Positions 1-64,000 of a stretch of 64,000 bases of DNA are shown here, piece by piece. Location: positions 124,001-188,000 of the forward strand of contig NZ_JACBFQ010000004.1 in assembly GCF_021401125.1 (NCBI RefSeq). The letters are read 5' to 3'. The number at the start of each line of letters is the position of its first letter. Within the stretch, counting starts at the first letter, position 1. A model generated the notes under the pieces. The model had not been told where the DNA came from. It did no database searches and saw only the letters and a list, made by a program, of their open reading frames with translations. This stretch comes from Xanthobacter sp. NM-59 (GTDB lineage Bacteria > Pseudomonadota > Alphaproteobacteria > Rhizobiales > Xanthobacteraceae). The position numbers were made by a program, and so were the translations under genes.

Positions 1-341
1 TCCACCGCGAAGGCGAGGCCGAACAGGATCGCCACCGCCATCTCGTTGTGGAGCGGAAGATCGATGATGAGGCCGCCCAGCACCATCAGCGCCAGCGAAC
101 GGAGGATGGTGAACAGCCGGCCGGTGGGGCTGGGGCTCGCAATGCCGATCAACAGGCCGAGCAGCCCCTCGAACAGGAACACGTAGCCGAAGAGGTTGGT
201 GGCCAGTGAAACGGTGCCGTCCACCAGATCGGCGAGGATGACGAGGGCCAGGGCGAACAGCGCCAGGGCGACGATGAGAAGACCCCACCACCGTCGGCGC
301 AGCGCCTGTGCGCCGACGAGAATGAACGCGAGCTGCACCAT
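1..341 (-). CDS. HdeD/DUF308-like membrane protein, 3' end missing
   Basis: Partial gene running off the left edge of the window; 113 complete codons are visible. I translated the minus strand from the ATG at 341. The product begins MVQLAFILVGAQALRRRWWG and is a succession of hydrophobic segments (around residues 20-37, 48-66 and 80-113) joined by short polar turns, the paired-helix pattern of HdeD/DUF308 membrane proteins. Family assignment is by composition and pattern only. The function is unknown; some HdeD proteins are linked to acid resistance. The cut end means any C-terminal domain cannot be seen. Confidence 0.4.
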   Translation of the reverse strand, partial: MVQLAFILVGAQALRRRWWGLLIVALALFALALVILADLVDGTVSLATNLFGYVFLFEGLLGLLIGIASPSPTGRLFTILRSLALMVLGGLIIDLPLHNEMAVAILFGLAFAV

Positions 342-414
342 GGGCTGCTTCCGGAAGATGACACCTCGAACGAGGCGCCGGAAGATGCCCTGAGGCCCGG
401 GCCGGACGCAATGG

Positions 415-461
415 AGAAAAACGCGCCGCCGGCACCGTGGCGGGCGCCACCGTGCCGGCGG
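415..461 (-). terminator. Rho-independent terminator of mgtE
   Basis: A perfect 10-bp inverted repeat (CCGCCGGCAC at 426-435, GTGCCGGCGG at 452-461) continues inward after one mismatch as GTGG/CCAC. Read on the minus strand, the hairpin is followed shortly by GTTTTTCTCC. It lies about 45 bases past the mgtE stop, so it most likely ends that transcript. Confidence 0.75.
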
Positions 462-506
462 TTTCTGAAGGTGCCCCGGGCCGGTCTCAGGCCAGGGCCG
501 CGGGCA

Positions 507-1886
507 TCACAGGATGGTGCCGTGCAGGAAGAGCCAGGCCACCGAGAAGTAGATGACGATGCCGGTGACGTCGACCAGGGTCGCGATGAACGGCGCCGAT
601 GCGGTGGCCGGGTCGAAGCCCAGCCGCTTCAGCGCGAACGGCAGCAGCGAGCCCGCCATCGAGCCGAAGGTGACGATGCCGATGAGGGCGGCGCCGATGG
701 TGACGGCCAGCAGCTTCCAGTATTCGCCGTAATCGAAGATGCCGGCCTCCTGCCAGACGGCGATGCGGATGATGCCGATGACGCCCAGGATGGCGCCCAG
801 CACGATGCCGGTGGGCAGCTCGCGCAGGGCCACGCGCCACCAGTCCCTCAGTGTCACGTCGCGCAGGGCCAGGGCGCGGATGATGAGCGAGGTGGCCTGC
901 GAGCCGGAATTGCCGCCCGAGCTCATGACCAGCGGGATGAACAGCGCCAGCACGATGGCCTTCTCCAGTTCGTCGGAGAACACCTGCATGGCCGAGGTGG
1001 TGAGCATTTCCGAAAGGAACAGCACGCACAGCCAGCCGGCGCGCTTCTTGATCATCTGCATGAAGGAGATGTCGAGGTAGGGCTCGTCGATGGCCTCCAT
1101 GCCGCCCATGCGCTGGACGTCCTCGGTCTGCTCCTCGATCATGGCGTCGATGACGTCGTCCACGGTGACGATGCCGATGACGTGGCCGGTGCTGTCCACC
1201 ACCGGCAGGGCCAGGAAATTATACTTGGAAATGGTGCGTGCCACGTCCTCACGGGGCAGGGTGGGGGACACGGTGATGGGCGCGTAGGGCTGGGCCACGG
1301 TGGTGATGTTCGCATCCGGCACGCCCGAGATCAGGCGGCGCAGGGTCACCGTGTTCATCAGCCGGCGGGTGGCCGGGTCCAGCACATAGATGGCGTAGAT
1401 GGTCTCGCGGCTGCCTTCCACCGCGCGCACATGGTCGAGGGTCTGCTGCACCGTCCAGTCGGCCGGCACCGAGACGAACTCGGTGGTCATCAGCGATCCG
1501 GCGGTTCCTTCGGGATAGGTCAGAAGGTGGTCGATGGCAGTGCGGGATTCGGTGTTGAGGGCGTTGCGCAGGCGGGCGCGGGCCTCGTCCTCCACCCAGC
1601 GCAGCACGTCGGCCGCGCGGTCGGCGGCCATGCCTTCCAGGATCGCCACCGCCTTGTCCTGGGGCAGCGCCTCGATGACCTCGCAGGCATCGTGGAATTC
1701 CGGCTGGTCCAGCACTTCCACCGCCCACGGCAGGGGCATGGCGGAAACGACGTCGGTGGCTTCCTGCGCCGTCTTGGCGTTCAGGTATTCCACAATGTCG
1801 GCGACGTGCTCGTGGCCGAGCCGCCCCACCAGAGCGTTCGAGGCGGTTCCCGCCATGGCATCGGCGTTGATCTTGCCCACGTTCAT
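507..1886 (-). CDS. mgtE: MgtE-type magnesium transporter/channel
   Basis: 459-aa MgtE-family Mg2+ channel of the inner membrane. The N-terminal half (about residues 20-125) is the helical MgtE_N domain, followed by paired CBS domains (about 130-255, with segments such as VIGIVTVDDVIDAMIEE), then a membrane domain with five helices. Family hallmarks are visible: SSGGNSGSQA in the pore region and the last-helix segment PFIATLVDVTGIVIYF. In known MgtE proteins the N and CBS domains close the pore when cytosolic Mg2+ is high. I chose ATG at 1886 because GGGAG sits about 9 bases upstream; an in-frame GTG at 1901 is the alternative and would add five residues. A long structured leader precedes the gene and a terminator follows it, so it appears monocistronic. 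Confidence 0.93.
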   Translation of the reverse strand: MNVGKINADAMAGTASNALVGRLGHEHVADIVEYLNAKTAQEATDVVSAMPLPWAVEVLDQPEFHDACEVIEALPQDKAVAILEGMAADRAADVLRWVEDEARARLRNALNTESRTAIDHLLTYPEGTAGSLMTTEFVSVPADWTVQQTLDHVRAVEGSRETIYAIYVLDPATRRLMNTVTLRRLISGVPDANITTVAQPYAPITVSPTLPREDVARTISKYNFLALPVVDSTGHVIGIVTVDDVIDAMIEEQTEDVQRMGGMEAIDEPYLDISFMQMIKKRAGWLCVLFLSEMLTTSAMQVFSDELEKAIVLALFIPLVMSSGGNSGSQATSLIIRALALRDVTLRDWWRVALRELPTGIVLGAILGVIGIIRIAVWQEAGIFDYGEYWKLLAVTIGAALIGIVTFGSMAGSLLPFALKRLGFDPATASAPFIATLVDVTGIVIYFSVAWLFLHGTIL

Positions 1887-1911
1887 CCCCAAATCTCCCA
1901 CCGGAACGCCG

Positions 1912-1963
1912 GACGCTGCGGGTTCGGGAGCCCGCCTGTGAACCGAAAGCCTCCCGCAGCGTC
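1912..1963 (-). promoter_or_regulatory. Structured leader upstream of mgtE
   Basis: On the minus strand an 11-bp perfect inverted repeat (GACGCTGCGGG / CCCGCAGCGTC; 1953-1963 and 1912-1922) encloses about 30 bases that themselves contain short complementary pieces (GGTTC/GAACC). It ends about 26 bases before the mgtE ATG at 1886. A Mg2+-responsive leader is possible, but I could not match it by eye to the M-box consensus. It may also be a simple hairpin. Confidence 0.4.
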
Positions 1964-2038
1964 ACAGTCGCGACGGGAGGCGCCTGTCGATGTCTAAACT
2001 GCCGTTCATGACAGTATCAAATCACCGCTCCCGAAGCG

Positions 2039-2650
2039 TCACACGGCCTGGAAGCTTCCTTCCTTGTCGAGCACTTCCAGGCGGCCGGTGGCGACGCCGA
2101 AATAGGCGCCGTGCAGTTGCAGGTCCCCGGCCGCGACGCGATCCTTCACCCATGGGAACGAGCCGAGGTTCGAGAGCGAGAGCTTGACGCAGCACTGTTC
2201 GCAGAAGCGCGCGCGCTCGGTCGCGGGCAGGTTGGCATCCACCGCCATGAGGCGGGCCGGCTCGGCGATCTTCATCCACTCGGTCACGAAGTCCTGGGCC
2301 TCGGGCGGGGCGCCCTCCAGCAAAGCGTGGACGCCGCCGCACTGGGCGTGGCCCATCACCACCACATGCTTCACCTTCAGCACGCGCACCGCGAACTCGA
2401 TGGCGGCCGAGGTGCCGTGATAGTTCGCGTCGGGCTGGTAGGGCGGCACCAGATTCGCGACGTTGCGGACGATGAACATCTCGCCGGGGCCGGCATTGAA
2501 GATCATCTGAGGGTCGACGCGGCTGTCGGAACAGGCGATGACCAGGGTCTCCGGCTTCTGGCCCTTGGCCGCGAGCTGCTCGAACACCTGCTTGCGCTCT
2601 GGCCAGGCGATTTCACGGAAGCGCTTGTAGCCCGCGATCAGATCGTCCAC
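2039..2650 (-). CDS. can: Beta-class carbonic anhydrase
   Basis: 203-aa cytoplasmic beta-carbonic anhydrase that interconverts CO2 and bicarbonate. Zinc-ligand and catalytic motifs are clear: ACSDSRVDP (Cys ligand plus Asp/Arg pair) near residue 40 and MGHAQCGGVHAL (His and Cys ligands) near residue 100. GTG at 2650 is taken as the start because AAGGAGA lies 7-8 bases upstream; the open frame continues to 2830 without a recognisable family sequence. The gene lies downstream of and parallel to nothing obvious on the same strand except mgtE beyond it. Because urease releases CO2/bicarbonate, the divergent urea block next door may be a functional link, but that is inference. Confidence 0.92.
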   Translation of the reverse strand: MDDLIAGYKRFREIAWPERKQVFEQLAAKGQKPETLVIACSDSRVDPQMIFNAGPGEMFIVRNVANLVPPYQPDANYHGTSAAIEFAVRVLKVKHVVVMGHAQCGGVHALLEGAPPEAQDFVTEWMKIAEPARLMAVDANLPATERARFCEQCCVKLSLSNLGSFPWVKDRVAAGDLQLHGAYFGVATGRLEVLDKEGSFQAV

Positions 2651-2826
2651 CGCTTCTCTCCTTCTCAGCTGTGCGGGGGCACGGAAAGCCGGCGCGCGGC
2701 GCGCGTCAAGTGCCCTTGTCACCGGTTCCGCAGCGGCGCTGAGGGGGCTTTGCCTTTGAAATAACGAGGAAGCCGCGCGGCCTTGCCTTTCGGTGCGGCA
2801 TTCGCCGGCTGGGGCCCGTATGGGCT

Positions 2827-2841
2827 GCATAATAATTATGC
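2827..2841. promoter_or_regulatory. AT-rich dyad upstream of the urt promoter
   Basis: GCATAAT-A-ATTATGC is a perfect 7-bp inverted repeat around one base, in an AT-rich stretch unusual for this genome. It lies about 120 bases upstream of the sigma-54 -24 element, a usual enhancer distance. It does not match the classic NtrC box closely, so the binding protein is unknown. Confidence 0.4.
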
Positions 2842-2956
2842 TTATGCCTTATCTATGGGCAGTAAATAGGTAGCATTATGATCCTGCGGGCGGCAGGGTG
2901 AGGGGGTAGGCCGAAAACCCTCCGCGTTCCCAAGTCTTCGCAGGTCTCCCATGCCT

Positions 2957-2973
2957 TTGGCATAGGCTTTGCT
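2957..2973 (+). promoter_or_regulatory. Sigma-54 (RpoN) promoter of urtA
   Basis: TTGGCATAGGCTTTGCT has the invariant GG (2959-2960) and GC (2971-2972) of the -24/-12 elements with exactly ten bases between them, and matches TGGCAY-N5-TTGCW closely. It ends 71 bases before the urtA ATG. RpoN/NtrC control of urea transport under nitrogen limitation is known in other bacteria and fits here. Confidence 0.75.
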
Positions 2974-3043
2974 GTCCCTGAGCCGCCCGTTCGCGCGGCC
3001 GGGGTGCTCCGGCGGGCGCGGCATCAGCGAAAGGGAGAGGGCA

Positions 3044-4375
3044 ATGCTCCGTTTGTTCAAGAGAGCGACGACGGGATTGAAGCGGCTCGCCGCCGCCACG
3101 GCGCTCGCGGGGGCCACCGCCGGCGCGTTGGCCGGCTCCATGGGCGCAGCGCGCGCCGAGGACACCATCAAGGTGGGCATCCTGCATTCCCTCTCCGGCA
3201 CCATGGCCATCAGCGAGACCACGCTGAAGGACGTGATGCTCATGCTCATCGAGGAGCAGAACAAGAAGGGCGGCGTGCTCGGCAAGAAGCTCGAGCCGGT
3301 GGTGGTGGACCCGGCCTCCAACTGGCCGCTGTTCGCCGAAAAGGCGCGCGAGCTCATCACCAAGGACAAGGTTTCGGCCGTGTTCGGCTGCTGGACCTCG
3401 GTTTCGCGCAAGTCGGTGCTGCCGGTGTTCAAGGAATTGAACAACATCCTCTTCTACCCCGTGCAGTATGAGGGCGAGGAGAGCGAGCGAAACGTGTTCT
3501 ACACTGGCGCCGCGCCCAACCAGCAGGCCATTCCGGCGGTGGACTACCTGGCCGAGGAAGAAGGTGTGAAGCGCTGGGTGCTGGCCGGTACCGATTATGT
3601 CTATCCCCGCACCACCAACAAGATCCTCGAAGCCTACCTCAAGTCCCGTGGGGTGAAGGACGAGGACATTATGATCAATTACACGCCGTTCGGCCATGCC
3701 GATTGGCAGACCATCGTGGCGGATATCAAGAAGTTTGGCTCGCAGGGCAAGAAGACGGCGGTGGTCTCCACCATCAATGGCGACGCCAATGTGCCCTTCT
3801 ACAAGGAGCTTGCGAACCAGGGCGTGAAGGCGACCGACATTCCGGTTGTGGCCTTCTCTGTGGGTGAGGAAGAGCTGGCCGGCATCGACACCAAGCCGCT
3901 GGTGGGTCACCTGGCGGCCTGGAACTACTTCATGTCCATCGACACGCCGGAGAACAAGGACTTCATCGCCAAGTGGCACGCCTTCACCAAGGATCCCAAG
4001 CGCGTGACCAATGATCCCATGGAGGCGAGCTATATCGGCTTCAACATGTGGGTGAAGGCGGTGGAGAAGGCCGGCACGACCGATCCGGACAAGGTGATTG
4101 CCGCCCTTCCCGGCATCAAGCAGGCTAACCTCACCGGCGGCATCGCGGAGATGCTGCCCAACCACCACATCACCAAGCCCGTCTTCATCGGCGAGATCGA
4201 GGGCGATGGCCAGTTCGACGTGGTGTGGAAGACCAAGGATCTGATCCCTGGTGAGGCGTGGTCGCGCTATCTTGAGGGGTCCAAGAATCTGGTTGCCGAT
4301 TGGGTGAAGTATAATTGCGGCAACTACGACACCGTGAAAAACGTGTGCCTGGGTTCCGCGGCGCCCGCCAAGTAA
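3044..4375 (+). CDS. urtA: Urea ABC transporter substrate-binding protein UrtA
   Basis: 443-aa periplasmic urea-binding protein. A cationic N-terminus and hydrophobic stretch end in an AxA-type signal peptidase site just before EDTIKVGILHSLSGTM, the typical first strand of the mature type I binding fold. Segments such as GCWTSVSRKSVLPVFKELN, FYPVQYEGEESERNV and TINGDANVPFYKEL are characteristic of UrtA/FmdD rather than branched-chain amino-acid binding proteins. The ATG at 3044 has an AGGGAGAGGG Shine-Dalgarno. It is the first gene of the urea block behind the sigma-54 promoter and is probably the most highly expressed member. Confidence 0.93.
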   Translation: MLRLFKRATTGLKRLAAATALAGATAGALAGSMGAARAEDTIKVGILHSLSGTMAISETTLKDVMLMLIEEQNKKGGVLGKKLEPVVVDPASNWPLFAEKARELITKDKVSAVFGCWTSVSRKSVLPVFKELNNILFYPVQYEGEESERNVFYTGAAPNQQAIPAVDYLAEEEGVKRWVLAGTDYVYPRTTNKILEAYLKSRGVKDEDIMINYTPFGHADWQTIVADIKKFGSQGKKTAVVSTINGDANVPFYKELANQGVKATDIPVVAFSVGEEELAGIDTKPLVGHLAAWNYFMSIDTPENKDFIAKWHAFTKDPKRVTNDPMEASYIGFNMWVKAVEKAGTTDPDKVIAALPGIKQANLTGGIAEMLPNHHITKPVFIGEIEGDGQFDVVWKTKDLIPGEAWSRYLEGSKNLVADWVKYNCGNYDTVKNVCLGSAAPAK

Positions 4376-4899
4376 GGGCGGCCATCACGCTGGTGTGTCG
4401 GGCGGGGCTTCCCGTCCGCCGAATTCGCCTCGGGTGATCCCGGTCCGCCTCCCGGTGGGGGCGGGCATGGTGGAGGCGAGGGGTTCTTCTGCAAAGCAAA
4501 GCTCTCGGCCGCGCGGAAGGGCCTCACACCCGGCCCTCTCCCCCCAGCCCGGGGAGAGGGCGCTTGCCGGCCATCGGGCCGCATCCCTCCGCCCCGCAGC
4601 GACGCCACGGCCCGTCGCGCGGGGTGGGGTCGGGATGAAGGGGCCGAAGTCCGCAGCCCTGGGGCGCCGCGCGGTCCGGGCCTTGCCGCCGGGGTCGGCT
4701 CCGGTTCCGCCACACGCCTTCAGCTCTGGATGAGACGCCCATGCGCAGACCAATCCCCCTTTCCCGGAGCTGCCTCACCTTTCGGCATTGGCGGCGCAGG
4801 AGGCGCGGCGCCGGGGACGGGTGGGCGCAAGGGGGCATCGCTGCGTCCCGCCTCGCGGGGGCGGCGGCACGCGCCTCCTTCGTGAGCTTCCGCGTTTGT
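4376..4899. other. Long urtA-urtB intergenic region
   Basis: No credible gene is seen in these 524 bases; the open frames on both strands are GC-driven and lack family features. The stretch carries the perfect hairpin at 4533-4561. A frame open from 4741 runs into urtB, but its Arg-rich first 53 codons do not look like coding sequence of a transporter. Confidence 0.6.
4533..4561. repeat. GC-rich intergenic hairpin (CCCTCTCCCC type)
   Basis: GCCCTCTCCCC (4533-4543) and GGGGAGAGGGC (4551-4561) form a perfect 11-bp stem with a 7-base loop. A degenerate relative, with CCCTCCCCCGC and GCGGGAGAGGGG arms, occurs at about 34,935-34,957. This is the form of dispersed intergenic repeats seen in high-GC alphaproteobacteria. 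Between urtA and urtB it could also attenuate or stabilise the mRNA, allowing excess UrtA. Confidence 0.6.
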
Positions 4900-6552
4900 A
4901 TGAAGAAGGCCGTGGCCGCAGGGCGTGCGCTGGCCCTGGCCGGGCTCCTGCTGTTGGGCCTGGCGGCCCTCGCGCCGACCTTGGCGCCAGCCCAGGCGCA
5001 GACGGCGCCGGACCTTGCCCCCACGGAGCTTGCCCCAACCGTCGCGAAATTCGCCAATGACAGCTATGCCCAGACGGCCGAGGCCCTGGCCGAGCTGTCC
5101 ACCACCGGCAGTCCCCAGGCCGCCGCTATCGTGAGCGCCTTGGCCGATGGCCGGTTGCTCTACGATCCCGCCACCAAGGCGGTCTATATCCGTCTCGCGG
5201 ATGGCAGCCTTCAGGACGCCGCGACCGGCGCCAAGGCAAGCGGGGCGCCGGCCGATCTGTCCGCCGTGCGGGCCAATAACCGGGTGCGCCGCGCCATTGA
5301 GGCGGCGGCGGGCGCGCTTTCCCTGCTCGATGCCGATCCGGCCAAGAGGCGCGATGCGGCGGCGGCGGTGTTCAAGTCGCGCGATGCGGCGGCCCTTCCC
5401 ACCCTCGATGCCGCCCTGGCGCAGGAGAAGGTGGCGGATGTGAAAGCGGCGCTGGCTGAGGCGCGCGCGGCCATCCTCATCGGCAAGGCGGATGCGCCGG
5501 AGGCGGAGCAGATGGCTGCCGTGAAGCTCATCGCTGCCCGTGGCGACCAGGAGGCGCTCGGCCTGCTGCGCACCGTGCCGGCGAGCGCTCCGCCCGCCGT
5601 GAAGGCCGCGGCTGCGGAAGGCATCGCCGCCATCGAGCGCGATCTCAAATTCTGGGAGGTGGCGCAGAACGTCTGGTATGGCCTCTCTCTGGGCTCGGTG
5701 CTGCTGCTGGCGGCCATCGGCCTTGCCATCACCTTCGGCGTGATGGGGGTCATCAACATGGCCCATGGCGAGATGGTGATGCTTGGAGCCTACACCACCT
5801 TTCTGGTGCAGGAGGTCATCCGCACCTCGGCGCCCTGGCTGTTCGACTGGTCGCTCGCCATCGCCTTGCCGCTCGCCTTCATGTTCACCGGGCTGGTGGG
5901 CATCCTCATCGAGCGCACGGTGATCCGCTTCCTATATGGCCGGCCGCTGGAAACGCTGCTGGCCACCTGGGGCGTGTCGCTGATCCTGCAGCAGGCGGTG
6001 CGCTCGCTCTTCGGGCCCACCAACCAGGAGGTGGGCGCGCCCTCCTGGATGTCCGGGGCGTTCCAGGTGGGGCAGATGTCCATCACCTATAACCGGCTGT
6101 GGATCATCGTCTTTTCGCTGCTCGTCTTCTTCGCCCTGCTCATGGTGCTGAAGCGCACCTCCCTTGGCCTTTATGTGCGGGCGGTGACGCAGAACCGGCG
6201 CATGGCGGCGGCCATGGGCATCCGCACCGGGCGCATCGACGCGCTCACCTTCGGGCTGGGCTCCGGCATTGCCGGCATTGCCGGGGTGGCGCTCTCGCAG
6301 ATCGACAATGTGAGCCCGAACCTGGGACAGGGCTACATCATCGACAGCTTCATGGTGGTGGTGTTCGGCGGGGTGGGGAATCTTTGGGGCACGCTGGTGG
6401 GCGCCTTCACTTTGGGAGTGGCCAACAAGCTGCTGGAGCCGTTCGCCGGCGCGGTGCTGGGCAAGATCCTGCTGCTCGTCGCCATCATCCTGTTCATTCA
6501 GAAGCGCCCGCGCGGCCTGTTCGCGCTCAAGGGCCGGGCGGTGGAATCATGA
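4900..6552 (+). CDS. urtB: Urea ABC transporter permease UrtB
   Basis: 550-aa inner-membrane permease of the urea transporter (LivH family). From ATG at 4900 it has a signal-like hydrophobic segment ending near APAQAQT, a periplasmic Ala-rich helical domain of roughly 220 residues, and then the permease core starting at NVWYGLSLGSVLLLAAIGLA with the LivH hallmark GVINMAHGEMVMLGAY. The N-terminal domain is usual in proteobacterial UrtB and explains the length compared with about 300 residues for LivH. The start is uncertain because no strong Shine-Dalgarno precedes 4900; an in-frame ATG at 4741 would add 53 Arg-rich residues. Its stop overlaps the urtC start by ATGA, which implies translational coupling. 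Confidence 0.92.
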   Translation: MKKAVAAGRALALAGLLLLGLAALAPTLAPAQAQTAPDLAPTELAPTVAKFANDSYAQTAEALAELSTTGSPQAAAIVSALADGRLLYDPATKAVYIRLADGSLQDAATGAKASGAPADLSAVRANNRVRRAIEAAAGALSLLDADPAKRRDAAAAVFKSRDAAALPTLDAALAQEKVADVKAALAEARAAILIGKADAPEAEQMAAVKLIAARGDQEALGLLRTVPASAPPAVKAAAAEGIAAIERDLKFWEVAQNVWYGLSLGSVLLLAAIGLAITFGVMGVINMAHGEMVMLGAYTTFLVQEVIRTSAPWLFDWSLAIALPLAFMFTGLVGILIERTVIRFLYGRPLETLLATWGVSLILQQAVRSLFGPTNQEVGAPSWMSGAFQVGQMSITYNRLWIIVFSLLVFFALLMVLKRTSLGLYVRAVTQNRRMAAAMGIRTGRIDALTFGLGSGIAGIAGVALSQIDNVSPNLGQGYIIDSFMVVVFGGVGNLWGTLVGAFTLGVANKLLEPFAGAVLGKILLLVAIILFIQKRPRGLFALKGRAVES

Positions 6553-7661
6553 GGGGCATCATCGACCGCACCGGCGGCATCTTCCTCTTCCTCGTTCTGG
6601 CGGCGGCGGTGCTGGTGCCGGCCTCGAACCTGCTGCTGCCGCCCTCCAATCCGCTGCATGTGCCCGATTACATGATCCCGCTCATCGGTAAGTATCTCTG
6701 CTACGCGCTGCTGGCCGTCGCGGTGGACTTGGTGTGGGGCTATTGCGGGGTGCTCTCGCTCGGCCATGGCGCCTTCTTCGCCTTGGGCGGCTATGCCATG
6801 GGCATGTATCTCATGCGCCAGATCGGCCCGCGCGGGGTCTATGGAAACCCGGTGTTGCCGGACTTCATGGTGTTCCTGAACTATAAGGAACTGCCCTGGT
6901 TCTGGCACGGTTTCGACTGGTTCCCCTTCGCCGCGCTCATGGTGCTGGTGGTGCCGGGGGTGCTGGCCTTCGTGTTCGGCTGGTTCGCGTTCCGCTCGCG
7001 GGTGACGGGGGTCTATCTCTCCATCATCACCCAGGCCATGACGTTCGCGCTGATGCTCGCCTTCTTCCGCAATGACATGGGCTTCGGCGGAAACAATGGC
7101 CTCACGGATTTCAAGGATATCCTGGGCTTTTCCGTGCAGGCGAGTGAAACTCGGCTGGCGCTGTTCGTGGCCTCCGCCCTGGCGCTGGCGGCGGGCTATC
7201 TCATCTGCCGGGCGCTCGTCACCTCCAAATACGGCAAGGTGCTGGTGGCGGTGCGCGACGCGGAAAGCCGCACACGGTTCCTCGGCTACCGGGTGGAGAA
7301 CTACAAGCTGCTCGCCTGGACCCTTTCGGCCATGCTGGCCGGGGTGGCGGGGGCGCTTTACGTGCCGCAGGTGGGCATTATCAATCCCAGCGAGTTCGCG
7401 CCCTCCCAGTCCATCGAGATGGTGATCTGGGTGGCGGTGGGCGGACGCGGCACCCTGGTGGGCGCGGCGCTCGGCGCGCTCATCGTGAATGCGGGCAAGA
7501 CCTGGTTCACCGGCGTGCTGCCGGAGGCGTGGCTGTTTGCCCTCGGCGCCCTGTTCGTGGTGGTTACCCTGTTTCTGCCCAAGGGGGTGCTGGGCCTGGG
7601 GTCCCAGATCTCCGAGCGACTCAAGAAACCGGCGGCCCCCGCGGCCGCCCCGGCGGAGTGA
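6549..7661 (+). CDS. urtC: Urea ABC transporter permease UrtC
   Basis: 370-aa second permease subunit (LivM family) that pairs with UrtB to form the urea channel. Visible features are an N-terminal hydrophobic helix, VDLVWGYCGVLSLGHGAFFALGG (the LivM signature region) and the EAA-like cytoplasmic loop around RDAESRTRFLGY, which contacts the ATPases. It starts at ATG 6549, overlapping the urtB stop by four bases. It ends in an Ala/Pro-rich tail five bases before urtD. Confidence 0.93.
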   Translation: MRGIIDRTGGIFLFLVLAAAVLVPASNLLLPPSNPLHVPDYMIPLIGKYLCYALLAVAVDLVWGYCGVLSLGHGAFFALGGYAMGMYLMRQIGPRGVYGNPVLPDFMVFLNYKELPWFWHGFDWFPFAALMVLVVPGVLAFVFGWFAFRSRVTGVYLSIITQAMTFALMLAFFRNDMGFGGNNGLTDFKDILGFSVQASETRLALFVASALALAAGYLICRALVTSKYGKVLVAVRDAESRTRFLGYRVENYKLLAWTLSAMLAGVAGALYVPQVGIINPSEFAPSQSIEMVIWVAVGGRGTLVGAALGALIVNAGKTWFTGVLPEAWLFALGALFVVVTLFLPKGVLGLGSQISERLKKPAAPAAAPAE

Positions 7662-7666
7662 GCATC

Positions 7667-8584
7667 ATGAGCCTCACCCCTCTCAATGCCCGCCCCCTCG
7701 CCGCCAAGACCCTGGCTGGCGCGCCCTTGCCCGGCACCCTGGCCGGCCCGCCGCCGGAGGTGGTGAAATCCCCCGGCGCGCTCTCGCTGGAGGCGGACGA
7801 CGCGCTGTTCGCGGCCGAGCGGCCCGTGCGCGACCCTTTGGCCGTGACCTCGGCGCTGCTCTATCTCGACGCCATCACCGTGTCCTTCGACGGCTTCCGG
7901 GCGCTCAATGCCCTGTCGCTGGTGATCGGCGACAAGGAGATGCGCGCCATCATCGGCCCCAATGGCGCGGGTAAGACCACCATGATGGATGTCATCACCG
8001 GCAAGACCCGGCCCAACACGGGCACGGCTTTGTTCGCCGGCGTTCATGATCTGACGACCCTGGACGAAGCCGCCATCGCCGAGCTCGGCATCGGCCGCAA
8101 GTTCCAGACCCCCACCGTGTTCGACATGCACACGGTGGAGGACAATATCCTGCTCGCCGTGAAGGCGGACCGGCGCGCCTTCGCCAATATCCGCTGGCAT
8201 CGCACCGCCTATGAGAAGGCGCGGGTGGACGAGCTTCTGGAGCGGGTGCGGCTTCAGGACCATCGCTTCCGCCGCGCGGGCGATCTCTCCCACGGGCAGA
8301 AGCAGTGGCTGGAAATCGGCATGCTGCTGGCACAGGAGCCGCGTTTGCTGCTGGTGGACGAGCCCGCCGCCGGCATGACCGACCAGGAGACGGCCGACAC
8401 GGCGGTGCTGCTGCGGGAGATCGCCAAGACCCGCTCGGTGGTGGTGGTGGAGCACGACATGCAGTTCGTGCGCGACCTCGACGTGAAGGTGACCGTGCTG
8501 CACGAAGGCTCCGTCCTGGCCGAGGGACCGCTCGACCAGGTGAGCGCCGACGAGCGCGTCATCGAAGTCTATCTGGGGAGGTGA
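7667..8584 (+). CDS. urtD: Urea ABC transporter ATPase UrtD
   Basis: 305-aa cytoplasmic ATPase subunit (LivG-type). Walker A GPNGAGKTT, signature LSHGQKQWLEIGMLLA and Walker B LLLVDEPAAGM are intact, as is the downstream switch His in VVEHDMQFVRDLDVKV. The ABC core begins near residue 65. The preceding roughly 60 residues (Ala/Pro-rich, LAGPPPEVVKSPGALSLEAD) are an extension not needed for the fold, whereas typical UrtD is about 250 residues. ATG at 7667 is the only sensible start after urtC, so the extension appears genuine. It is followed by urtE after six bases. Confidence 0.92.
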   Translation: MSLTPLNARPLAAKTLAGAPLPGTLAGPPPEVVKSPGALSLEADDALFAAERPVRDPLAVTSALLYLDAITVSFDGFRALNALSLVIGDKEMRAIIGPNGAGKTTMMDVITGKTRPNTGTALFAGVHDLTTLDEAAIAELGIGRKFQTPTVFDMHTVEDNILLAVKADRRAFANIRWHRTAYEKARVDELLERVRLQDHRFRRAGDLSHGQKQWLEIGMLLAQEPRLLLVDEPAAGMTDQETADTAVLLREIAKTRSVVVVEHDMQFVRDLDVKVTVLHEGSVLAEGPLDQVSADERVIEVYLGR

Positions 8585-8590
8585 GGGGCC

Positions 8591-9286
8591 ATGCTGAAGG
8601 TGGACAACCTCGACCTCTATTACGGCGCCGCCTACACGCTGAAGAACGTCTCGCTCACGGCGGAGGCCGGCAAGGTCACCTGCGTGCTCGGGCGCAACGG
8701 GGTGGGCAAGACCTCGCTCCTGCGCGCCATCATGGGGCAGCGGCCCATTGCCGGCGGCTCCATCACGCTGGAGGGCGAGGAGATCTCCAAGCTCTCCACG
8801 CCCGATCGCGCCGCGCGCGGCATCGGCTTCGTGCCCCAGGGGCGTGAGGTGTTTCCGCTTCTCTCCGTGAAGGAGAATCTGGAGACCGGCTATGCGCGCC
8901 TTGCCGCGCGGGACAAGTTCGTGCCCGATGAGGTGTTCGAGCTGTTCCCGGTGCTGAATTCCATGCTGAAGCGGCGCGGCGGCGACCTTTCCGGTGGACA
9001 GCAGCAGCAGCTCGCCATTGGCCGCGCGCTGGTCACCCGCCCGCGCCTGCTCTTGCTGGACGAGCCCACCGAAGGCATCCAGCCGTCCATCATCAAGGAT
9101 ATCGGCCGGGCCATCTCCTATCTGCGCGACAAGGGGGATATGGCCATCGTGCTGGTGGAGCAGTATTTCGAGTTCGCCCAGGAACTGGCCGACAGCTTCA
9201 TTCTGATGGATCGCGGCGAGGTGCTGGCTTCCGGCGACAGGAGCGGACTTGATGGGGACGACGTGCGCCGCCTCATGGCGATCTGA
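8591..9286 (+). CDS. urtE: Urea ABC transporter ATPase UrtE
   Basis: 231-aa second ATPase of the urea transporter (LivF-type). Walker A GRNGVGKTS, signature LSGGQQQQLAIGRAL and Walker B LLLLDEPTEGIQPSI are complete; the QPSI after the Walker B is typical of UrtE. The length equals the family norm. The stop is two bases from the probable GTG start of ureD, tying transport directly to urease maturation in one transcript. Confidence 0.93.
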   Translation: MLKVDNLDLYYGAAYTLKNVSLTAEAGKVTCVLGRNGVGKTSLLRAIMGQRPIAGGSITLEGEEISKLSTPDRAARGIGFVPQGREVFPLLSVKENLETGYARLAARDKFVPDEVFELFPVLNSMLKRRGGDLSGGQQQQLAIGRALVTRPRLLLLDEPTEGIQPSIIKDIGRAISYLRDKGDMAIVLVEQYFEFAQELADSFILMDRGEVLASGDRSGLDGDDVRRLMAI

Positions 9287-9287
9287 A

Positions 9288-10145
9288 GTGACCCGGCCAT
9301 CTGGGGTGACCTTGCCTGCGCAGACGCCGGCGCCGCGCCGCCAGCGCAGCGAGGGGCGGGTGCATGTGGCGGCGGCGCTGTTCGGCGGCGTTTCGCGCCT
9401 GAAGGACCTGGCGGAGGCGGGTAATCTGCGCGCCCGCCTGCCGCGCGGCAGCGAGGGGGTGGAAGCGGTGGTGGTGAACACCGCCGGCGGCGTCGCCTGT
9501 GGCGACCTCTTCCGCATTTCCGCGCGGGCGGAGGCCGGGGCCCATCTCACCCTCACCACGCCCGCCGCCGAGAAGGTCTACCGCTCCGACGGCCCGCTGG
9601 CCGAGATCGACGTGGTGCTGAGGGCGCAGGCGGGCGCGCATCTGGAATGGCTGCCCCAGGAAACCATCCTGTTCGACCGCGCCCGGCTGCGGCGGCGCTA
9701 CGAGGTGGACCTTGCTGCCGATGCCCGCTTCCTCTCCTTCGAGGCACTGGTGCTGGGCCGCCTTGCCCATGGGGACGAGATGGGGGATGGGCATCTGGAG
9801 GACCATTGGCGGGTGCGCCGAGATGGGCGCCTTGCCTTTGCTGATGCGCTGCGCCTCTCCGGCCCGCTCGGCGCGCTGCTGGCGCGGCCGGCGGTGGCGG
9901 CGGGCCACCGGGCGTTCGGCACCCTGCTTTACGTCGCTCCCGATGCCGAGGGGCGCCTTGAGGATGCGCGCGCCCTGCTGGCCGCCGCCGAGCCGGGCGG
10001 ACCTTGCGAATTCGGGGCGAGCGCCTGGAACGGCCTTCTGGCGGTGCGCTGGCTGGCCGCCGACAGCGCCACATTGCGCCGTGCGGCCGGCTCGTTTCTG
10101 ATAGGCTTCCGGGGCCGGCCGCTGCCCCGGGTGTGGGCCACGTGA
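9288..10145 (+). CDS. ureD: Urease accessory protein UreD
   Basis: About 285-aa urease maturation protein that with UreF and UreG delivers nickel to apo-urease. Recognisable UreD segments are NTAGGVACGDLFRI, LTTPAAEKVYRSDG, LEWLPQETILFDRARLRRR and the C-terminal LIGFRGRPLPRVWAT. There is no ATG upstream of the conserved region: GTG at 9288, two bases after urtE, or GTG at 9306 are the candidates. I list 9288. Its place between the transporter and the structural genes is common in Hyphomicrobiales. Confidence 0.88.
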   Translation: MTRPSGVTLPAQTPAPRRQRSEGRVHVAAALFGGVSRLKDLAEAGNLRARLPRGSEGVEAVVVNTAGGVACGDLFRISARAEAGAHLTLTTPAAEKVYRSDGPLAEIDVVLRAQAGAHLEWLPQETILFDRARLRRRYEVDLAADARFLSFEALVLGRLAHGDEMGDGHLEDHWRVRRDGRLAFADALRLSGPLGALLARPAVAAGHRAFGTLLYVAPDAEGRLEDARALLAAAEPGGPCEFGASAWNGLLAVRWLAADSATLRRAAGSFLIGFRGRPLPRVWAT

Positions 10146-10272
10146 TGCCAAAGGCGTGTGAGTGTGACGCACGGGCCATTGGCCGAGCCCGCGCGGCGTT
10201 TGAGCGGGCCCATTCGGCACCGGTCGAAGACCGGGGGGAGCGGGTGGAATCGCCAGGACAGGGAGAAGAGCC

Positions 10273-10893
10273 GTGCTGCTGACGCCGCGCGAAAAGGACA
10301 AGCTGTTCATCGCCATGGCCGCCGAAGTGGCCCGCAAGCGCCTCGCCCGCGGGGTGAAGCTGAACCATCCGGAGGCGGTGGCGCTCATCACCGACTTCGT
10401 GGTGGAGGGCGCCCGCGACGGCCGCACCGTGGCCGAGCTGATGGATGAAGGCGCCCGCGTGCTCACCACCGACCAGGTGATGGATGGCATCGCCGACATG
10501 ATCCACGACATCCAGGTGGAGGCGACCTTTCCCGACGGCACCAAGCTCGTCACCGTGCACCACCCCATCCGCGGGGCGCCCTCTGAGCTGGTGCCGGGGG
10601 AGATCGCGGCGCGGCCGGGCGATATCGTCTTCAACGAGGGCGCCGAGACGGTGACGCTCACGGTCGCCAATACGGGCGACCGGCCCATCCAGGTGGGCAG
10701 CCACTACCACTTTTATGAGACCAACCCGGCCTTGTCGTTCGAGCGGGAGAAGGCGCGCGGCATGCGGCTGGACATCGCCCCCGGCACGGCGGTGCGCTTC
10801 GAGCCCGGTGCTACGCGGGAGGTGCGGCTGGTGCCGTTCGGCGGCGCGCGCAAGGTGCAGGGCTTCCGGGGTCAGGTGATGGGGGATCTTTGA
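10273..10893 (+). CDS. ureAB: Fused urease gamma-beta subunit UreAB
   Basis: 206-aa protein in which the gamma subunit (about residues 1-100, [20 protein letters not shown] through the [21 protein letters not shown] hinge) is continuous with the beta subunit ([15 protein letters not shown] through the C-terminus, including [15 protein letters not shown]). Separate ureA and ureB are more common; fused forms are known (for example Helicobacter UreA and some alphaproteobacteria). GTG at 10273 with GGGAGAAGAG upstream starts it. The last residues of a typical UreB are absent or altered (ends [12 protein letters not shown]). It is separated from ureC by an unusual inserted gene. Confidence 0.92.
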
Positions 10894-10894
10894 G

Positions 10895-11251
10895 ATGGCG
10901 GTTCAGCATTATTTCGGCGGCTGCCAGTGCGGCGCCGTGCGCTATGAGGTGGATGCGGACCTCGACCACACCGTGACCTGCAATTGCTCGCGCTGCCGCA
11001 AGCTGGGCGCGATCCTGACGTTCGCGCCCGAAAGCGCGTTCAAGCTCGTGTCCGGTGAGGGGGCGACTACCGAATACCTGTTCAATACCCGCAAGATCCA
11101 CCACCTGTTCTGCTCCACCTGCGGCATCCAGTCCTTTTCGCGCGGCGCGGCGCCGGACGGCACCGCCATGGTGGCCATCAATGCCCGCTGCCTCGACGGC
11201 GTGGACGTAAAGAGCCTGACCCCTGTCGAGCACGACGGCGCGAGCCACTGA
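10895..11251 (+). CDS. GFA/CENP-V family zinc protein inside the urease operon
   Basis: 118-aa protein of the GFA family (glutathione-dependent formaldehyde-activating enzyme fold, DUF636). The two Cys clusters that bind zinc are visible: [11 protein letters not shown] with [10 protein letters not shown], and [12 protein letters not shown]. The biochemical role of most members is unproven. It starts at ATG 10895, one base after the ureAB stop, and ends ten bases before ureC, so it is embedded in the operon. Its substrate is unknown; a metal- or thiol-related role linked to urease is speculation. Confidence 0.88.
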
Positions 11252-11261
11252 GGAGCCGGAT

Positions 11262-12971
<1,710 letters not shown>

Positions 12972-13040
12972 CGCCGTCCACGCCGGGCTTCCGGCGGGAA
13001 TGCTGTAGATTGAGATCGGGAGATGATCCCGGAGGATGAG

Positions 13041-13802
13041 ATGATCCGCGCCACCACCATTGTCCGCCGCCCCGCCGTCCGCACCGAGCGGGTTGCCGAT
13101 GAGCTGACCCTCGACCATCAGGCCCGGCACCGCCGCCGCTTCGCCTTCACCGCCGATGGAGGGCTTGCCTTCCTGCTCGACCTCGACAAGGCCGCCGTGC
13201 TCGACGATGGCGACGCGGTGAAGCTCGAGGATGGCCGCCTGGTGCGCATCAAGGCCGCGCCCGAGCGGCTGATCGAGGTGCGCACGGCGAGCCCCCTGCG
13301 GCTCATGAAGGTGGCGTGGCACCTGGGCAACCGGCACGTGCCCGCCGAGCTCACCGAGGACGCCATCTATTTCGCGGACGATCATGTGCTGATGGAGATG
13401 GTGCGGGGCCTGGGCGCCGCCACCGCCGTGGTGGAGCGCCCCTTCCGACCCGAAAAGGGCGCCTACGAGGCCGCCGCCGCCCATGGCGGCCATCACGACC
13501 ACGATCATGATGGCCATGCCCACCACGAGCACGCTCATGCGCATGGGGAGGAGCACGTCCACGGCCCCGGCTGCGGGCATGATCATGAGCACCACGCTCA
13601 CGAGCATGAACACGAAGGCCATGTCCATGGACCGGGCTGTGGGCACGATCATGCCCATGATCACGACCATGCGCACACCCACGAGGATGCCCACGGGCAC
13701 CATGGCCACGAGCACCACGGCCACGGGCATGAAAGCTCGCAGCCCCAGGCTGGTGAGCATGCCCATGATCACGGCGCGGGCCACAGCCACCGGCATGGCT
13801 GA
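13041..13802 (+). CDS. ureE: Urease nickel metallochaperone UreE with a long His-rich tail
   Basis: 253-aa UreE. Residues 1-145 are the normal peptide-binding and nickel-binding domains (segments [43 protein letters not shown]). The last ~110 residues are dominated by His, Asp, Glu and Gly: I count about 43 His, with the block [11 protein letters not shown] occurring twice. His-rich tails in UreE store or buffer nickel, but most are far shorter (about 15 residues in Klebsiella). ATG at 13041 is chosen over 13023 because GGAGG lies eight bases ahead. The end overlaps ureF by eight bases. Confidence 0.93.
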
Positions 13803-14628
13803 TATCGCGGTCACGAACGGGCCATCGGCCGCCGGCCTCAGCGTTGCGACGGCGGTGGAGCCACCCAATGAGCCGGCTTCCCTTGCGCATTCCGTATCGC
13901 GTGCCGGCGCGGTGGGGGATGCGGCCGGCGAGCCCCCACCCGGCGGGGGCGTGACGCTTGGCCTGCTGCCGCTGTTCGCGTGGCTCTCGCCGGCCTTTCC
14001 GGTGGGGGCCTATGCCTATTCCCACGCCCTCGAATGGGCGGTGGAGGCCGGCGACGTCGAGACCCCCGCGCAGCTGCTGTCGTGGCTGGAAGACGTGTTC
14101 GCCCACGGCTTCGCGCGCACCGATGCCATCCTTCTCGCTCACGCTTATGCTGCCGCTCACGCGGGCAACGGGCACGCGCTGCGGGATGTGAATGACCTGG
14201 CCGTGGCGCTCGCGCCCTCCGCCGAGCTGCGGCTGGAGGGCTGCCAGCAGGGCCGCTCCTTCCTCGATGCGGTGAGCGCCGCGTGGCCCGCGCCGCGCCT
14301 GGCCGAATTCGCCCCGCTGCTGGTGCCGGAGGCCGCCTATGCGGTGGCGCTGGGGCTCGCCGGCGCGGCCCATGGCATGGCGCTCGCACCGGTGCTGGAA
14401 GCCTTCCTTCTCGGCGTGGCGCAAAATCTCGTCTCGGCCGCCGTGCGCCTTGCCCCCATTGGCCAGACGGCGGGCACGAGGGTGGTGGCGGCCCTGGCGC
14501 CCCACGCCCGCGCGCTCGCGGCGGAGGCGCCCGCGCTCACGCTGGATGAGATCGGCAGCGCCACCTTTCGCGCCGATCTCGGCAGCTTTCGCCACGAAAC
14601 CCAATATACGAGGCTGTTCCGCTCATGA
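13795..14628 (+). CDS. ureF: Urease accessory protein UreF
   Basis: 277-aa UreF, the all-helical partner of UreD and UreG thought to act as the GTPase-gating scaffold of the nickel insertion complex. Conserved UreF parts start at [29 protein letters not shown] and continue through [12 protein letters not shown] and the C-terminal [14 protein letters not shown]. The first ~55 residues (Ala/Pro-rich) are an unconserved extension. ATG at 13795 overlaps the ureE stop; the frame is open further upstream but only as antiparallel coding of the His tail. It overlaps ureG by ATGA. Confidence 0.9.
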
Positions 14629-15248
14629 GCTCCAGCAAATCTCCCCTGCGCGTCGGCATCGGCGGGCCCGTCGGCTCGGGCAAGACGGCGCTCATGGAGG
14701 CCCTCTGCAAGGCCTTCCGCGACCGCTACGACGTCTGCGCCATCACCAACGACATCTACACCAAGGAGGATGCGCGCCTGCTCACGGTGGCCGGCGCCCT
14801 GCCGCCCGAGCGCATCCTGGGGGTGGAAACCGGCGGCTGCCCGCACACGGCCATTCGCGAGGATGCCTCCATCAACCTGCGGGCGGTGGCCGACATGCAG
14901 GCGAAGTTTCCGGCGCTCGACGTGGTGCTGATCGAATCCGGCGGGGACAACCTGGCCGCCACTTTTTCCCCGGAGCTGGCCGACATCACCATTTATGTGA
15001 TCGACGTGGCGGGTGGTGAGAAGATCCCGCGCAAGGGCGGGCCCGGCATCACCCGCTCGGACCTGCTGGTGGTGAACAAGACCGACCTCGCGCCGCTGGT
15101 GGGCGCCGACCTCAAGGTGATGGAAGACGACACCATCCGCATGCGCGCCGGGCGCCCTTACGTCTTCTCCGCCATCCGCAATGGCAGCGGGGTGGAGGCC
15201 GTGGCGCGCTTTATCGAAACGGCGGGCGGGCTCGGCGATCCGGCCTAA
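14625..15248 (+). CDS. ureG: Urease accessory GTPase UreG
   Basis: 207-aa SIMIBI-class GTPase that drives nickel delivery to urease. P-loop [17 protein letters not shown], the switch/metal region [17 protein letters not shown] (Cys-Pro-His nickel site), [17 protein letters not shown] and the guanine-specificity NKTDLAP are all intact. Length is standard. It is the last gene of the urea block; about 120 bases of moderately AT-rich DNA follow before the chemoreceptor gene. Confidence 0.96.
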
Positions 15249-15367
15249 GTCTCCGAATTGCCGAAGGTATTTTATTCCGCATAGGATTGCGACTCGCTGT
15301 CAATCCGTGGTCATTGGGTACAGCTAGAAGTATCCCGTAAGTGACTATGGTGGGCGGGGAGTGTATC

Positions 15368-17437
15368 ATGCGTTTGGCCGATCTGGGCATCCGGACGAAA
15401 CTCGTCCTTGCTGCGGGTGCGTTGAGCATCCTGTCCATGCTGGTGGTGGCGGGCGTCAGCCTGTGGGTGTCGGCCCGGGCCGCCACGCGGGACGCGGAGG
15501 CACGCGCCGAGGCGCTGCTTGGCCAATATGAGCAGACCATTGCCGCGCAGATGTCCCGTTCCATCACCATCGCGCAATCGGGCGCGCTGGCGGTGGAGGG
15601 GCTGCTTGAGGCGAACATGGTGGATCGGGACGCGCTCGGCGGCCTGATGCTGCGCATGGTGCGCGAAAATCCCCAATTGGTGGGCATGACGCTGGCCTTC
15701 GAACCCAATGGGCTGGAAGGCCGGGACGCCGATTTCGTCTCCCACCCCTACTCTGACGCGGCCGGGCGCTTCGTGCCCTATTTCTTCCATAAGCCCGACG
15801 GCTCCGTGGATGTCGAAAAGCTCGTCATGACCAAGGAGGCCGGCACCGAGAACTGGTATGACCGGCCGGTGCGCGAGAACCGGGCCCTGGTCACCCCGCC
15901 TTACGAATATCCCGTGAACGGCGAAAACCGGCTGATGACCACCAGCAGCGTGGTGGTGCGCCGCAACGGCAAGCCCATCGGCATCGTCACCACCGATCTG
16001 CCGCTGACCGGCATCACCCGTTTCGTGCAGACGCTGCGGCCTTTCGGCGACGGCCGGGTGGCGCTGGTGGGCACGAATGACCTGTGGATCGCCAACAACG
16101 ATCCCAAGCTCCTCGGCAAGCCGGTCACGGACCCGTCGCTCAGGGCGCTGCTCGATGCCGCCAAGCGGGGCGAGACCGCGACCGGGCAGCGGGAGGACGC
16201 GGCGGGCACATGGTCGCTGATGGCGGCGCCGGTCACGCTGTCAGGGGTCAATGAGCGCTGGGTGCTGGTGATGAGCGTGCCGGAGGCCACCTTGTTCGCC
16301 ACCGTTACGGACACGCGGAACAAGCTGCTGCTGACGGCGGTGGTGACGCTGGCCCTTATCCTGGTGCTGGTGTTCTTCGGTGCCGGCGCCCTGGCGCGCC
16401 CGATCCACCGCATGACCGAGAAGATGCGTCTTCTGGCCAGCGACGACACCTCGATCGCGGTGGAGGACATGGACCGCAAGGACGAGATCGGCGAGATGGC
16501 GCGGGCGGTGGACGTGTTCCGCCTCAATGCCATCGCGCGCAGGGAGCACGAGGCCGCCGCCCAGCAGGCGAACGAGGCCCGCATGGCCCGCCAGGCCCGG
16601 ATCGACGCGTTGATCCAGGGCTTCCGCCAGACGGCAAACACCGTGATCAATGATGTCAACGGTGCCATGCGCGAGCTCGATACCGTGTCCGGCGCGCTGA
16701 TCGGAGCGGCCGAGACGAGCCAGCGCGACTCCGCGTCGGCGCTTCAGACCTCGCAGAGCGCGTCGGGCAATGTGCAGGCCGTGGCTGGCGCGGCGGAAGA
16801 GCTGAGCGCCTCCATCTCCGAGATCGCCCAGCAGATCGCCCGGACCGAGCAGATGGTGGGCAAGGCCACCGAAGGGGCGGGCGTTGCCAATACCAAGATT
16901 GCCGGCCTGGCGGAGGCCGTCTCCCGCATCGGTGAGGTGGTGGGGCTGATCGAGGCCATCGCGCAGCAGACCAACCTGCTGGCCTTGAACGCCACCATAG
17001 AGGCCGCGCGCGCCGGCGAGGCGGGGCGCGGGTTCGCCGTGGTGGCGGCGGAAGTGAAGGACCTTGCGGAGCAGACCGCGCGGGCCACCCATGACATCGC
17101 GCAGCACATCTCCTCGGTCCAGACCGAGACGGCGGAGGCGGTGGATGCCATCCGGGCCATCGTGAGCCTGATGGAAGAGGTGGAGCACTATGCCACCGCC
17201 ATCGCCGGCGCCATTGAGGAACAGACCGTAGCCACCACGGAGATCAGCTCGAATATCGAGAGCGCTGCGGCCGGTACCAGCCAGGTGGCGGCGGATATCG
17301 GCGGCCTGAACATCGCGGTGGCCGGCACCAGTGCCTCGGCGACCCGCGTGCAGGATGCCTCGCACTCGGTGGGAGCGGCGACAACGCGCCTCGACACCGA
17401 GATCGACGGCTTCCTGAAACAGGTGGCCGCGGCCTGA
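15368..17437 (+). CDS. Methyl-accepting chemotaxis protein with Cache sensor
   Basis: 689-aa transmembrane chemoreceptor. A membrane helix near residues 10-32 is followed by a large periplasmic double-Cache-like domain ([38 protein letters not shown]), a second helix around 319-345, a HAMP domain ([17 protein letters not shown]), and the signalling tip [31 protein letters not shown] with the methylation helices. GGGGAG seven bases before ATG 15368 supports that start over 15341. The ligand is unknown; amino or carboxylic acids are usual for dCache receptors. Its position directly after the urease genes makes a nitrogen-source attractant conceivable, but that is inference. Confidence 0.92.
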
Positions 17438-17504
17438 GGCCGGGGGCTGCGCGCGGGGCGGGAGCGTCTTCAAGCGAAGAGGCTCCCGGTTCGCCTGAGG
17501 AAAG

Positions 17505-17554
17505 TGCTTTAAGTCAAGACGCTAAAGGATTTCTCCGCTTCCGTGAGCGGAGGA
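17505..17554. repeat. CTAAAG...hairpin, dispersed intergenic element
   Basis: The region 17,438-17,718 holds no gene. It contains the hairpin CTCCGCTTCCGTGAGCGGAG (17,532-17,551) preceded by AAGACGCTAAAGGATTT. The form (CTAAAG plus TTTC-rich hairpin) resembles the elements at 24,797 and 44,664. Further upstream GGGAGC/GCTCCC arms (about 17,460-17,490) may form the terminator of the chemoreceptor gene. Confidence 0.4.
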
Positions 17555-17718
17555 CTGCCCAGTCCCGCGCGCCATAGCCGTGGGGCTCGGATCCGCGCGG
17601 GCGATGTGGTGCCGCACGGAAGCGGCGGCGCCGCGGGCACCGCCATGGCGCGCCCGAGAGGGGGCGGTGACTGGCCGCTCGGGGCGTCAGTCTTGTCCGC
17701 CCTCGGTCATGTCCGGCT

Positions 17719-18201
17719 TCAATTCTTGGGCTTGCAGGCGGCCTCGAAGGCGGTGAGGGCCTCGCCGGCGCCGGAAAGGCTGATCTTCTGCTTCATCCCC
17801 TTCACCTCGACGGTGAGGGAGGAGCCGCCCTTCAGGAGCGCCTTGACGTCGGCGAGCTTGGTGGGCGCTTCCACGTCCACGGCATTGTTCTCCTCATTGC
17901 CCACGGCCTTGCCGTTGAGCGTCTTCTTGACGCTGCCGGTGGACAGGATGAGCCGTGCGGCGGCCTCCCGCTCCAGGCCCTCGGAGCCGATCTGGCTTTG
18001 CGCGGTCACGCTGTCCGAGCCGGGCTTGCAGAGGAAGAACAGCATCACCTCGTCGGTCTCCGGCACGCCGAAGACGAGCGCGGCGCTCTCCTCGGTCTGC
18101 TGGAGGTGCCACGACATCTTCTGCTGAGCCGTGGCCGGCAGCGTGAGCGCCGCCGTGGCGGCAACGGACATGAGGGGCAGGAGGACGAGCGGGCGGAGCA
18201 T
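17719..18201 (-). CDS. Small secreted protein, unknown function (paralogue A)
   Basis: 160-aa predicted periplasmic protein. The signal peptide (MLRPLVLLPLMSVAATAALT) ends around LPATAQQ. The mature part has alternating beta-like strands (VMLFFLCKPGSDSV, SSLTVEVKGMKQKISLSG) and two Cys, one in CKPGS and one in the terminal ACKPKN. No family is recognised. It shares this layout and the C-terminal A-x(3)-F-x(2)-AC-x-P ending with the neighbouring minus-strand gene at 18,316, so the two look like tandem paralogues. Confidence 0.75.
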   Translation of the reverse strand: MLRPLVLLPLMSVAATAALTLPATAQQKMSWHLQQTEESAALVFGVPETDEVMLFFLCKPGSDSVTAQSQIGSEGLEREAAARLILSTGSVKKTLNGKAVGNEENNAVDVEAPTKLADVKALLKGGSSLTVEVKGMKQKISLSGAGEALTAFEAACKPKN

Positions 18202-18315
18202 GGTCGTGTTCCAGTTGATCCGGCGCGGATCATACTGCCTGTCACGGGAAGTTGAAGGGGCTCGCGCGCGCTGTCCGTGCGCGAGCCTTAACGCCCCGTC
18301 TCCAGGCGCTGCGGG

Positions 18316-18879
18316 CTACCGCCGGGGCTGGCAGGCGCGGCGGAAATCGGCCAGCTTCATCTTGGCTCCGGCCAGCGGGAAGCTGGCGGTGGCGCCCGGC
18401 GCGCGCACCGTCAGGGTGTCCCCGTCGGCGAGCAGGTCGAGCACGCGCTCGTCGAAGCTCACGGCCGCTTCCGCCACCACCAGCCCGTCGCTGGCGCCGC
18501 GAAAGGTGGAGGCGGCGAGCTCCAGCCGGCGCTTGCCGGCGGACAGGGAAAGCGCCACCCCTTCGCCCGAATGGATCTTGGCGGACTTTACCTCGACGGT
18601 GAACTGCAGCAGGCCTGCACTGGGCTGGCACCCCACGGCGAAGACCGGGTCCGCCGCTCCCGGCGCGCCGAAGCGCAGCACGATGGTTTCATCGGCCCGC
18701 GCGATCAGCCACACGCGATTATCCTTCGGCGCGTCGCTGTGCTTGGCGGGCTTGGCCTTTTCCCCGTGGGAGGTGGCCGCCCAGGCCCCCGTCGCACCCG
18801 GCCAGAGGGCCAGGAGGCTGGAAAAAACGAGGCTCAGGGCGATTTCGGCTGGTGCACGCTTCGGCTTGGTCTGCTGCAT
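18316..18879 (-). CDS. Small secreted protein, unknown function (paralogue B)
   Basis: 187-aa predicted periplasmic protein beginning at ATG 18879 (MQQTKPKRAPAEIALSLVFS), with a signal peptide ending at GAWAATS. The mature protein carries DETIVLRFGAPGAADPVFAVGCQPSA, which parallels the SAALVFGVPETDEVMLFFLCKPGS segment of the 17,719 gene, and ends LADFRRACQPRR, parallel to its FEAACKPKN. The paired Cys may form one disulfide. Function unknown. The frame stays open upstream to 19,449 only because it is antisense to tlyA. Confidence 0.75.
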   Translation of the reverse strand: MQQTKPKRAPAEIALSLVFSSLLALWPGATGAWAATSHGEKAKPAKHSDAPKDNRVWLIARADETIVLRFGAPGAADPVFAVGCQPSAGLLQFTVEVKSAKIHSGEGVALSLSAGKRRLELAASTFRGASDGLVVAEAAVSFDERVLDLLADGDTLTVRAPGATASFPLAGAKMKLADFRRACQPRR

Positions 18880-19110
18880 GGTTCCCGGTTCCGTCGCGCG
18901 CCGACGCCCCCGGCGGCGGTCGTGACCGTCCCGGATCGCGCTTCCTTGCCACTCAATGGTCAATTTGCTTCCCCAACGGGCTTGGCATATCACGGCCTTT
19001 ATCCGCTCGCGACGGCGCAAGCTACGGCTTTGCGTCGCGGGGCAGCCGCAAGGCTCGGCCGCAGGTGGAAAAGCCATACGTCGGGGCGGGGCTGGAGCAG
19101 GGCGCCGGGC

Positions 19111-19830
19111 ATGCGCATTGATCGATTGTTGGTGGAGCGGGGCCTGTTCGAAAGCCGGGCCCGGGCCCAGGCCGCGCTGGCCGCGGGGCTGGTGAAGGTG
19201 GATGGCGCCGTCGTCACCAAGCCGGCGGCGGAGGTGGCGGAAGATGCCCGCATCGAGGCGCGCGATGTCCATGATTTCGTCTCGCGCGGGGGCATGAAGC
19301 TGGAAGCGGGCCTGAAGGCCTTCGGCATCAATCCCATCGGGCTGCGCGCGCTGGATGTGGGCGCCTCCACCGGCGGCTTCACGGATGTGTTGCTGCGCCG
19401 GGGCGCCGCCCATGTGTTCGCCGTGGATGTGGGGCGCGAGCAGTTCCACGCCAGCCTGAGGGGCCGGCCGGACATTACCCTGATGGAGGAAACCGACATC
19501 CGGAGCCTGGACCGCGCGGCGGTACCGGGAGCGGTGGACCTGGTGGTGGTGGATGTCAGCTTCATCTCGCTGCGGCAGGTGCTGCCGGCGGCGCTGGCCT
19601 TCGCCGCCCCGCGCGCGCGGCTGGTGGCGCTGGTGAAGCCGCAGTTCGAGGCTGGCCGGGATGCGCTGAAGAAGGGCATCGTCCGTGATCCGGCGGCGCG
19701 GCAGGAGGTCTGCACCGCCAGCGAGGACTTCGTGACGAGCCTGGGCTGGCGGGTTTCAGGGCTCGTGCCGTCGCCCATCACCGGCGGCGACGGCAATGTG
19801 GAATATCTTCTGGGAGCGGAGCGCCCGTGA
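19111..19830 (+). CDS. tlyA: TlyA family S4-domain rRNA methyltransferase
   Basis: 239-aa TlyA-type protein: an S4 RNA-binding domain (MRIDRLLVERGLFESRARAQ, residues 1-60) followed by an FtsJ-like methyltransferase domain with SAM motif LDVGASTGGFTDVLL and catalytic-region residues DVSFISL and KPQFEAG. In mycobacteria TlyA 2'-O-methylates 16S and 23S rRNA; a haemolysin label is also used. ATG at 19111 sits right at the conserved N-terminus. The stop overlaps the next gene's GTG, implying coupling of two RNA methyltransferases. In many alphaproteobacteria dxs precedes tlyA; it is not here. Confidence 0.93.
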   Translation: MRIDRLLVERGLFESRARAQAALAAGLVKVDGAVVTKPAAEVAEDARIEARDVHDFVSRGGMKLEAGLKAFGINPIGLRALDVGASTGGFTDVLLRRGAAHVFAVDVGREQFHASLRGRPDITLMEETDIRSLDRAAVPGAVDLVVVDVSFISLRQVLPAALAFAAPRARLVALVKPQFEAGRDALKKGIVRDPAARQEVCTASEDFVTSLGWRVSGLVPSPITGGDGNVEYLLGAERP

Positions 19831-21059
19831 CGGCGACGATGGTGGATCTTCAGGTGCGCCGCCTGGGCGCGCAGGGTGACGGCGTGGCCGAAGGGCCGGC
19901 CGGCCCCGTTTTCATGCCTTATGTGCTGCCCGGCGAGACGGTGCGCGGCGCCCTGGAGGGCGAGCGGCTCGTCGTGGCCGAGATCCTGGAGCCGAGCGCG
20001 GATCGCGTGGCGCCGGCCTGCGCCCATTTCGGCCGCTGCGGCGGCTGCCTGCTCCAGCACTGGAGCCTTGAGCCCTATTTCGAGTGGAAGCGCACCCTGG
20101 TGGTGGAGGCGCTGCGGCGCGAGGGCCTGGACGCCGAGGTGGCGCCGCTGATCGACGCCCATGGCGACGGGCGCCGGCGCGTCATATTCCATGCCCGACA
20201 ATATGGCCCGCGCACGGTGGTGGGCTTCGCCGAGCGCAAGTCGCACGCCATGGTGGCGCTGGAAGCCTGCCCGGTGCTGGCGCCGGGCCTGGACCGGGCG
20301 CTGCCCGCCGCCCGCGCGGTGGCGGAGGTGCTGGCGCCGCTGAAAAAGCCGCTCGACCTCCAGGTGATCGCCACCGATACCGGGCTCGACATGGATGTGC
20401 GCGGCTCCGGCCCCCTGCCGCCGGCGCTGCTGATGGACGTGGCCGCCCTGGCGGACCGCTTCAATCTCGCGCGCCTCACCCGCCATGGGGAGCTCGTGCT
20501 GCAGCGGGTCGCGCCCGTGCTGGCCATGGGCACCGCGCGGGTGGAGCTGCCGCCGGCCGCCTTCCTGCAGGCCACCCGCGCCGGCGAGGAATTGCTGTCG
20601 CAGGCGGTGCTCGCGGCCACCGAGGGCGCGAAGCATGTGGCGGACCTGTTCGCCGGGGTGGGCACGTTCGCCCTGCGCCTGGCTGCCCGTGGACGCGTCT
20701 TTGCTGCCGAAAGCCACGCGCCGGCCCTCGCCGCCCTCCTGAAGGCTGCCCACGCGCCGGGCCTCAAGGCGGTGAAGGGCGAGGCGCGAGACCTGTTCCG
20801 CCGCCCGCTGATGGCCCAGGAGCTGGCCGCCTTCGACGCGGTGGTGATCGACCCGCCCCGCCAGGGCGCCGAGGCCCAGGCCCGCGAGCTGGCCGCGGCC
20901 AAGGTGGAGCGGCTCGTCTACGTCTCCTGCAACGCCGCCACCTTCGCCCGTGACGCGCGGCTGCTGGTGGATGGCGGCTGGCGGCTCGGCGGCGTGACGC
21001 CGGTGGACCAGTTCCGCTACTCCCCCCATGTGGAGCTGGTGGCCACCTTCAGCCGCTGA
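19827..21059 (+). CDS. Class I RNA uracil-C5 methyltransferase (RlmD/TrmA family)
   Basis: 410-aa SAM-dependent tRNA/rRNA m5U methyltransferase. It has an N-terminal TRAM-like region (residues 1-60), an iron-sulfur Cys cluster (CAHFGRCGGCLLQHW, plus Cys in EACPVL), the SAM motif ADLFAGVGTFALRLA, DPPRQGAEAQ and the catalytic-loop motif YVSCNAATFARD. The target base cannot be decided from sequence; RlmD-like activity on 23S rRNA is the usual inference. It starts with GTG overlapping the tlyA stop. Confidence 0.92.
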   Translation: MTATMVDLQVRRLGAQGDGVAEGPAGPVFMPYVLPGETVRGALEGERLVVAEILEPSADRVAPACAHFGRCGGCLLQHWSLEPYFEWKRTLVVEALRREGLDAEVAPLIDAHGDGRRRVIFHARQYGPRTVVGFAERKSHAMVALEACPVLAPGLDRALPAARAVAEVLAPLKKPLDLQVIATDTGLDMDVRGSGPLPPALLMDVAALADRFNLARLTRHGELVLQRVAPVLAMGTARVELPPAAFLQATRAGEELLSQAVLAATEGAKHVADLFAGVGTFALRLAARGRVFAAESHAPALAALLKAAHAPGLKAVKGEARDLFRRPLMAQELAAFDAVVIDPPRQGAEAQARELAAAKVERLVYVSCNAATFARDARLLVDGGWRLGGVTPVDQFRYSPHVELVATFSR

Positions 21060-21074
21060 AGCCAAAACGACGGT

Positions 21075-21106
21075 ATTTTGATGTGAAATAAATTACATAT
21101 CAAAAT
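21075..21106. promoter_or_regulatory. AT-rich dyad upstream of cysD
   Basis: ATTTTGATGT (21,075-21,084) and ACATATCAAAAT (21,095-21,106) form an imperfect inverted repeat in a strikingly AT-rich 90-base region between the methyltransferase stop and cysD. It is a likely operator or activator site for the sulfate-assimilation genes, in the place where a CysB-type LysR regulator would bind. The protein is unknown. Confidence 0.45.
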
Positions 21107-21208
21107 TGTATGGATTATATCTCTTAAGACATCTATGTCTGGTGAAATAGGTGCCCACAAGGGGCGCCCATGCCGGGGCCGGCAGGGCAGGCAGGAGAGT
21201 GCGGGTCG

Positions 21209-22117
21209 ATGTCGTCTGAGCGCATGACGCATTTGAAGCGTCTGGAGGCCGAATCCATCTTCATCATGCGGGAGGTGGCGTCCGAGTTCCGCAATCCGGT
21301 GATGCTCTATTCCATCGGCAAGGATTCGGCCGTGATGCTGCATCTGGCGGTGAAGGCGTTCTACCCGTCCAAGCCGCCTTTTCCCCTGATGCACATCGAC
21401 ACCACCTGGAAGTTCCGCGAGATGATCGCCTTCCGGGACCGCATGGCCAAGGAGCTGGGCTTCGAGCTCATCACCTACACCAATCCCGAGGGGCTGGCGC
21501 AGAACATCAATCCGTTCGACCACGGCTCCAGCCTCTATACCCATGTGATGAAGACCGAGGCGCTGAAGCAGGCGCTGACCAAGCATGGCTTCGATGCGGC
21601 CTTTGGCGGCGCCCGCCGGGACGAGGAGAAGAGCCGCGCGAAGGAGCGCATCTTCTCCTTCCGTACCGCCAATCACGGCTGGGACCCCAAGACCCAGCGC
21701 CCGGAGCTGTGGAACCTCTACAACACCCGGGTGAAGGCGGGGGAGAGCATCCGCGTATTCCCGCTCTCCAACTGGACCGAGCTCGATATCTGGCAATACA
21801 TCCTGGCCGAGCGCATCCCCATCGTGCCGCTCTATTTCGCGGCCGAGCGGCCGGTGGTGGAGCGCGGCGGGCAGCTCATCATGGTGGATGACGCGCGCCT
21901 GCCGCTGAACCCCGGCGAGGTGCCGCAGATGAAGCGCATCCGCTTCCGCACCCTGGGCTGCTACCCGCTCACCGCCGCGGTGGAGAGCGATGCCGATACG
22001 CTGGAGGCCATCGTGGGCGAGATGCTCACGGCCCGCACCTCCGAGCGCGCCGGCCGCCTCATCGACCATGACGAAGCCGCCTCCATGGAAAAGAAGAAGC
22101 GCGAGGGCTATTTCTGA
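21209..22117 (+). CDS. cysD: Sulfate adenylyltransferase small subunit CysD
   Basis: 302-aa ATP sulfurylase catalytic subunit that makes adenosine phosphosulfate from sulfate and ATP. The PP-loop [14 protein letters not shown] and the segments [21 protein letters not shown] and ELDIWQYI are typical. I start at ATG 21209, which has AGGAGAG about a dozen bases upstream; ATG 21224 is the alternative. The stop overlaps the start of cysNC by one base (TGATG). Confidence 0.94.
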
Positions 22118-24012
22118 TGTCCGCCCAGCCCGAATTTTCCAGCTTCAGCGATTATCTGGCCGCCCAGGAAGGCAAGAGCCTGCTGCGCTTCCTCACCTGC
22201 GGCAGCGTGGACGACGGCAAGAGCACCCTCATCGGCCGCCTGCTCTACGACACCAAGCTGTTGTTCGAGGACCAGCTCGCCACCCTTTCCGCCGACAGCC
22301 GCAAGCACGGCACGGCCGGGGCGGACCTGGATTTCGCGCTGCTGGTGGATGGCCTTGCCGCTGAGCGTGAGCAGGGCATCACGATCGATGTGGCCTATCG
22401 CTTCTTCGCCACCGACAAGCGCAAGTTCATCGTCGCCGACACGCCCGGCCACGAGCAGTACACCCGCAACATGGCCACCGGCGCGTCCAACTCGGACCTG
22501 GCGGTGATCCTGGTGGACGCCCGCCAGGGCATCCTCACCCAGACCCGCCGGCATTCCTACATCGTGAAGCTGCTGGGCCTGCGCCATGTGGTGCTGGCGG
22601 TGAACAAGATCGACCTCGTGGATTTCTCCCAGGAGCGGTTCGACGAGATCGTGCGCACCTATGCGGATTTCGCGGCTGATTTCGGCTTCGAGACCCTGGT
22701 GCCCATCCCCCTGTCCGCCCGCTTCGGCGACAATGTGATCGAGCGCAGCACCAACACCCCCTGGTACACCGGCCCGAGCCTTCTGGAGCACCTCGAGACG
22801 GTGGAGGTGGAGAGCCACGCTCTGGCCCGCCCGTTCCGCATGCCGGTGCAGTGGGTGAACCGGCCGAACCTGGATTTCCGCGGCTTCTCCGGCACCATCG
22901 TGTCGGGCTTCGTGCGCCCGGGGGACGCCGTGGTGGTGGCCGGCTCCGGTGCCACCAGCCGCGTCAAGTCCATCGTCACCAAGGATGGCGACCTGGAGGA
23001 GGCCGGCGCCGGTGAGGCGGTGACGCTCACCCTTACCGACGAGGTGGACGTTTCCCGCGGTGATGTGCTGGCGGCGGCCGCCGACCGGCCGGAAGTGTCC
23101 GACCAGTTCGCCGCCCATCTCATCTGGATGAATGAGGAGCCGCTGCTGCCGGGCCGGCCCTATCTCATCAAGATGGGCACCCGCACGGTGGGTGCGCAGG
23201 TCACCGAGATCAAGCACAAGCTGGACGTGAACACGTTCCAGCATCTCGCCGCTAAGACGCTCCAGCTCAATGAGGTGGCGGTGGTGAACCTTGCCACCCA
23301 TGAGCCTATCGCCTTCGATCCGTTCGCGCAGGTGCCGGAAACCGGCGCTTTCATCGTCATCGACCGCATGAGCAATCTCACGGTCGGCGCCGGCATGGTG
23401 GATTTCGGCCTCAGGCGTGCCACCAACGTGCACTGGCAGGAACTCAATGTCTCCAAGGAGAGCCGCGCGGCCATGAAGGGCCAGCGGCCGGTGGTGCTGT
23501 GGTTCACCGGGCTTTCCGGTGCCGGCAAGTCCACGGTGGCCAACCTGGTGGAGAAGAAGCTCAACGCCGAGGGGCGCCACACCTACATGCTCGACGGCGA
23601 CAATGTGCGCCACGGTCTCAACCGCGATCTCGGCTTCACCGAGGCGGACCGGGTGGAGAACATCCGCCGCGTGGCCGAGGTGGCGCGGCTGTTCGTGGAT
23701 GCCGGCCTCATCACACTGGTGTCCTTCATCTCGCCCTTCCGCGCCGAGCGGCAGATGGCGCGCGAGCTGATGGGCGCGGGCGAGTTTGTAGAGATCTTCG
23801 TGGATACCCCGTTGGCGGTGGCCGAAAGCCGCGATGTGAAAGGGCTCTACAAGAAGGCGCGCGCCGGCCAGATCAAGAACTTCACCGGCATCGACAGCCC
23901 CTACGAGCCGCCGGAATCCCCCGAGATCCACCTGGAAGGCGGGGTGCACGCGCCGCAGGAGATGGCCGACCAGATCGTGCAGCATCTGAAGGCCCGCGGC
24001 TATCTGAGCTGA
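22117..24012 (+). CDS. cysNC: Bifunctional CysN-CysC: ATP sulfurylase GTPase subunit fused to APS kinase
   Basis: 631-aa fusion. Residues 1-440 are CysN, an EF-Tu-like GTPase (P-loop [39 protein letters not shown]). Residues ~455-631 are CysC, the APS kinase (P-loop [43 protein letters not shown]). With CysD it turns sulfate to PAPS. NodQ of rhizobia has the same fusion, but no other nod gene is here, so ordinary cysteine or sulfation metabolism is the simpler reading. Confidence 0.95.
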
Positions 24013-24116
24013 CACGTTCCATCGCCGCGTGATCACGGTTGGCGCAGCGCCTTGTGATTTGATGCGATGTCATATTGGGCTACCCTCTCTCGGCCACGTC
24101 CTGTGAGGGGGCCGTC

Positions 24117-24734
24117 ATGGGGATCCGGATCGCAGCGCGTGCCATCGCAGTTGTCGCCGTTGCCACGGCGGCCTTGCTGGCGATACCGGCGTGGGCGCAG
24201 GAGCTGAGCTTCGATTGCTCCGGCCCCCTGGTCGCATCGGCCAGCCAGTCGACCCTGGCGAAGGTCTTCGGCGGGCCCGCGGTGAAGCGCGCGAAAGTCC
24301 CCGGCGCCGAGGGCGCGGAGGAGGAGGGCACCCTCCTGTTCCCCGATGATCCGGTGCGGCGGGCGGAAATCCTCTGGCAGGACGATGCCCGGCGCCAGGA
24401 GCCGGCATCGCTGACGGTGCGCGAAGGGGCGGTGGGCTGGCGCACGCCGGCGGGCATTGGCGTCGGCTCCACGCTGGAAGCGGTGCAGGCCGCCAATGGC
24501 AGGCCCTTCGTCCTTTCCGGCTTCGAGTGGGATTATGGCGGCATGGCCGGTGAGTGGTCCGGCGGCAAGCTGGCTCGGCCCGGCTGCCGCATCCTGCTGC
24601 GCTTCGCGCCCGGGCCCGAGGCCGATCCCAAGCGCATCACCAAGGTGAGCGGCGATCGCGAGTTTCGGTCCGACGATGCGGCCATGCGCGCAGTGCGGCC
24701 GGTGGTGTCCGAGATGGTGCTGATGTGGGATTGA
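24117..24734 (+). CDS. Secreted protein of unknown function
   Basis: 205-aa predicted periplasmic protein starting at ATG 24117. The signal peptide (MGIRIAARAIAVVAVATAAL) is cleaved near PAWAQELSFDC. The mature protein has an early Cys, a Gly/Ala-rich central part with GWRTPAGIGVGSTLEAVQAANG (a fold segment often seen in small alphaproteobacterial periplasmic proteins) and CRILLRF. No family is assigned. It stands alone, about 100 bases after cysNC. Confidence 0.7.
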   Translation: MGIRIAARAIAVVAVATAALLAIPAWAQELSFDCSGPLVASASQSTLAKVFGGPAVKRAKVPGAEGAEEEGTLLFPDDPVRRAEILWQDDARRQEPASLTVREGAVGWRTPAGIGVGSTLEAVQAANGRPFVLSGFEWDYGGMAGEWSGGKLARPGCRILLRFAPGPEADPKRITKVSGDREFRSDDAAMRAVRPVVSEMVLMWD

Positions 24735-24796
24735 GAGGCGGGCGCCAGCCGGGAGCGAGGCGTCCGGCGAGGGCGGAGGGTATGAAGAATGTGCGT

Positions 24797-24850
24797 CAGC
24801 TCAATAAGCTAGAACATTTCCCCGTTTCCGCGGATCGCGGAAATGTTCTA
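24797..24850. repeat. Hairpin repeat GCTCAATAAG...GAACATTTCC
   Basis: TAGAACATTTCC (24,810-24,821) and GGAAATGTTCTA (24,839-24,850) are a perfect 12-bp inverted repeat, preceded by AGCTCAATAAG. The preceding motif recurs at 44,668-44,677 (GCTCAATAAG) ahead of another TTTCC-containing sequence. The hairpin ends 10 bases before the ATG of the YcgN-type gene, in the place of its Shine-Dalgarno, so it could also affect its translation. Confidence 0.55.
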
Positions 24851-24860
24851 AAGATGCCCC

Positions 24861-25499
24861 ATGAAGCCGCCCGCTGAAACGCCGCCCGTTGAAACGCCGC
24901 CCGCCGCCCCCTCCACGCCCGCTGCCGGGACCGAGCCCGAACAGCCCTTCTGGCGCACCACGCCGCTCGCGGCCATGAACGCGGAGCAATGGGAGAGCCT
25001 GTGCGACGGCTGCGGGCGCTGCTGCCTCGTGAAGATGGAGGACGAGGAAACCGGCGTCGTGGTCTATACCGACGTCGCCTGCCAGCTGTTCGACACCGGC
25101 ACCTGCCGCTGCTCCGATTATGCAAACCGCTCGCAAAAGGTGGAGGATTGCGTTCGCCTCACGCCCGAGGCGGTTGCCACCCTCTCCTGGCTGCCGCCCA
25201 CCTGCGCCTATCGCCTGCTCCAGGAGGGCCAGGACCTGCCATTCTGGCACCCGCTGGTTTCCGGGGACCCCGACAGCGTGCGCGCGGCGGGCATCTCCGT
25301 GGCCGGCCGGGTGGCGGGGCTGGAGGACGATTACGGCGTGTTCGAGCTGATCGACCGGCTGGTCACCTGGCCCGTCCGTTGGCCTAAGGGCGCCAAGGGG
25401 CCTAAGGGCGCCAAGGGGCCTAAGGGCGCCAAGGGGCCTGAGGGTGCCAAGCCGAAGGGCAAGGACAAAGATAAGGGCAAGAAGAAGCGCAAGGGTTAG
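24861..25499 (+). CDS. YcgN/UPF0260 Cys-cluster protein with PKGAK repeat tail
   Basis: 212-aa protein of the YcgN/YkgJ Cys-cluster family, presumed to bind zinc or an iron-sulfur cluster. The core (residues ~30-170) has [38 protein letters not shown] and [12 protein letters not shown], all typical. Two additions are unusual: a Pro/Thr-rich N-terminus ([15 protein letters not shown]) and a C-terminal tail of tandem KGPKGA units followed by a Lys-rich end. The tail is encoded by three near-identical 18-base units (25,383-25,440). Function of the family is unknown. Confidence 0.88.
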
Positions 25500-25516
25500 G
25501 CCGCCGGCAAGGGCGC

Positions 25517-26086
25517 TCAGCGGAATGGCGGCAGGCGGCCCAGCACGTTGAGCAGATAGGCATACATGGCGTAGTGCGGCGCCCTGAGGCTGACCAGCAC
25601 GGAGGCCAGCGCGGAAACGATGAACACCACCATGCGCCGTTCTCCGCGCCGCGCCTCGGCCTGCATCGGCTCCGGAATTTCCAGCCGGTGCAGGGGGATG
25701 GAGAGGATGCCGAGGGCCGCCATGTTGGCCCCATAGATCCAGACCGCCGGCGGGAACTGCCCATAGCGGCCCACCAGGGCCGATGAGAAGGGCACCATGG
25801 TGACGAACAGCAGGTACCACAACCATAGATGCATGGGGCCGGCCGCCACCTCGTCCGTGTCGTGACGCACGGAAATCACGTTGCGCCACATGGCGGCGAG
25901 CACGAAGAACGAAATGACATAGGCCACCACCTGCGGCGAGAGCGCGCGCAGCTGCTGCCAGAGAGCCTCCGTCGAGGTGACCTCCACCGCCTCCGGCACG
26001 CGGATATCCACCACCAGCAGGGTCATGGCGAAGGCAAAAATGCCATCGGTCAGGGCATCGACACGGGGCTTGGGAAAGGGGCGCAT
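25517..26086 (-). CDS. TMEM175/DUF1211-like membrane protein
   Basis: 189-aa integral membrane protein with the family motif near the N-terminus, RVDALTDGIFAFAMTLLVVDI, in which the FAFAMTLL helix forms the pore in TMEM175 K+ channels. About five to six further hydrophobic helices follow. Bacterial members are K+-permeable channels in vitro. It is convergent with the YcgN-type gene, separated by 17 bases. Confidence 0.85.
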   Translation of the reverse strand: MRPFPKPRVDALTDGIFAFAMTLLVVDIRVPEAVEVTSTEALWQQLRALSPQVVAYVISFFVLAAMWRNVISVRHDTDEVAAGPMHLWLWYLLFVTMVPFSSALVGRYGQFPPAVWIYGANMAALGILSIPLHRLEIPEPMQAEARRGERRMVVFIVSALASVLVSLRAPHYAMYAYLLNVLGRLPPFR

Positions 26087-26241
26087 GGGGGCCGTCGCGA
26101 TTCCAGGTGGGCGTTAGTGTAGACGGCCTGATGCGGATCGAGGCAAGCCAATCCCGTGTGCAAGACACCGCGCTGCCGCCGGCCGGCGGGGCTGGGCCTG
26201 AGGCCGGCGGCGACAAGGCCGGCGCCCTGAATGCGCGGTTT

Positions 26242-26255
26242 TTGATCGTGATCAA
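26242..26255. promoter_or_regulatory. Perfect FNR/FixK/Anr box
   Basis: TTGATCGTGATCAA matches TTGAT-N4-ATCAA exactly and is fully palindromic. It lies 128 bases before the 73-aa gene's ATG at 26,384 and about 155 bases before the minus-strand TMEM175-like gene, and could serve either. It suggests oxygen-responsive control. Confidence 0.65.
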
Positions 26256-26383
26256 GGTTTGCTCACGGCGCCTGTGTTTACCTTGCCAGCGAGGGGTTTT
26301 CCGCAGGTGAGAGAGCCACATGCGGGGCCTCTTCGGTTCCAGTCGCCTTTTTGGCGAGCCCTGCATTCATCACGGAGCATTCC

Positions 26384-26605
26384 ATGTCCGCCGTTGCCCA
26401 GACCGCCGATGAAGTCCTCATCCACGTCCGCTTCCACCCCAATGCCGAGGTGTGGACCATCGACAGCTGCCCCGAGGGCGTGAGCCCCAAGGCTTGGTAT
26501 GAGCGCCTGCTGGCCGGTGCCTCTTCCTATTACCAGACCCTGTCCAACGGCCGCGGCTTCTTCCGCATCCCGTCCGCCACCTTCGCCGGCCTCTCCGCCA
26601 AGTGA
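26384..26605 (+). CDS. Small conserved-looking protein, 73 aa
   Basis: 73-aa soluble protein of unknown function (starts MSAVAQTADEVLIHVRFHPN). It has no signal peptide or membrane helix and contains one Cys, three Trp/Tyr-rich spots and SYYQTLSNGRGFFRIPSATF, the look of a compact folded domain. ATG at 26384 has CGGAG upstream. The perfect FNR/FixK box upstream and the strong terminator 160 bases downstream suggest it is transcribed as its own unit, perhaps under low oxygen. Confidence 0.7.
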   Translation: MSAVAQTADEVLIHVRFHPNAEVWTIDSCPEGVSPKAWYERLLAGASSYYQTLSNGRGFFRIPSATFAGLSAK

Positions 26606-26766
26606 GAAGGTGATGGGGCTGATCACCGCCGCTTCCGTGGTGGGGGTGATCGCCTTGCGGTGTGCTGGCGGCGGCGTGGGCTATCGGGCGTCCGCCGTCA
26701 CACAAGGCGAGCTGCATTTCAGAAGCTGAGCCTTGCCGGCGCCCATTAAGAGGCGCCAGCATTTTC

Positions 26767-26804
26767 AAGGCATCCTGGCGCCCCCGCCGGGATGCCTTTT
26801 TTGC
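26767..26804 (+). terminator. Strong Rho-independent terminator
   Basis: AAGGCATCC-T-GGCG (26,767-26,780) pairs with CGCC-G-GGATGCCTT (26,785-26,798) including one G-U, giving a 14-bp stem with a CCCC loop, followed by a run of T (26,797-26,802). It ends the transcript of the 73-aa gene. On the other strand an A-run precedes it, so it may also act on the converging Hsp70-like gene. Confidence 0.85.
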
Positions 26805-26855
26805 GTCTGGCATGGATCCGCCCGGCTGCTCAAGGGCGGGGCGGGGGCCCCGCTT

Positions 26856-28106
26856 TCACTGCGGGAAACGGCGCCCCGCCGCGATGGTGAGGCCGACCCC
26901 CACCGAGCCGAAGGTGTCGCCCTCCACCACCTTGGCGGTGGGCAGGGCCGCGGTGATGGCGGCGCGCACATGGGCAAGGCGCGTGGACCCGCCGGTGAGG
27001 AAGAGCGCGTCGATGCGCTCCGCGCTCACCCCGGCCTGCTTCAGCACCGTGTCGATGCGGCGGGAGATTCGGGCGGCCAGCTCGGCGGTGTTTTCCTTCA
27101 GCTCCTGGCGGCTGATGCCCAGGGTGAAGCCAGCCTTCAGCCACTCCAGCGGAATATGCGTGTCCGGCGCCTCGGCAAGGCCGATCTTGGCGCCCTCCAC
27201 CGCACCGGCCAAAGCGTGGCCGCGGCGCTCCTCGATCACCTGCTCCAGACGCTCCAGACGCTCGGGTTCCATGGCATCGCGCTTCACCTCGCGGATTTCC
27301 CGGGCCACCTTGGGCTCATAGACGCGATTGATGGAGTGCCAGCTGGCAAGGTCGTGGAAATAGCTGGACGGCACGTCGATATTCTTGCCGCGCATGGGGC
27401 TGCCATAGCCCAGAAGCGGCATCAGCGTGCTGAGGCTCAGCACCCGGTCGAAATCGGTGCCGCCGATGCGCACGCCGTCATTGGCCAGGATGTCGTCGCC
27501 CCGCTCGGCCTGCGCGCGCCGCTCCGGGCTGATGCGGACGATGGAGAAGTCGGAGGTGCCGCCACCGATGTCCGCGATCAGCGCCAGTTCCTCGTCGTCG
27601 ATCTGCTGTTCGTAGTCGAGGGCCGCGGCGATGGGCTCGTACTGGAACAGCACATCCCGAAAGCCGATCTCGCCGGCAATGAGGCGCAGGGTGTCCTCGG
27701 CCTTGCGGTCGCCCTCCGGGTCGCCGTCCACAAAGTGTACCGGGCGCCCATGCACCACCGCGTCGAGGGGGCGGCCGGCGGTGACCTCGGCTCGGTGCTT
27801 CACTTCCGCCAAAAAGCGGGTGATGACGGTGCGGAAGGGCGCGCGCTCGCGGCCGATTCGCGTCGCCTCGTCGATCAGCGCGCTGCCGAGCACGGATTTG
27901 AGCCCGCGCATGAGCCGGCCTTCCACGCCCTCCACATAGGCCTCGATGGCCGCGCGGCCGATGCGATAGGTGCCGTCCGTGCCGAAAAACACGGCGCTTG
28001 GCACCGTGACGTGGGCGCCCTCGAGCGCGCACAGGCGGGCCCGGCCTTCCGTCAGAATGCCGAGTGTGGTGTTCGATGTGCCGAAATCCAGGCCGCAGGC
28101 GCTCAT
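26856..28106 (-). CDS. Hsp70-like ATPase, YegD type
   Basis: 416-aa actin-fold ATPase without the substrate-binding lid of DnaK. Phosphate-binding motifs are GLDFGTSNTTLGIL at the N-terminus and ADIGGGTSDFSIV mid-protein; the adenosine motif is LTGGSTRLAHVRAAI. The length and the GTSN start resemble YegD, a putative chaperone with unknown clients. ATG at 28106 has GGAG upstream. It diverges from the diguanylate cyclase gene across about 165 bases. Confidence 0.88.
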   Translation of the reverse strand: MSACGLDFGTSNTTLGILTEGRARLCALEGAHVTVPSAVFFGTDGTYRIGRAAIEAYVEGVEGRLMRGLKSVLGSALIDEATRIGRERAPFRTVITRFLAEVKHRAEVTAGRPLDAVVHGRPVHFVDGDPEGDRKAEDTLRLIAGEIGFRDVLFQYEPIAAALDYEQQIDDEELALIADIGGGTSDFSIVRISPERRAQAERGDDILANDGVRIGGTDFDRVLSLSTLMPLLGYGSPMRGKNIDVPSSYFHDLASWHSINRVYEPKVAREIREVKRDAMEPERLERLEQVIEERRGHALAGAVEGAKIGLAEAPDTHIPLEWLKAGFTLGISRQELKENTAELAARISRRIDTVLKQAGVSAERIDALFLTGGSTRLAHVRAAITAALPTAKVVEGDTFGSVGVGLTIAAGRRFPQ

Positions 28107-28270
28107 GTCAGTCTCCGGAAGGGGCGTGTCAGACCAGAGTTGCGGGTTCATTTCAAGGCTTCTGCGGAGGCGACCGCCATGCGATGGCTGCATGCAAGGT
28201 TCGTATGCCATCTGGTGGATGCGGGCGTCACCGTCATCGTCGTATCTCCCGCCGCAGGTAATTCTCGGTT

Positions 28271-29224
28271 ATGTTCGGTACGATTATGACTGATTTGGCG
28301 GCCCAACTGCTTCAGCTCCAGGAGGAGAGCCCGGCTCTCTTCGCCGCGTTCGATGGTGGCGGATTCCTGCGACATGCCAATGCCGCCTACCGCGCGGCCT
28401 ATGGCATCGCCGCCGGCGAGCTGCTCGGCTGGGCGGACCTGATGCGCCGCAACCTGGCCTTGAACACCGGGGTGGTGCTGGAGGGGGCCGACATCGAGTC
28501 CTGGGTGGCCGAAGCGGTTGCGACCTGCACCGCCGCGCCCCGCAAGGTGGAGGTAAAGCTCCCAGACGGCCGCTGGCTGCTGCTGCAGGAAAGCGTGGGC
28601 CCAGATGGCTGGCGCCTGTGCGTGGGCTGCGACATCACCAAGCTGCGCGCGGACGTGCGCGCGGTGCGCCGCGACCGCGACGAGGCGTTGCGCGCCGCCC
28701 ACACCGACGACCTGACCGGCGTCGCGAATCGCCGCTTCGTCATCGCCCGCATCGAGACCATGCTCGCGCATTCCGCCCTGGTGCATGGGCCGCGGGTGCC
28801 CGGATCCCTGTGCGTGCTCGATCTCGATAATTTCAAGTACATCAACGACAGCTACGGCCATCAGGCCGGCGACGCGATCCTGCGCGATTTCGCCGGCTGC
28901 ATCAGCGGCCAGGTGCGCCGGTCCGATTGCTTCGGGCGCATCGGCGGCGAGGAGTTCGTGCTCGTGCTGCCGGACACGGAGCTCGATGAGGGCATCCGCA
29001 TTGTCGAGCGCATGCTGGCGGCGGTGCGTGGCTCCCGTCCACTGCCCGATATGCCGGACTTCTCCTACACCTTCTCCTGTGGCGTGGCGGCGGTGCGCCC
29101 GGGTGACGATTTCACCTCCATCTATGGCCGTGCCGACAAGGCGCTCTACGCGGCCAAGATGGCAGGCCGGAACCACGTGCGGGGCGAGGAGCCCATGGCG
29201 CTTCCTCCGGCTGAAGGCATTTGA
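28271..29224 (+). CDS. PAS-GGDEF diguanylate cyclase
   Basis: 317-aa soluble enzyme predicted to make c-di-GMP. Residues ~15-130 are a PAS-like sensor (FAAFDGGGFLRHANAAYRAAYG). The GGDEF domain (about 145-305) has DLTGVANRRFV, LDLDNFKYINDSYGHQAGD, and an active-site GGEEF in RIGGEEFVLVLPD. An RxxD inhibitory site (RRSD) lies five residues ahead of it, so product inhibition is expected. ATG at 28271 or 28286 could start it. No EAL domain. Confidence 0.92.
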   Translation: MFGTIMTDLAAQLLQLQEESPALFAAFDGGGFLRHANAAYRAAYGIAAGELLGWADLMRRNLALNTGVVLEGADIESWVAEAVATCTAAPRKVEVKLPDGRWLLLQESVGPDGWRLCVGCDITKLRADVRAVRRDRDEALRAAHTDDLTGVANRRFVIARIETMLAHSALVHGPRVPGSLCVLDLDNFKYINDSYGHQAGDAILRDFAGCISGQVRRSDCFGRIGGEEFVLVLPDTELDEGIRIVERMLAAVRGSRPLPDMPDFSYTFSCGVAAVRPGDDFTSIYGRADKALYAAKMAGRNHVRGEEPMALPPAEGI

Positions 29225-29255
29225 TCCTATTTTTACGAAATGAGGAATTTAGTCC

Positions 29256-29284
29256 TTGACAGCGATACGCTGCGGGGCTAGAGT
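29256..29284 (+). promoter_or_regulatory. Sigma-70-type promoter of the phage/GTA cluster
   Basis: TTGACA (29,256-29,261), a spacer of exactly 17 bases, then TAGAGT (29,279-29,284). The -35 is perfect and the -10 matches 4 of 6. It lies 66 bases before the first cluster gene at 29,350 and is the best promoter-like sequence at the head of the cluster. Confidence 0.6.
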
Positions 29285-29349
29285 TTTGCCATGTTCGAGA
29301 GTTGCGCCTGGCGGGGCCGGGCCTCTCGCACCTTCAGCTTGGACATCTC

Positions 29350-29916
29350 ATGGCACCCACACCGCCGCGTCGGCAGACGCCCGCGACGGCGGGGCTCGCG
29401 CGTCGGCTCTATGCCGAGGGCGTGCCCATCGCCGAGATCTGCGCGCGCACCGGCCTCAGCACCGGCGCCGCCTATCACTGGATTGACCGCGAGGTGGGGG
29501 AAGACGGCTCGGTCCGCCTCGCCCCCATCAGCCGCCGCGCCGGCAAGGCCTACACGGCCCGCCGCGATGCGGCGCAGCCGGGGGAGTCGCCCCGCGTCCG
29601 CCTTCTCAAACGGCTGTGGCGGGCGGCCGAGCGGCAGGTGGCCGATATCGAGGCGCGCGCGAAGCGCTTCGATGCCGCCGAGGGCGAGGCGCCGCCCCGC
29701 GCCGCCGCAGATGCGGAGAAAGATGCCCGCGCCCTCGCTCTCCTGGCCCGCACCCTGCGCGAGCTGGTGGCCGCCGAGGAGGATGCGACCGTGAAACCGG
29801 AGAAGGATGCCGATGACACCGTTCGCGACCTCGACGAGTTCCGTCGCGAGCTTGCGCGCCGCCTTGAGCGACTGCGTGAAGACGAGGCCGCACCTGACAA
29901 GCCGCTTCCTGCTTGA
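29350..29916 (+). CDS. HTH protein, small terminase-like (GTA g1 position)
   Basis: 188-aa protein with a helix-turn-helix near its N-terminus (RLYAEGVPIAEICARTGLST then GAAYHWIDREVG) and a long charged alpha-helical C-terminal half ending in RRELARRLERLREDE. It directly precedes and overlaps the large terminase gene by 110 bases, which is the place of the small terminase (g1) in GTA clusters. Small terminases are DNA-binding and helical, which fits, but similarity is not provable by eye. ATG at 29350 is chosen because the HTH follows it; the Shine-Dalgarno is weak. Confidence 0.65.
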   Translation: MAPTPPRRQTPATAGLARRLYAEGVPIAEICARTGLSTGAAYHWIDREVGEDGSVRLAPISRRAGKAYTARRDAAQPGESPRVRLLKRLWRAAERQVADIEARAKRFDAAEGEAPPRAAADAEKDARALALLARTLRELVAAEEDATVKPEKDADDTVRDLDEFRRELARRLERLREDEAAPDKPLPA

Positions 29917-31189
29917 CCTCAGCCACGGCGAGCTGCGGGCCCTTCTCGCGGATTGGACGTTCTGGGCACGGGCCGATCAGCTGCCCCCCGCCGAGGCCCC
30001 TGGGGGCGGGCCCTGGACCACGTGGCTGGTGCTGGGCGGGCGCGGCGCGGGCAAGACCCGCGCGGGCGCCGAATGGGTACGGGGCCTGGCGCTGGGGCGC
30101 GCGCCCTTCGCCAGCCGCCCCGTTGGCCGCATCGCCTTGGTGGCCGAGACCCTGGCCGATGTACGAGACGTGATGGTGGAGGGCGTTTCCGGCCTCCTTG
30201 CGGTGCACACGCGGGAGGAGCGGCCGCGCTGGGAGCCTTCCCGTCGCCGGCTGGAATGGCCCAATGGCGCGGTGGCGCAGGGCTTCTCGGCGGAGGATCC
30301 GGAAAGCCTGCGCGGCCCCCAGTTCGGCGCCGCCTGGTGCGACGAGCTGGCCAAGTGGCGGCGTGGCGAGGCCACCTTCGACATGCTGCAGTTCGGCCTG
30401 CGGCTGGGCGACCATCCCCGCCAGATGGTCACCACCACGCCGCGCCCCACCCATTTGCTGCGCCGGCTGCTGGATGATCCGGCCACGGCGGTGACGCGGG
30501 CCAAGACGGCGGACAACGCCTTCCATCTCGCCCCCACTTTCCTGTCTCAGGTGCTGGCCCGCTATGGCGGCACGCGGCTGGGGCGGCAGGAGCTGGATGG
30601 CGAGATCATCGAGGACCGGCCCGATGCCCTATGGACCCGCGCGGCGCTCGATGCGGCGCGAACCCGTTCCGCGCCGGCGCTCGCCCGCATCATGGTGGCG
30701 GTGGACCCGCCGGCTTCGTCCCGCGCGGGGGCGGATGCGTGCGGCATTGTCTGCGCCGGCATCGACAGCGCGGGCATGGTCTATGTGCTGGCCGATGAGA
30801 GCGCGGCGGGGCTGCGCCCGGCCCAGTGGGCGGCGCGGGCGGTGGCCCTGTATCACCGCTTCGAGGCCGACGGCGTGGTGGCCGAGGTGAACCAGGGGGG
30901 CGAGATGGTGCGCGCCGTGCTGGCGGAGGTGGATGCCGCCGTGCCGGTGCAGGCTGTGCGCGCCACGCGCGGCAAGTATCTGCGCGCCGAGCCGGTGGCG
31001 GCGCTCTACGAGCAGGGGCGGGTGCGCCATGTGGGCCCCTTTCCGCCCCTCGAGGACGAGCTTTGCGACTTCGGGCCGGACGGCCTCAGCTCCGGCCGCT
31101 CGCCGGACCGGCTGGATGCGCTGGTGTGGGCCATCACCGCCTTGGCGCTGGGGCGGCAGGGTGCGCCGCCGCGGGTGCGGGGGCTGTAG
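29807..31189 (+). CDS. terL: Large terminase, TerL (GTA g2)
   Basis: 460-aa DNA-packaging motor. The ATPase has Walker A GGRGAGKTRAGAEW, adenine/coupling regions EDPESLRGPQFGAAWCDEL (Walker B with Asp-Glu) and MVTTTPRPTHLLRRLL. The nuclease domain has MVAVDPPASSRAGADACGIV and a late acidic site DRLDALVWAITAL. Segment order and length match GTA-type TerL. It begins at ATG 29807 inside the preceding gene's 3' end; a later start cannot be excluded because conserved sequence begins at about residue 15. Confidence 0.92.
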   Translation: MPMTPFATSTSSVASLRAALSDCVKTRPHLTSRFLLDLSHGELRALLADWTFWARADQLPPAEAPGGGPWTTWLVLGGRGAGKTRAGAEWVRGLALGRAPFASRPVGRIALVAETLADVRDVMVEGVSGLLAVHTREERPRWEPSRRRLEWPNGAVAQGFSAEDPESLRGPQFGAAWCDELAKWRRGEATFDMLQFGLRLGDHPRQMVTTTPRPTHLLRRLLDDPATAVTRAKTADNAFHLAPTFLSQVLARYGGTRLGRQELDGEIIEDRPDALWTRAALDAARTRSAPALARIMVAVDPPASSRAGADACGIVCAGIDSAGMVYVLADESAAGLRPAQWAARAVALYHRFEADGVVAEVNQGGEMVRAVLAEVDAAVPVQAVRATRGKYLRAEPVAALYEQGRVRHVGPFPPLEDELCDFGPDGLSSGRSPDRLDALVWAITALALGRQGAPPRVRGL

Positions 31190-31216
31190 GGCGCTCCCTC
31201 GGACAGCTGAGCAGGC

Positions 31217-31498
31217 TCAGTTCCCGAAACCACCGAAGGGAGATGGCGCGGGCTGCTGCGCGGGCACGGGCATGCACATGGCGCGCACGCGCTGGCCGGG
31301 GGCCGGCGCCGGCCAGGCGCCGTTGGGCCGCGTGCTGGCACGCAGGCAGGCGCGCTCGGTGTCGTAATAGGCCACCAGCTTCTGCGTATCGATGGTGGCC
31401 AAATAGCTTGCGCCCACCTGCACCGGCCAATCGGGAGCCGGCGTGAACTGCTCGATGCGGGTGGTCGTGGAGATGACGAGGATCAGTGCGTAGAGCAT
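31217..31498 (-). CDS. Small exported or membrane-anchored protein, antisense in the GTA cluster
   Basis: 93-aa protein with a short hydrophobic start (MLYALILVISTTT) and a Pro/Gly-rich end (PAQQPAPSPFGGFGN). It contains two Cys. No family is recognised. It fills the 411-base gap between terL and portal on the opposite strand, like all other inserted genes of this cluster. The reality of the gene is only moderately supported. Confidence 0.45.
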   Translation of the reverse strand: MLYALILVISTTTRIEQFTPAPDWPVQVGASYLATIDTQKLVAYYDTERACLRASTRPNGAWPAPAPGQRVRAMCMPVPAQQPAPSPFGGFGN

Positions 31499-31600
31499 GC
31501 GCCCTCCAGATGCCGCTACGCGATGATCCTACGCTTTTTCCCGGAGGCCGGAAACCGGCTGTCCGCGGCGTTCAGAGCTTCTTTTCTGCTGGAGCCCCTC

Positions 31601-32767
31601 ATGCTTGGTTCGCTTCTCGCCCCCTTCCGCCCAAAATCCGCGCCGCCCGAGGCGAAGGCGAGCCGCACGGCGGCCCTTGTGGCGCTGCTCACCACCGGCC
31701 GGCCCACCTGGAGCCGGCACGATTACGCCTCCCTTGCCCGCGACGGATTCGCCCGCAACGCCATCGCCTACCGGGCGGTGCGGATGATCGGGGAGGCGGC
31801 GGCCTCCGTGCCGCTGGTGCTGATGGACGGCCCGCGCGAGCTGGACACCCACCCAATGCTGGACCTTCTGGCCCGGCCCAATCCGCGCCTCACCGGCTCC
31901 AGCTTCATGGAGGCGCTGATCAGCCATCTCATGGTGGCGGGCAATGCTTATGTGGAGGCGGTGGCGGTGGAAGGCCGCGTGCGCGAGCTGCATGTGCTGC
32001 GGCCCGATCGCATGCGCGTGGTGCCGGGTCCGGATGGCTGGCCGGAGGCCTATGACTACACCTTGTGCGGGCGCACCCTGCGCATTTCCCAGGCGAGCGT
32101 GGTGGAAGGGGGCGATGTGCCGGCCATCCTCCACCTCACCGCCTTCAATCCGCTGGACGACCATTACGGCTTTCCGCCTCTGGAGGCGGCCTCGCAGGCC
32201 CTCGACCTGCACAATTCCGCCAGCAATTGGAACAAGGCGCTGATCGACAATGCGGCCCGGCCTTCCGGCGCGCTGGTTTATGGCGGCACGGGGGCGCTGA
32301 GCGATGAGCAGTTCGAGCGCCTGAAGGGCGAGCTGGAAGCGTCCTTTCAGGGCGCCACCAACGCCGGCCGGCCGCTGCTGCTGGAAGGCGGGCTGGACTG
32401 GCGCCCCCTCTCCCTCTCGCCCAAGGACATGGATTTCGAGGCCGCGCGCAACGCCGCCGCGCGGGAAATCGCGCTGGCGGTGGGCGTGCCGCCCATGCTG
32501 CTGGGCATTCCCGGCGACAACACCTACGCCAACTACGCCGAAGCCAACCGCGCCTTGTGGCGCCAGAGCGTGGTGCCGCTGGTGAAGCGCACCGCCGAAA
32601 GCCTCTCCACTTGGCTCACCCCCGCCTATGAAGGCGCCCTGCGCCTCGTCCCCGACCTCGACCAGATCGAAGCCCTCGCCAGCGAACGCGCCGACCTGTG
32701 GACCCGCGTGGGCGCCGCAGACTTCCTGACCGACGAGGAGAAGCGGGCGGCGGTGGGGTATGGGTGA
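31601..32767 (+). CDS. HK97-family portal protein (GTA g3)
   Basis: 388-aa portal that forms the dodecameric DNA gate at one capsid vertex. Characteristic segments: NAIAYRAVRMIGEAAASVPL, MVAGNAYVEAVAVEG, YGFPPLEAASQALDLHNSASNWN, and VGVPPMLLGIPGDNTYANYAEANRALWRQ. ATG at 31601 is preceded by GGAG eight bases upstream. The frame open upstream has no portal-like sequence. Confidence 0.93.
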   Translation: MLGSLLAPFRPKSAPPEAKASRTAALVALLTTGRPTWSRHDYASLARDGFARNAIAYRAVRMIGEAAASVPLVLMDGPRELDTHPMLDLLARPNPRLTGSSFMEALISHLMVAGNAYVEAVAVEGRVRELHVLRPDRMRVVPGPDGWPEAYDYTLCGRTLRISQASVVEGGDVPAILHLTAFNPLDDHYGFPPLEAASQALDLHNSASNWNKALIDNAARPSGALVYGGTGALSDEQFERLKGELEASFQGATNAGRPLLLEGGLDWRPLSLSPKDMDFEAARNAAAREIALAVGVPPMLLGIPGDNTYANYAEANRALWRQSVVPLVKRTAESLSTWLTPAYEGALRLVPDLDQIEALASERADLWTRVGAADFLTDEEKRAAVGYG

Positions 32768-32875
32768 GATTTGAACTCGAAAAGCCTCCGGAGTTCACCT
32801 ATTCGGTCCGCGTCATCCTTCGAGCTTGTGCTCCTTACTTGGGGGACGCCTTCGTGATGATGGGCAGTTGCAAGT

Positions 32876-33997
32876 TTACTGTCGTGCAGCAACTTCTGCA
32901 TTCATCCGATCAATCAATGTTTTGATGACCAGCACCGGTTGGGGTCCGATGCCTTGAAATCCTAAGCGTTCGCAGCTTCGTATTGCGCATTGACCACATT
33001 CAATCCACAGTCCATCCGTTTCTACGGTAATTTGCGTCGGAATGGGCGCCGCTGCCGCATGGGCCATTATTTCCTCAAGCTCAATATCAGTCAATCGATG
33101 CTCGATTGGAGTATAATTATCAATTAATAATCCACCGAGCGCTTCCACTCTCTCTTCCAAAGCCGCTTTAAATTCCGCTAATATCGTGTCACGCACAGCT
33201 TGTGTTAAAGGATTTGAAAAACGCCAATTGAGCGGATTGTCATTTTCCAGAGGGGAATAGATATACCCTACACCAGCGTCGAGAATGAGCACCCCTAGGA
33301 CCGCGACGCCACGGTATTTTGTATCTTGGATGTTGAATAACCATTGGGTCATGCCGGAACAGCGGTCTGTCAGCTGCTGCTGTGTCAGGCCGCCGGGGAA
33401 GGAAATCACGTCCCACGTTGCTGAGCTTGCTGATGAATTGTAGCAGTGCCCATAGGGCGAGCAGGTGGCCATGATGGGGAGGCCTCCTACTCCATCCGTA
33501 ATCCTTGTGCCGTCGAATAGGCGCCGAAACGCTGTCCAAAACTGGATCTCTTGCTCGAATTCATGGGAGCGGCATCCCAATGGAACTTCGCCTGCTTTCA
33601 TCAGGAGGGTTGGCAAAAGGTTTCGCTGGCCAATGCAACTATACGGTAAATCATTAGAGTTGCGACCATCCCAAATGCGTTTCAGTGTCGGCTCGCCACT
33701 GGAATGGCTGACAAGGAGGAATTCTATCTGGCCTTCATGATACGCAGTCTCTTCCGTTAACATCTGTTCAATTTCGGCTATGGTTTCTCCAGCCAAGTGG
33801 AGTCGTCTGGCTGTGCGAATGGCGTCGAGCGCTTGGTTTGCCAAGCCGGCGAACGCGACTGTCAAGGTGGGAGACAATACGACGATCTTTAGTTGGCCAG
33901 GGATCGAACTATGTCGGGTCCCTTGCAGGTCTGAAATCATCGTGTCTCCGACCATAATGATCCTTTTTCCAAAACGCTTCGCCGCAACGAATGTCAT
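32876..33997 (-). CDS. Predicted Ntn-hydrolase (proteasome/HslV-like), low-GC insertion
   Basis: 373-aa protein not assigned to a named family, but its first ~115 residues read like an HslV/proteasome subunit. After Met removal the chain begins with Thr1 (TFVAAKRFGKRIIMVGD), Asp falls at position 17 as in HslV, and a Lys follows in GQLKIVVL where Lys33 is expected (three residues later). Then come TVAFAGLANQALDAIRTARR (HslV has a GFAGGTADAF-type segment), a helix, and IEFLLVSHSSGEPTLKRIWDG. The C-terminal 170 residues are unrecognised and carry several Cys. Base composition is unlike the neighbours: the 60-base lines at 33,121 and 33,181 are 45% and 42% G+C. It lies antisense between portal and prohead protease genes. 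Function unknown; an orphan peptidase or amidase is inference. Confidence 0.55.
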   Translation of the reverse strand: MTFVAAKRFGKRIIMVGDTMISDLQGTRHSSIPGQLKIVVLSPTLTVAFAGLANQALDAIRTARRLHLAGETIAEIEQMLTEETAYHEGQIEFLLVSHSSGEPTLKRIWDGRNSNDLPYSCIGQRNLLPTLLMKAGEVPLGCRSHEFEQEIQFWTAFRRLFDGTRITDGVGGLPIMATCSPYGHCYNSSASSATWDVISFPGGLTQQQLTDRCSGMTQWLFNIQDTKYRGVAVLGVLILDAGVGYIYSPLENDNPLNWRFSNPLTQAVRDTILAEFKAALEERVEALGGLLIDNYTPIEHRLTDIELEEIMAHAAAAPIPTQITVETDGLWIECGQCAIRSCERLGFQGIGPQPVLVIKTLIDRMNAEVAARQ

Positions 33998-34358
33998 GGA
34001 GCAGTCCTATTCTGTTTCCGCTGCGAGGTTCCGTTGACCCAATGGATTGAGTATACCTTATGGCATCTCTTTTCGTCGTCGCGGATGTTGTGGTGGCGGA
34101 GACGCCAGAGATGGTGCCCTATGGCTTATCTCCAAAGGAGAAAATTCGTTCCCCTCAGTTAACGAGAGGTTGTGGCAACGCGCCAACGACCGCCGCGCTA
34201 TGTCCGCGATTTAGATCATTGTTTCGAGGCGCCTTACGGACATGGAGTGCCGTCAATATGGGCAAATGACGGAGGTATATCGATCCTCATCCCCATGTGA
34301 GGTGTGGCTGGTGAGAAATAGCCCGCGGTATTCGCTGCGCACTACAGCCACACGGCCC
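33998..34358. other. Low-GC gene-free stretch
   Basis: About 360 bases with lower GC than the surroundings and no supported gene; the open frames are short and unlike proteins. It probably carries the promoter of the minus-strand Ntn-hydrolase-like gene and may mark one border of the inserted segment. Confidence 0.5.
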
Positions 34359-34664
34359 TCACACCACCGCCAGCCGCTCCGCCAGTTCGCTCACATCGTC
34401 CCAGCTCAGGTGATGGGGCCCCTTGGGGGTTTCTACGGTGACGCCGGTTTGCGTTACGGCGGCGGAGAATTCGGTGTCGGTACCGATGGGGCTGAGATAG
34501 ATGAAGTCCGTGCGGCGCCAGTCAAAGGCGACGGCGGTGAAGGCGCGGGACAGGGTTCGGCCCTCTTCCAGGGTCAGGTCGAAATAGACATCGTCGCTCA
34601 GCATCATGCGCAGCATCTCGCCGAGCATTCGATGGGGCACGCGTTTGACGAGGGGATAGGTCAT
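34359..34664 (-). CDS. Hypothetical protein, 101 aa
   Basis: 101-aa soluble protein (starts MTYPLVKRVPHRMLGEMLRM, ends SWDDVSELAERLAVV) with a plausible mixed alpha/beta composition and no signal peptide or membrane helix. No family is recognised. Its GC and codon use are like the host, unlike the adjacent Ntn-hydrolase-like gene. It is antisense to the GTA genes. Confidence 0.6.
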   Translation of the reverse strand: MTYPLVKRVPHRMLGEMLRMMLSDDVYFDLTLEEGRTLSRAFTAVAFDWRRTDFIYLSPIGTDTEFSAAVTQTGVTVETPKGPHHLSWDDVSELAERLAVV

Positions 34665-34998
34665 GCTCTTCGCTCATGCTGGCTCCGCGCAGGCTCGCGG
34701 AGGGGATTTCTACGGGGCGCGCCGGAGGGCATCGACTGACCTTCAGCGCAAAGGGATGGCCTGGGCGTCGAGGCGAACGGCTCTCCCGCCGTCCCTCCCT
34801 CGCGCTTGCGGGGGGAGGGGCGGGCGCGCCGGGGGGTGAAGGCAGAGCGGGCGTGGGGCGCAGACCTCGGGTGGCCGTAGCCTCCTCAAGGCCTGTGTTC
34901 TGAAGAAGAGGGGACATTCCGCCCCGCTCCCGAACCCTCCCCCGCGAGCGGGAGAGGGGAGGCGCCCGGCCATGCCTGACTTTGCAGCTCAACCCGGC
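34665..34998. other. GC-rich intergenic region with hairpin repeats
   Basis: No supported gene in these 334 bases. It contains CCCTCCCTCGCGCTTGCGGGGGGAGGGG-like and CCCTCCCCCGCGAGCGGGAGAGGGG-like hairpin sequences (about 34,790-34,815 and 34,935-34,957), related in form to the hairpin at 4,533. These are probably dispersed intergenic repeats. Confidence 0.5.
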
Positions 34999-35463
34999 CT
35001 AGATCGCGCCGACGTCTTCGGCCTTCGCGATGAATTCCACGCGGTCGGCCTGGTCGAGTTCTTCCATGGTCAGGTCGAACACGAAGCGGTTCGCGTACCA
35101 GAAATTGGCATAGGGTATGAACATGCCGCTTGAAGCGCGGCTGGCCACTTGCCGCTCGCCCGCGAACAGCACGATTTCAAAGATGCCGCCGCCGGCGAGC
35201 ATAGTCGTATTGTCGCCGAACACCTCGAACTGCACGAACACCTTGGCGGAGGGAGCGCCGCCTTCCACCGTCTTGATGGCGATGACGCGAAGATCCTGGT
35301 AGCGCCGGCCGATCTTGCCGTCAGCCAGAAGCTGGTCATGCTCGTGCACGCGCCCCTTTTTAACCGCCGTGGTCTCGACCATGGGCACGCCCAGATCGGC
35401 CAATCCGGTGGGCTTTGCGGGGGCCAGTGTCACCGTGGCGCGGGTTTCCTGCAATGCGGGCAA
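34999..35463 (-). CDS. Hypothetical protein, about 154 aa, TTG start
   Basis: A soluble protein ending MEELDQADRVEFIAKAEDVGAI. The conserved-looking region starts near LPALQETRATVTLAPAKPTG. AAGGAG lies six bases before TTG at 35463, which I take as the start; the longer frame to 35,589 reads through Arg-rich sequence. It contains FVQFEVFGDNTTMLAGGGIFEIVLF, a beta-rich segment. Function unknown. Confidence 0.6.
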   Translation of the reverse strand: MPALQETRATVTLAPAKPTGLADLGVPMVETTAVKKGRVHEHDQLLADGKIGRRYQDLRVIAIKTVEGGAPSAKVFVQFEVFGDNTTMLAGGGIFEIVLFAGERQVASRASSGMFIPYANFWYANRFVFDLTMEELDQADRVEFIAKAEDVGAI

Positions 35464-35615
35464 GATGAGCTCCTTGTCGGATTCGACGTTGCAAACCCGA
35501 CGAAACCGCGGGTCCAGACGGCGGCAGGCATATTGCGCGCCAGATCCAACGCCCCGCCGCTCTCGCCCCGGGGGGCGGGACGCGACCAACCGCCGTGCTG
35601 AAGGCTTGAGGCCCG

Positions 35616-35804
35616 ATGGATACCGTCATCCGCACCTTCGCCGAGCGGGGCGATCTCGCGCATCTGGCGCTGCTGGTGTGGGCGTTGTCGGCCTCGCTCG
35701 CCTTCTGGCGGGTGCTCTCCGAGCTCGCCCGCGCCACGCGCCGGTTCGATGATTTCGTGCGGGAGCTCGCCCGCTTCAATGCCCGCCACAACGGCAAAGG
35801 CTGA
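35616..35804 (+). CDS. Small membrane protein (GTA g3.5 position)
   Basis: 62-aa protein with one predicted helix (LALLVWALSASLAFWRVL) followed by a basic/amphipathic tail. A small gene between portal and protease is a regular feature of GTA clusters. Function unknown. Confidence 0.6.
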   Translation: MDTVIRTFAERGDLAHLALLVWALSASLAFWRVLSELARATRRFDDFVRELARFNARHNGKG

Positions 35805-35892
35805 GCCGCGCAAAGGCTCCGTCGCCTGAGGCTTTCCGCGCCGTCGCCTGCCGCGCGGCGCCGTCTTCACGCCTGACATCCGGAGAAATTCC

Positions 35893-36090
35893 ATGCGTGC
35901 CCCCTTCCAGAAGGCGCCGGCGCCGCGCATCCGCGCGCTCGGCGGCGCCCCCTCGCGCGCCAAGGCGCCGGGCCCGGCCCAGAACGCGCCCTCGGCCGGC
36001 AAGGTGTTCCGCGAATTCGTCGCCACCCTGGAGAAGCTCGACAAGAGCCGCCGCCGCAAGAAGCCCGGCGCCACGGGCGGGGAGGGCTGA
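35893..36090 (+). CDS. Small basic protein ahead of the prohead protease
   Basis: 65-aa Ala/Pro/Lys/Arg-rich protein with a short amphipathic helix (KVFREFVATLEKLDKSRRRK). It ends three bases before the protease gene and has GGAG upstream of ATG 35893. It might assist capsid assembly as a scaffold-like peptide, but that is a guess from position. Confidence 0.5.
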   Translation: MRAPFQKAPAPRIRALGGAPSRAKAPGPAQNAPSAGKVFREFVATLEKLDKSRRRKKPGATGGEG

Positions 36091-36093
36091 GGC

Positions 36094-36627
36094 ATGGATG
36101 AGACGATCTTTCTACCCCCATCCGCCGAGGGGCTGGTCATTGAGGGGCACGCCTGCCTGTTCGGGGTGGTGGATCTCGGCCGCGACATGGTCTTGCCCGG
36201 CGCCTTCGCCGAAAGCCTGGCCCGGGGCGCCGCCGTGCGCATGCTCTACCAGCACGACCCGGCCGAGCCCATCGGCGTGTGGACCGACATCCGCGAGGAT
36301 GCGCGCGGCCTTTATGTGCGCGGCCGGCTCTCCCCCGCGGTGGCCCGCGCCCGCGAATGCGCGGCCCTGGTGCGCGAAGGCGCGCTCGATGGCCTCTCCA
36401 TCGGCTTCAAGGCCGTGGAGGCCCGCACCGATCCCAAGACGCGGGTGCGCCGGCTCTCCCGCATCGATCTGTGGGAGGTCTCCATCGTCACCTTCCCCAT
36501 GCAGCCCGGCGCCCGTCTCGCGCCGGTCGAGCCGGCTCTCGCTCCCGGTTTCGCGCCGAGCCTGCCGCCCGCTCTGGCGCTGGCCGGCGCCACCCGCCGC
36601 CTGCGCGCCAGCCTTGCGGCCCGCTGA
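36094..36627 (+). CDS. HK97-family prohead protease (GTA g4)
   Basis: 177-aa capsid maturation protease (peptidase U35 type). Typical segments: VIEGHACLFGVVDLGRDMVLPGAF, VRMLYQHDPAEPIGVW (catalytic His), GALDGLSIGFKAVEA (Ser) and DLWEVSIVTFPMQPGARL. It cleaves the capsid N-terminal scaffold during assembly. The first residues of the neighbouring capsid protein are helical, as expected of its substrate. Confidence 0.92.
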   Translation: MDETIFLPPSAEGLVIEGHACLFGVVDLGRDMVLPGAFAESLARGAAVRMLYQHDPAEPIGVWTDIREDARGLYVRGRLSPAVARARECAALVREGALDGLSIGFKAVEARTDPKTRVRRLSRIDLWEVSIVTFPMQPGARLAPVEPALAPGFAPSLPPALALAGATRRLRASLAAR

Positions 36628-36662
36628 ACTGCCCTTTTCGTTGTAACCCTTGAGGATGTCCC

Positions 36663-37922
36663 ATGCCTAATGCCGTCAGCGCCCCCGAGACCAAAGTGGC
36701 CGCGCCCGATTTCGCCGGTGCCGAGGCGCGTTCCGCCCTGGCCGATTTCCTGTCCGCCTTCGAGGACTACAAGGCCACCAATGATGCCCGCCTCTCGCAG
36801 ATGGAGCGGCGCGGTGCGGATGCCCTCACCCTCGACCAGCTCGGCCGCATCGACGCCGCGCTCGATGCCCACCAGGCGCGGCTCGATGCCCTGGCCACCA
36901 AGGCCCGCCGCCCGGCCCTGGGCGGCGCGCCTGAGCGCTCGGTGGCGGCGAGCGCCCATGCCTCGGCCTTCGACACCTATGTGCGCCACGGCGAGGCCGG
37001 CGGCCTGAAGGCGCTGGAAGCGAAGGCGCTCTCCTCCGGCTCCGGGGTCGATGGCGGCTATCTGGTGCCGGTCGAGGTCGAGAGCGAGGTCGGTCGGCGC
37101 CTTTCGACCCTGTCGCCCATTCGCGCCATCGCCTCGGTGCGGACCATGGGCACGGGCATCTACCGCAAGCCGTTCATGACCTCCGGCCCCGTCAGCGGCT
37201 GGGCGGCGGAGACGGCGGCGCGCCCGCAGACCGACAGCCCGGTGCTGGCCGCCCTCGATTATCCGGCCATGGAGCTTTATGCCATGCCCGCCGCCACCCA
37301 GGCGCTGCTGGACGATGTCCAGGTGAATGTGGACGACTGGCTGGCCGAGGAGGTGGACACCGTCTTCGCCGAGCAGGAGGGCGCGGCCTTCATCAATGGC
37401 GATGGCGTGGCCAAGCCCAAGGGCTTCCTGGCCTATGACAAGGTGGCGGAAAGCGCCTGGGCCTGGGACAAGGTGGGCTATGTGGCCACCGGCGCCGCCG
37501 GCGCCTTTCCCGGCGCGGATGCGGGGGATCGGCTCATCGACCTCGTCTATGCGCTGAAGGGCGGCTATCGCCAGAATGCCAGCTTCGTCATGAACCGGCG
37601 CACCCAGTCGGCCGTGCGCAAGCTGAAGGATGAGAACGGCAATTATCTGTGGGCCCCGCCGCCGGTGGCGGGCCAGGGCGCCAGCCTCATGGGCTTTCCC
37701 GTGGTGGAAAGCGAGGACATGCCCGACATCGCGGCCGATGCCTTCCCCATCGCCTTCGGCGACTTCCAGCGGTTCTACCTGGTGGTGGACCGGGCGGGGA
37801 TGCGGGTGCTGCGCGACCCGTACTCCGCCAAGCCCTACGTGCTGTTCTATACCACCAAGCGGGTCGGCGGCGGCATCATGGACTTCGACGCGGCCAAGCT
37901 GCTGAAGTTCGCCGCGAGCTGA
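36663..37922 (+). CDS. HK97-family major capsid protein (GTA g5)
   Basis: 419-aa capsid protein. The first ~110 residues are charged and coiled (delta/scaffold domain). The mature part appears to begin near KALSSGSGVDGGYLVPVEVE and contains the family segments RTMGTGIYRKPFMTSGP, EEVDTVFAEQEGAAFINGDG, ASFVMNRRTQSAVRKLKD and GFPVVESEDMPDIAADAFPI. In a normal GTA cluster g6 follows directly; here it is 3.2 kb away. Confidence 0.94.
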   Translation: MPNAVSAPETKVAAPDFAGAEARSALADFLSAFEDYKATNDARLSQMERRGADALTLDQLGRIDAALDAHQARLDALATKARRPALGGAPERSVAASAHASAFDTYVRHGEAGGLKALEAKALSSGSGVDGGYLVPVEVESEVGRRLSTLSPIRAIASVRTMGTGIYRKPFMTSGPVSGWAAETAARPQTDSPVLAALDYPAMELYAMPAATQALLDDVQVNVDDWLAEEVDTVFAEQEGAAFINGDGVAKPKGFLAYDKVAESAWAWDKVGYVATGAAGAFPGADAGDRLIDLVYALKGGYRQNASFVMNRRTQSAVRKLKDENGNYLWAPPPVAGQGASLMGFPVVESEDMPDIAADAFPIAFGDFQRFYLVVDRAGMRVLRDPYSAKPYVLFYTTKRVGGGIMDFDAAKLLKFAAS

Positions 37923-38377
37923 GGGAGGCAGGCGGCGCGCGCGGGGCGCGCCGCCTCCTTCGCGGGGAGAGGACAAGGGGGCTCTCCTGACACAGGGGCG
38001 CCGGCGGCGCCTGCGCCCCCTCCGACGGTTGCGGGGATGGAGCGCCATTGCGGCTCCGGTGAACCGTTCAGCTCGGATCACGGGGACACGCGAGGCCATC
38101 AGACCCGGGTCGACGCACAGGATCCGCGTGCGGTATGGCCGATCTGGGGCGGACGCATGAGGAAAGGCGGGGCCGCTTTGCCCTCTTCTCCCGCGATCTC
38201 ACCGGCGCGGATGGGTGCGCATGATCGGGGGCATTGCCGCGCCGCTCGCACGGCGCCCGCCTCAGTGGCTCGAAGCCGCTCGGGCCGGTGGCTGCGGGTG
38301 CGTCTTGCGCTGCTCACTTGAGGGGGTAGCTCCTGGTGAAATCAAAAGGGATGTTCGCGCGGCTCTTCGCGCACTCC
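37923..38377. other. Gene-free region with a hairpin after the capsid gene
   Basis: No supported gene here. A perfect 11-bp stem, AGGCGGCGCGC (37,930-37,940) with GCGCGCCGCCT (37,946-37,956), begins 8 bases past the capsid stop. It lacks a T-run, so it may protect the abundant capsid mRNA or act as a weak terminator. The rest runs up to the left end of an insertion-sequence remnant. Confidence 0.5.
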
Positions 38378-39207
38378 TGGGGTGTGGGCCCATAAACGGT
38401 TCGTTGTTGGGCCCGGGTCGTGTTTCACGGCTTCCGAAGGGAAGGCGAGATGAACTGGGGCCTTTTCTCGCTAACGGATGCGCAGTTCGCGCGGACTGAA
38501 CCCCATCTGCCGAAGGACACGTGCGGGCTACCTCGTGTCGAGGACCGCAGGGTGGTCAGCGGGATTATTCTTGTCCTGAAATCCGGCGGACGCTGGGTCG
38601 ATGCCTCGGTCGACTGGGGCCCACGCAAAACCCGTACAACCGCTGTGCCCGCCGGGTCGCCTTAGGGGGCGACTTCCACGCGTTCACCGGAGCCGGCGGG
38701 CCGCCTGCGCGAGTTCTGATCGACAGTTCCGCCGTCAAGGACCACCGCTCGGCCTCGGGCGGGAAAGGGGAGCGCGCGCCGGCTATCGTCCGCTCCCCTG
38801 GCGGGGCGCACGACCGAGATTCACGTGCTGACCGAGCTTAGCTGCCGGTCTGTCGCCTTTCTGCTCACCGGCGGCCCGGTGGCCGATTGCATGGCTGCGG
38901 CGACGTTGCTCCAGCAGATGCCGAATGCCCGCATCATGTATGGGGACAAAGGCTATGACAGCAACGCGGTTCGCCCTCAGGTGCACGAGGCGCGTTCCAT
39001 GCCGAACATCCCGCCAATGCCCACCGGCGTTGGAGACCCTGCTTCTCTGTGGCGCTGTACCGCGACCGCAACGTCATCGAACCTATGTTGTAGTGCCTGA
39101 AGGACCTGCGGCGTATCGCGATCCGCTACCACCGTCTGGCCGTCAACTTTCCCACTGCTGCCTGCATTGCCGCGACAGTCAGCCATTGGTTATGAATCTG
39201 CACCCCA
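38378..39207 (+). mobile_element. IS5-family insertion sequence remnant
   Basis: Imperfect terminal inverted repeats (TGGGGTGTGGGCCCATAAAC at 38,378-38,397, and on the other strand TGGGGTGCAGATTCATAACC at 39,188-39,207; 15 of 20 match) enclose a broken IS5-type transposase. At about 830 bp it has the usual size of the IS427/IS1031 group. No target duplication is clear. It sits in the GTA cluster between capsid and connector genes. Confidence 0.65.
38450..39195 (+). pseudogene. IS5-family transposase, frameshifted and with an internal stop
   Basis: Family pieces lie in order but in changing frames. The N-terminus is MNWGLFSLTDAQFARTEPHL with RVEDRRVVSGIILVLKSGGRWVDA; the middle has IDSSAVKDHRSASGG; then TELSCRSVAFLLTGGPVADC and MYGDKGYDSNAVR (DDE region); and the C-terminus is LYRDRNVIEPM, then a stop, CLKDLRRIAIRYHRLAVNF and AATVSHWL. 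At least two frameshifts and one stop are needed, and part of the middle seems deleted, so it is inactive. Confidence 0.75.
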
Positions 39208-39370
39208 AGGCATGGCCGCCGCGGATGCCGCGGGGGCATCGCAACGCCGCTGGCGCGGAGCGCCGCGGTCGCCTCGGGCGGAGGATGGTGATGCCAATGG
39301 CTGTGCGCGGCGTCGCGTTCCTGGAAGGGGTGGGACCTGGGCGAGGCCGGAGGCGGGCGCCGTTGAGCCC

Positions 39371-40333
39371 TCAGTTCGGCAGCACGATGCAGGGGCCGCC
39401 GGCCTTGCGCAGGCGGGTGCACAGGGCGTTGGCTTCCGACCGCGTCTGGGCCGGCAGGCGCACGCGATAGAAGGTGCGCGCACCGCGGCCCGCCATGCGG
39501 GTGGCGACGATCACCGGCACCGCATCGCCGAAAACCGATTGATATTTGCCCGCCGCGCGCTGGAACGATGACAGAGCCAGATCCTTGGAGAAGTTTCCGG
39601 AGATCTGCACGCCCCAGGGTGCGAAGAGGGCATTGGGCCCGGCATCGGGCGCGGGCGTCCCCTGGCGCAGGCTGGCGAGGGTGACGAGGCAGGTCGCGTC
39701 CGCTTCTTCGGGCGGGACATCCCCGCTCCGTTTCAGGGCGGCCCAGTCGTCAGCGGTGCGGCCGGTGATGAGGCGCACATACGCACGGGTCTCGCGGGGC
39801 AGGCCGCCGCCGGCCAGGAAGGCTGACACGCGGCCCGGCCCCCCATTATAGGCCGCCGCCGCAAGGCCGAGATTGCCGAACTGCCGCCGCAGATCGGCCA
39901 GCAGCGCCGCCGAGGCGGGAATGGCCTCTTCCGGGTCGAACGGGTTGGAGAGGCCGCGCTCCCGCGCCGTGCCCGGCATGAACTGGGCGATGCCCTGGGC
40001 GCCCGCGCGGCTCACCACATGGGGGCGAAACGAGCTTTCACGCCAGATCAGCCGCGTGAGGAAGGTGGCCGGGAGGCCGCTCCGCGCCGCCGCGCCGTCG
40101 ATCAGGCGGCACAGCGCGCCATCGATGGTTTCGCCTTTGGCCGTGTCGCCGCTGCCGGGAGATCCGGAGGGCGGGGGTGCTGTCATGGGCGGCTGGGGAG
40201 CATCATTCGCGAGGCCGTCGACCGCTTGCGCCTCGGCCGGCGCGGGAGTGCCCGCCAGCGCGCCGAGCAGCAGGAGGCCGGCGGCAATACCGCGGCGCGC
40301 CGTCCGCATGGGAAGGGGCGACGCCGCGGCCAT
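39371..40333 (-). CDS. Lytic murein transglycosylase with C-terminal SPOR-like domain
   Basis: 320-aa exported protein. After a signal peptide (GIAAGLLLLGALAGTPAPAEA) and a Pro-rich linker comes an SLT domain: FLTRLIWRESSFRPHVVSRAGA (catalytic Glu), GIAQFMPGTARERGL and LAAAAYNGGPGRVSAFL. The end (GVQISGNFSKDLALSSFQRA through RVRLPAQTRSEANALCTRL) resembles a SPOR peptidoglycan-binding repeat. ATG at 40333 or 40309 could start it. It is antisense in the GTA cluster, three bases downstream of the protease gene; it may be a host cell-wall enzyme or a release/entry factor. Confidence 0.88.
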   Translation of the reverse strand: MAAASPLPMRTARRGIAAGLLLLGALAGTPAPAEAQAVDGLANDAPQPPMTAPPPSGSPGSGDTAKGETIDGALCRLIDGAAARSGLPATFLTRLIWRESSFRPHVVSRAGAQGIAQFMPGTARERGLSNPFDPEEAIPASAALLADLRRQFGNLGLAAAAYNGGPGRVSAFLAGGGLPRETRAYVRLITGRTADDWAALKRSGDVPPEEADATCLVTLASLRQGTPAPDAGPNALFAPWGVQISGNFSKDLALSSFQRAAGKYQSVFGDAVPVIVATRMAGRGARTFYRVRLPAQTRSEANALCTRLRKAGGPCIVLPN

Positions 40334-40335
40334 GG

Positions 40336-41094
40336 TCAGCGGCCGATGGGGCTGCCGAGGGCAGCGGCGGTGGAGGTGATCCAATCGCGGTGGATGGACA
40401 CCAGCGTCACGCCGGTGACGCCGCCGCAGCCGCGTGTGCCGCCGGGTCCCGTGGCCCAGCCGATAACGCCGGCCACCGTCCCGTCTTGGAAGGCCGGGCC
40501 GCCGGAATCGCCGGTGCAGGCGCCGGCCGCGCCCTGGCCCGCTGAAAGGCGCACCATGATGCCCCCGGTGGTGCCAATGGAAGGCAGGTTCACCGTGCGC
40601 AGGGTGCCGGCGGTCTTGGTGGCGCCGTCCGCCGTCACACCGAACCCGGCGAGGGTGAAGGGCGTGCCCTTGGCCGGCAGCCCCGTGGCGGCGGTGAGCG
40701 CCACCGGGTGAAAGCGCGGTGGCAGCGGCGATGCCAGCTTGACGAGGGCGAGGTCGGGTGTGGGCCTGCGGGTGCGGAACTGGTCCGCGTTGAAGCGCGG
40801 ATGCACCTCGACCCGCGCCGCCGGGATCAGCCGGGGCGGACCCTCACCCACGATGGCCACCGCATAGTCCGCCTGGGGCTCCACGCAGTGAGCGGCGGTC
40901 AGCAGCAGGTCCGGCGCCAGGACGGTGCCGGTGCAGACCGCGCCGCGGGTGGAAACCACCATGGCCGCGTGCGCCTCCAGGGTGGGGTCGGCCGGCGCGC
41001 CGCCCACCATGGCCCGCGCGGGAAGCGCGGCGCCGATGGTGGCCGCGAGGAGGACGACGGCGCAGGACGCGCGCAGGGGAGCAAAGCCGATCAT
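40336..41094 (-). CDS. Trypsin-like serine protease, exported
   Basis: 252-aa S1 family protease starting at ATG 41094 with a signal peptide ending ALPARA. The triad is visible: LLTAAHCVEP (His), TPDLALVKLASPL (Asp) and ACTGDSGGPAFQDG (Ser). The mature N-terminus MVGGAPADP resembles the activated IVGG-type start. It precedes and is probably co-transcribed with the lytic transglycosylase. Both act outside the cytoplasm. Confidence 0.9.
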   Translation of the reverse strand: MIGFAPLRASCAVVLLAATIGAALPARAMVGGAPADPTLEAHAAMVVSTRGAVCTGTVLAPDLLLTAAHCVEPQADYAVAIVGEGPPRLIPAARVEVHPRFNADQFRTRRPTPDLALVKLASPLPPRFHPVALTAATGLPAKGTPFTLAGFGVTADGATKTAGTLRTVNLPSIGTTGGIMVRLSAGQGAAGACTGDSGGPAFQDGTVAGVIGWATGPGGTRGCGGVTGVTLVSIHRDWITSTAAALGSPIGR

Positions 41095-41166
41095 GGGCGC
41101 GTTCTGCCGCTCCGGCTCCCCACCGTCAATGGCGCCGCGCAGGTTCAATCTCAATGGAGACCGAGC

Positions 41167-41724
41167 ATGGCAGAACTTCTCGCCGGCCCCGCCGCCGAGC
41201 CGCTGACCCGCGCCGAGGCGAAATCCTTCCTGCGCATCGACCATGACGACGAGGATGCGCTGGTCGATGCCCTCATCGTCGCCGCCCGGCGCATGGTGGA
41301 GGCGGCCACGGGCCGCGTGCTGCTGGAGCAGACCTGGTGCTTTGGCCGTGAGGCCTGGCCGCTCAGCGGCGTCATTCCGGCCCCCGTGGCCCCGGTGCGC
41401 ACGATCGTCTCCGCAATCGTGTCCCTGGCCGATGGGCACACGGTGGAGGTGCCCGAAGGGGTGCTCAGCCTGAAGGCGGATCGCGCGCCCGCGCTCATCC
41501 ATGTGGATCTCGCCCGCGCGCCGCAGCCGGGAGCGGGCGGCATCGCGATCACCATCACCGCCGGCTATGGCGCGACCGCCGCCGCCGTGCCGGCCGACCT
41601 GATGCAGGCGGTGCGGCTGGTGATGGCGCATTTCTATGAGTTCCGCGACGGCTCGGGCGACGCCTTGTCACTGCCCGACACCGTCGGCGCGCTGCTGGCG
41701 CCCTACCGCTTGGTGCGGCTGTGA
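41167..41724 (+). CDS. Head-tail connector protein (GTA g6)
   Basis: 185-aa protein of the phage gp6/HK97 connector type: LTRAEAKSFLRIDHDDEDALVDALIVAARRMVEA is the family N-terminus, followed by WPLSGVIPAPVAPVRTI and a C-terminal helix. It bridges portal and tail. ATG at 41167. Overlaps the next gene's GTG by four bases. Confidence 0.88.
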   Translation: MAELLAGPAAEPLTRAEAKSFLRIDHDDEDALVDALIVAARRMVEAATGRVLLEQTWCFGREAWPLSGVIPAPVAPVRTIVSAIVSLADGHTVEVPEGVLSLKADRAPALIHVDLARAPQPGAGGIAITITAGYGATAAAVPADLMQAVRLVMAHFYEFRDGSGDALSLPDTVGALLAPYRLVRL

Positions 41725-42044
41725 GCGCGGTGGCGGCCCTGCGTCAGCGCCTGACGCACCAGACCTATGTGGACACCGCCGACGGCGCCGGCGGCATCTC
41801 CCGCACCTTCCTGTCCGTGGATCGGCTGTGGGGGGCGGTGGAGACGGCGTCTACCGAGTTCGGCATCGGCGAGGAGCGCGCCCGCGCGTCCCATGTCGTG
41901 CGCATTACGGTGCGCTCGCCCAACACCATCGCGCCCGGGGATCGGCTGCTGCTGGGCACCCGGACGTTCCATGTGGAGGCGGTGCGGGATGCGGATGGGC
42001 GCGGGCGCTTCTCCCTCTGCCGCTGCCGGGAGGAGCAGCCATGA
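41721..42044 (+). CDS. Head-tail adaptor / stopper protein (GTA g7)
   Basis: 107-aa SPP1 gp16-like head-closure protein: LRQRLTHQTYVDTADGAGG, RLWGAVETAS and SHVVRITVRSPNTIAPGDRLLLGTRTFHVEAV are the typical beta-barrel segments. GTG start overlapping the g6 stop. Confidence 0.85.
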   Translation: MSAVAALRQRLTHQTYVDTADGAGGISRTFLSVDRLWGAVETASTEFGIGEERARASHVVRITVRSPNTIAPGDRLLLGTRTFHVEAVRDADGRGRFSLCRCREEQP

Positions 42045-42361
42045 AGGTGAGCATTTCCAGTCGCGGCGTCGAGGGCTTGGCCGCGCGCCTTGCCGCGCAG
42101 GTTCTTCCCCCGGTGGCGGAAAAGGTCGCTGGCCAGGCCTCCGATGCGCTTGCACGGGAGATTGCCACGGCGACCGGCGCCGCCCCGCAGCAGGCCGGCA
42201 CCCCATCGCGCCCGCTGGTGCGGGTCACCGACCCCGCCGTGCTCGATCGCGTGCGGGGTGATGCGGCGCATGCGGGAGACCCGGTGCTCGATCGCGTGCG
42301 CCTCGCTTTCACGCGCCGGCCAGCGCAGCCCGCCCCGACCCCGGAGGGGACGACGCCATGA
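42041..42361 (+). CDS. Small head-tail joining protein, HK97 gp10-like
   Basis: 106-aa protein (MKVSISSRGVEGLAARLAAQ at the start). A protein of this size between adaptor and DUF3168 genes is usual for HK97 gp10-like tail-completion proteins, but the sequence is short and the family call rests on position. It overlaps both neighbours by four bases. Confidence 0.6.
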   Translation: MKVSISSRGVEGLAARLAAQVLPPVAEKVAGQASDALAREIATATGAAPQQAGTPSRPLVRVTDPAVLDRVRGDAAHAGDPVLDRVRLAFTRRPAQPAPTPEGTTP

Positions 42362-42777
42362 GCGTGCCGCTGACGAGCCCCGCCTTGAGCCTGCGCAAGG
42401 CCATCCATGCGGCCCTGTGCGCCGACGCTCCGCTGGTGGCGCTGCTTGGCGGCGCGCGCATCCATGACGTGCCGCCGAAGGATGCGGTCTTTCCTTTCGT
42501 CGCCCTCGGCGAGGCTGTGGTGAGCGACTGGTCCACGGCCACGGAGGCCGGTACCGAGCATGCGCTGACCCTGCACGCTTTCTCCCGCAGTGGTGGGCGG
42601 GGCGAGGCCTTCGCCCTTGCCGCCGCCGTGCAGGAGGCGCTGCACGATGCGCCTCTCTCCCTCCAGGGCCATCGGCTGGCCAATCTGCGCGCCACGACCA
42701 GCGAGGTGGTGCGCGAGAAGGATGGGCGCACGTTTCACGCCCTGGTGCGGTTCCGCGCCGTCACCGAGCCTGTGTGA
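42358..42777 (+). CDS. DUF3168 tail-completion protein (GTA g8)
   Basis: 139-aa protein with family segments ALRKAIHAAL-like SLRKAIHAALCADAPLVALL, IHDVPPKDAVFPFVALGEA and the C-terminal RTFHALVRFRAVTEPV. DUF3168 proteins act as tail terminators. ATG at 42358 overlaps the previous stop. Confidence 0.88.
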   Translation: MSVPLTSPALSLRKAIHAALCADAPLVALLGGARIHDVPPKDAVFPFVALGEAVVSDWSTATEAGTEHALTLHAFSRSGGRGEAFALAAAVQEALHDAPLSLQGHRLANLRATTSEVVREKDGRTFHALVRFRAVTEPV

Positions 42778-42889
42778 AGCTCGGGCGGCTATACGCCCCA
42801 CACTTCCAACCACTTGAAGCCACGCATCTTTCCGCCGCGATCCGAAGCCGGTCGGGCGGAAGGGGGCCGGCTACCCATCGGAGATCGCC

Positions 42890-43297
42890 ATGAGTGCGCA
42901 GAAGGGCAAGGACCTGTTGTTGAAGATCCACGACGGCACGGCCTTCGTGACGGTGGCGGGGCTGCGCTCGCGCACGCTCGCCTTCAACGCGCAGAGTGTG
43001 GACGTGACCCATTCGGAATCCGCCGGCCGCTGGCGCGAGCTGCTGGATGGCGCGGGCGTCAAGCGCGCGAGCGTCTCGGGATCGGGCGTGTTCAAGGATG
43101 CCGCGTCCGATGCGCTGGTGCGGCAGATGTTCTTCAACGGCGCGCTGGCGAGCTGCCAGATCCTGGTGCCCGACTTCGGCACCATCACCGGCAGTTTTCA
43201 GGTCACCGCCCTGGAGATCGCGGCCGAGCATGACCGTGAGGTCACCTTCGACCTGACCTTGGAGAGCGCTGGCGAGATCGCCTTCGCCGCCCTGTGA
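42890..43297 (+). CDS. Major tail tube protein (GTA g9)
   Basis: 135-aa TP901-1-type major tail protein: GKDLLLKIHDGTAFVTVAGL, FNAQSVDVTHSESAGRWRELL and an AL-rich beta-strand C-terminus (VTFDLTLESAGEIAFAAL). It polymerises into the tail tube. GAGATCGCC precedes ATG 42890; the Shine-Dalgarno is weak. Confidence 0.9.
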   Translation: MSAQKGKDLLLKIHDGTAFVTVAGLRSRTLAFNAQSVDVTHSESAGRWRELLDGAGVKRASVSGSGVFKDAASDALVRQMFFNGALASCQILVPDFGTITGSFQVTALEIAAEHDREVTFDLTLESAGEIAFAAL

Positions 43298-43320
43298 GAT
43301 CACGTTCGGAGGACATGACC

Positions 43321-43668
43321 ATGGCCAATATCCGACGCGGCGAGATCGCGGCCGTCATGGACGGCCGGCCGCGCGTTCTGGTGCTGACCCTCGGCGCGCT
43401 GGCGGAGCTTGAGGCCGCCTTCGGCGTGGCCGATCTCATGGCGCTGGCCGAGCGTTTCGAGCGTGGCCGCCTCGGCGCCCGCGACGCCGCGCGCATTCTG
43501 TGCGCCGGCCTGCGCGGCGCGGGAGAGGACGTGACGCTGGCCGATGTGGAACGCATGCGGGTGGAGGACGGCGCCGCTGGCTTCGTGCGCATCGTCGCCG
43601 CCTTGCTCGCAGCCACGTTCGGCGCGGCGGAGGCCGCTCTCCCCCCTCCGCCGCCGCAGGAGGCCTGA
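43321..43668 (+). CDS. Tail assembly chaperone, upstream frame (GTA g10)
   Basis: 115-aa GTA gp10-type protein (MANIRRGEIAAVMDGRPRVL, LTLGALAELEAAFGVADLMAL). ATG 43321 has GGAGG eight bases upstream, better spaced than the ATG at 43315. It ends in a Pro run (LPPPPPQEA). The run contains a C CCC CCT heptamer that could allow a -1 shift into the next frame, as in lambda G/GT. Confidence 0.85.
   Translation: MANIRRGEIAAVMDGRPRVLVLTLGALAELEAAFGVADLMALAERFERGRLGARDAARILCAGLRGAGEDVTLADVERMRVEDGAAGFVRIVAALLAATFGAAEAALPPPPPQEA
43641..43647 (+). promoter_or_regulatory. Putative -1 ribosomal frameshift site
   Basis: In the g10 frame the codons CTC CCC CCT contain the heptamer C CCC CCT, which fits X XXY YYZ. 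A -1 slip continues at 43,647 as SAAAGGLTRPPTEPRAFPWDEAM, joining the downstream chaperone frame. No ATG, GTG or TTG exists in that frame before the conserved FPWDEAM. Confidence 0.5.
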
Positions 43669-43889
43669 CCCGGCCCCCCACCGAGCCCCGCGCCTTTCCG
43701 TGGGACGAGGCCATGGGGCTGGGACTGGGCATCCTGCGGCTGCCCCCGGAGGACTTCTGGCGCATGACACCGCGAGAGCTGGCGGCGGCGGCCGGCGTGC
43801 TTTCCCCGCGCCCGCCGGCCGTGCTGCGCCGCGCGGATCTCGCGGCGCTGATGGCCCGCTTTCCCGATGCGCCGTCGGGCCCGCTCTGA
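43647..43889 (+). CDS. Tail assembly chaperone, downstream frame (GTA g10.1-like)
   Basis: 81 codons in the -1 frame relative to g10, given from the presumed frameshift point. The core FPWDEAMGLGLGILRLPPEDFWRMTPRELAAAAG has the FW-x-MTP-x-EL pattern of the rcc01693-type protein after GTA g10. An internal ATG at 43713 would give a 58-aa protein missing FPWDEA. Either a g10-g10.1 fusion made by frameshifting or a short separate protein is possible. Confidence 0.65.
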   Translation, partial: SAAAGGLTRPPTEPRAFPWDEAMGLGLGILRLPPEDFWRMTPRELAAAAGVLSPRPPAVLRRADLAALMARFPDAPSGPL

Positions 43890-43944
43890 AATCGAGGCCC
43901 CGATGCGCGCGCTTCGGGGGCTACCGCCGTGAAAGGACATAAGG

Positions 43945-44607
43945 ATGAGCGAGACCGTCGATATCGCCGTATCCGTCGATACGCGGGAGGCCAAGGCCGC
44001 CTTGGGGGAGATGGAGGTTTCAGCCAAGGGGCTGGCCAGCGCCCTCGGCTCCGCCTTCACCGGCCTGGTGGTGAAGGGCAAGGACCTGAGCACGGTCATC
44101 GAGCAGCTCGGGGTGCGGCTCTCCAACATGGCGCTGACCGCCGCGCTGAAACCCCTGGAGAGCGGGCTTACCGCGTTGCTGTCCGGCGCCACGAGCGGGC
44201 TGGGCTTCGCCAAGGGTGGGGTGTTTGAGGGGGGAGCGGTGCTGCCCTTTGCCAAAGGCGGCGTGTTCTCGGGCGGCGTGTTCTCGGGTGGGGTGGGGCA
44301 GGGGGCGGCGCCGCTTTCCGAGGCGCGCGTTCGCCCCTTCGCCCGTGGCGGCGTGGTGGCGGCGCCCACCTATTTTCCGCTCAGCGGGGCGTCGTTCGGC
44401 CTGATGGGTGAGAAGGGCGCGGAAGCCATCATGCCCCTGACCCGTGGCGCCGATGGCAGCCTGGGTGTGCGACAGGTGGAGGGAGGCGCGCGGGCGCAGG
44501 TGACGGTGAATGTGGCGACGCCGGATCTCTCGGCCTTTCGCCGCTCCGACGCCTATCTTTCCGGCCTGGTGGCGCGGGCCGTAGGGCGCGCGCAGCGGGG
44601 AGCCTGA
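43945..44607 (+). CDS. Short tape measure protein (GTA g11)
   Basis: 220-aa phage tail tape measure protein, far shorter than in ordinary siphophages but normal for GTAs with short tails. It has an N-terminal MSETVDIAVSVDTREAKAAL, a helical part, then Gly-rich repeats (FAKGGVFEGG, FAKGGVFSGG, FSGGV) and FGLMGEKGAEAIMPLTRGADG, a typical tape-measure C-terminal motif. Length roughly sets tail length. Confidence 0.9.
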   Translation: MSETVDIAVSVDTREAKAALGEMEVSAKGLASALGSAFTGLVVKGKDLSTVIEQLGVRLSNMALTAALKPLESGLTALLSGATSGLGFAKGGVFEGGAVLPFAKGGVFSGGVFSGGVGQGAAPLSEARVRPFARGGVVAAPTYFPLSGASFGLMGEKGAEAIMPLTRGADGSLGVRQVEGGARAQVTVNVATPDLSAFRRSDAYLSGLVARAVGRAQRGA

Positions 44608-44663
44608 CGGTGCCCTGAGCGCGGTTTCGAGTTATGGGGGCGCGGCTCGCATCAAGAAAGCGC

Positions 44664-44715
44664 GTTCGCTCAATAAGATCCGGCGTTTCCCTTGTTCCAG
44701 GACACGGGGAAGGGT
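44664..44715. repeat. Relative of the GCTCAATAAG hairpin repeat
   Basis: CGTTCGCTCAATAAGATCC followed by GTTTCCC and GGGGAAGGGTCCTA resembles the element at 24,797 (shared GCTCAATAAG then a TTTCC arm) but is more decayed. It lies between the tape measure gene and the end of the antisense 133-aa gene. Confidence 0.35.
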
Positions 44716-44716
44716 C

Positions 44717-45118
44717 CTAGCGCGCCTGCCTCCAGGGATCAGATGTCGACCCTTGGGAGCTGTTGGACGAACTGCTGCCGAGCTCAGTGGCGCTGTTGCC
44801 GAAGCTTCCCGTGTTGGACACGCTGCGCCCGCTGCCCGCATCCATCCGCACCGCGCCCTGCATGCGCACGCAGGTATCCGAGCCGGGCATCTTCATGAAG
44901 CCCTCGCCCAGCGCTGCGCAATCCGCGCTCTTGGTGGGAGCCTTCTGCGCATAGGCCGCGCCGGACGCGGCGATGAGGGTGGCCGTGATCGCAACCGCAT
45001 ACGCGGTCGTGAACAGGCATGGCCGGCCTGCGGCGAAGGTTCCCGTGCGCCAAGCCGCTGTGCGCTTCCCCAGTTGGCCGGCGGCGATGGAAGACGCGGG
45101 TGAGGCAGATGACAACAT
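44717..45118 (-). CDS. Small exported protein with porin-like N-terminal signature
   Basis: 133-aa protein. A hydrophobic segment (TTAYAVAITATLIAASGAAYAQ) looks like a signal peptide, preceded by a ~37-residue extension that may mean a later start. The mature part CAALGEGFMKMPGSDTCVRMQG resembles the N-terminus of alphaproteobacterial porins (CxAYGxGFFxxPGTDTC), then it ends in a Ser/Asn/Gly-rich tail. It may be a truncated porin or a small secreted protein that shares the motif. Confidence 0.6.
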   Translation of the reverse strand: MLSSASPASSIAAGQLGKRTAAWRTGTFAAGRPCLFTTAYAVAITATLIAASGAAYAQKAPTKSADCAALGEGFMKMPGSDTCVRMQGAVRMDAGSGRSVSNTGSFGNSATELGSSSSNSSQGSTSDPWRQAR

Positions 45119-45453
45119 GGTGGACCACAGCCTTCAAAATGCGCCGCGGGGGCGCGGCCCTTGCGGAGCCGGTGGCGCCCCATCGCTCCCGCCACATCGC
45201 TTGAAGCTTGGATTTGCGACAGGCCCTTCAGTCGGCCCCGGCGGGCGCGCATTGGGAATGCCTCTATCCTGCCGAGCGACTATGGCACAGGCCTGCGCCC
45301 TCACCAATGCTGCCTTTGCGGGAGGGGAGGGGCTGAAAGCTGCGCCCTCCACCGCACGAATGCGAAGCTGTCACGAGCGACTTCTCGCCTCGGGGAATGA
45401 TCCCGAGGCGTCATTACGTGTTCTGCTTCCGCCGGCCTTGCGCGGCCGGTGTG
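45119..45453. other. Intergenic region with hairpins
   Basis: No supported gene in 335 bases. A perfect 9-bp stem CGCCTCGGG/CCCGAGGCG (45,386-45,394 and 45,402-45,410) and CCGGCC/GGCCGG (45,432-45,449) lie just after the stop of the minus-strand Lys/Ala-rich gene and probably end its transcript. Confidence 0.5.
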
Positions 45454-46503
45454 TCACGCCTTGGCGGCGGCCTTCGCCTTGGTCTTGGGCGCGGCCTTCT
45501 TCGCGGGGGACGGCTCAGCCTTCGCTTCGACAGGCTTTTTCACCGACGCGGCCTTCTTCGTCGCCTCGCCCTTGGGCTCCGCCGGCTTGGTCGCCACAGG
45601 CTTGGCGGCTTCCGACTTTGTGGATGTCGACTTCGCAGGGGCCGACTTTACAGGGGATGACTCGGCAGGTGCCGACTTGGCCGCGGCAGGCTTTGCGCCA
45701 GTTGCCTTGGAGGCTGGGGACTTGGCCGCTGACGACTTGGCTGCTGACGACTTGGCAGCCGGTGCCTTCGCGGCAGCGGGCTTGGTGGTCGCGGCCTTGG
45801 TCGCAGCCGGCTTCGAGGCCGCCGACTTGGCCCCCCCAGCCTTCGCAGGCTCGACTTTGGCGAGCTCACTTTTCGCCTTGGGGGCGACCTTGGCCTTTGT
45901 CGGGGCGGTGGCGGGCTCCGCAGGAGCTTCCTTCGCCAGAGCGGCCTTGGAGGCCGGGGCCTTGGTGGCGACAGTCTTCGCCGCGGCGGCCTTGGCGGTC
46001 ATCCCGTCCTTAGCGCCCTTGGTCGCGCTGGGCTTGGCTGCGGTTGCCTTCGCGGCAGTCGCCTTGGCGGGGGCGGCCTTGGCAGCAGCAGCCTTGGCAG
46101 GCTCTGCGGCCTTGGCGAGGGGCTTGGTGGTTGCCGCTTTCGGGGCGGCTTCCTTGCTGGTGGGGGCCTTGGCGGCTTTCACAGCTGCCGGCTTGATTGC
46201 GGCGGGGGCGCCGGCTTCCGCGACCTTGACCTTGGAGGCCGCAGCCTTCGTCGCGGTCGGCTTGGCAATCGTTTTGGCGACGGGCTTCGTCGCGGGCTTC
46301 TCGATCGCGGCTTTCTCGGTCGCAGTTTTCGTGGTCGCAGTTTTCGTGGTCGCGGTTTTCTTAACGGCGGCCGTGGCGGCGGTCTTCACGGAGGCGGTCT
46401 TCACTGAGGTCTTGGCTGCCGGGGCTGCCTTGACCGGATCCGCCTTCGTCGCGGCCGGTTCTTCAGCCGCAGCCGCAGGCTTCTTCGCGGGCTTCGTAGC
46501 CAT
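45454..46503 (-). CDS. Lys/Ala/Pro-rich histone H1-like protein
   Basis: 349-aa low-complexity protein built from Lys, Ala, Pro and Thr/Ser (for example KPAAAKAPAAKSSAAKSSAA, with many AKxAAKP-type words) and a few acidic residues. It has no globular domain. Similar tails are found in AlgP-like and histone-H1-like nucleoid proteins, which bind DNA nonspecifically. It is on the minus strand between tape measure and DUF2460 genes, with its ATG at 46503. A DNA-binding or nucleoid role is inference from composition. The complementary frame is open too, because of the codon bias. Confidence 0.8.
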   Translation of the reverse strand: MATKPAKKPAAAAEEPAATKADPVKAAPAAKTSVKTASVKTAATAAVKKTATTKTATTKTATEKAAIEKPATKPVAKTIAKPTATKAAASKVKVAEAGAPAAIKPAAVKAAKAPTSKEAAPKAATTKPLAKAAEPAKAAAAKAAPAKATAAKATAAKPSATKGAKDGMTAKAAAAKTVATKAPASKAALAKEAPAEPATAPTKAKVAPKAKSELAKVEPAKAGGAKSAASKPAATKAATTKPAAAKAPAAKSSAAKSSAAKSPASKATGAKPAAAKSAPAESSPVKSAPAKSTSTKSEAAKPVATKPAEPKGEATKKAASVKKPVEAKAEPSPAKKAAPKTKAKAAAKA

Positions 46504-46611
46504 GCATCTGCTCCATCCTCATCGAGGCGATGAAAGTCAAGGCGCGGGATAAAACTATGTCAAGGCTGTTTCTATTGGCTGGGGTGAAGAATTGGGGATG
46601 GGAGGGATCAA

Positions 46612-47253
46612 ATGGCCGCCTTCCATGACGTTCTGTTTCCCATGGATGTGGCGCTTGGGGCCTCCGGCGGTCCCGAGCGGGTCACGCAGGTGATCACCAC
46701 GGCCACCGGGCGCGAGGAACGCAACACACGGCTCGCTGATTCGCGCCGCCGCTGGGATGCCGGCTATGGGGTGAAAACCCTTGCCGCCCTGGCCGAGGTG
46801 GTGGCGTTTTTCGAGGAGCGGCGGGGGCGCCTCTATGGCTTCCGCTGGCGCGACCGGCTGGACCACAGCTCGGCCCCGCCGGGCGCGGCGCCGAGCCCCC
46901 TTGACCAGCCGCTGGCGGTTGGCGATGGCGCCACCGCCAGCTTCGCCCTCACGAAGACCTATGGCGCCCTCCATGCGCCCTATGCGCGCCCCATTTCCAA
47001 GCCGGTCGCCGGCACGGTGCGCGTGGCGGTGGACGGGGTCGAACAGGCGTCCGGCGCGGCCTTTTCGCTGGATGCCGGCAGCGGGCGCATCCTCTTCCTC
47101 GACGGCCATGTTCCGTCGGCCGGAGCGGTGGTGACGGCGGGCTTCCTGTTCGATGTGCCGGTGCGCTTCGACACCGATTTCCTGGAGGTGAACCTTTCCG
47201 CCTTCGCGGCCGGCGAAATCCCGCGCATTCCGGTCATCGAGATCCGGATCTGA
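46612..47253 (+). CDS. DUF2460 distal tail protein (GTA g12)
   Basis: 213-aa protein of the TIGR02217/DUF2460 family: AAFHDVLFPMDVALGASGGPE, ERNTRLADSRRRWDAGYGVK, FEERRGRLYGFRWRDRLDH and FDTDFLEVNLSAFAAGEIP are all typical. It forms the distal tail in GTA particles. ATG 46612 has GGGAGG upstream. The order g12-g13-g14-g15 resumes here intact. Confidence 0.93.
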   Translation: MAAFHDVLFPMDVALGASGGPERVTQVITTATGREERNTRLADSRRRWDAGYGVKTLAALAEVVAFFEERRGRLYGFRWRDRLDHSSAPPGAAPSPLDQPLAVGDGATASFALTKTYGALHAPYARPISKPVAGTVRVAVDGVEQASGAAFSLDAGSGRILFLDGHVPSAGAVVTAGFLFDVPVRFDTDFLEVNLSAFAAGEIPRIPVIEIRI

Positions 47254-47279
47254 ATTTTCCCAAGACGTTGGAGGATGCC

Positions 47280-48164
47280 ATGCGCACCCTGGACCCGGCG
47301 CTCGCCACCCATCTGGCGGGCGGCGCCACCACCTTGTGCCACGGCTGGCGGCTCACGCGGCGCGACGGCACCGTGCTCGGCTTCACCGATCATGATCGCG
47401 ATCTTCTGTTCGACGGCCTGATGCTGAAGGCCGCCTCCGGCATCGCCTCGTCGGAAAGCGCCGCCGCGGAGGGGCTGGCGGTGACCGGCAGCGAGCTCTC
47501 CGGCGCCCTCACGGCCGATGCGCTGAGCGAAGATGATCTCGCTGCGGGGCTCTATGACGGCGCGGATATCGAGCTCTATTTGCTCAACTGGTCGGATCCG
47601 GCCATGCGCCTTCTCCTGCGCCGGGGCACCATCGGCGAGGTGAAGCGGGAGGATGGCCGCTTCACGGCGGAAATCCGCGCCTTGACCGATGCGCTGAACC
47701 AGAAGCGCGGGCGCGTGTTCGGCACCCGCTGCGACGCGGATTTCGGAGATGCGCGGTGCGGGCTGGACCTTGTCGCCCACACGGGCGTCGGCACCGTGAG
47801 CGCGGTGGAAGGGGCGCTGCGCCTGACCGTGGCCGGTGTTTCCGCCTTCGCTGCGGAGACGCTGGCGCGCGGGCGGCTGGAGTTCACGGACGGCGCCAAT
47901 TCCGGCTTCGCCACCGAGATCAAGGGCCACACGCGGAATGGCGCTCTCGCCGTGCTGCGCCTGTGGCAGCGCCCGCCGTTCGCGGTGGCGGCGGGGGACC
48001 GCGTGCGTGTGAGCGCGGGTTGCGACAAGCAGTTCGCCACCTGCCGTGACCGCTTCGCCAATGCCCTGAACTTCCGCGGCTTTCCCCATATGCCGGGCAA
48101 CGATTTCGTCATCTCCGTCGCGCTGTCCGGGGAGGGGGGATATGATGGGAGCCTGCTGGAATGA
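47280..48164 (+). CDS. DUF2163 tail hub protein (GTA g13)
   Basis: 294-aa DUF2163 protein: CHGWRLTRRDGTVLGFTDHD, Gly/Ala-rich middle and the Cys cluster GTRCDADFGDARCGLDL (potential iron-sulfur or structural Cys) with a final CDKQFATCRDRFANALNFRG. ATG 47280 with GGAGG six bases upstream is preferred. It overlaps g14 by ATGA. Confidence 0.93.
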   Translation: MRTLDPALATHLAGGATTLCHGWRLTRRDGTVLGFTDHDRDLLFDGLMLKAASGIASSESAAAEGLAVTGSELSGALTADALSEDDLAAGLYDGADIELYLLNWSDPAMRLLLRRGTIGEVKREDGRFTAEIRALTDALNQKRGRVFGTRCDADFGDARCGLDLVAHTGVGTVSAVEGALRLTVAGVSAFAAETLARGRLEFTDGANSGFATEIKGHTRNGALAVLRLWQRPPFAVAAGDRVRVSAGCDKQFATCRDRFANALNFRGFPHMPGNDFVISVALSGEGGYDGSLLE

Positions 48165-48613
48165 GCCGCCATCTCACCCGTGACGTGCTGGTGGCGGAAG
48201 CGCGCGACTGGGTCGGCACTCCCTACCGCCATCGCGCCTCGCTGAAGGGGCGGGGGGCCGATTGCCTGGGCCTCGTGCGCGGCGTGTGGCGCGCGTGCGT
48301 GGGCCCGGAGCCGGAGCCGCTTCCGCCCTATGCGCCCGACTGGGCGGAGGCCAGCCGGCGCGAGACCCTGGCGGACACGGCGCGGCGCCATCTGGTGCCG
48401 CTCGATGTGTCGCAGGCCGGGCCCGGCGATGTGGTCCTGTTCCGCTTCCGCGCCCATCTGCCGGCCAAGCACGCGGCCATTTTGAGTGGCGGCGGCCAGA
48501 TGATCCACGCCTATGACGGCGCAAACGTGTGCGAGACCGCGCTGACCCCGTGGTGGCGCCGGCGCCTGGCCTTTGCGTTCCGCTTTCCCGGCCTTGCCGA
48601 TCCCGAGGCGTGA
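48161..48613 (+). CDS. NlpC/P60 cell-wall peptidase (GTA g14)
   Basis: 150-aa peptidase that opens the recipient's peptidoglycan. Catalytic Cys in GRGADCLGLVRGVW and His in LPAKHAAILSGGGQMIHAY are present. Starts at ATG 48161 overlapping g13, length standard for the family. Confidence 0.92.
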   Translation: MSRHLTRDVLVAEARDWVGTPYRHRASLKGRGADCLGLVRGVWRACVGPEPEPLPPYAPDWAEASRRETLADTARRHLVPLDVSQAGPGDVVLFRFRAHLPAKHAAILSGGGQMIHAYDGANVCETALTPWWRRRLAFAFRFPGLADPEA

Positions 48614-48660
48614 CCGGGCGACGGCTGCTCTCCTTTTCTCCATCATTGCGAGGATCTGTC

Positions 48661-51600
48661 ATGGCGACCCTGCTTCTCGGCGCGGCCGGAGGGCTGGTGG
48701 GCGGCGCGCTGTTCGGCCCCCTGGGTGCGGTGGCCGGGCGGGCACTGGGCGCGCTCGGCGGCGCGGTGCTCGATCAGACCCTCCTGGGCGGCAATCGCAC
48801 CGCGTCGAGCGAGGGCACGCGCCTCAGCGACCTGGAGGTGATGGCCTCGACGCCCGGGGCGTCCATCCCCCGGCTCTATGGCCGCGCGCGCCTGTCCGGG
48901 CAGGTCATCTGGGCCACCCGCCTCACCGAGATCAAGAGCACCAGCAGCCAGTCCGTGGGCGGCAAGGGCGGCAGCCTCTCGGCCAAGTCCAGCGCCGTCA
49001 CCTACACCTATTACGCCAATTTCGCGGTCGCCTTGTGCGAGGGGCCCATCTCCCGCATCGGCCGCATCTGGGCCGATGGCAAGCTCCTGGAGCTGGCCGG
49101 CCTGTCCATCCGCCGGCACCTGGGTGGCGAGACGCAGGCGGCCGATACGTGGATTTCGGCCAAGCAGGGCGGCGCCGGAACCCCCGCCTATCGCGGCATC
49201 GCCTATCTGGTGTTCGAAAATCTCGAGCTAACCGATTTCGGCAATCGCCTGCCGCAGATCACCGTGGAAGTGGAACGTGCCGTGGGCGACCTGGAACAGC
49301 AGGTGCGGGCGGTCACCCTCATCCCCGGCGCCACCGAGTTCGGCTACGACACCATGGCCACCATCCAGGTCTATGGCGGCGGCAGCTACGGTCCGGAGGC
49401 CCGCCATGTCTCCACCGCCGCCAGCGATTTCAACGCGGCCGTCGAGCAGCTTCTGGCGGCCTGCCCGAACCTGGAGCGGGTGTCGCTGGTGGTGGCGTGG
49501 TTCGGCGACGATCTCAGGGCGGGCCACTGCCGCGTGCGTCCCAAATGCGAGCGCGCCTTGAAGTCCACCTTTCCCGATGAGTGGTCGGTGGGCGGCTTCA
49601 CGCGCCTGCTGCTGCCGGCCGTGTCCCGCTATGACGGCCGCGCGGCCTATGGCGGCACGCCCTCTGACCTCACCGTTATCCGCGCCATCCGCCGGCTCAA
49701 TGCGGCGGGGGTGAAGGTGACGCTCAACCCGTTCGTGATGATGGATATTCCGTCCACCAACACGCTGCCGGACCCCTGGAGCGGCGCGAGCAGCCAGCCG
49801 CCCCATCCCTGGCGGGGCCGCATCGTGTGCGATCCCGCGCCGGGGCGCGCCGGATCGGTGGAGGGCACCAGCGCGTGCGCGGACCAGGTGGAGGCCCTGT
49901 TCGGCGCCGCGCGGGCGACGGATTTCCTGCGCCTGGGCGACCTCGTGCTCTATCTGGGCGCGGCGGAGTGGAGCCTGCGCCGCATGGTGCTGCATTATGC
50001 CCACCTGGCGGTCGCGGCTGGCGGGGTGGAGGCGATCCTCGTTGGCTCCGAGATGGAGGCCCTGACGCGGCTGCGTGGCGGCGACGGCGGCTTCCCCGCC
50101 GCCACGGCCCTCGCGGCCCTCGCCGAGGATGTGAAGGCGGTGGTGGGGGAGGGCACGCAGGTGTCCTACGGCGCCAACTGGACCGAGTATGGCGCCCAGG
50201 CCTTTGATGATGGCGATGTGCGGTTTCCGCTGGATGCGGTGTGGGCCTCGCCGGCGGTCGATTTCGTGGGCATCGACTATTACCCGCCCATCACCGACTG
50301 GCGCGATGGCTCCGCCCATCTGGACGCGGGGCTGGCGCGCGCCATCACCGATCCGGCCTATCTCAAGGGGCGGCTGCGGGCGGGTGAGGCTTTCGACTGG
50401 TTCTATGCGAGCGATGCGGACCGCGACGCCCAAAGGCGCACCCCCATCACCGACGGCGCCTATGGCGAGCCCTGGGTCTATCGCCAGAAGGATTTGTGGT
50501 CGTGGTGGGCCAATGTCCATCACGAGCGCATCGCGGGCGTGCGGGCCGGGAGCCCGACGGCTTATGTGCCCGCGGGCAAGCCCATTCGCCTGATGGAGGC
50601 CGGCTGCGCCGCGGTGGATAAGGGGCCGAACCGGCCCAGCGCCTTTCCCGATGCCAAGTCGTCGGAAAATGCGCTGCCGCCCTATTCCACCGGCAATCGC
50701 GACGACATGGTGCAGCGGCGGACGCTGGAAGCGATCCTCGCCACCTTCGATCCGGCCGCCGGGGCGAGCCTCGCCGACAACCCGGCCGCGCCGCTCTATG
50801 GCGGGCGGATGGTGGAGGCGGGCTGCGTGTTCTTGTGGACCTGGGACGCGCGGCCCTATCCCCAATTCCCCCTGCTCTCGAACGTGTGGGGCGACGGTGA
50901 CAACTGGAACACCGGCCACTGGCTCACCGGCCGCCTGGGCTCGGCGCCCCTCGACGGGCTGGTGCGGGCCCTGTGCGCGGATTTCGGCGTCGAGGTGGAC
51001 ACGGCGCGCCTGTCGGGCGTGGTGGAAGGCTATGTGGTGGCCGACCCCATGTCCGCCCGCACGGCGCTGGAGCCGCTCGCGCGCGCCTTCTCCTTCGAGG
51101 CGGCGGAGCAGGGTGGCGGCATCGTCTTCCACCAGCGCGGCGATGGCACGGTATCAGACCTCGGCGTGGACGACCTTGTGCAGCCCGATGATGAAGGCGC
51201 CCTCATCTCCCTGACCCGCGCGCAGGAAAGCGAGCTGCCGCTGGAGGTCACCGTCGGGTTCATCGATCCGCTGCACGATTTCCGCAAGGCCACCGTCTCG
51301 TCCCGACGCCTGGCGGGCCGCAGCCGCCATGTGACGGAGGCGGACCTTGCTCTCGTGGCGGCGCCCAATGTGATGGTGCGGGCCGCCGACATGTGGCTCC
51401 AGGACCTTTGGGCCTCCCGCGAGACGGTGAGCTTCAGCCTGCCGCCGTCCCATGTGGGCCTGATGCCGGGAGACGTGGTCCGGCTTACCCTCGACGGGCG
51501 CGAGCGGCTGCTGGAAATCACCCGGGTCGAGGAGGCGGAGGCGCGGGCGATCACCGCCCGTTCCATCGAGCCCGAGGTGTTCGACACTGCGCTCGACACC

Positions 51601-52572
51601 CTGCCGGCGGGCAGTGTCGCGGTGCCCACCGTTTCGGGGCCGCCGGCGGTGGTGGTGCTGGACCTGCCAACGACGGTGTCTGCTGATCCGCTGCCGCTGC
51701 AATATCTTGCCGCCGCCGCCGCGCCCTGGCCGGGCACGCTCGCCGTCTGGCGCTCCGGGGATGGCGAGAGTTTCGAGACGCTGGGGGCGGTCAGCGCCTC
51801 GTCCGCCCTTGGCTCCTTGCTTGCGGCCCTGCCGCCGGGGCCGGCCTGGCGGTTCGACCGCTTCAACACCCTGCTGGTGCAGGTGGACAGCTCGCAATTG
51901 GTTTCGGCCAGCGAAAGCCAGGTGCTGGCAGGTGCCAATGTGCTGGCGCTATTCGCGGATGGGCGGACGCCGGAGCTCGTCCAGTTCACCGAGGCCGAAC
52001 TGGTGGATACCAACACCTACCGCCTCTCCGGCCTGTTGCGCGGTCGCGCGGGCACCGAGGCGGCGGGGGCCGAAACCTGGCCCGAGGGCACGCGGGCGCT
52101 GTTGCTGGACGGGACGGTGGTGACCGTGGCCAGCGGCCTCTCGGCCGTGGGGCGCAGCTCCATCTACCGGGTCGGCCCCGCCAGCGGCGACTATGGCGGG
52201 GACGACGTGACCGAGGTGAGCGCCACCGTCACCGGCAGCGCCTTGCTGCCCCTCTCTCCGGTGCATCTGAAGGCGCGGCGCACCCCGGCGGGCATCGTCA
52301 TCAACTTCACGCGCCGCACCCGTGTGGACGGTGACGGCTGGGACGTGGTGGAGGTGCCTCTGGGCGAGGCCAGTGAGGCCTATCGGGTGGAAATCCTCGC
52401 AGGCACCACCGTGGTGCGCATCCTTGCGGCCGCCAGCACCGAGGTCACTTACCCCAATGCCGCGGAGCTGGCGGATTTCGGCGCCGTGCAGAGCAGTCTC
52501 ACGGTGCGGGTGCGCCAGCTCTCCGCCACCGTCGGGGCGGGCGCCGCAGCCGTGCGCACGCTGGTCCTCTGA
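48661..52572 (+). CDS. GTA host-specificity / tail hub megaprotein (GTA g15)
   Basis: 1303-aa protein, the largest of the cluster. It begins with a glycine-rich hydrophobic segment (MATLLLGAAGGLVGGALFGP), then tail-hub sequence (ASTPGASIPRLYGRARLSGQ, TYTYYANFAVALCEGPISRI). The middle (about 330-760) is a TIM-barrel-like glycoside-hydrolase domain (VDFVGIDYYPPITDWRD), and the C-terminal third is beta-rich. This is the layout of the RcGTA megatron. It makes the tail tip and decides host binding. Confidence 0.93.
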   Translation: MATLLLGAAGGLVGGALFGPLGAVAGRALGALGGAVLDQTLLGGNRTASSEGTRLSDLEVMASTPGASIPRLYGRARLSGQVIWATRLTEIKSTSSQSVGGKGGSLSAKSSAVTYTYYANFAVALCEGPISRIGRIWADGKLLELAGLSIRRHLGGETQAADTWISAKQGGAGTPAYRGIAYLVFENLELTDFGNRLPQITVEVERAVGDLEQQVRAVTLIPGATEFGYDTMATIQVYGGGSYGPEARHVSTAASDFNAAVEQLLAACPNLERVSLVVAWFGDDLRAGHCRVRPKCERALKSTFPDEWSVGGFTRLLLPAVSRYDGRAAYGGTPSDLTVIRAIRRLNAAGVKVTLNPFVMMDIPSTNTLPDPWSGASSQPPHPWRGRIVCDPAPGRAGSVEGTSACADQVEALFGAARATDFLRLGDLVLYLGAAEWSLRRMVLHYAHLAVAAGGVEAILVGSEMEALTRLRGGDGGFPAATALAALAEDVKAVVGEGTQVSYGANWTEYGAQAFDDGDVRFPLDAVWASPAVDFVGIDYYPPITDWRDGSAHLDAGLARAITDPAYLKGRLRAGEAFDWFYASDADRDAQRRTPITDGAYGEPWVYRQKDLWSWWANVHHERIAGVRAGSPTAYVPAGKPIRLMEAGCAAVDKGPNRPSAFPDAKSSENALPPYSTGNRDDMVQRRTLEAILATFDPAAGASLADNPAAPLYGGRMVEAGCVFLWTWDARPYPQFPLLSNVWGDGDNWNTGHWLTGRLGSAPLDGLVRALCADFGVEVDTARLSGVVEGYVVADPMSARTALEPLARAFSFEAAEQGGGIVFHQRGDGTVSDLGVDDLVQPDDEGALISLTRAQESELPLEVTVGFIDPLHDFRKATVSSRRLAGRSRHVTEADLALVAAPNVMVRAADMWLQDLWASRETVSFSLPPSHVGLMPGDVVRLTLDGRERLLEITRVEEAEARAITARSIEPEVFDTALDTLPAGSVAVPTVSGPPAVVVLDLPTTVSADPLPLQYLAAAAAPWPGTLAVWRSGDGESFETLGAVSASSALGSLLAALPPGPAWRFDRFNTLLVQVDSSQLVSASESQVLAGANVLALFADGRTPELVQFTEAELVDTNTYRLSGLLRGRAGTEAAGAETWPEGTRALLLDGTVVTVASGLSAVGRSSIYRVGPASGDYGGDDVTEVSATVTGSALLPLSPVHLKARRTPAGIVINFTRRTRVDGDGWDVVEVPLGEASEAYRVEILAGTTVVRILAAASTEVTYPNAAELADFGAVQSSLTVRVRQLSATVGAGAAAVRTLVL

Positions 52573-52659
52573 CCGGATGGAGGGACGCCCTGTCGCGGTG
52601 TGCCTCCTTATTTTCACGGGCCGCGCGCCCGGATCACATCCTTAACCCGGAGCACGTCC

Positions 52660-54615
52660 ATGGCGACCGAACAGTCCGCCAACCTTGCTTTGCCGTATCT
52701 GGCGGCGGCGCAGGCGCAGAAGCATGTGACCCACAACGAGGCCGTACGGCGCCTCGACGCCTATGTTCAGCTCGCCTTGGAAAGCGTGAGCGCGACCGAG
52801 CCGCCGGGCACTCCAACCGAAGGCGCCCGCTGGTTCGTGCCCCAGGGGGCGAGCGGCGCCTTCGCCGGACAGGCCGGCAAGCTGGCCGCCTATGAGGCCG
52901 GCGCCTTCGATTTCCTCACCGTGCCCCGGGACACCCTGGCCTATGTCCGCGATGCGGAAAGCTTCGCGCGGTTCGACGGCACCACTTGGGTGCCGCTGCT
53001 CTCCGGGGGCGCGGCGAGCGGGGGCGGGGGCCAGCTCGTGCTGGAAAGCATCAGCGCCGTTGCTCCGCCTGCCAGCCCCGATGATGGAGCGAACTGGTTC
53101 GTGCCTGCCGGCGCCGGTGGTGTGTTTGCCGGCCATGAGGGGACCATTGCGACCCATGAGGGCGGCGTGTTCTCCTTCGTGGCGCCGACGGCGGGAACTC
53201 TCGCCTTCATCCGCGACGAGTGGCGGCTTGCGCTCTATGACGGCGGGGACTGGGTTTCGCCCCTGGCCGTTCGGCCCACGCGCTCGGCCATCGAGGCGCA
53301 GGTGCTGGAAGAGGATCTGGTGCTGTCCGGCACCAGCGTGGACACCACCATCCGCATTCCGGCGCGGGGCATTGTGCTCGGCGTGTCCACGCTCGTCCTG
53401 TCGGCACTGACCGGCCCGACGTCGTATGATTGTGGGATTGCGGGCGAAAGCTCGAAGTTCGGCGGAACGCTCGGCATCGCGCAGGGCTCGTCCAATTCCG
53501 GTGTCATAGGGCCCACCGCATTTTATGCGCCGACTGCGGTGCGGCTAACCGCCAAGGACGGCGCCTTCACCGGTGGGCGCGTGCGGGTTTCCATCCATGT
53601 GCTGACCTGTCCGGCGTCGGCTTTTCCGGCACTGGAAGCCCGCTGGTGGGCGAAGGAGGGCTATCTGCTCGATGAGGCGGAGCCCGCGCTGGCCGCGGAT
53701 TTCTCGCGAGAGCGATACGCCCTTGGTGGCGGCCAGGCGTCGTCCCCGAGCATCCTGCAAAGAGCCGGTGGAACGAAAATGGTGACGGCCGCCTCGGGGG
53801 CCTTGATGGTGGCCCCGGCGGATACGGTGGCCTTCGACTATTCCTCCGGCCGGCGGCGTCTGCTGCTGGAGGGGGCGGCCACCAATCTCTTCCTCAATTC
53901 TGCGGCAGCCACGACGCAGTCCATCGCGGTGACGGCGCAGAGCTATACCGTTTCCTTCTGGGGCGCGGGCGCACTGGCTCTTTCCGGAGCCCACAGCGCC
54001 ACGGTGACCGGTGGCGGCGCTACCATGCGCACCAGCTACGCTTTCACTCCTGCCGCCGGAACGCTGACCTTAACGCCGTCCGGCACCGTCACCAAAGTCC
54101 AGCTTGAGATCGGGGCCGTGGCGTCGAGCTACATCGCCACGACCACGGCGGCGGCCACGCGCACCACGGATGTCAGCGCGTGGTCAGGGGAGGCGGCCGC
54201 TCTCCCGACCACGGCCGGGCCGTGCACCATCGCGCTGCGCGGAACCCTTTTCTTCGCGGCCGGGAGCAAGGGCGTGATCTACACCACCGGCGGGCACCTG
54301 CTGTACGCGCACGCGGATGGCACCCTCCGCCTTTACGGCGCCTCCATTCACCTTTCGCTCGGCCCCATCACGCTCGGCGGCGCCTCGGATGTGGGAGCCT
54401 GCGTGGGGTGGAACGGCGCCGGCCGTATCGGGGCCATGAACGGGGCCGATGCGGGGACCGACGCGACGGCTCCAACCTACGGCATGGACAGTATTTTCTT
54501 TGGCCGCTCCGGAGGCATGGATAGCGGCACCCGGTTCGAGATCGACGAACTGCTGATCTGGCCCGTCAAGGGCAGCGCATCGGCGATCCAGTCCCAAGCG
54601 CGCGTGTGGGCCTGA
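52660..54615 (+). CDS. DUF2793-containing tail fibre-like protein
   Basis: 651-aa protein starting ATEQSANLALPYLAAAQAQK after Met, the DUF2793 signature (VTHNEAVRRLDAYVQLALES). A second, similar unit (GANWFVPAGAGGVFAGHEGT versus GARWFVPQGASGAFAGQAGK) shows an internal duplication of about 110 residues. The C-terminal part is beta-rich, with a concanavalin/LamG-like look around TIALRGTLFFAAGSKGVIYT and FEIDELLIWP. A receptor-binding fibre role follows from position and composition. Confidence 0.8.
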   Translation: MATEQSANLALPYLAAAQAQKHVTHNEAVRRLDAYVQLALESVSATEPPGTPTEGARWFVPQGASGAFAGQAGKLAAYEAGAFDFLTVPRDTLAYVRDAESFARFDGTTWVPLLSGGAASGGGGQLVLESISAVAPPASPDDGANWFVPAGAGGVFAGHEGTIATHEGGVFSFVAPTAGTLAFIRDEWRLALYDGGDWVSPLAVRPTRSAIEAQVLEEDLVLSGTSVDTTIRIPARGIVLGVSTLVLSALTGPTSYDCGIAGESSKFGGTLGIAQGSSNSGVIGPTAFYAPTAVRLTAKDGAFTGGRVRVSIHVLTCPASAFPALEARWWAKEGYLLDEAEPALAADFSRERYALGGGQASSPSILQRAGGTKMVTAASGALMVAPADTVAFDYSSGRRRLLLEGAATNLFLNSAAATTQSIAVTAQSYTVSFWGAGALALSGAHSATVTGGGATMRTSYAFTPAAGTLTLTPSGTVTKVQLEIGAVASSYIATTTAAATRTTDVSAWSGEAAALPTTAGPCTIALRGTLFFAAGSKGVIYTTGGHLLYAHADGTLRLYGASIHLSLGPITLGGASDVGACVGWNGAGRIGAMNGADAGTDATAPTYGMDSIFFGRSGGMDSGTRFEIDELLIWPVKGSASAIQSQARVWA

Positions 54616-54625
54616 GGAGGGCGCG

Positions 54626-54916
54626 ATGGTCACGATCTATCTGCGATTTTCCGATCGAGCCGAAGCGCTCGCGACACTTGCCGCCGTGCTTGGGCATGTC
54701 GGTTCCGCGGGTCAGGAAGACGGGCGGGAAATGACCACGTCCGGTTGGTTCGCGGGCACGCGCTATGATCTGTGTTTCCTGTCAGACCATGGCGTGCCGA
54801 CCAGTACCAGCGGGGAACACGTGAATTTTCTGTGGTGGGGCACGCAGGCGAGCGCGCCCGATTTCGGTGCCTCTCTCATTGCGCCGCAGACGCCGCGCTG
54901 CTGTTTCGCCCTCTGA
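54626..54916 (+). CDS. Hypothetical phage-cluster protein, 96 aa
   Basis: 96-aa soluble protein (MVTIYLRFSDRAEALATLAA, then GTRYDLCFLSDHG, ending TPRCCFAL). GAGGAGG precedes ATG 54626 and it follows the fibre gene by ten bases, so it is co-transcribed. No family is recognised; a fibre-assembly helper would fit its place. Confidence 0.65.
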   Translation: MVTIYLRFSDRAEALATLAAVLGHVGSAGQEDGREMTTSGWFAGTRYDLCFLSDHGVPTSTSGEHVNFLWWGTQASAPDFGASLIAPQTPRCCFAL

Positions 54917-54939
54917 AGGCCGGCGCGGGCCGGTTTTCC

Positions 54940-55011
54940 TCAGTGAAACCAGTACAGCGCAAACCAGAGCATAAAGGCAAAGGTGAGGAGAGGCAGGCGA
55001 AGGTTTTCCAT
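54940..55011 (-). CDS. Possible 23-residue hydrophobic peptide
   Basis: ATG at 55011 encodes MENLRLPLLTFAFMLWFALY plus WFH, one likely membrane helix. A promoter-like pair on the minus strand (TTGCCG, 16 bases, TTATAG) lies just upstream, and GGGGGAA precedes the ATG. It sits between tail and endolysin genes, where holin-type or toxin peptides occur, but length alone makes the call weak. Confidence 0.3.
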   Translation of the reverse strand: MENLRLPLLTFAFMLWFALYWFH

Positions 55012-55128
55012 GGCAGTTCCCCCAAGGGCAGGACTATAAGCCTGATATTCCCTTGCGGCAATTGTGGCGGCCTCCGCACCAGCGGGACACGATGCCCCTT
55101 GCCTCCTTCATCCCACCGCGCATTTGCG

Positions 55129-55153
55129 GGCCGCCCTCTCGGCGGCCTTTTTT
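55129..55153 (+). terminator. Rho-independent terminator after the tail genes
   Basis: GGCCGCC (55,129-55,135), a CTCTC loop, GGCGGCC (55,141-55,147) and TTTTTT (55,148-55,153). It lies 26 bases before the endolysin ATG, so endolysin expression may depend on read-through or be separately promoted. Confidence 0.8.
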
Positions 55154-55178
55154 GTTCATTCGCAGGGAAGGACAGGCG

Positions 55179-56333
55179 ATGTCGGCGAACTATTCCTTTG
55201 TGGTGCTGGAGGCCGAGTATGCCCAGCGCTGGGCCGACATGCGGCTGGCGCCGGAGCGTCTGCCCGCGATCGATTCCACGGCGCGCAAGATCATCGCCGG
55301 CAAGGCGCGCTATCAGGCTGTCGAGGCGCTCACGGGCGTGCCGTGGGCCTTTATTGGGGTGCTTCATGCCCGCGAGTCCGGCTGCGACTTTCGCGGCGTG
55401 CTCCATAACGGCGAGAAGATCCTCGGGACGGGCCACGCGACGCGGCTGGTGCCCGCTGGCCGGGGGCCTTTCGAGACCTGGGAGGAAGCGGCGGAAGATG
55501 CGCTGTCGCTGAAGGGCTACAAGCCCGGATTCCCGTGGAGCTTGCCGCGCTGCCTGTTCGAGGGCGAGCGCTTCAACGGCTTCGGCTACCGCATGCGCGG
55601 CGTGCCCAGCGCCTATCTCTGGAGCGGGTCGGACCGGTATGCGCGCGGAAAATATGTCGCCGATGGCGTGTGGAGCGGCAATGCCGTCGACAAGCAGATC
55701 GGCATTGCGCCCCTGATGGCACGCCTCATGGAGCTGGATTCCGAGGTGGGCTTCGGCGCGCGCGAGGCTTCGCCTCCCGTCCGGCCGCCGCAGCCGGCGG
55801 GGAAAGCGGCGTCAGACGGGCTCGACCCCGGCGAGGTGCGGGCCTTGCAACAGCGCCTGCGGGACCTGGGGTATGCGGAAACGGGGCGCGCCGATGGCCT
55901 TTGGGGGCCGCGCACCACGGCTGGTGTCGCGGCGTTCCAGGCGACCACCGCTCTGCCGGTGACTGGCCGGCTCGACACGGCGACGGCCGCGGCTCTCGCG
56001 ACGGCAGGGCCGCGCCCGGTGAGCGGCGCCCGCGCGCGCGTCACCGGCGGCAGCCTCGCGGCGGAAGGGGATGCGGTAGCACTCGCCGCCGGCTGGAGCA
56101 AGCGCGGGGCCCTGCTGTTGGCGGCGCCCGCGACGCTGCTCGGCGTGCTGGAGCAGGTGCCCGAGGCGGTCGGCAAGCTCAGCGCGCTGCGCGACGCCTT
56201 GAGTGGGCTGCCCAGCTGGATGTGGCCGACGGGAGTGGCGGTGTTGGCCGCCGGTCTCTATGTGCTGGCGCATCGGACCGAGGCCGCGGAAGTTGACGCC
56301 GTGCGCTCTGGGCGCGATGCGGGCCCCGGTTGA
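55179..56333 (+). CDS. Endolysin-like protein: lysozyme-like domain, PG-binding domain, C-terminal helices
   Basis: 384-aa protein. Residues 1-185 are a lysozyme-like domain with a probable catalytic Glu in GVLHARESGCDFRGVLHNGE and GTGHATRLVPAGRGPFETWE. Residues ~215-275 are a PG_binding_1 domain (EVRALQQRLRDLGYAETGRA with DGLWGPRTTAGVAAFQ). The C-terminus has hydrophobic helices (LLLAAPATLLGVLEQV; MWPTGVAVLAAGLYVLAH), which could act as a membrane anchor or holin-like part. No signal peptide. It is the likely lysis gene for particle release. ATG at 55179. Confidence 0.85.
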   Translation: MSANYSFVVLEAEYAQRWADMRLAPERLPAIDSTARKIIAGKARYQAVEALTGVPWAFIGVLHARESGCDFRGVLHNGEKILGTGHATRLVPAGRGPFETWEEAAEDALSLKGYKPGFPWSLPRCLFEGERFNGFGYRMRGVPSAYLWSGSDRYARGKYVADGVWSGNAVDKQIGIAPLMARLMELDSEVGFGAREASPPVRPPQPAGKAASDGLDPGEVRALQQRLRDLGYAETGRADGLWGPRTTAGVAAFQATTALPVTGRLDTATAAALATAGPRPVSGARARVTGGSLAAEGDAVALAAGWSKRGALLLAAPATLLGVLEQVPEAVGKLSALRDALSGLPSWMWPTGVAVLAAGLYVLAHRTEAAEVDAVRSGRDAGPG

Positions 56334-56402
56334 TGGGGATAGGTCCTGCCCTGGCCGAGGTAAGAATGTTATTATTCTAAAGAACGGCTGGGGGAGGTGG
56401 CG

Positions 56403-57074
56403 TTGCGTCTGCTGGTGGTGGAGGATGATCCCGATCTCAACCGCCAGCTCTCGGCGGCGCTGGGCGAGGCCGGCTATGCGGTCGACCGCGCCTTCGACGG
56501 GGAGGAGGGGCATTTCCTCGGCGACACCGAGCCTTATGACGCCATCGTGCTGGATATCGGCCTGCCCAAGCTCGACGGCATCTCCGTTCTCGAGCGCTGG
56601 CGCCGCGCGGGCAAGACCGTCCCGGTGCTGATCCTGACCGCCCGCGATCGCTGGAGCGACAAGGTGCAGGGTTTCGACGCCGGAGCCGATGACTATGTGC
56701 CGAAGCCCTTCCACATGGAGGAGGTGCTGGCGCGGCTGCGGGCCCTGCTGCGCCGTGCCGCCGGCCATGCCTCCAGCGAGCTGACCTGCGGCCCGCTGCG
56801 GTTGGACACGCGCTCGGGCCGGGTGTCCGTGCGGGGCTTGCCGGTGAAGCTCACCTCTCACGAATATCGCCTGCTGTCCTATCTGATGCACCATGCCGGG
56901 AGGGTCGTGTCCCGCGCCGAGCTGGTGGAGCACCTTTACGAGCAGGATTCGGACCGGGATTCCAATACCATCGAAGTGTTCGTCGGGCGTCTGCGGCGGA
57001 AGCTCGATTGTGAGCTTATCCAAACGGTGCGTGGCCTTGGCTACCTTCTCGGGCCGCCGGAAGACGCGCAATGA
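56403..57074 (+). CDS. OmpR-family response regulator
   Basis: 223-aa regulator: receiver domain (residues 1-115) with RLLVVEDDPDLNRQL, phospho-Asp in DAIVLDIGLPKLDGI and Lys in VPKPFHMEEVL; winged-helix DNA-binding domain (about 125-220) with KLTSHEYRLLSYLMHHAG and SNTIEVFVGRLRRKL. TTG at 56403 is preferred, with GGAGG five bases upstream; GTG at 56397 would overlap that site. It pairs with the kinase gene 35 bases downstream, and resembles the PhoP/FeuP subgroup. Confidence 0.92.
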   Translation: MRLLVVEDDPDLNRQLSAALGEAGYAVDRAFDGEEGHFLGDTEPYDAIVLDIGLPKLDGISVLERWRRAGKTVPVLILTARDRWSDKVQGFDAGADDYVPKPFHMEEVLARLRALLRRAAGHASSELTCGPLRLDTRSGRVSVRGLPVKLTSHEYRLLSYLMHHAGRVVSRAELVEHLYEQDSDRDSNTIEVFVGRLRRKLDCELIQTVRGLGYLLGPPEDAQ

Positions 57075-57109
57075 GCCGCGGCGCGCCTGTGCCGGGGAGG
57101 GCGTGAAGC

Positions 57110-58525
57110 ATGGGCCCTACGCCTCCATCGGGCTCGCTTGCCCTGCGCCTCGTGCTGTCTGCCCTCGCCATCATGCTGGCGGTGCTGCTGGTGGTGGGGC
57201 TGGTGCTCTCCACCCTGTATGCCCGGGCGGCGGAACGCGCCTTCGACCGGCGGCTTGGCGTCTATCTGAAGATGATCGTTGCTGAGGTGGCCAATGCCAG
57301 CGGCGCCGACGTGCCGGAGCCGCAAGCCCTTTCTGACCCCCTGTTCATCTTCCCCAATTCCGGCTGGTACTGGCAGATCGCCCATAAGGCGGAGGGCGGC
57401 TCGGCCGTGAAGACCTCGCGCTCGCTGCGGGATGCGCGCCTGCCTCGCGCGGCCCCTGCCAGCGGGGCGGACGGCACCGGCGCCGTCCGTCAGGGCTATG
57501 GCCTGGGGCCGCGCGGGGAAACCCTGCGGGTGGTGGAGCGGGAGCTCGATTTCGGGGCGGACGGCAGCTATGTGGTTTCAGTGGCGGCGGTTTCCACAGA
57601 GCTCGACAGCGATGTCGCCGGCTTCAACATGGTGCTGGTCGGAACACTGATTGTGCTCGGTCTTGCCTTCCTGCTGGTGGTTCTGTTCCAGGTGCGGTTC
57701 GGGTTGAAGCCCCTGTCACGTATCTCCCAGGCCCTGTCCGATGTGCGTTCGGGCGAGGCGGAACGCCTGGTGGGGGCCTATCCGGTGGAGATCGTGCCAC
57801 TGGTGCGCGAGGTGAATGCGCTCATCGACGCCAATCGGGAAGTGGTGCAGCGCGCCAGGACCCATGTCGGCAATCTCGCCCATGCGTTGAAAACCCCGCT
57901 TTCAGTGCTGCTGAACGAGGCCGGCACGCGGGGCGATCCCCTTGCGGCACGGGTGCGGGACCAGGTGAGCGTCATGCGCGACCAGGTCGCCCATCATCTG
58001 GAGCGGGCGCGGATGGCGGCGCGCCCGTCCATCGTCGTCGGGGCATGCGACGTCGCCTACACCGTCACCGCCCTCGCCCGCACCATGGAGAAGATCCACC
58101 GCGCGAAGGGGCTCGCCATCGATGTGCGCATTCTCGACGGCGTGCGTTTTCGCGGCGAGCAGCAGGACCTTGAGGAGATGGTGGGCAATCTTGTGGACAA
58201 TGCCTGCAAGTGGGCCCGTTCTCGGGTCGACCTGGAGGTGCGCCTGGATGCCCCCCGCCCGGCTGGCAGCGCTCCGTTTTTTCGCGTGGTGATCGATGAT
58301 GACGGTCCCGGCCTGGACCCCGCCCGTCGCGCCGAGGTGGGGCAGCGCGGGAGGCGGCTGGACGAATCGATGCCCGGTTCAGGGCTCGGCCTGTCCATCG
58401 TCCATGAGCTCGCCCTGCTTTATGGCGGAAGCCTTGAGCTTGGCTCGGCGCCCGGCGGCGGGTTGAGAACCGAGCTGGTGCTGCCAGCGGTGATGGCTCC
58501 CTCTCAGCCTGGAGCTGCGTGTTGA
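57110..58525 (+). CDS. Sensor histidine kinase (PhoQ/FeuQ-like)
   Basis: 471-aa membrane kinase: two helices (about 12-36 and 173-197) flank a ~135-residue periplasmic sensor. A HAMP-like linker follows, then the H-box NLAHALKTPLSVLLNEAG (His), N-box NLVDNACKWA and G-boxes DDDGPGLDP and MPGSGLGLSI. It phosphorylates the upstream regulator. In rhizobia FeuPQ responds to iron/osmotic conditions; whether that holds here is unknown. Confidence 0.92.
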   Translation: MGPTPPSGSLALRLVLSALAIMLAVLLVVGLVLSTLYARAAERAFDRRLGVYLKMIVAEVANASGADVPEPQALSDPLFIFPNSGWYWQIAHKAEGGSAVKTSRSLRDARLPRAAPASGADGTGAVRQGYGLGPRGETLRVVERELDFGADGSYVVSVAAVSTELDSDVAGFNMVLVGTLIVLGLAFLLVVLFQVRFGLKPLSRISQALSDVRSGEAERLVGAYPVEIVPLVREVNALIDANREVVQRARTHVGNLAHALKTPLSVLLNEAGTRGDPLAARVRDQVSVMRDQVAHHLERARMAARPSIVVGACDVAYTVTALARTMEKIHRAKGLAIDVRILDGVRFRGEQQDLEEMVGNLVDNACKWARSRVDLEVRLDAPRPAGSAPFFRVVIDDDGPGLDPARRAEVGQRGRRLDESMPGSGLGLSIVHELALLYGGSLELGSAPGGGLRTELVLPAVMAPSQPGAAC

Positions 58526-58668
58526 TGCGGTTTATCGCACCTGCGCGGACAGGCGGCACCGCGCGCGCTTTTCCTCCCGGCAAAGTCCAACTAAGACTGT
58601 GCGGCAGCCTGTTCCGGCTGCGATCCGTTTCCGCGCCGCAAGGCCTTGGCGTTGAAAGATCCCGTGCG

Positions 58669-59103
58669 ATGCCCGTTCGTCAGTTGCCCGCCGCTCTCAG
58701 TGCACTTGCTCTTGGAATGCTCCTGTCGGGCTGCGCCAGCGATGCCAATTCCAGCTTGAAGGGCACCGGCAACATCGCCCTGCCGGCGGCGCCGGTCATG
58801 CGCGGCGCGGTTTCCGGCGGCCTCATCAGTGGCGCCATCGGCAATGGCCTCGACGATACTGATCGCCAGAAGGCCTATGACGCGGAAATCTCCGCCCTCG
58901 AGACCGGTGGCCCCGGCTATCCCACGGGCTGGAAGAGCGACAGCGGCGCCCACGGCACCGTCATTGCCGGCCCGCCGTATCACCGCGCCGGTTTCCAGAC
59001 CTGCCGGGATTATTCCCACACCATCTATATCGACAACCGCCCGCAGATTGCGCGCGGCGCCGCCTGCCGCAATACCGATGGCAAGTGGCAGGCGGTGAGC
59101 TGA
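58669..59103 (+). CDS. Gly-zipper surface-antigen-like lipoprotein
   Basis: 144-aa lipoprotein with lipobox LLSGCAS (Cys about residue 20). A Gly-zipper segment MRGAVSGGLISGAIGNGLDD is followed by DRQKAYDAEISALE, as in 17-kDa surface antigens, and C-terminal FQTCRDYSHTIYIDNR with ARGAACRNTDGKW. ATG at 58669 gives a standard signal; the frame open upstream is not protein-like. It probably lies in the outer membrane and may be regulated by the neighbouring two-component pair. Confidence 0.82.
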   Translation: MPVRQLPAALSALALGMLLSGCASDANSSLKGTGNIALPAAPVMRGAVSGGLISGAIGNGLDDTDRQKAYDAEISALETGGPGYPTGWKSDSGAHGTVIAGPPYHRAGFQTCRDYSHTIYIDNRPQIARGAACRNTDGKWQAVS

Positions 59104-59116
59104 GCGCGCCCGCTAC

Positions 59117-59956
59117 TCAGTAGGACATGAACAGAGGTACGGCGCAGTCCTGAAGCAGGGACTCGGTGACGCCGCCGAGCACCCATTCGCGCACCATGGA
59201 GTGGTTGAACGCGCCCATCACCAGGAGATCGGCATCGAACAGGCTCGCTTGCTCTCGCAGCGTACCCGCGATGCCGTCGGGCTGAACCACCAGGTCCTTG
59301 ACGCTCACGTTCACGCCGTGGCGCGCGAGGTGCGGGCCGAGCTCCGCCCCCGGAACGCTCTGGCCGAGCTCCTTCTCGGTGCCGATGGCAACCACCTCGA
59401 CGGCGGCCGCGGATTGCAGGATCGGCATCGCGTCGGCCACCGCGCGCGCCGCGCGGGCGCTCGCATCCCAGGCGATGACCACACGCTGGTGCTTGAACTC
59501 CTCCCAAGCCGCCGGCACGACGATGACCGGCCGCCCGCTCTCGAACAGCAGCGCATCGATGAGGCCGCGCTCGGCATTCACGGTCGCGGTTTCGGCATCG
59601 AGCACGCACAGGTCGTGCACGCGGGCCTGGGTGACAAAGGTTTCCGCCAGCTCGTCATAGGGAAGCTGGGGCGTTTCCACCGAGCAGGAAACCCCCTGGG
59701 CCGCTGCGTCGCCGCGCGCGCGTTCGGCGAGACTCGCCGCCAACTGTCGCAGGCGGCGGTTATGGTCACTCACATACCCGGCGGCCATGCTGCTCACGAA
59801 GGCGGTGCCCAGCACCACCTTCAGCGATGCGGCCTGGATGGTGGCGTGGGCGCCCGCCTGCCGGGCCAGCGAGAGACCGTAGCCCAGCGCCGCGGACGGC
59901 TTGTCGACGCCTTCCTCAGTGAGGCCGATGAGGATGCTTCTTAGGTTCTGGAGCAT
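59117..59956 (-). CDS. Universal stress protein, two UspA domains
   Basis: 279-aa tandem UspA protein. The second domain (about 155-279) has the nucleotide-binding pattern VIAWDASARAARAVADAMPI and LLVMGAFNHSMVREWVLGGV with TESLLQDCAVPLFMSY. The first domain is more diverged and lacks a clear G-2x-G-9x-G motif. ATG at 59956 is preferred over 59962 because GAGGA sits seven bases ahead. A FixK-like box about 100 bases upstream suggests low-oxygen control. Confidence 0.9.
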   Translation of the reverse strand: MLQNLRSILIGLTEEGVDKPSAALGYGLSLARQAGAHATIQAASLKVVLGTAFVSSMAAGYVSDHNRRLRQLAASLAERARGDAAAQGVSCSVETPQLPYDELAETFVTQARVHDLCVLDAETATVNAERGLIDALLFESGRPVIVVPAAWEEFKHQRVVIAWDASARAARAVADAMPILQSAAAVEVVAIGTEKELGQSVPGAELGPHLARHGVNVSVKDLVVQPDGIAGTLREQASLFDADLLVMGAFNHSMVREWVLGGVTESLLQDCAVPLFMSY

Positions 59957-60049
59957 GGCCATTCCTCGAAAAATGCACGGGCCCGCCTGCGAGATCCGCG
60001 TGGAGAGGGCGTCGATACCGGGCGTCAGCGATCTTCCGCCGCGCCAACG

Positions 60050-60063
60050 TTGCGTCAGGTCAA
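60050..60063. promoter_or_regulatory. FixK-like box upstream of the UspA gene
   Basis: TTGCGTCAGGTCAA fits the rhizobial FixK2-type consensus TTG(A/C)-N6-(T/G)CAA. Its centre is about 100 bases before the minus-strand UspA ATG at 59,956. Universal stress genes are frequent FNR/FixK targets. Confidence 0.45.
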
Positions 60064-60122
60064 CGCTTGTTTAGACCCTTCCGCGTGGCGCTTGAAGCCG
60101 GCATTCCCATCTTCCGGTGGGC

Positions 60123-60629
60123 TCACTTCTCCGGGGAGCCGAGGGTGCGATAGCGCCCGCGATAATAGAGCAGGGGCGCCTCTTCCCCCTCCGCATGCAT
60201 GTGCACGACCCGGCCGACGAAGATCACATGGTCGCCGCCGTCGTAATGGGCGTAGGGCAGGCACTCGAACACGGCGTGGGCGGGCACCAGGCGCGGGGCG
60301 CCGCTGGGGCCGTGCTCCCAGTCCGTCGCGGCAAACTTGTCCTCGCCGGCGGTGGCGAAGCGGTTGGAAACATCCTCCTGGTTTTCCAGCAGGATATTGA
60401 CCGAATAGGCGCTCGCCTTTTCCAGCCGCGGCAGTGAGCGGAGCGAGCGGGCCATGCAGAACAGGATCAGCGGCGGATCAAGGGAGACGGCGGAGAAGGA
60501 ATTCACCGTCACGCCCATCAGTCCCTCGTCGTCACCGGCCATCACCACCGCAATGCCGGTGGCGAAACGGCCGAGGGCGTTGCGCAGCTCGCGCGGGTCG
60601 AGGCGGGCGTCGAGGTCGAGAGCGGTCAT
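60123..60629 (-). CDS. Flavin reductase family protein
   Basis: 168-aa FMN-binding reductase domain protein: LRNALGRFATGIAVVMAGDD, GVTVNSFSAVSLDPPLILFC (flavin contact region) and GDHVIFVGRVVHM are characteristic of HpaC/RutF-type reductases that supply reduced FMN to partner monooxygenases. No monooxygenase is adjacent, so the partner is unknown. Length is the norm. Confidence 0.9.
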   Translation of the reverse strand: MTALDLDARLDPRELRNALGRFATGIAVVMAGDDEGLMGVTVNSFSAVSLDPPLILFCMARSLRSLPRLEKASAYSVNILLENQEDVSNRFATAGEDKFAATDWEHGPSGAPRLVPAHAVFECLPYAHYDGGDHVIFVGRVVHMHAEGEEAPLLYYRGRYRTLGSPEK

Positions 60630-60748
60630 TCTGGGTTGCTCGCTGTGGCGTGAAACATCCGGTCCAGTCCCTTTATCCCAGCGCCGGGCGCCCCGCCAAT
60701 GGATGAGGCCCGCGCCGCTTCCCCCCGGGGCGGGATGGGTCTAAAGCG

Positions 60749-61387
60749 ATGGCCATGGCTTACACTGTCAAGGAAATGTTCAAGACCCTCCAGGGGGAGG
60801 GGGCGCAGAGCGGCCGCGCCGCCGTGTTCTGCCGCTTTGCCGGGTGCAACCTGTGGTCGGGTCGCGAGGCTGACCGCGAGGCGGCCATCTGCCAATTCTG
60901 CGATACCGACTTCGTGGGCGTGAACGGGGAGGGCGGCGGCCGCTTCGTCTCAGCGACCGATTTGGCATCCACACTCGCGGCTGTCTGGGGGCCGGAGAGG
61001 GCCGGCCGCTTCGTGGTGTTCACCGGCGGCGAGCCTTTGTTGCAGCTGGACCGCGCGCTGATCGTGGCAGCGCACGCCGAGGGCTTCGAGATCGCGGTCG
61101 AGACCAATGGAACCGTTGAAGCCCCGACGGGCATCGACTGGATCTGCGTGAGCCCGAAGGCCGGCGCGCCGCTGGTGCAGCGCCAGGGGCAGGAGCTGAA
61201 GCTCGTGTTCCCGCAGCCGGGCCTTGATCCCGAAGCGGTGGCCGGGCTCGATTTCGCCAATTTCTTCCTGCAACCGATGGATGGACCGGACCGGTTGCGC
61301 CATACCGAGGAGGCGGTGGCCTATTGCCTCGCCCATCCGCGCTGGCGCCTGTCCCTCCAGACCCACAAGATGATCGGTATTCCATGA
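60749..61387 (+). CDS. queE: 7-carboxy-7-deazaguanine synthase QueE
   Basis: 212-aa radical-SAM enzyme of queuosine/preQ0 synthesis that contracts 6-carboxytetrahydropterin to 7-carboxy-7-deazaguanine. Visible: KEMFKTLQGEGAQSGRAAVF, a radical-SAM Cys set spaced as FAGCNLWSGR...AICQFCDTDF (the long insert type of QueE), FTGGEPLLQLD, and LQTHKMIGIP at the end. Two ATGs (60749 and 60755) are possible starts. Overlaps queD by ATGA. Confidence 0.94.
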   Translation: MAMAYTVKEMFKTLQGEGAQSGRAAVFCRFAGCNLWSGREADREAAICQFCDTDFVGVNGEGGGRFVSATDLASTLAAVWGPERAGRFVVFTGGEPLLQLDRALIVAAHAEGFEIAVETNGTVEAPTGIDWICVSPKAGAPLVQRQGQELKLVFPQPGLDPEAVAGLDFANFFLQPMDGPDRLRHTEEAVAYCLAHPRWRLSLQTHKMIGIP

Positions 61388-61761
61388 GCGGAGCGGCGCG
61401 CGCCATGCGCATTACCCAGGGCTTCCATTTCGAGGCGGCCCATTTCCTGCCCCACGTGCCCGAAACTCACCGCTGCCGGCGGATGCACGGCCACTCCTAC
61501 AAGGTGGAGCTGACCCTGGTGGGCGAGGTTGATCCGGTTACTGGCTTCGTAGCCGACTTCTTCGACGTGGAGGCCGCTTTCGCGCCCCTGCTGGCGCGGC
61601 TCGATCACTATTGCCTGAACGAGGTGGAGGGGCTCGAAAACCCCACCGCGGAGAATATCAGCGTCTGGATCTGGACGCGCGTGAAGCCCGCATTGCCGCA
61701 GCTGGCGAGCGTCCGCGTTTTCGAGACGCCGCTGTCTTACGCCGAATATGCGGGCGTCTGA
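61384..61761 (+). CDS. queD: 6-carboxytetrahydropterin synthase QueD
   Basis: 125-aa enzyme that makes the QueE substrate from dihydroneopterin triphosphate. Zinc and catalytic residues are seen in GFHFEAAHFLP, THRCRRMHGHSYKVEL and LDHYCLNEVEGLENPTAENI. ATG 61384 overlaps queE's stop. Together the two make the 7-deazaguanine precursor; queC and queF are not in the window. Confidence 0.94.
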   Translation: MSGAARAMRITQGFHFEAAHFLPHVPETHRCRRMHGHSYKVELTLVGEVDPVTGFVADFFDVEAAFAPLLARLDHYCLNEVEGLENPTAENISVWIWTRVKPALPQLASVRVFETPLSYAEYAGV

Positions 61762-61814
61762 CCTGGGGGCCTGACCTGGGGGCTTCACCTGGACGAGATG
61801 TGAGGCGCCGCGCC

Positions 61815-62423
61815 TCACATCTGCTTGGCCAGGTCCGCGTCGAGGCCGTGGAACTCCGCTTCGGGCACCGCTGCCGCGGCCGCCTGGAGCGCGGGCAGAA
61901 TATCCTCGATGCGTTCGGCGGTGAGAATGCGTAGCGGCTGCTGGGCCCACAGAAACCCCATCTCCTGCATGTGACTCAGCAGGTCGAGGAACGGATTCCA
62001 GAAGCCCTCAAGATTGGCCAGCAGGATCGGCTTGCGGTGCCGGCCGAGCTGGGCCCAGGTGATCTGCTCGACCAGCTCCTCCAGCGTGCCGACGCCGCCT
62101 GGCAGCGCCACGAACGCGTCGGCGCGCTCGAACATGAGCCGTTTGCGCTCATGCATGCCGCCGACTTCGATCATTTCCGCCTCGTGGCGGAAGGCGCGCT
62201 CCGCCTTCTTGAGGAAGGTCGGGATGATGCCCGTGACGGCGCCGCCGGCCAGCGCGGCCGCGCTCGCCACATCACCCATCAGCCCCACGCCACCGCCGCC
62301 ATAGACGAGTCGGATGCCGTTCTCGGCAAGGATTCTTCCAAACTGTTGCGCCCCCTCCGAGAAGACGGGGGAGCGGCCGCGGGACGATCCGCAATAAACA
62401 CAGACGCTTTCAATTTTAGCCAT
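61815..62423 (-). CDS. LOG family protein (TIGR00730)
   Basis: 202-aa LOG-type protein, a possible cytokinin riboside phosphoribohydrolase or nucleotide-5'-monophosphate glycosidase. Motifs VCVYCGSSRGRSPVF, GGGGVGLMGDVASAA, MHERKRLMFERADAFVALPG with PGGVGTLEELVEQITWAQLG are intact. It diverges from the arsR-type gene. Cytokinin activation has been reported for the family, but in bacteria the physiological role is often unclear. Confidence 0.92.
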   Translation of the reverse strand: MAKIESVCVYCGSSRGRSPVFSEGAQQFGRILAENGIRLVYGGGGVGLMGDVASAAALAGGAVTGIIPTFLKKAERAFRHEAEMIEVGGMHERKRLMFERADAFVALPGGVGTLEELVEQITWAQLGRHRKPILLANLEGFWNPFLDLLSHMQEMGFLWAQQPLRILTAERIEDILPALQAAAAAVPEAEFHGLDADLAKQM

Positions 62424-62514
62424 GGCCCCACTTTAGCACTGTTTTTCGCAGCGTACCCCAGCTTCGCCGCAGGCCGCGACGCCGGCGTGACAGCGGGTCT
62501 TGAAAGGGTCATGA

Positions 62515-62541
62515 TCATCGTTTATCGACGATGAACGATGA
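62515..62541. promoter_or_regulatory. Operator-like dyad overlapping the arsR-type start
   Basis: TCATCGT (62,515-62,521) and ACGATGA (62,528-62,534) form a perfect inverted repeat, and ACGATGA is repeated at once (62,535-62,541) over the ATG. It looks like an autoregulatory ArsR operator. No binding evidence. Confidence 0.5.
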
Positions 62542-62897
62542 ATCCTCCTCCCCTTGTCGCCGCCTGCGCGGATCCCGATCCCGAGGCCCTCGATGGGCTG
62601 GCCGAGGGCTTGCGGGCGCTGGCCCATCCAGCGCGCCTCACGGTGCTTCTGCGGCTGGCGCGGGAGAACCGCTGCGTGTGCGGGGAGATCGTGCGCGGGC
62701 TGCCATTGGCCCAGTCCACCGTATCGCAGCATCTGAAGGTTCTGGCGGAAGCGGGCCTTATCCGCAGCCGCGCGGAAGGGGCGCGCATCAGCTATTGCCT
62801 CGATCGTGAGGCCGTCCTGGCGCTTCGCGCCGAGTTGCAGGCCGTGTTCGATCTCCTGCTCCGTGAGGGAGCGGACGAGCCCACGGCGGAAAGTTAG
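62538..62897 (+). CDS. ArsR-family transcriptional regulator
   Basis: 119-aa winged-helix repressor. Conserved parts: GLRALAHPARLTVLLRLARE, RCVCGEIVRGLPLAQSTVSQHLKVLAEAGLI with a Cys pair (CVC) in the alpha-3 position, where ArsR-type sensors bind metal or react with thiol oxidants. It precedes the Atm1-type exporter gene by six bases, so the pair is likely one unit that senses and exports a metal or glutathione conjugate (inference). Confidence 0.9.
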   Translation: MNPPPLVAACADPDPEALDGLAEGLRALAHPARLTVLLRLARENRCVCGEIVRGLPLAQSTVSQHLKVLAEAGLIRSRAEGARISYCLDREAVLALRAELQAVFDLLLREGADEPTAES

Positions 62898-62903
62898 GTT
62901 TTC

Positions 62904-64000
62904 ATGTCTGACGGTTCCAAGGCTGGCGGCGCGGGCCTCGCCGCGCCCGCCCCGCGCGCTTCCGGCGCGGCGGGCGAGCGCATGTTCGGCACCCTATCGC
63001 GCCTGTGGCCTTATCTGTGGCCACGGGATCGGGCCGACCTGCGCACCCGGGTCATCATCACCATGGTGCTGCTGTTCGGCTCGAAGGGCGCCACCATGGT
63101 GGTGCCCTTCGTGTTCAAATGGGCGACCGACGCTTTGACGTCCGAGGTGAATGGCGAGCCCACCCCCTCCGGCTGGGCCTATGTGCTTGCGGCGCCCGTC
63201 GCCTTGACCCTGGCCTACGGACTGGCGCGCATCGTCATGGCGGCCATCACCCAGCTGCGCGACGGCATCTTCGCCAAGGTGGCGCTGAATGCGGTTCGAA
63301 AGCTGGCCATCGAGACCTTCCAGCATATGCATGATCTGTCGCTGCGCTTCCATCTGGAGCGCAAGACGGGCGGCTTGACGCGTGTTCTGGAACGGGCCCG
63401 CAATGGCATCGAGACCATCGTGCGCATGGCGGTGCTCCAGCTTGCGCCCACCATCGTCGAGCTGGTGATGGTGCTGGGCGTGCTGCTGTTCGCGTTCGAC
63501 TGGCGTTACGTCGTGGTGGTGGCGCTCACCATCGCCGCTTATGGCATCTTCACCTATCGCGCCAGCGAATGGCGTCTGGCCATTCGCAAGGAAATGAATG
63601 ACAGCGACACCGAGGCCAACACCAAGGCCGTGGATAGCCTGCTGAACTACGAAACGGTCAAGTATTTTGGTGCCGAGCGGTGGGAAAATGCCCGCTACGA
63701 TCGCTCCATGGCGCGCTATGAGAAGGCGACGATCCACACTTACACGTCTCTGGCCTGGCTTAATGCCGGGCAGGCTGTCATTTACTCGGTCGGCCTTGCC
63801 GTCATCATGGTGATGTGCGTGTTCGACATCCGTGCCGGACGGCAGACGGTGGGCTCCTTCGTCATGATCAATGTCATGATGCTGCAGCTTTACGTGCCGC
63901 TGAATTTCCTCGGCTTCATCTATCGCGAGATCAAGCAGGCCCTGCTCGATATCGAGGCGATGTTCGCCGTTCTGGCGCGCGATCCGGAGATCAAGGACAA
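62904..64000 (+). CDS. Atm1-type ABC exporter, 3' end missing
   Basis: 365 codons from ATG 62904 to the window edge. The sequence is the transmembrane half of an ABC half-transporter: an Ala-rich N-terminus, then helices from RTRVIITMVLLFGSKGATMV onward, and the Atm1/HMT1-type segments LSLRFHLERKTGGLTRVLER, NYETVKYFGAERWENARYDR and VMINVMMLQLYVPLNFLGFI. The ATPase domain lies beyond the edge. Atm1-like exporters move glutathione polysulfide or heavy-metal-thiol complexes. It is co-transcribed with the ArsR-type gene. Confidence 0.88.
   Translation, partial: MSDGSKAGGAGLAAPAPRASGAAGERMFGTLSRLWPYLWPRDRADLRTRVIITMVLLFGSKGATMVVPFVFKWATDALTSEVNGEPTPSGWAYVLAAPVALTLAYGLARIVMAAITQLRDGIFAKVALNAVRKLAIETFQHMHDLSLRFHLERKTGGLTRVLERARNGIETIVRMAVLQLAPTIVELVMVLGVLLFAFDWRYVVVVALTIAAYGIFTYRASEWRLAIRKEMNDSDTEANTKAVDSLLNYETVKYFGAERWENARYDRSMARYEKATIHTYTSLAWLNAGQAVIYSVGLAVIMVMCVFDIRAGRQTVGSFVMINVMMLQLYVPLNFLGFIYREIKQALLDIEAMFAVLARDPEIKD

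Follow-up and report, generated by a model that had tools for sequence, protein, structure and literature searches.

A probable proteasome-like Ntn-hydrolase gene in a variable slot of a GTA cluster

Proteasome-like proteins are usually viewed as proteases that form rings and work together with unfoldases. Fuchs, Alva and Lupas (2021; PMC8665760) described 22 new proteasome-like homologues, many of them rare and, in the excerpts of that paper drawn on here, without AAA+ partners. Some of these homologues are phage-borne (PPH and AAH), and more were expected. The same excerpts name the proteasome catalytic residues as T1, D17, K33 and G47, and describe connectase as a monomeric archaeal protein ligase that has the same catalytic triad and lacks H1 and H2. 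Here we analyze a gene within a window of 64,000 nucleotides, meaning the whole stretch of DNA under study, whose product (P0001) is, on the evidence of its sequence and relatives, probably a proteasome-like Ntn-hydrolase. With a probability of roughly 0.7, we read it as a stand-alone proteasome-like hydrolase belonging to a rare group outside the family libraries that we searched, that is, a peptidase without an unfoldase whose location in a GTA cluster is due to chance. The first-pass annotation of this DNA had taken an orphan Ntn-hydrolase without HslU, carried inside a GTA cluster, to be apparently undescribed as a system. Solo proteasome homologues are already a described kind in the excerpts of PMC8665760; the P0001 family itself is not named in the libraries searched.

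Compared with HslV (ClpQ) of HslVU, the P0001 family shares Thr1, Asp17, Lys33 and the AG turn in register over 118 columns, but is roughly twice as long, has a long C-terminal half and a wider spacing before the lysine, has no recognized adjacent HslU, and matches neither PF00227 nor phrog_1040. The HslV of the same genome has residues ahead of Thr1, whereas the P0001 family has none. With Anbu, the family shares a Met-Thr start without a propeptide, D17 and K33, and helix H5 of Anbu, as the excerpts of PMC8665760 present it, may be likened to a C-terminal helix (residues 266-291) in our low-confidence model of P0001. However, profile similarity to Anbu alone did not rise above that of shuffles, and the genome has a separate Anbu. 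PPH, AAH and the other solo homologues, which were compared with the family only by their description in the excerpts of PMC8665760, resemble it in being rare, solo, without an AAA+ partner and equipped with T1/D17/K33/G47. Some of them occur in phages or have spread horizontally. In contrast to PPH, which has ~140 aa (PMC8665760, excerpts), the family proteins are 284-414 aa long, and unlike PPH and AAH the family had no relative in the phage collection, which was searched with three of its six proteins. Connectase, also compared by its description in those excerpts only, is like P0001 a solo proteasome-like protein with an N-terminal Thr.

The gene, its relatives and their surroundings

The open reading frame proposed in the first-pass annotation was confirmed as an ATG-initiated frame on the minus strand that encodes 373 aa starting with Met-Thr (Table 1). 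Its ATG is the sole possible start, with an in-frame stop three codons upstream and no GTG or TTG in between, and AGGA, a plausible Shine-Dalgarno sequence, lies 7 nt upstream. G+C content is 50.6% in the gene and 69.4% in its flanks. The sharp compositional contrast claimed earlier therefore stands, although the 45% and 42% given there describe local stretches only, the lowest 200-base window within the gene having 44.5% G+C. By codon position the gene has a G+C fraction of 0.56/0.44/0.52, as against mostly 0.8-0.9 at the third position in GTA genes. Both its codon usage and its composition are foreign to the host.

Table 1. Coordinates of the predicted hydrolase gene, its candidate active-site codons and the surrounding slot (window positions).
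Feature	Position	Strand	Basis or remark
Portal gene of the GTA cluster, flanking the slot on the left	31523..32767	plus	PF04860
Variable slot containing the P0001 gene, 1587 bases	32769..34355		each edge coincides with a stop codon, one of the portal gene and one of the 101-aa gene
P0001 gene, 373-aa predicted proteasome-like Ntn-hydrolase	32876..33997	minus	ORF, relatives, profile match to HslV and HslV+Anbu
C-terminal extension, ~83 residues	32876..33127	minus	lacking in the two closest relatives, whose ends fall near residue 290
Gly-Gly (residues 171-172)	33482..33487	minus	kept in 6/6 proteins of alignment A6
Gly50 codon (residue 51), putative equivalent of oxyanion-hole Gly47	33845..33847	minus	5/6; Asn in G1179
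Lys36 codon (residue 37), putative equivalent of proteasome Lys33	33887..33889	minus	6/6; pairs with HslV Lys33 (hhalign)
Asp17 codon (ORF residue 18)	33944..33946	minus	kept 6/6
Thr1 codon (ORF residue 2), predicted catalytic nucleophile after Met removal	33992..33994	minus	kept 6/6
101-aa gene, no recognized family, right flank of the slot	34359..34664	minus	common to the closest genome (G013)
196-aa ORF, no recognized family	34999..35589	minus	common to G013
Short GTA-type ORF, labelled gp3.5-like here	35616..35804	plus	follows the portal gene in relatives

Relatives are few. The P0001 family consists of the window protein, five related proteins (the one from genome G811 being split by a stop codon) and one fragment, from G914. 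Searching with the single protein, we recovered one relative, G047 (30% identity, E 7e-22), in 61 genomes other than that of the window; the 13 further genomes of the genus that were covered gave no match. The window's own genome alone matched among 385 genomes of the class, as it did when the G047 protein was run against 398 genomes of the phylum. A two-row profile applied to 297 genomes of the order gave nine genomes with a row at E<=0.1, with G811 at E 4e-48 and the G914 fragment at E 1e-6. Five of the nine (G880, G884, G910, G952 and G1014) were weak, at E 0.007-0.09, and were discarded as chance, the G880 locus having been inspected. None of the five gave a row at E<=0.01 with a four-row profile, for which some of them may lie outside the draw. 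At that threshold the four-row profile matched 4 of 397 genomes of the order, namely the window's own, G047, G811 and G914 (the fragment).

Within the taxonomic family of G914, matches came from 4 of 81 genomes: G914 itself and three with distant proteins, G1151 (414 aa), G1179 (295 aa) and G1181 (339 aa; loci L076-L078). These three matched at E 3e-7 to 3e-5, all from model position 1; they have the N-terminal half common to the family and a divergent C-terminal half. When the two subgroups were compared with each other, hhalign reported a probability of 98.1 and an E-value of 8.8e-14 over 246 columns. The genome draws overlap, and their counts are not additive; locus L004, obtained by scanning contigs with two short patterns, is the G047 contig region and was counted once. 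No relative was found in the plasmid collection with five of the six family proteins as queries, two rows for the G1181 protein (E 0.03-0.07) being judged chance, nor in viral contigs with six pattern scans.

We read the surroundings of the relatives by eye, at 6-21 kb each. The G047 relative adjoins an apparent thiC, that of G1151 a GIY-YIG-like ORF and housekeeping genes, that of G1179 a UvrD-like helicase and that of G1181 an ABC-F-like gene. The G811 relative (L041 9067-10359), which carries an in-frame stop, lies between a Fic/DOC gene and a tRNA-Ala ~150 bases away, which is a typical accessory-island setting. Of these gene names, those of Fic and the tRNA alone do not rest on reading by eye. 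At all six loci the family gene was lower in G+C than its flanks. No HslU-like or other unfoldase gene was recognized beside the family gene at any of the six loci, which implies that P0001 probably acts without dedicated ATP-driven unfolding. The earlier description of an orphan without HslU thus holds locally but not for the genome, which also encodes HslV, with an apparent HslU beside it, and an Anbu, both elsewhere. As a separate observation, the G914 fragment (L042 8982-9251) lies near an apparent IS66-type transposase.

Active-site residues, profile comparison and predicted structure

The identification as a proteasome/HslV-like Ntn-hydrolase, which the first-pass annotation had proposed from the sequence, was supported by the conserved residues and by an in-register profile match above shuffles. 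Its numbering was correct, in that counting the Thr as residue 1 places Asp17 in GKRIIMVGD and a lysine at 36. The homologues also agreed with it, as the Met-Thr start, Asp17 and the Lys were kept in all six proteins, some at only 16-18% identity. The predicted catalytic Lys falls at position 35-38 across the six, and the Met-Thr start is forced in four of them, the other two each having one GTG or TTG alternative. A glycine lies exactly 14 residues past the Lys in five of the six (G1179 has Asn), and the Lys36-Gly50 spacing of 14 in P0001 equals that of proteasome Lys33-Gly47. The conserved Gly-Gly at 171-172 presumably resembles the proteasome SGG turn, the Ser of which is not retained in the six-protein alignment. 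Other stretches common to the six proteins (L..I.DG, IG, and GG ahead of a strand) we likewise take to resemble later proteasome elements. We defined the pattern M[TS]-x15-D-x13-20-K-x9-16-[AS]G only after the family was seen, and scanned with it 889 mechanical ORFs, each 100 aa or longer, taken from the window and the loci, plus two family sequences added by hand. It occurred in one of the 889, the window gene, and in both added sequences, which we read as exceeding coincidence; the looser combination of MT and D17 was present in 8 of the 891.

Library searches did not place the family. Scanned at E<=10, the window protein and those of G047, G1151, G1179 and G1181 did not hit PF00227; nor did the larger piece of G811 at E<=1. 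Pfam, PHROGs and NCBIfam yielded no meaningful match for the window protein or its relatives, and no PADLOC model matched the window protein or the G047 relative. The entry phrog_1040, 'peptidase HslV family', did not match the family, whereas the genome's own HslV matched it at 4e-22. Our own HslV and Anbu HMMs did not rank the family significantly among the 891 ORFs. Sequence matches in PDB (3on1, 4hkm, 3oc8, designed repeat proteins and a ribosomal protein) were judged chance.

For the profile-profile comparison, HslV matches in the phage collection, which seemingly came from bacterial contigs or contamination, served only as template rows. A four-row profile of the P0001 subgroup aligned by hhalign with HslV in the catalytic register, with 3 of 100 shuffles scoring higher. 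A seven-row profile made from the six family proteins, set against 100 column shuffles, scored 33.0 over 64 columns with HslV+Anbu, and none of the shuffles scored as high (maximum 21.5). With more varied HslV+Anbu templates the score was 29.7, over only 25 columns, and again 0 of 100 shuffles reached it (maximum 25.7). Against HslV alone, scores of 25.8 (116 columns) and 26.3 (118 columns) compared with null maxima of 20.2 and 21.2. Where the alignment was longer, the HslV residues Thr1, Asp17 and Lys33, and its AG turn, stood opposite their counterparts in P0001. For the full family against Anbu alone, the score was not above the null maximum.

Taken separately, each subgroup scored above 60 of 60 shuffles with HslV+Anbu. 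The subgroup of G1151, G1179 and G1181 did so with HslV alone as well, while the P0001 subgroup was exceeded there by 1 of 60 shuffles; neither rose above its 60 shuffles with Anbu alone. The positive control, HslV versus Anbu, scored only 20.6. By hhalign score, then, Anbu is no closer to HslV than the family is, and comparison of these profiles has little power. A portal profile with few rows, used as a negative control, scored 17.2. Since the hhalign probabilities were low in absolute terms (up to 27%), the profile evidence is supporting rather than conclusive.

We built two AlphaFold (AF2) models, of P0001 and the G047 protein, from two-row alignments. Model 1 (P0001) was of poor confidence, with a pLDDT of 38.5 and a pTM of 0.41, and model 2 (pLDDT 36.3, pTM 0.29) was mostly missing the first four strands. 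At that pLDDT, model 1 has the order E-E-E-E-H-H-E-E, its two helices spanning 53-67 and 73-86; this is the order given for a proteasome beta subunit in the excerpts of PMC8665760. Foldseek returned no match to model 1 at E<=0.001 in PDB or BFVD. At E<=10 there were 461 PDB matches, and 19 of the best 50 were 20S/26S chains (E 0.19-0.85, TM <0.2), which weigh little because proteasome chains are abundant in PDB.

Proposed mechanism and alternative explanations

Removal of Met before a Thr at position 2 is an established rule. In the window copy, where the ATG stands directly before the Thr codon, a propeptide is impossible, and methionine aminopeptidase would remove the Met to expose Thr1 as the nucleophile. 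Thr1 would attack a peptide bond with Lys36 and Asp17 as its predicted catalytic partners, the N-H of Gly50 forming an oxyanion hole that would stabilize the oxyanion, and the acyl-enzyme would then be hydrolysed or passed to an amine. With no unfoldase neighbor, the substrates may be unfolded or loose proteins, or specific partners, and the long C-terminal half, together with the extension of the window protein, could restrict access or mediate binding. The gene would spread as a solo, AT-rich accessory gene, and would have landed behind the GTA portal gene by chance. We infer the fold, peptidase activity, assembly state, absence of a partner, horizontal spread and biological role.

Solo, AT-rich, patchy genes often take part in conflicts with mobile elements, and P0001 perhaps has a role of this kind. 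It would be decidedly speculative to go further and set the family apart from the 22 published homologues as a threonine hydrolase that lacks propeptide and partner, spreads horizontally and serves, from one gene, as a weapon or guard in conflicts with mobile elements, its landing sites being GTA slots or places neighboring tRNA or toxin-type genes. A rare solo branch of patchy distribution, its N-terminal Thr forced, would strengthen the evidence that proteasome-like proteins diversified into partner-free enzymes as well, and P0001-type proteins, each encoded by a single gene, are open to direct assay.

Several alternatives to a stand-alone peptidase were weighed. P0001 may have the proteasome-like fold and Thr1 chemistry without being a peptidase, acting instead as a connectase-like ligase or amide transferase, or as a specific amidohydrolase. 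Connectase, monomeric and equipped with the same triad, offers the precedent of a ligase (PMC8665760, excerpts), and the long C-terminal part and the rarity of the family (4/397 genomes of the order) fit a specific rather than a general function. However, the absence of H1 and H2 that marks connectase was not seen in model 1, which at low confidence has helices in both places, and no substrate candidate was found, so that we regard this reading as unlikely. It appears quite unlikely that the protein is no Ntn-hydrolase at all but a member of an unrelated beta-rich family in which the Met-Thr/Asp/Lys pattern is a coincidence. The lack of a library match, the poor models and the low absolute hhalign probability would fit such a family, yet exactly the catalytic residues are kept in six proteins, four of the six have a forced MT start, and the profile alignment is in register beyond shuffles even when the two subgroups are taken separately. 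The ancestry might also be catalytically capable and the copy in the window genome now functionless cargo in decay. The in-frame stop in G811, the survival of only a fragment in G914, the lack of a match in 13 further genomes of the genus and the foreign codon usage point that way, but all 373 codons of the window copy are uninterrupted, it has a plausible Shine-Dalgarno sequence and every active-site residue, and its decay seems very doubtful to us.

The variable slot of the GTA cluster

The genes around the slot form a genuine RcGTA-type cluster, with family matches to terminase, portal, prohead protease, capsid, GTA-gp10, GTA_TIM and Rcc01698_C. In the closest genome, G013, whose portal is 87% identical, the corresponding slot (L033 3754-6531) comprises 2776 bases and holds a DUF817 gene and a low-G+C DUF5677 gene. 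A single 20-base match was all the similarity that we found between it and the P0001 slot, and the different occupants imply that the cargo of the slot varies from species to species. In the seven other relatives compared, just 24-645 bases separate the portal from the next GTA ORF, and the 196-aa ORF had no match in that interval. P0001 was absent from the portal-to-next-ORF stretch in all eight related genomes. No direct repeat flanks the slot. An inverted pair of 19 bases (84%; 32690-32708 and 35507-35525) lies outside the slot in coding sequence and was judged chance. A GTA cluster can thus accommodate unrelated accessory genes in a slot of variable content.

The proposal that the gene forms part of a GTA-linked system was not sustained: by eye, no GTA or phage gene was recognized at the five relatives (6-21 kb each), and the closest genome has unrelated genes in the same slot. 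A link between the P0001 gene and the GTA is not supported. Its position inside the structural cluster could still mean that it is a working GTA component, such as a second maturation protease for GTA particles. Against this, the gene is antisense, foreign in composition and missing from the GTA stretches of the eight relatives compared, its family relatives were not seen in GTA clusters, and the cluster already has an S78 prohead protease of its own, which leaves a GTA function extremely improbable. Among the matches listed in our search of the literature on GTAs and proteasome homologues, no title concerned such a gene in a GTA cluster.

The GTA cluster (29302-52572) is punctuated by several antisense ORFs, namely those at 31217-31498, 34359-34664 and 34999-35589, one for a lytic transglycosylase with a SPOR domain (39371-40384) and one for a trypsin-like protease (40336-41631). 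The DNA of the transglycosylase gene was matched at the same place in four of the eight related stretches. Between 38420 and 39100, the cluster also contains broken frames that by eye read like remnants of an IS5-type transposase.
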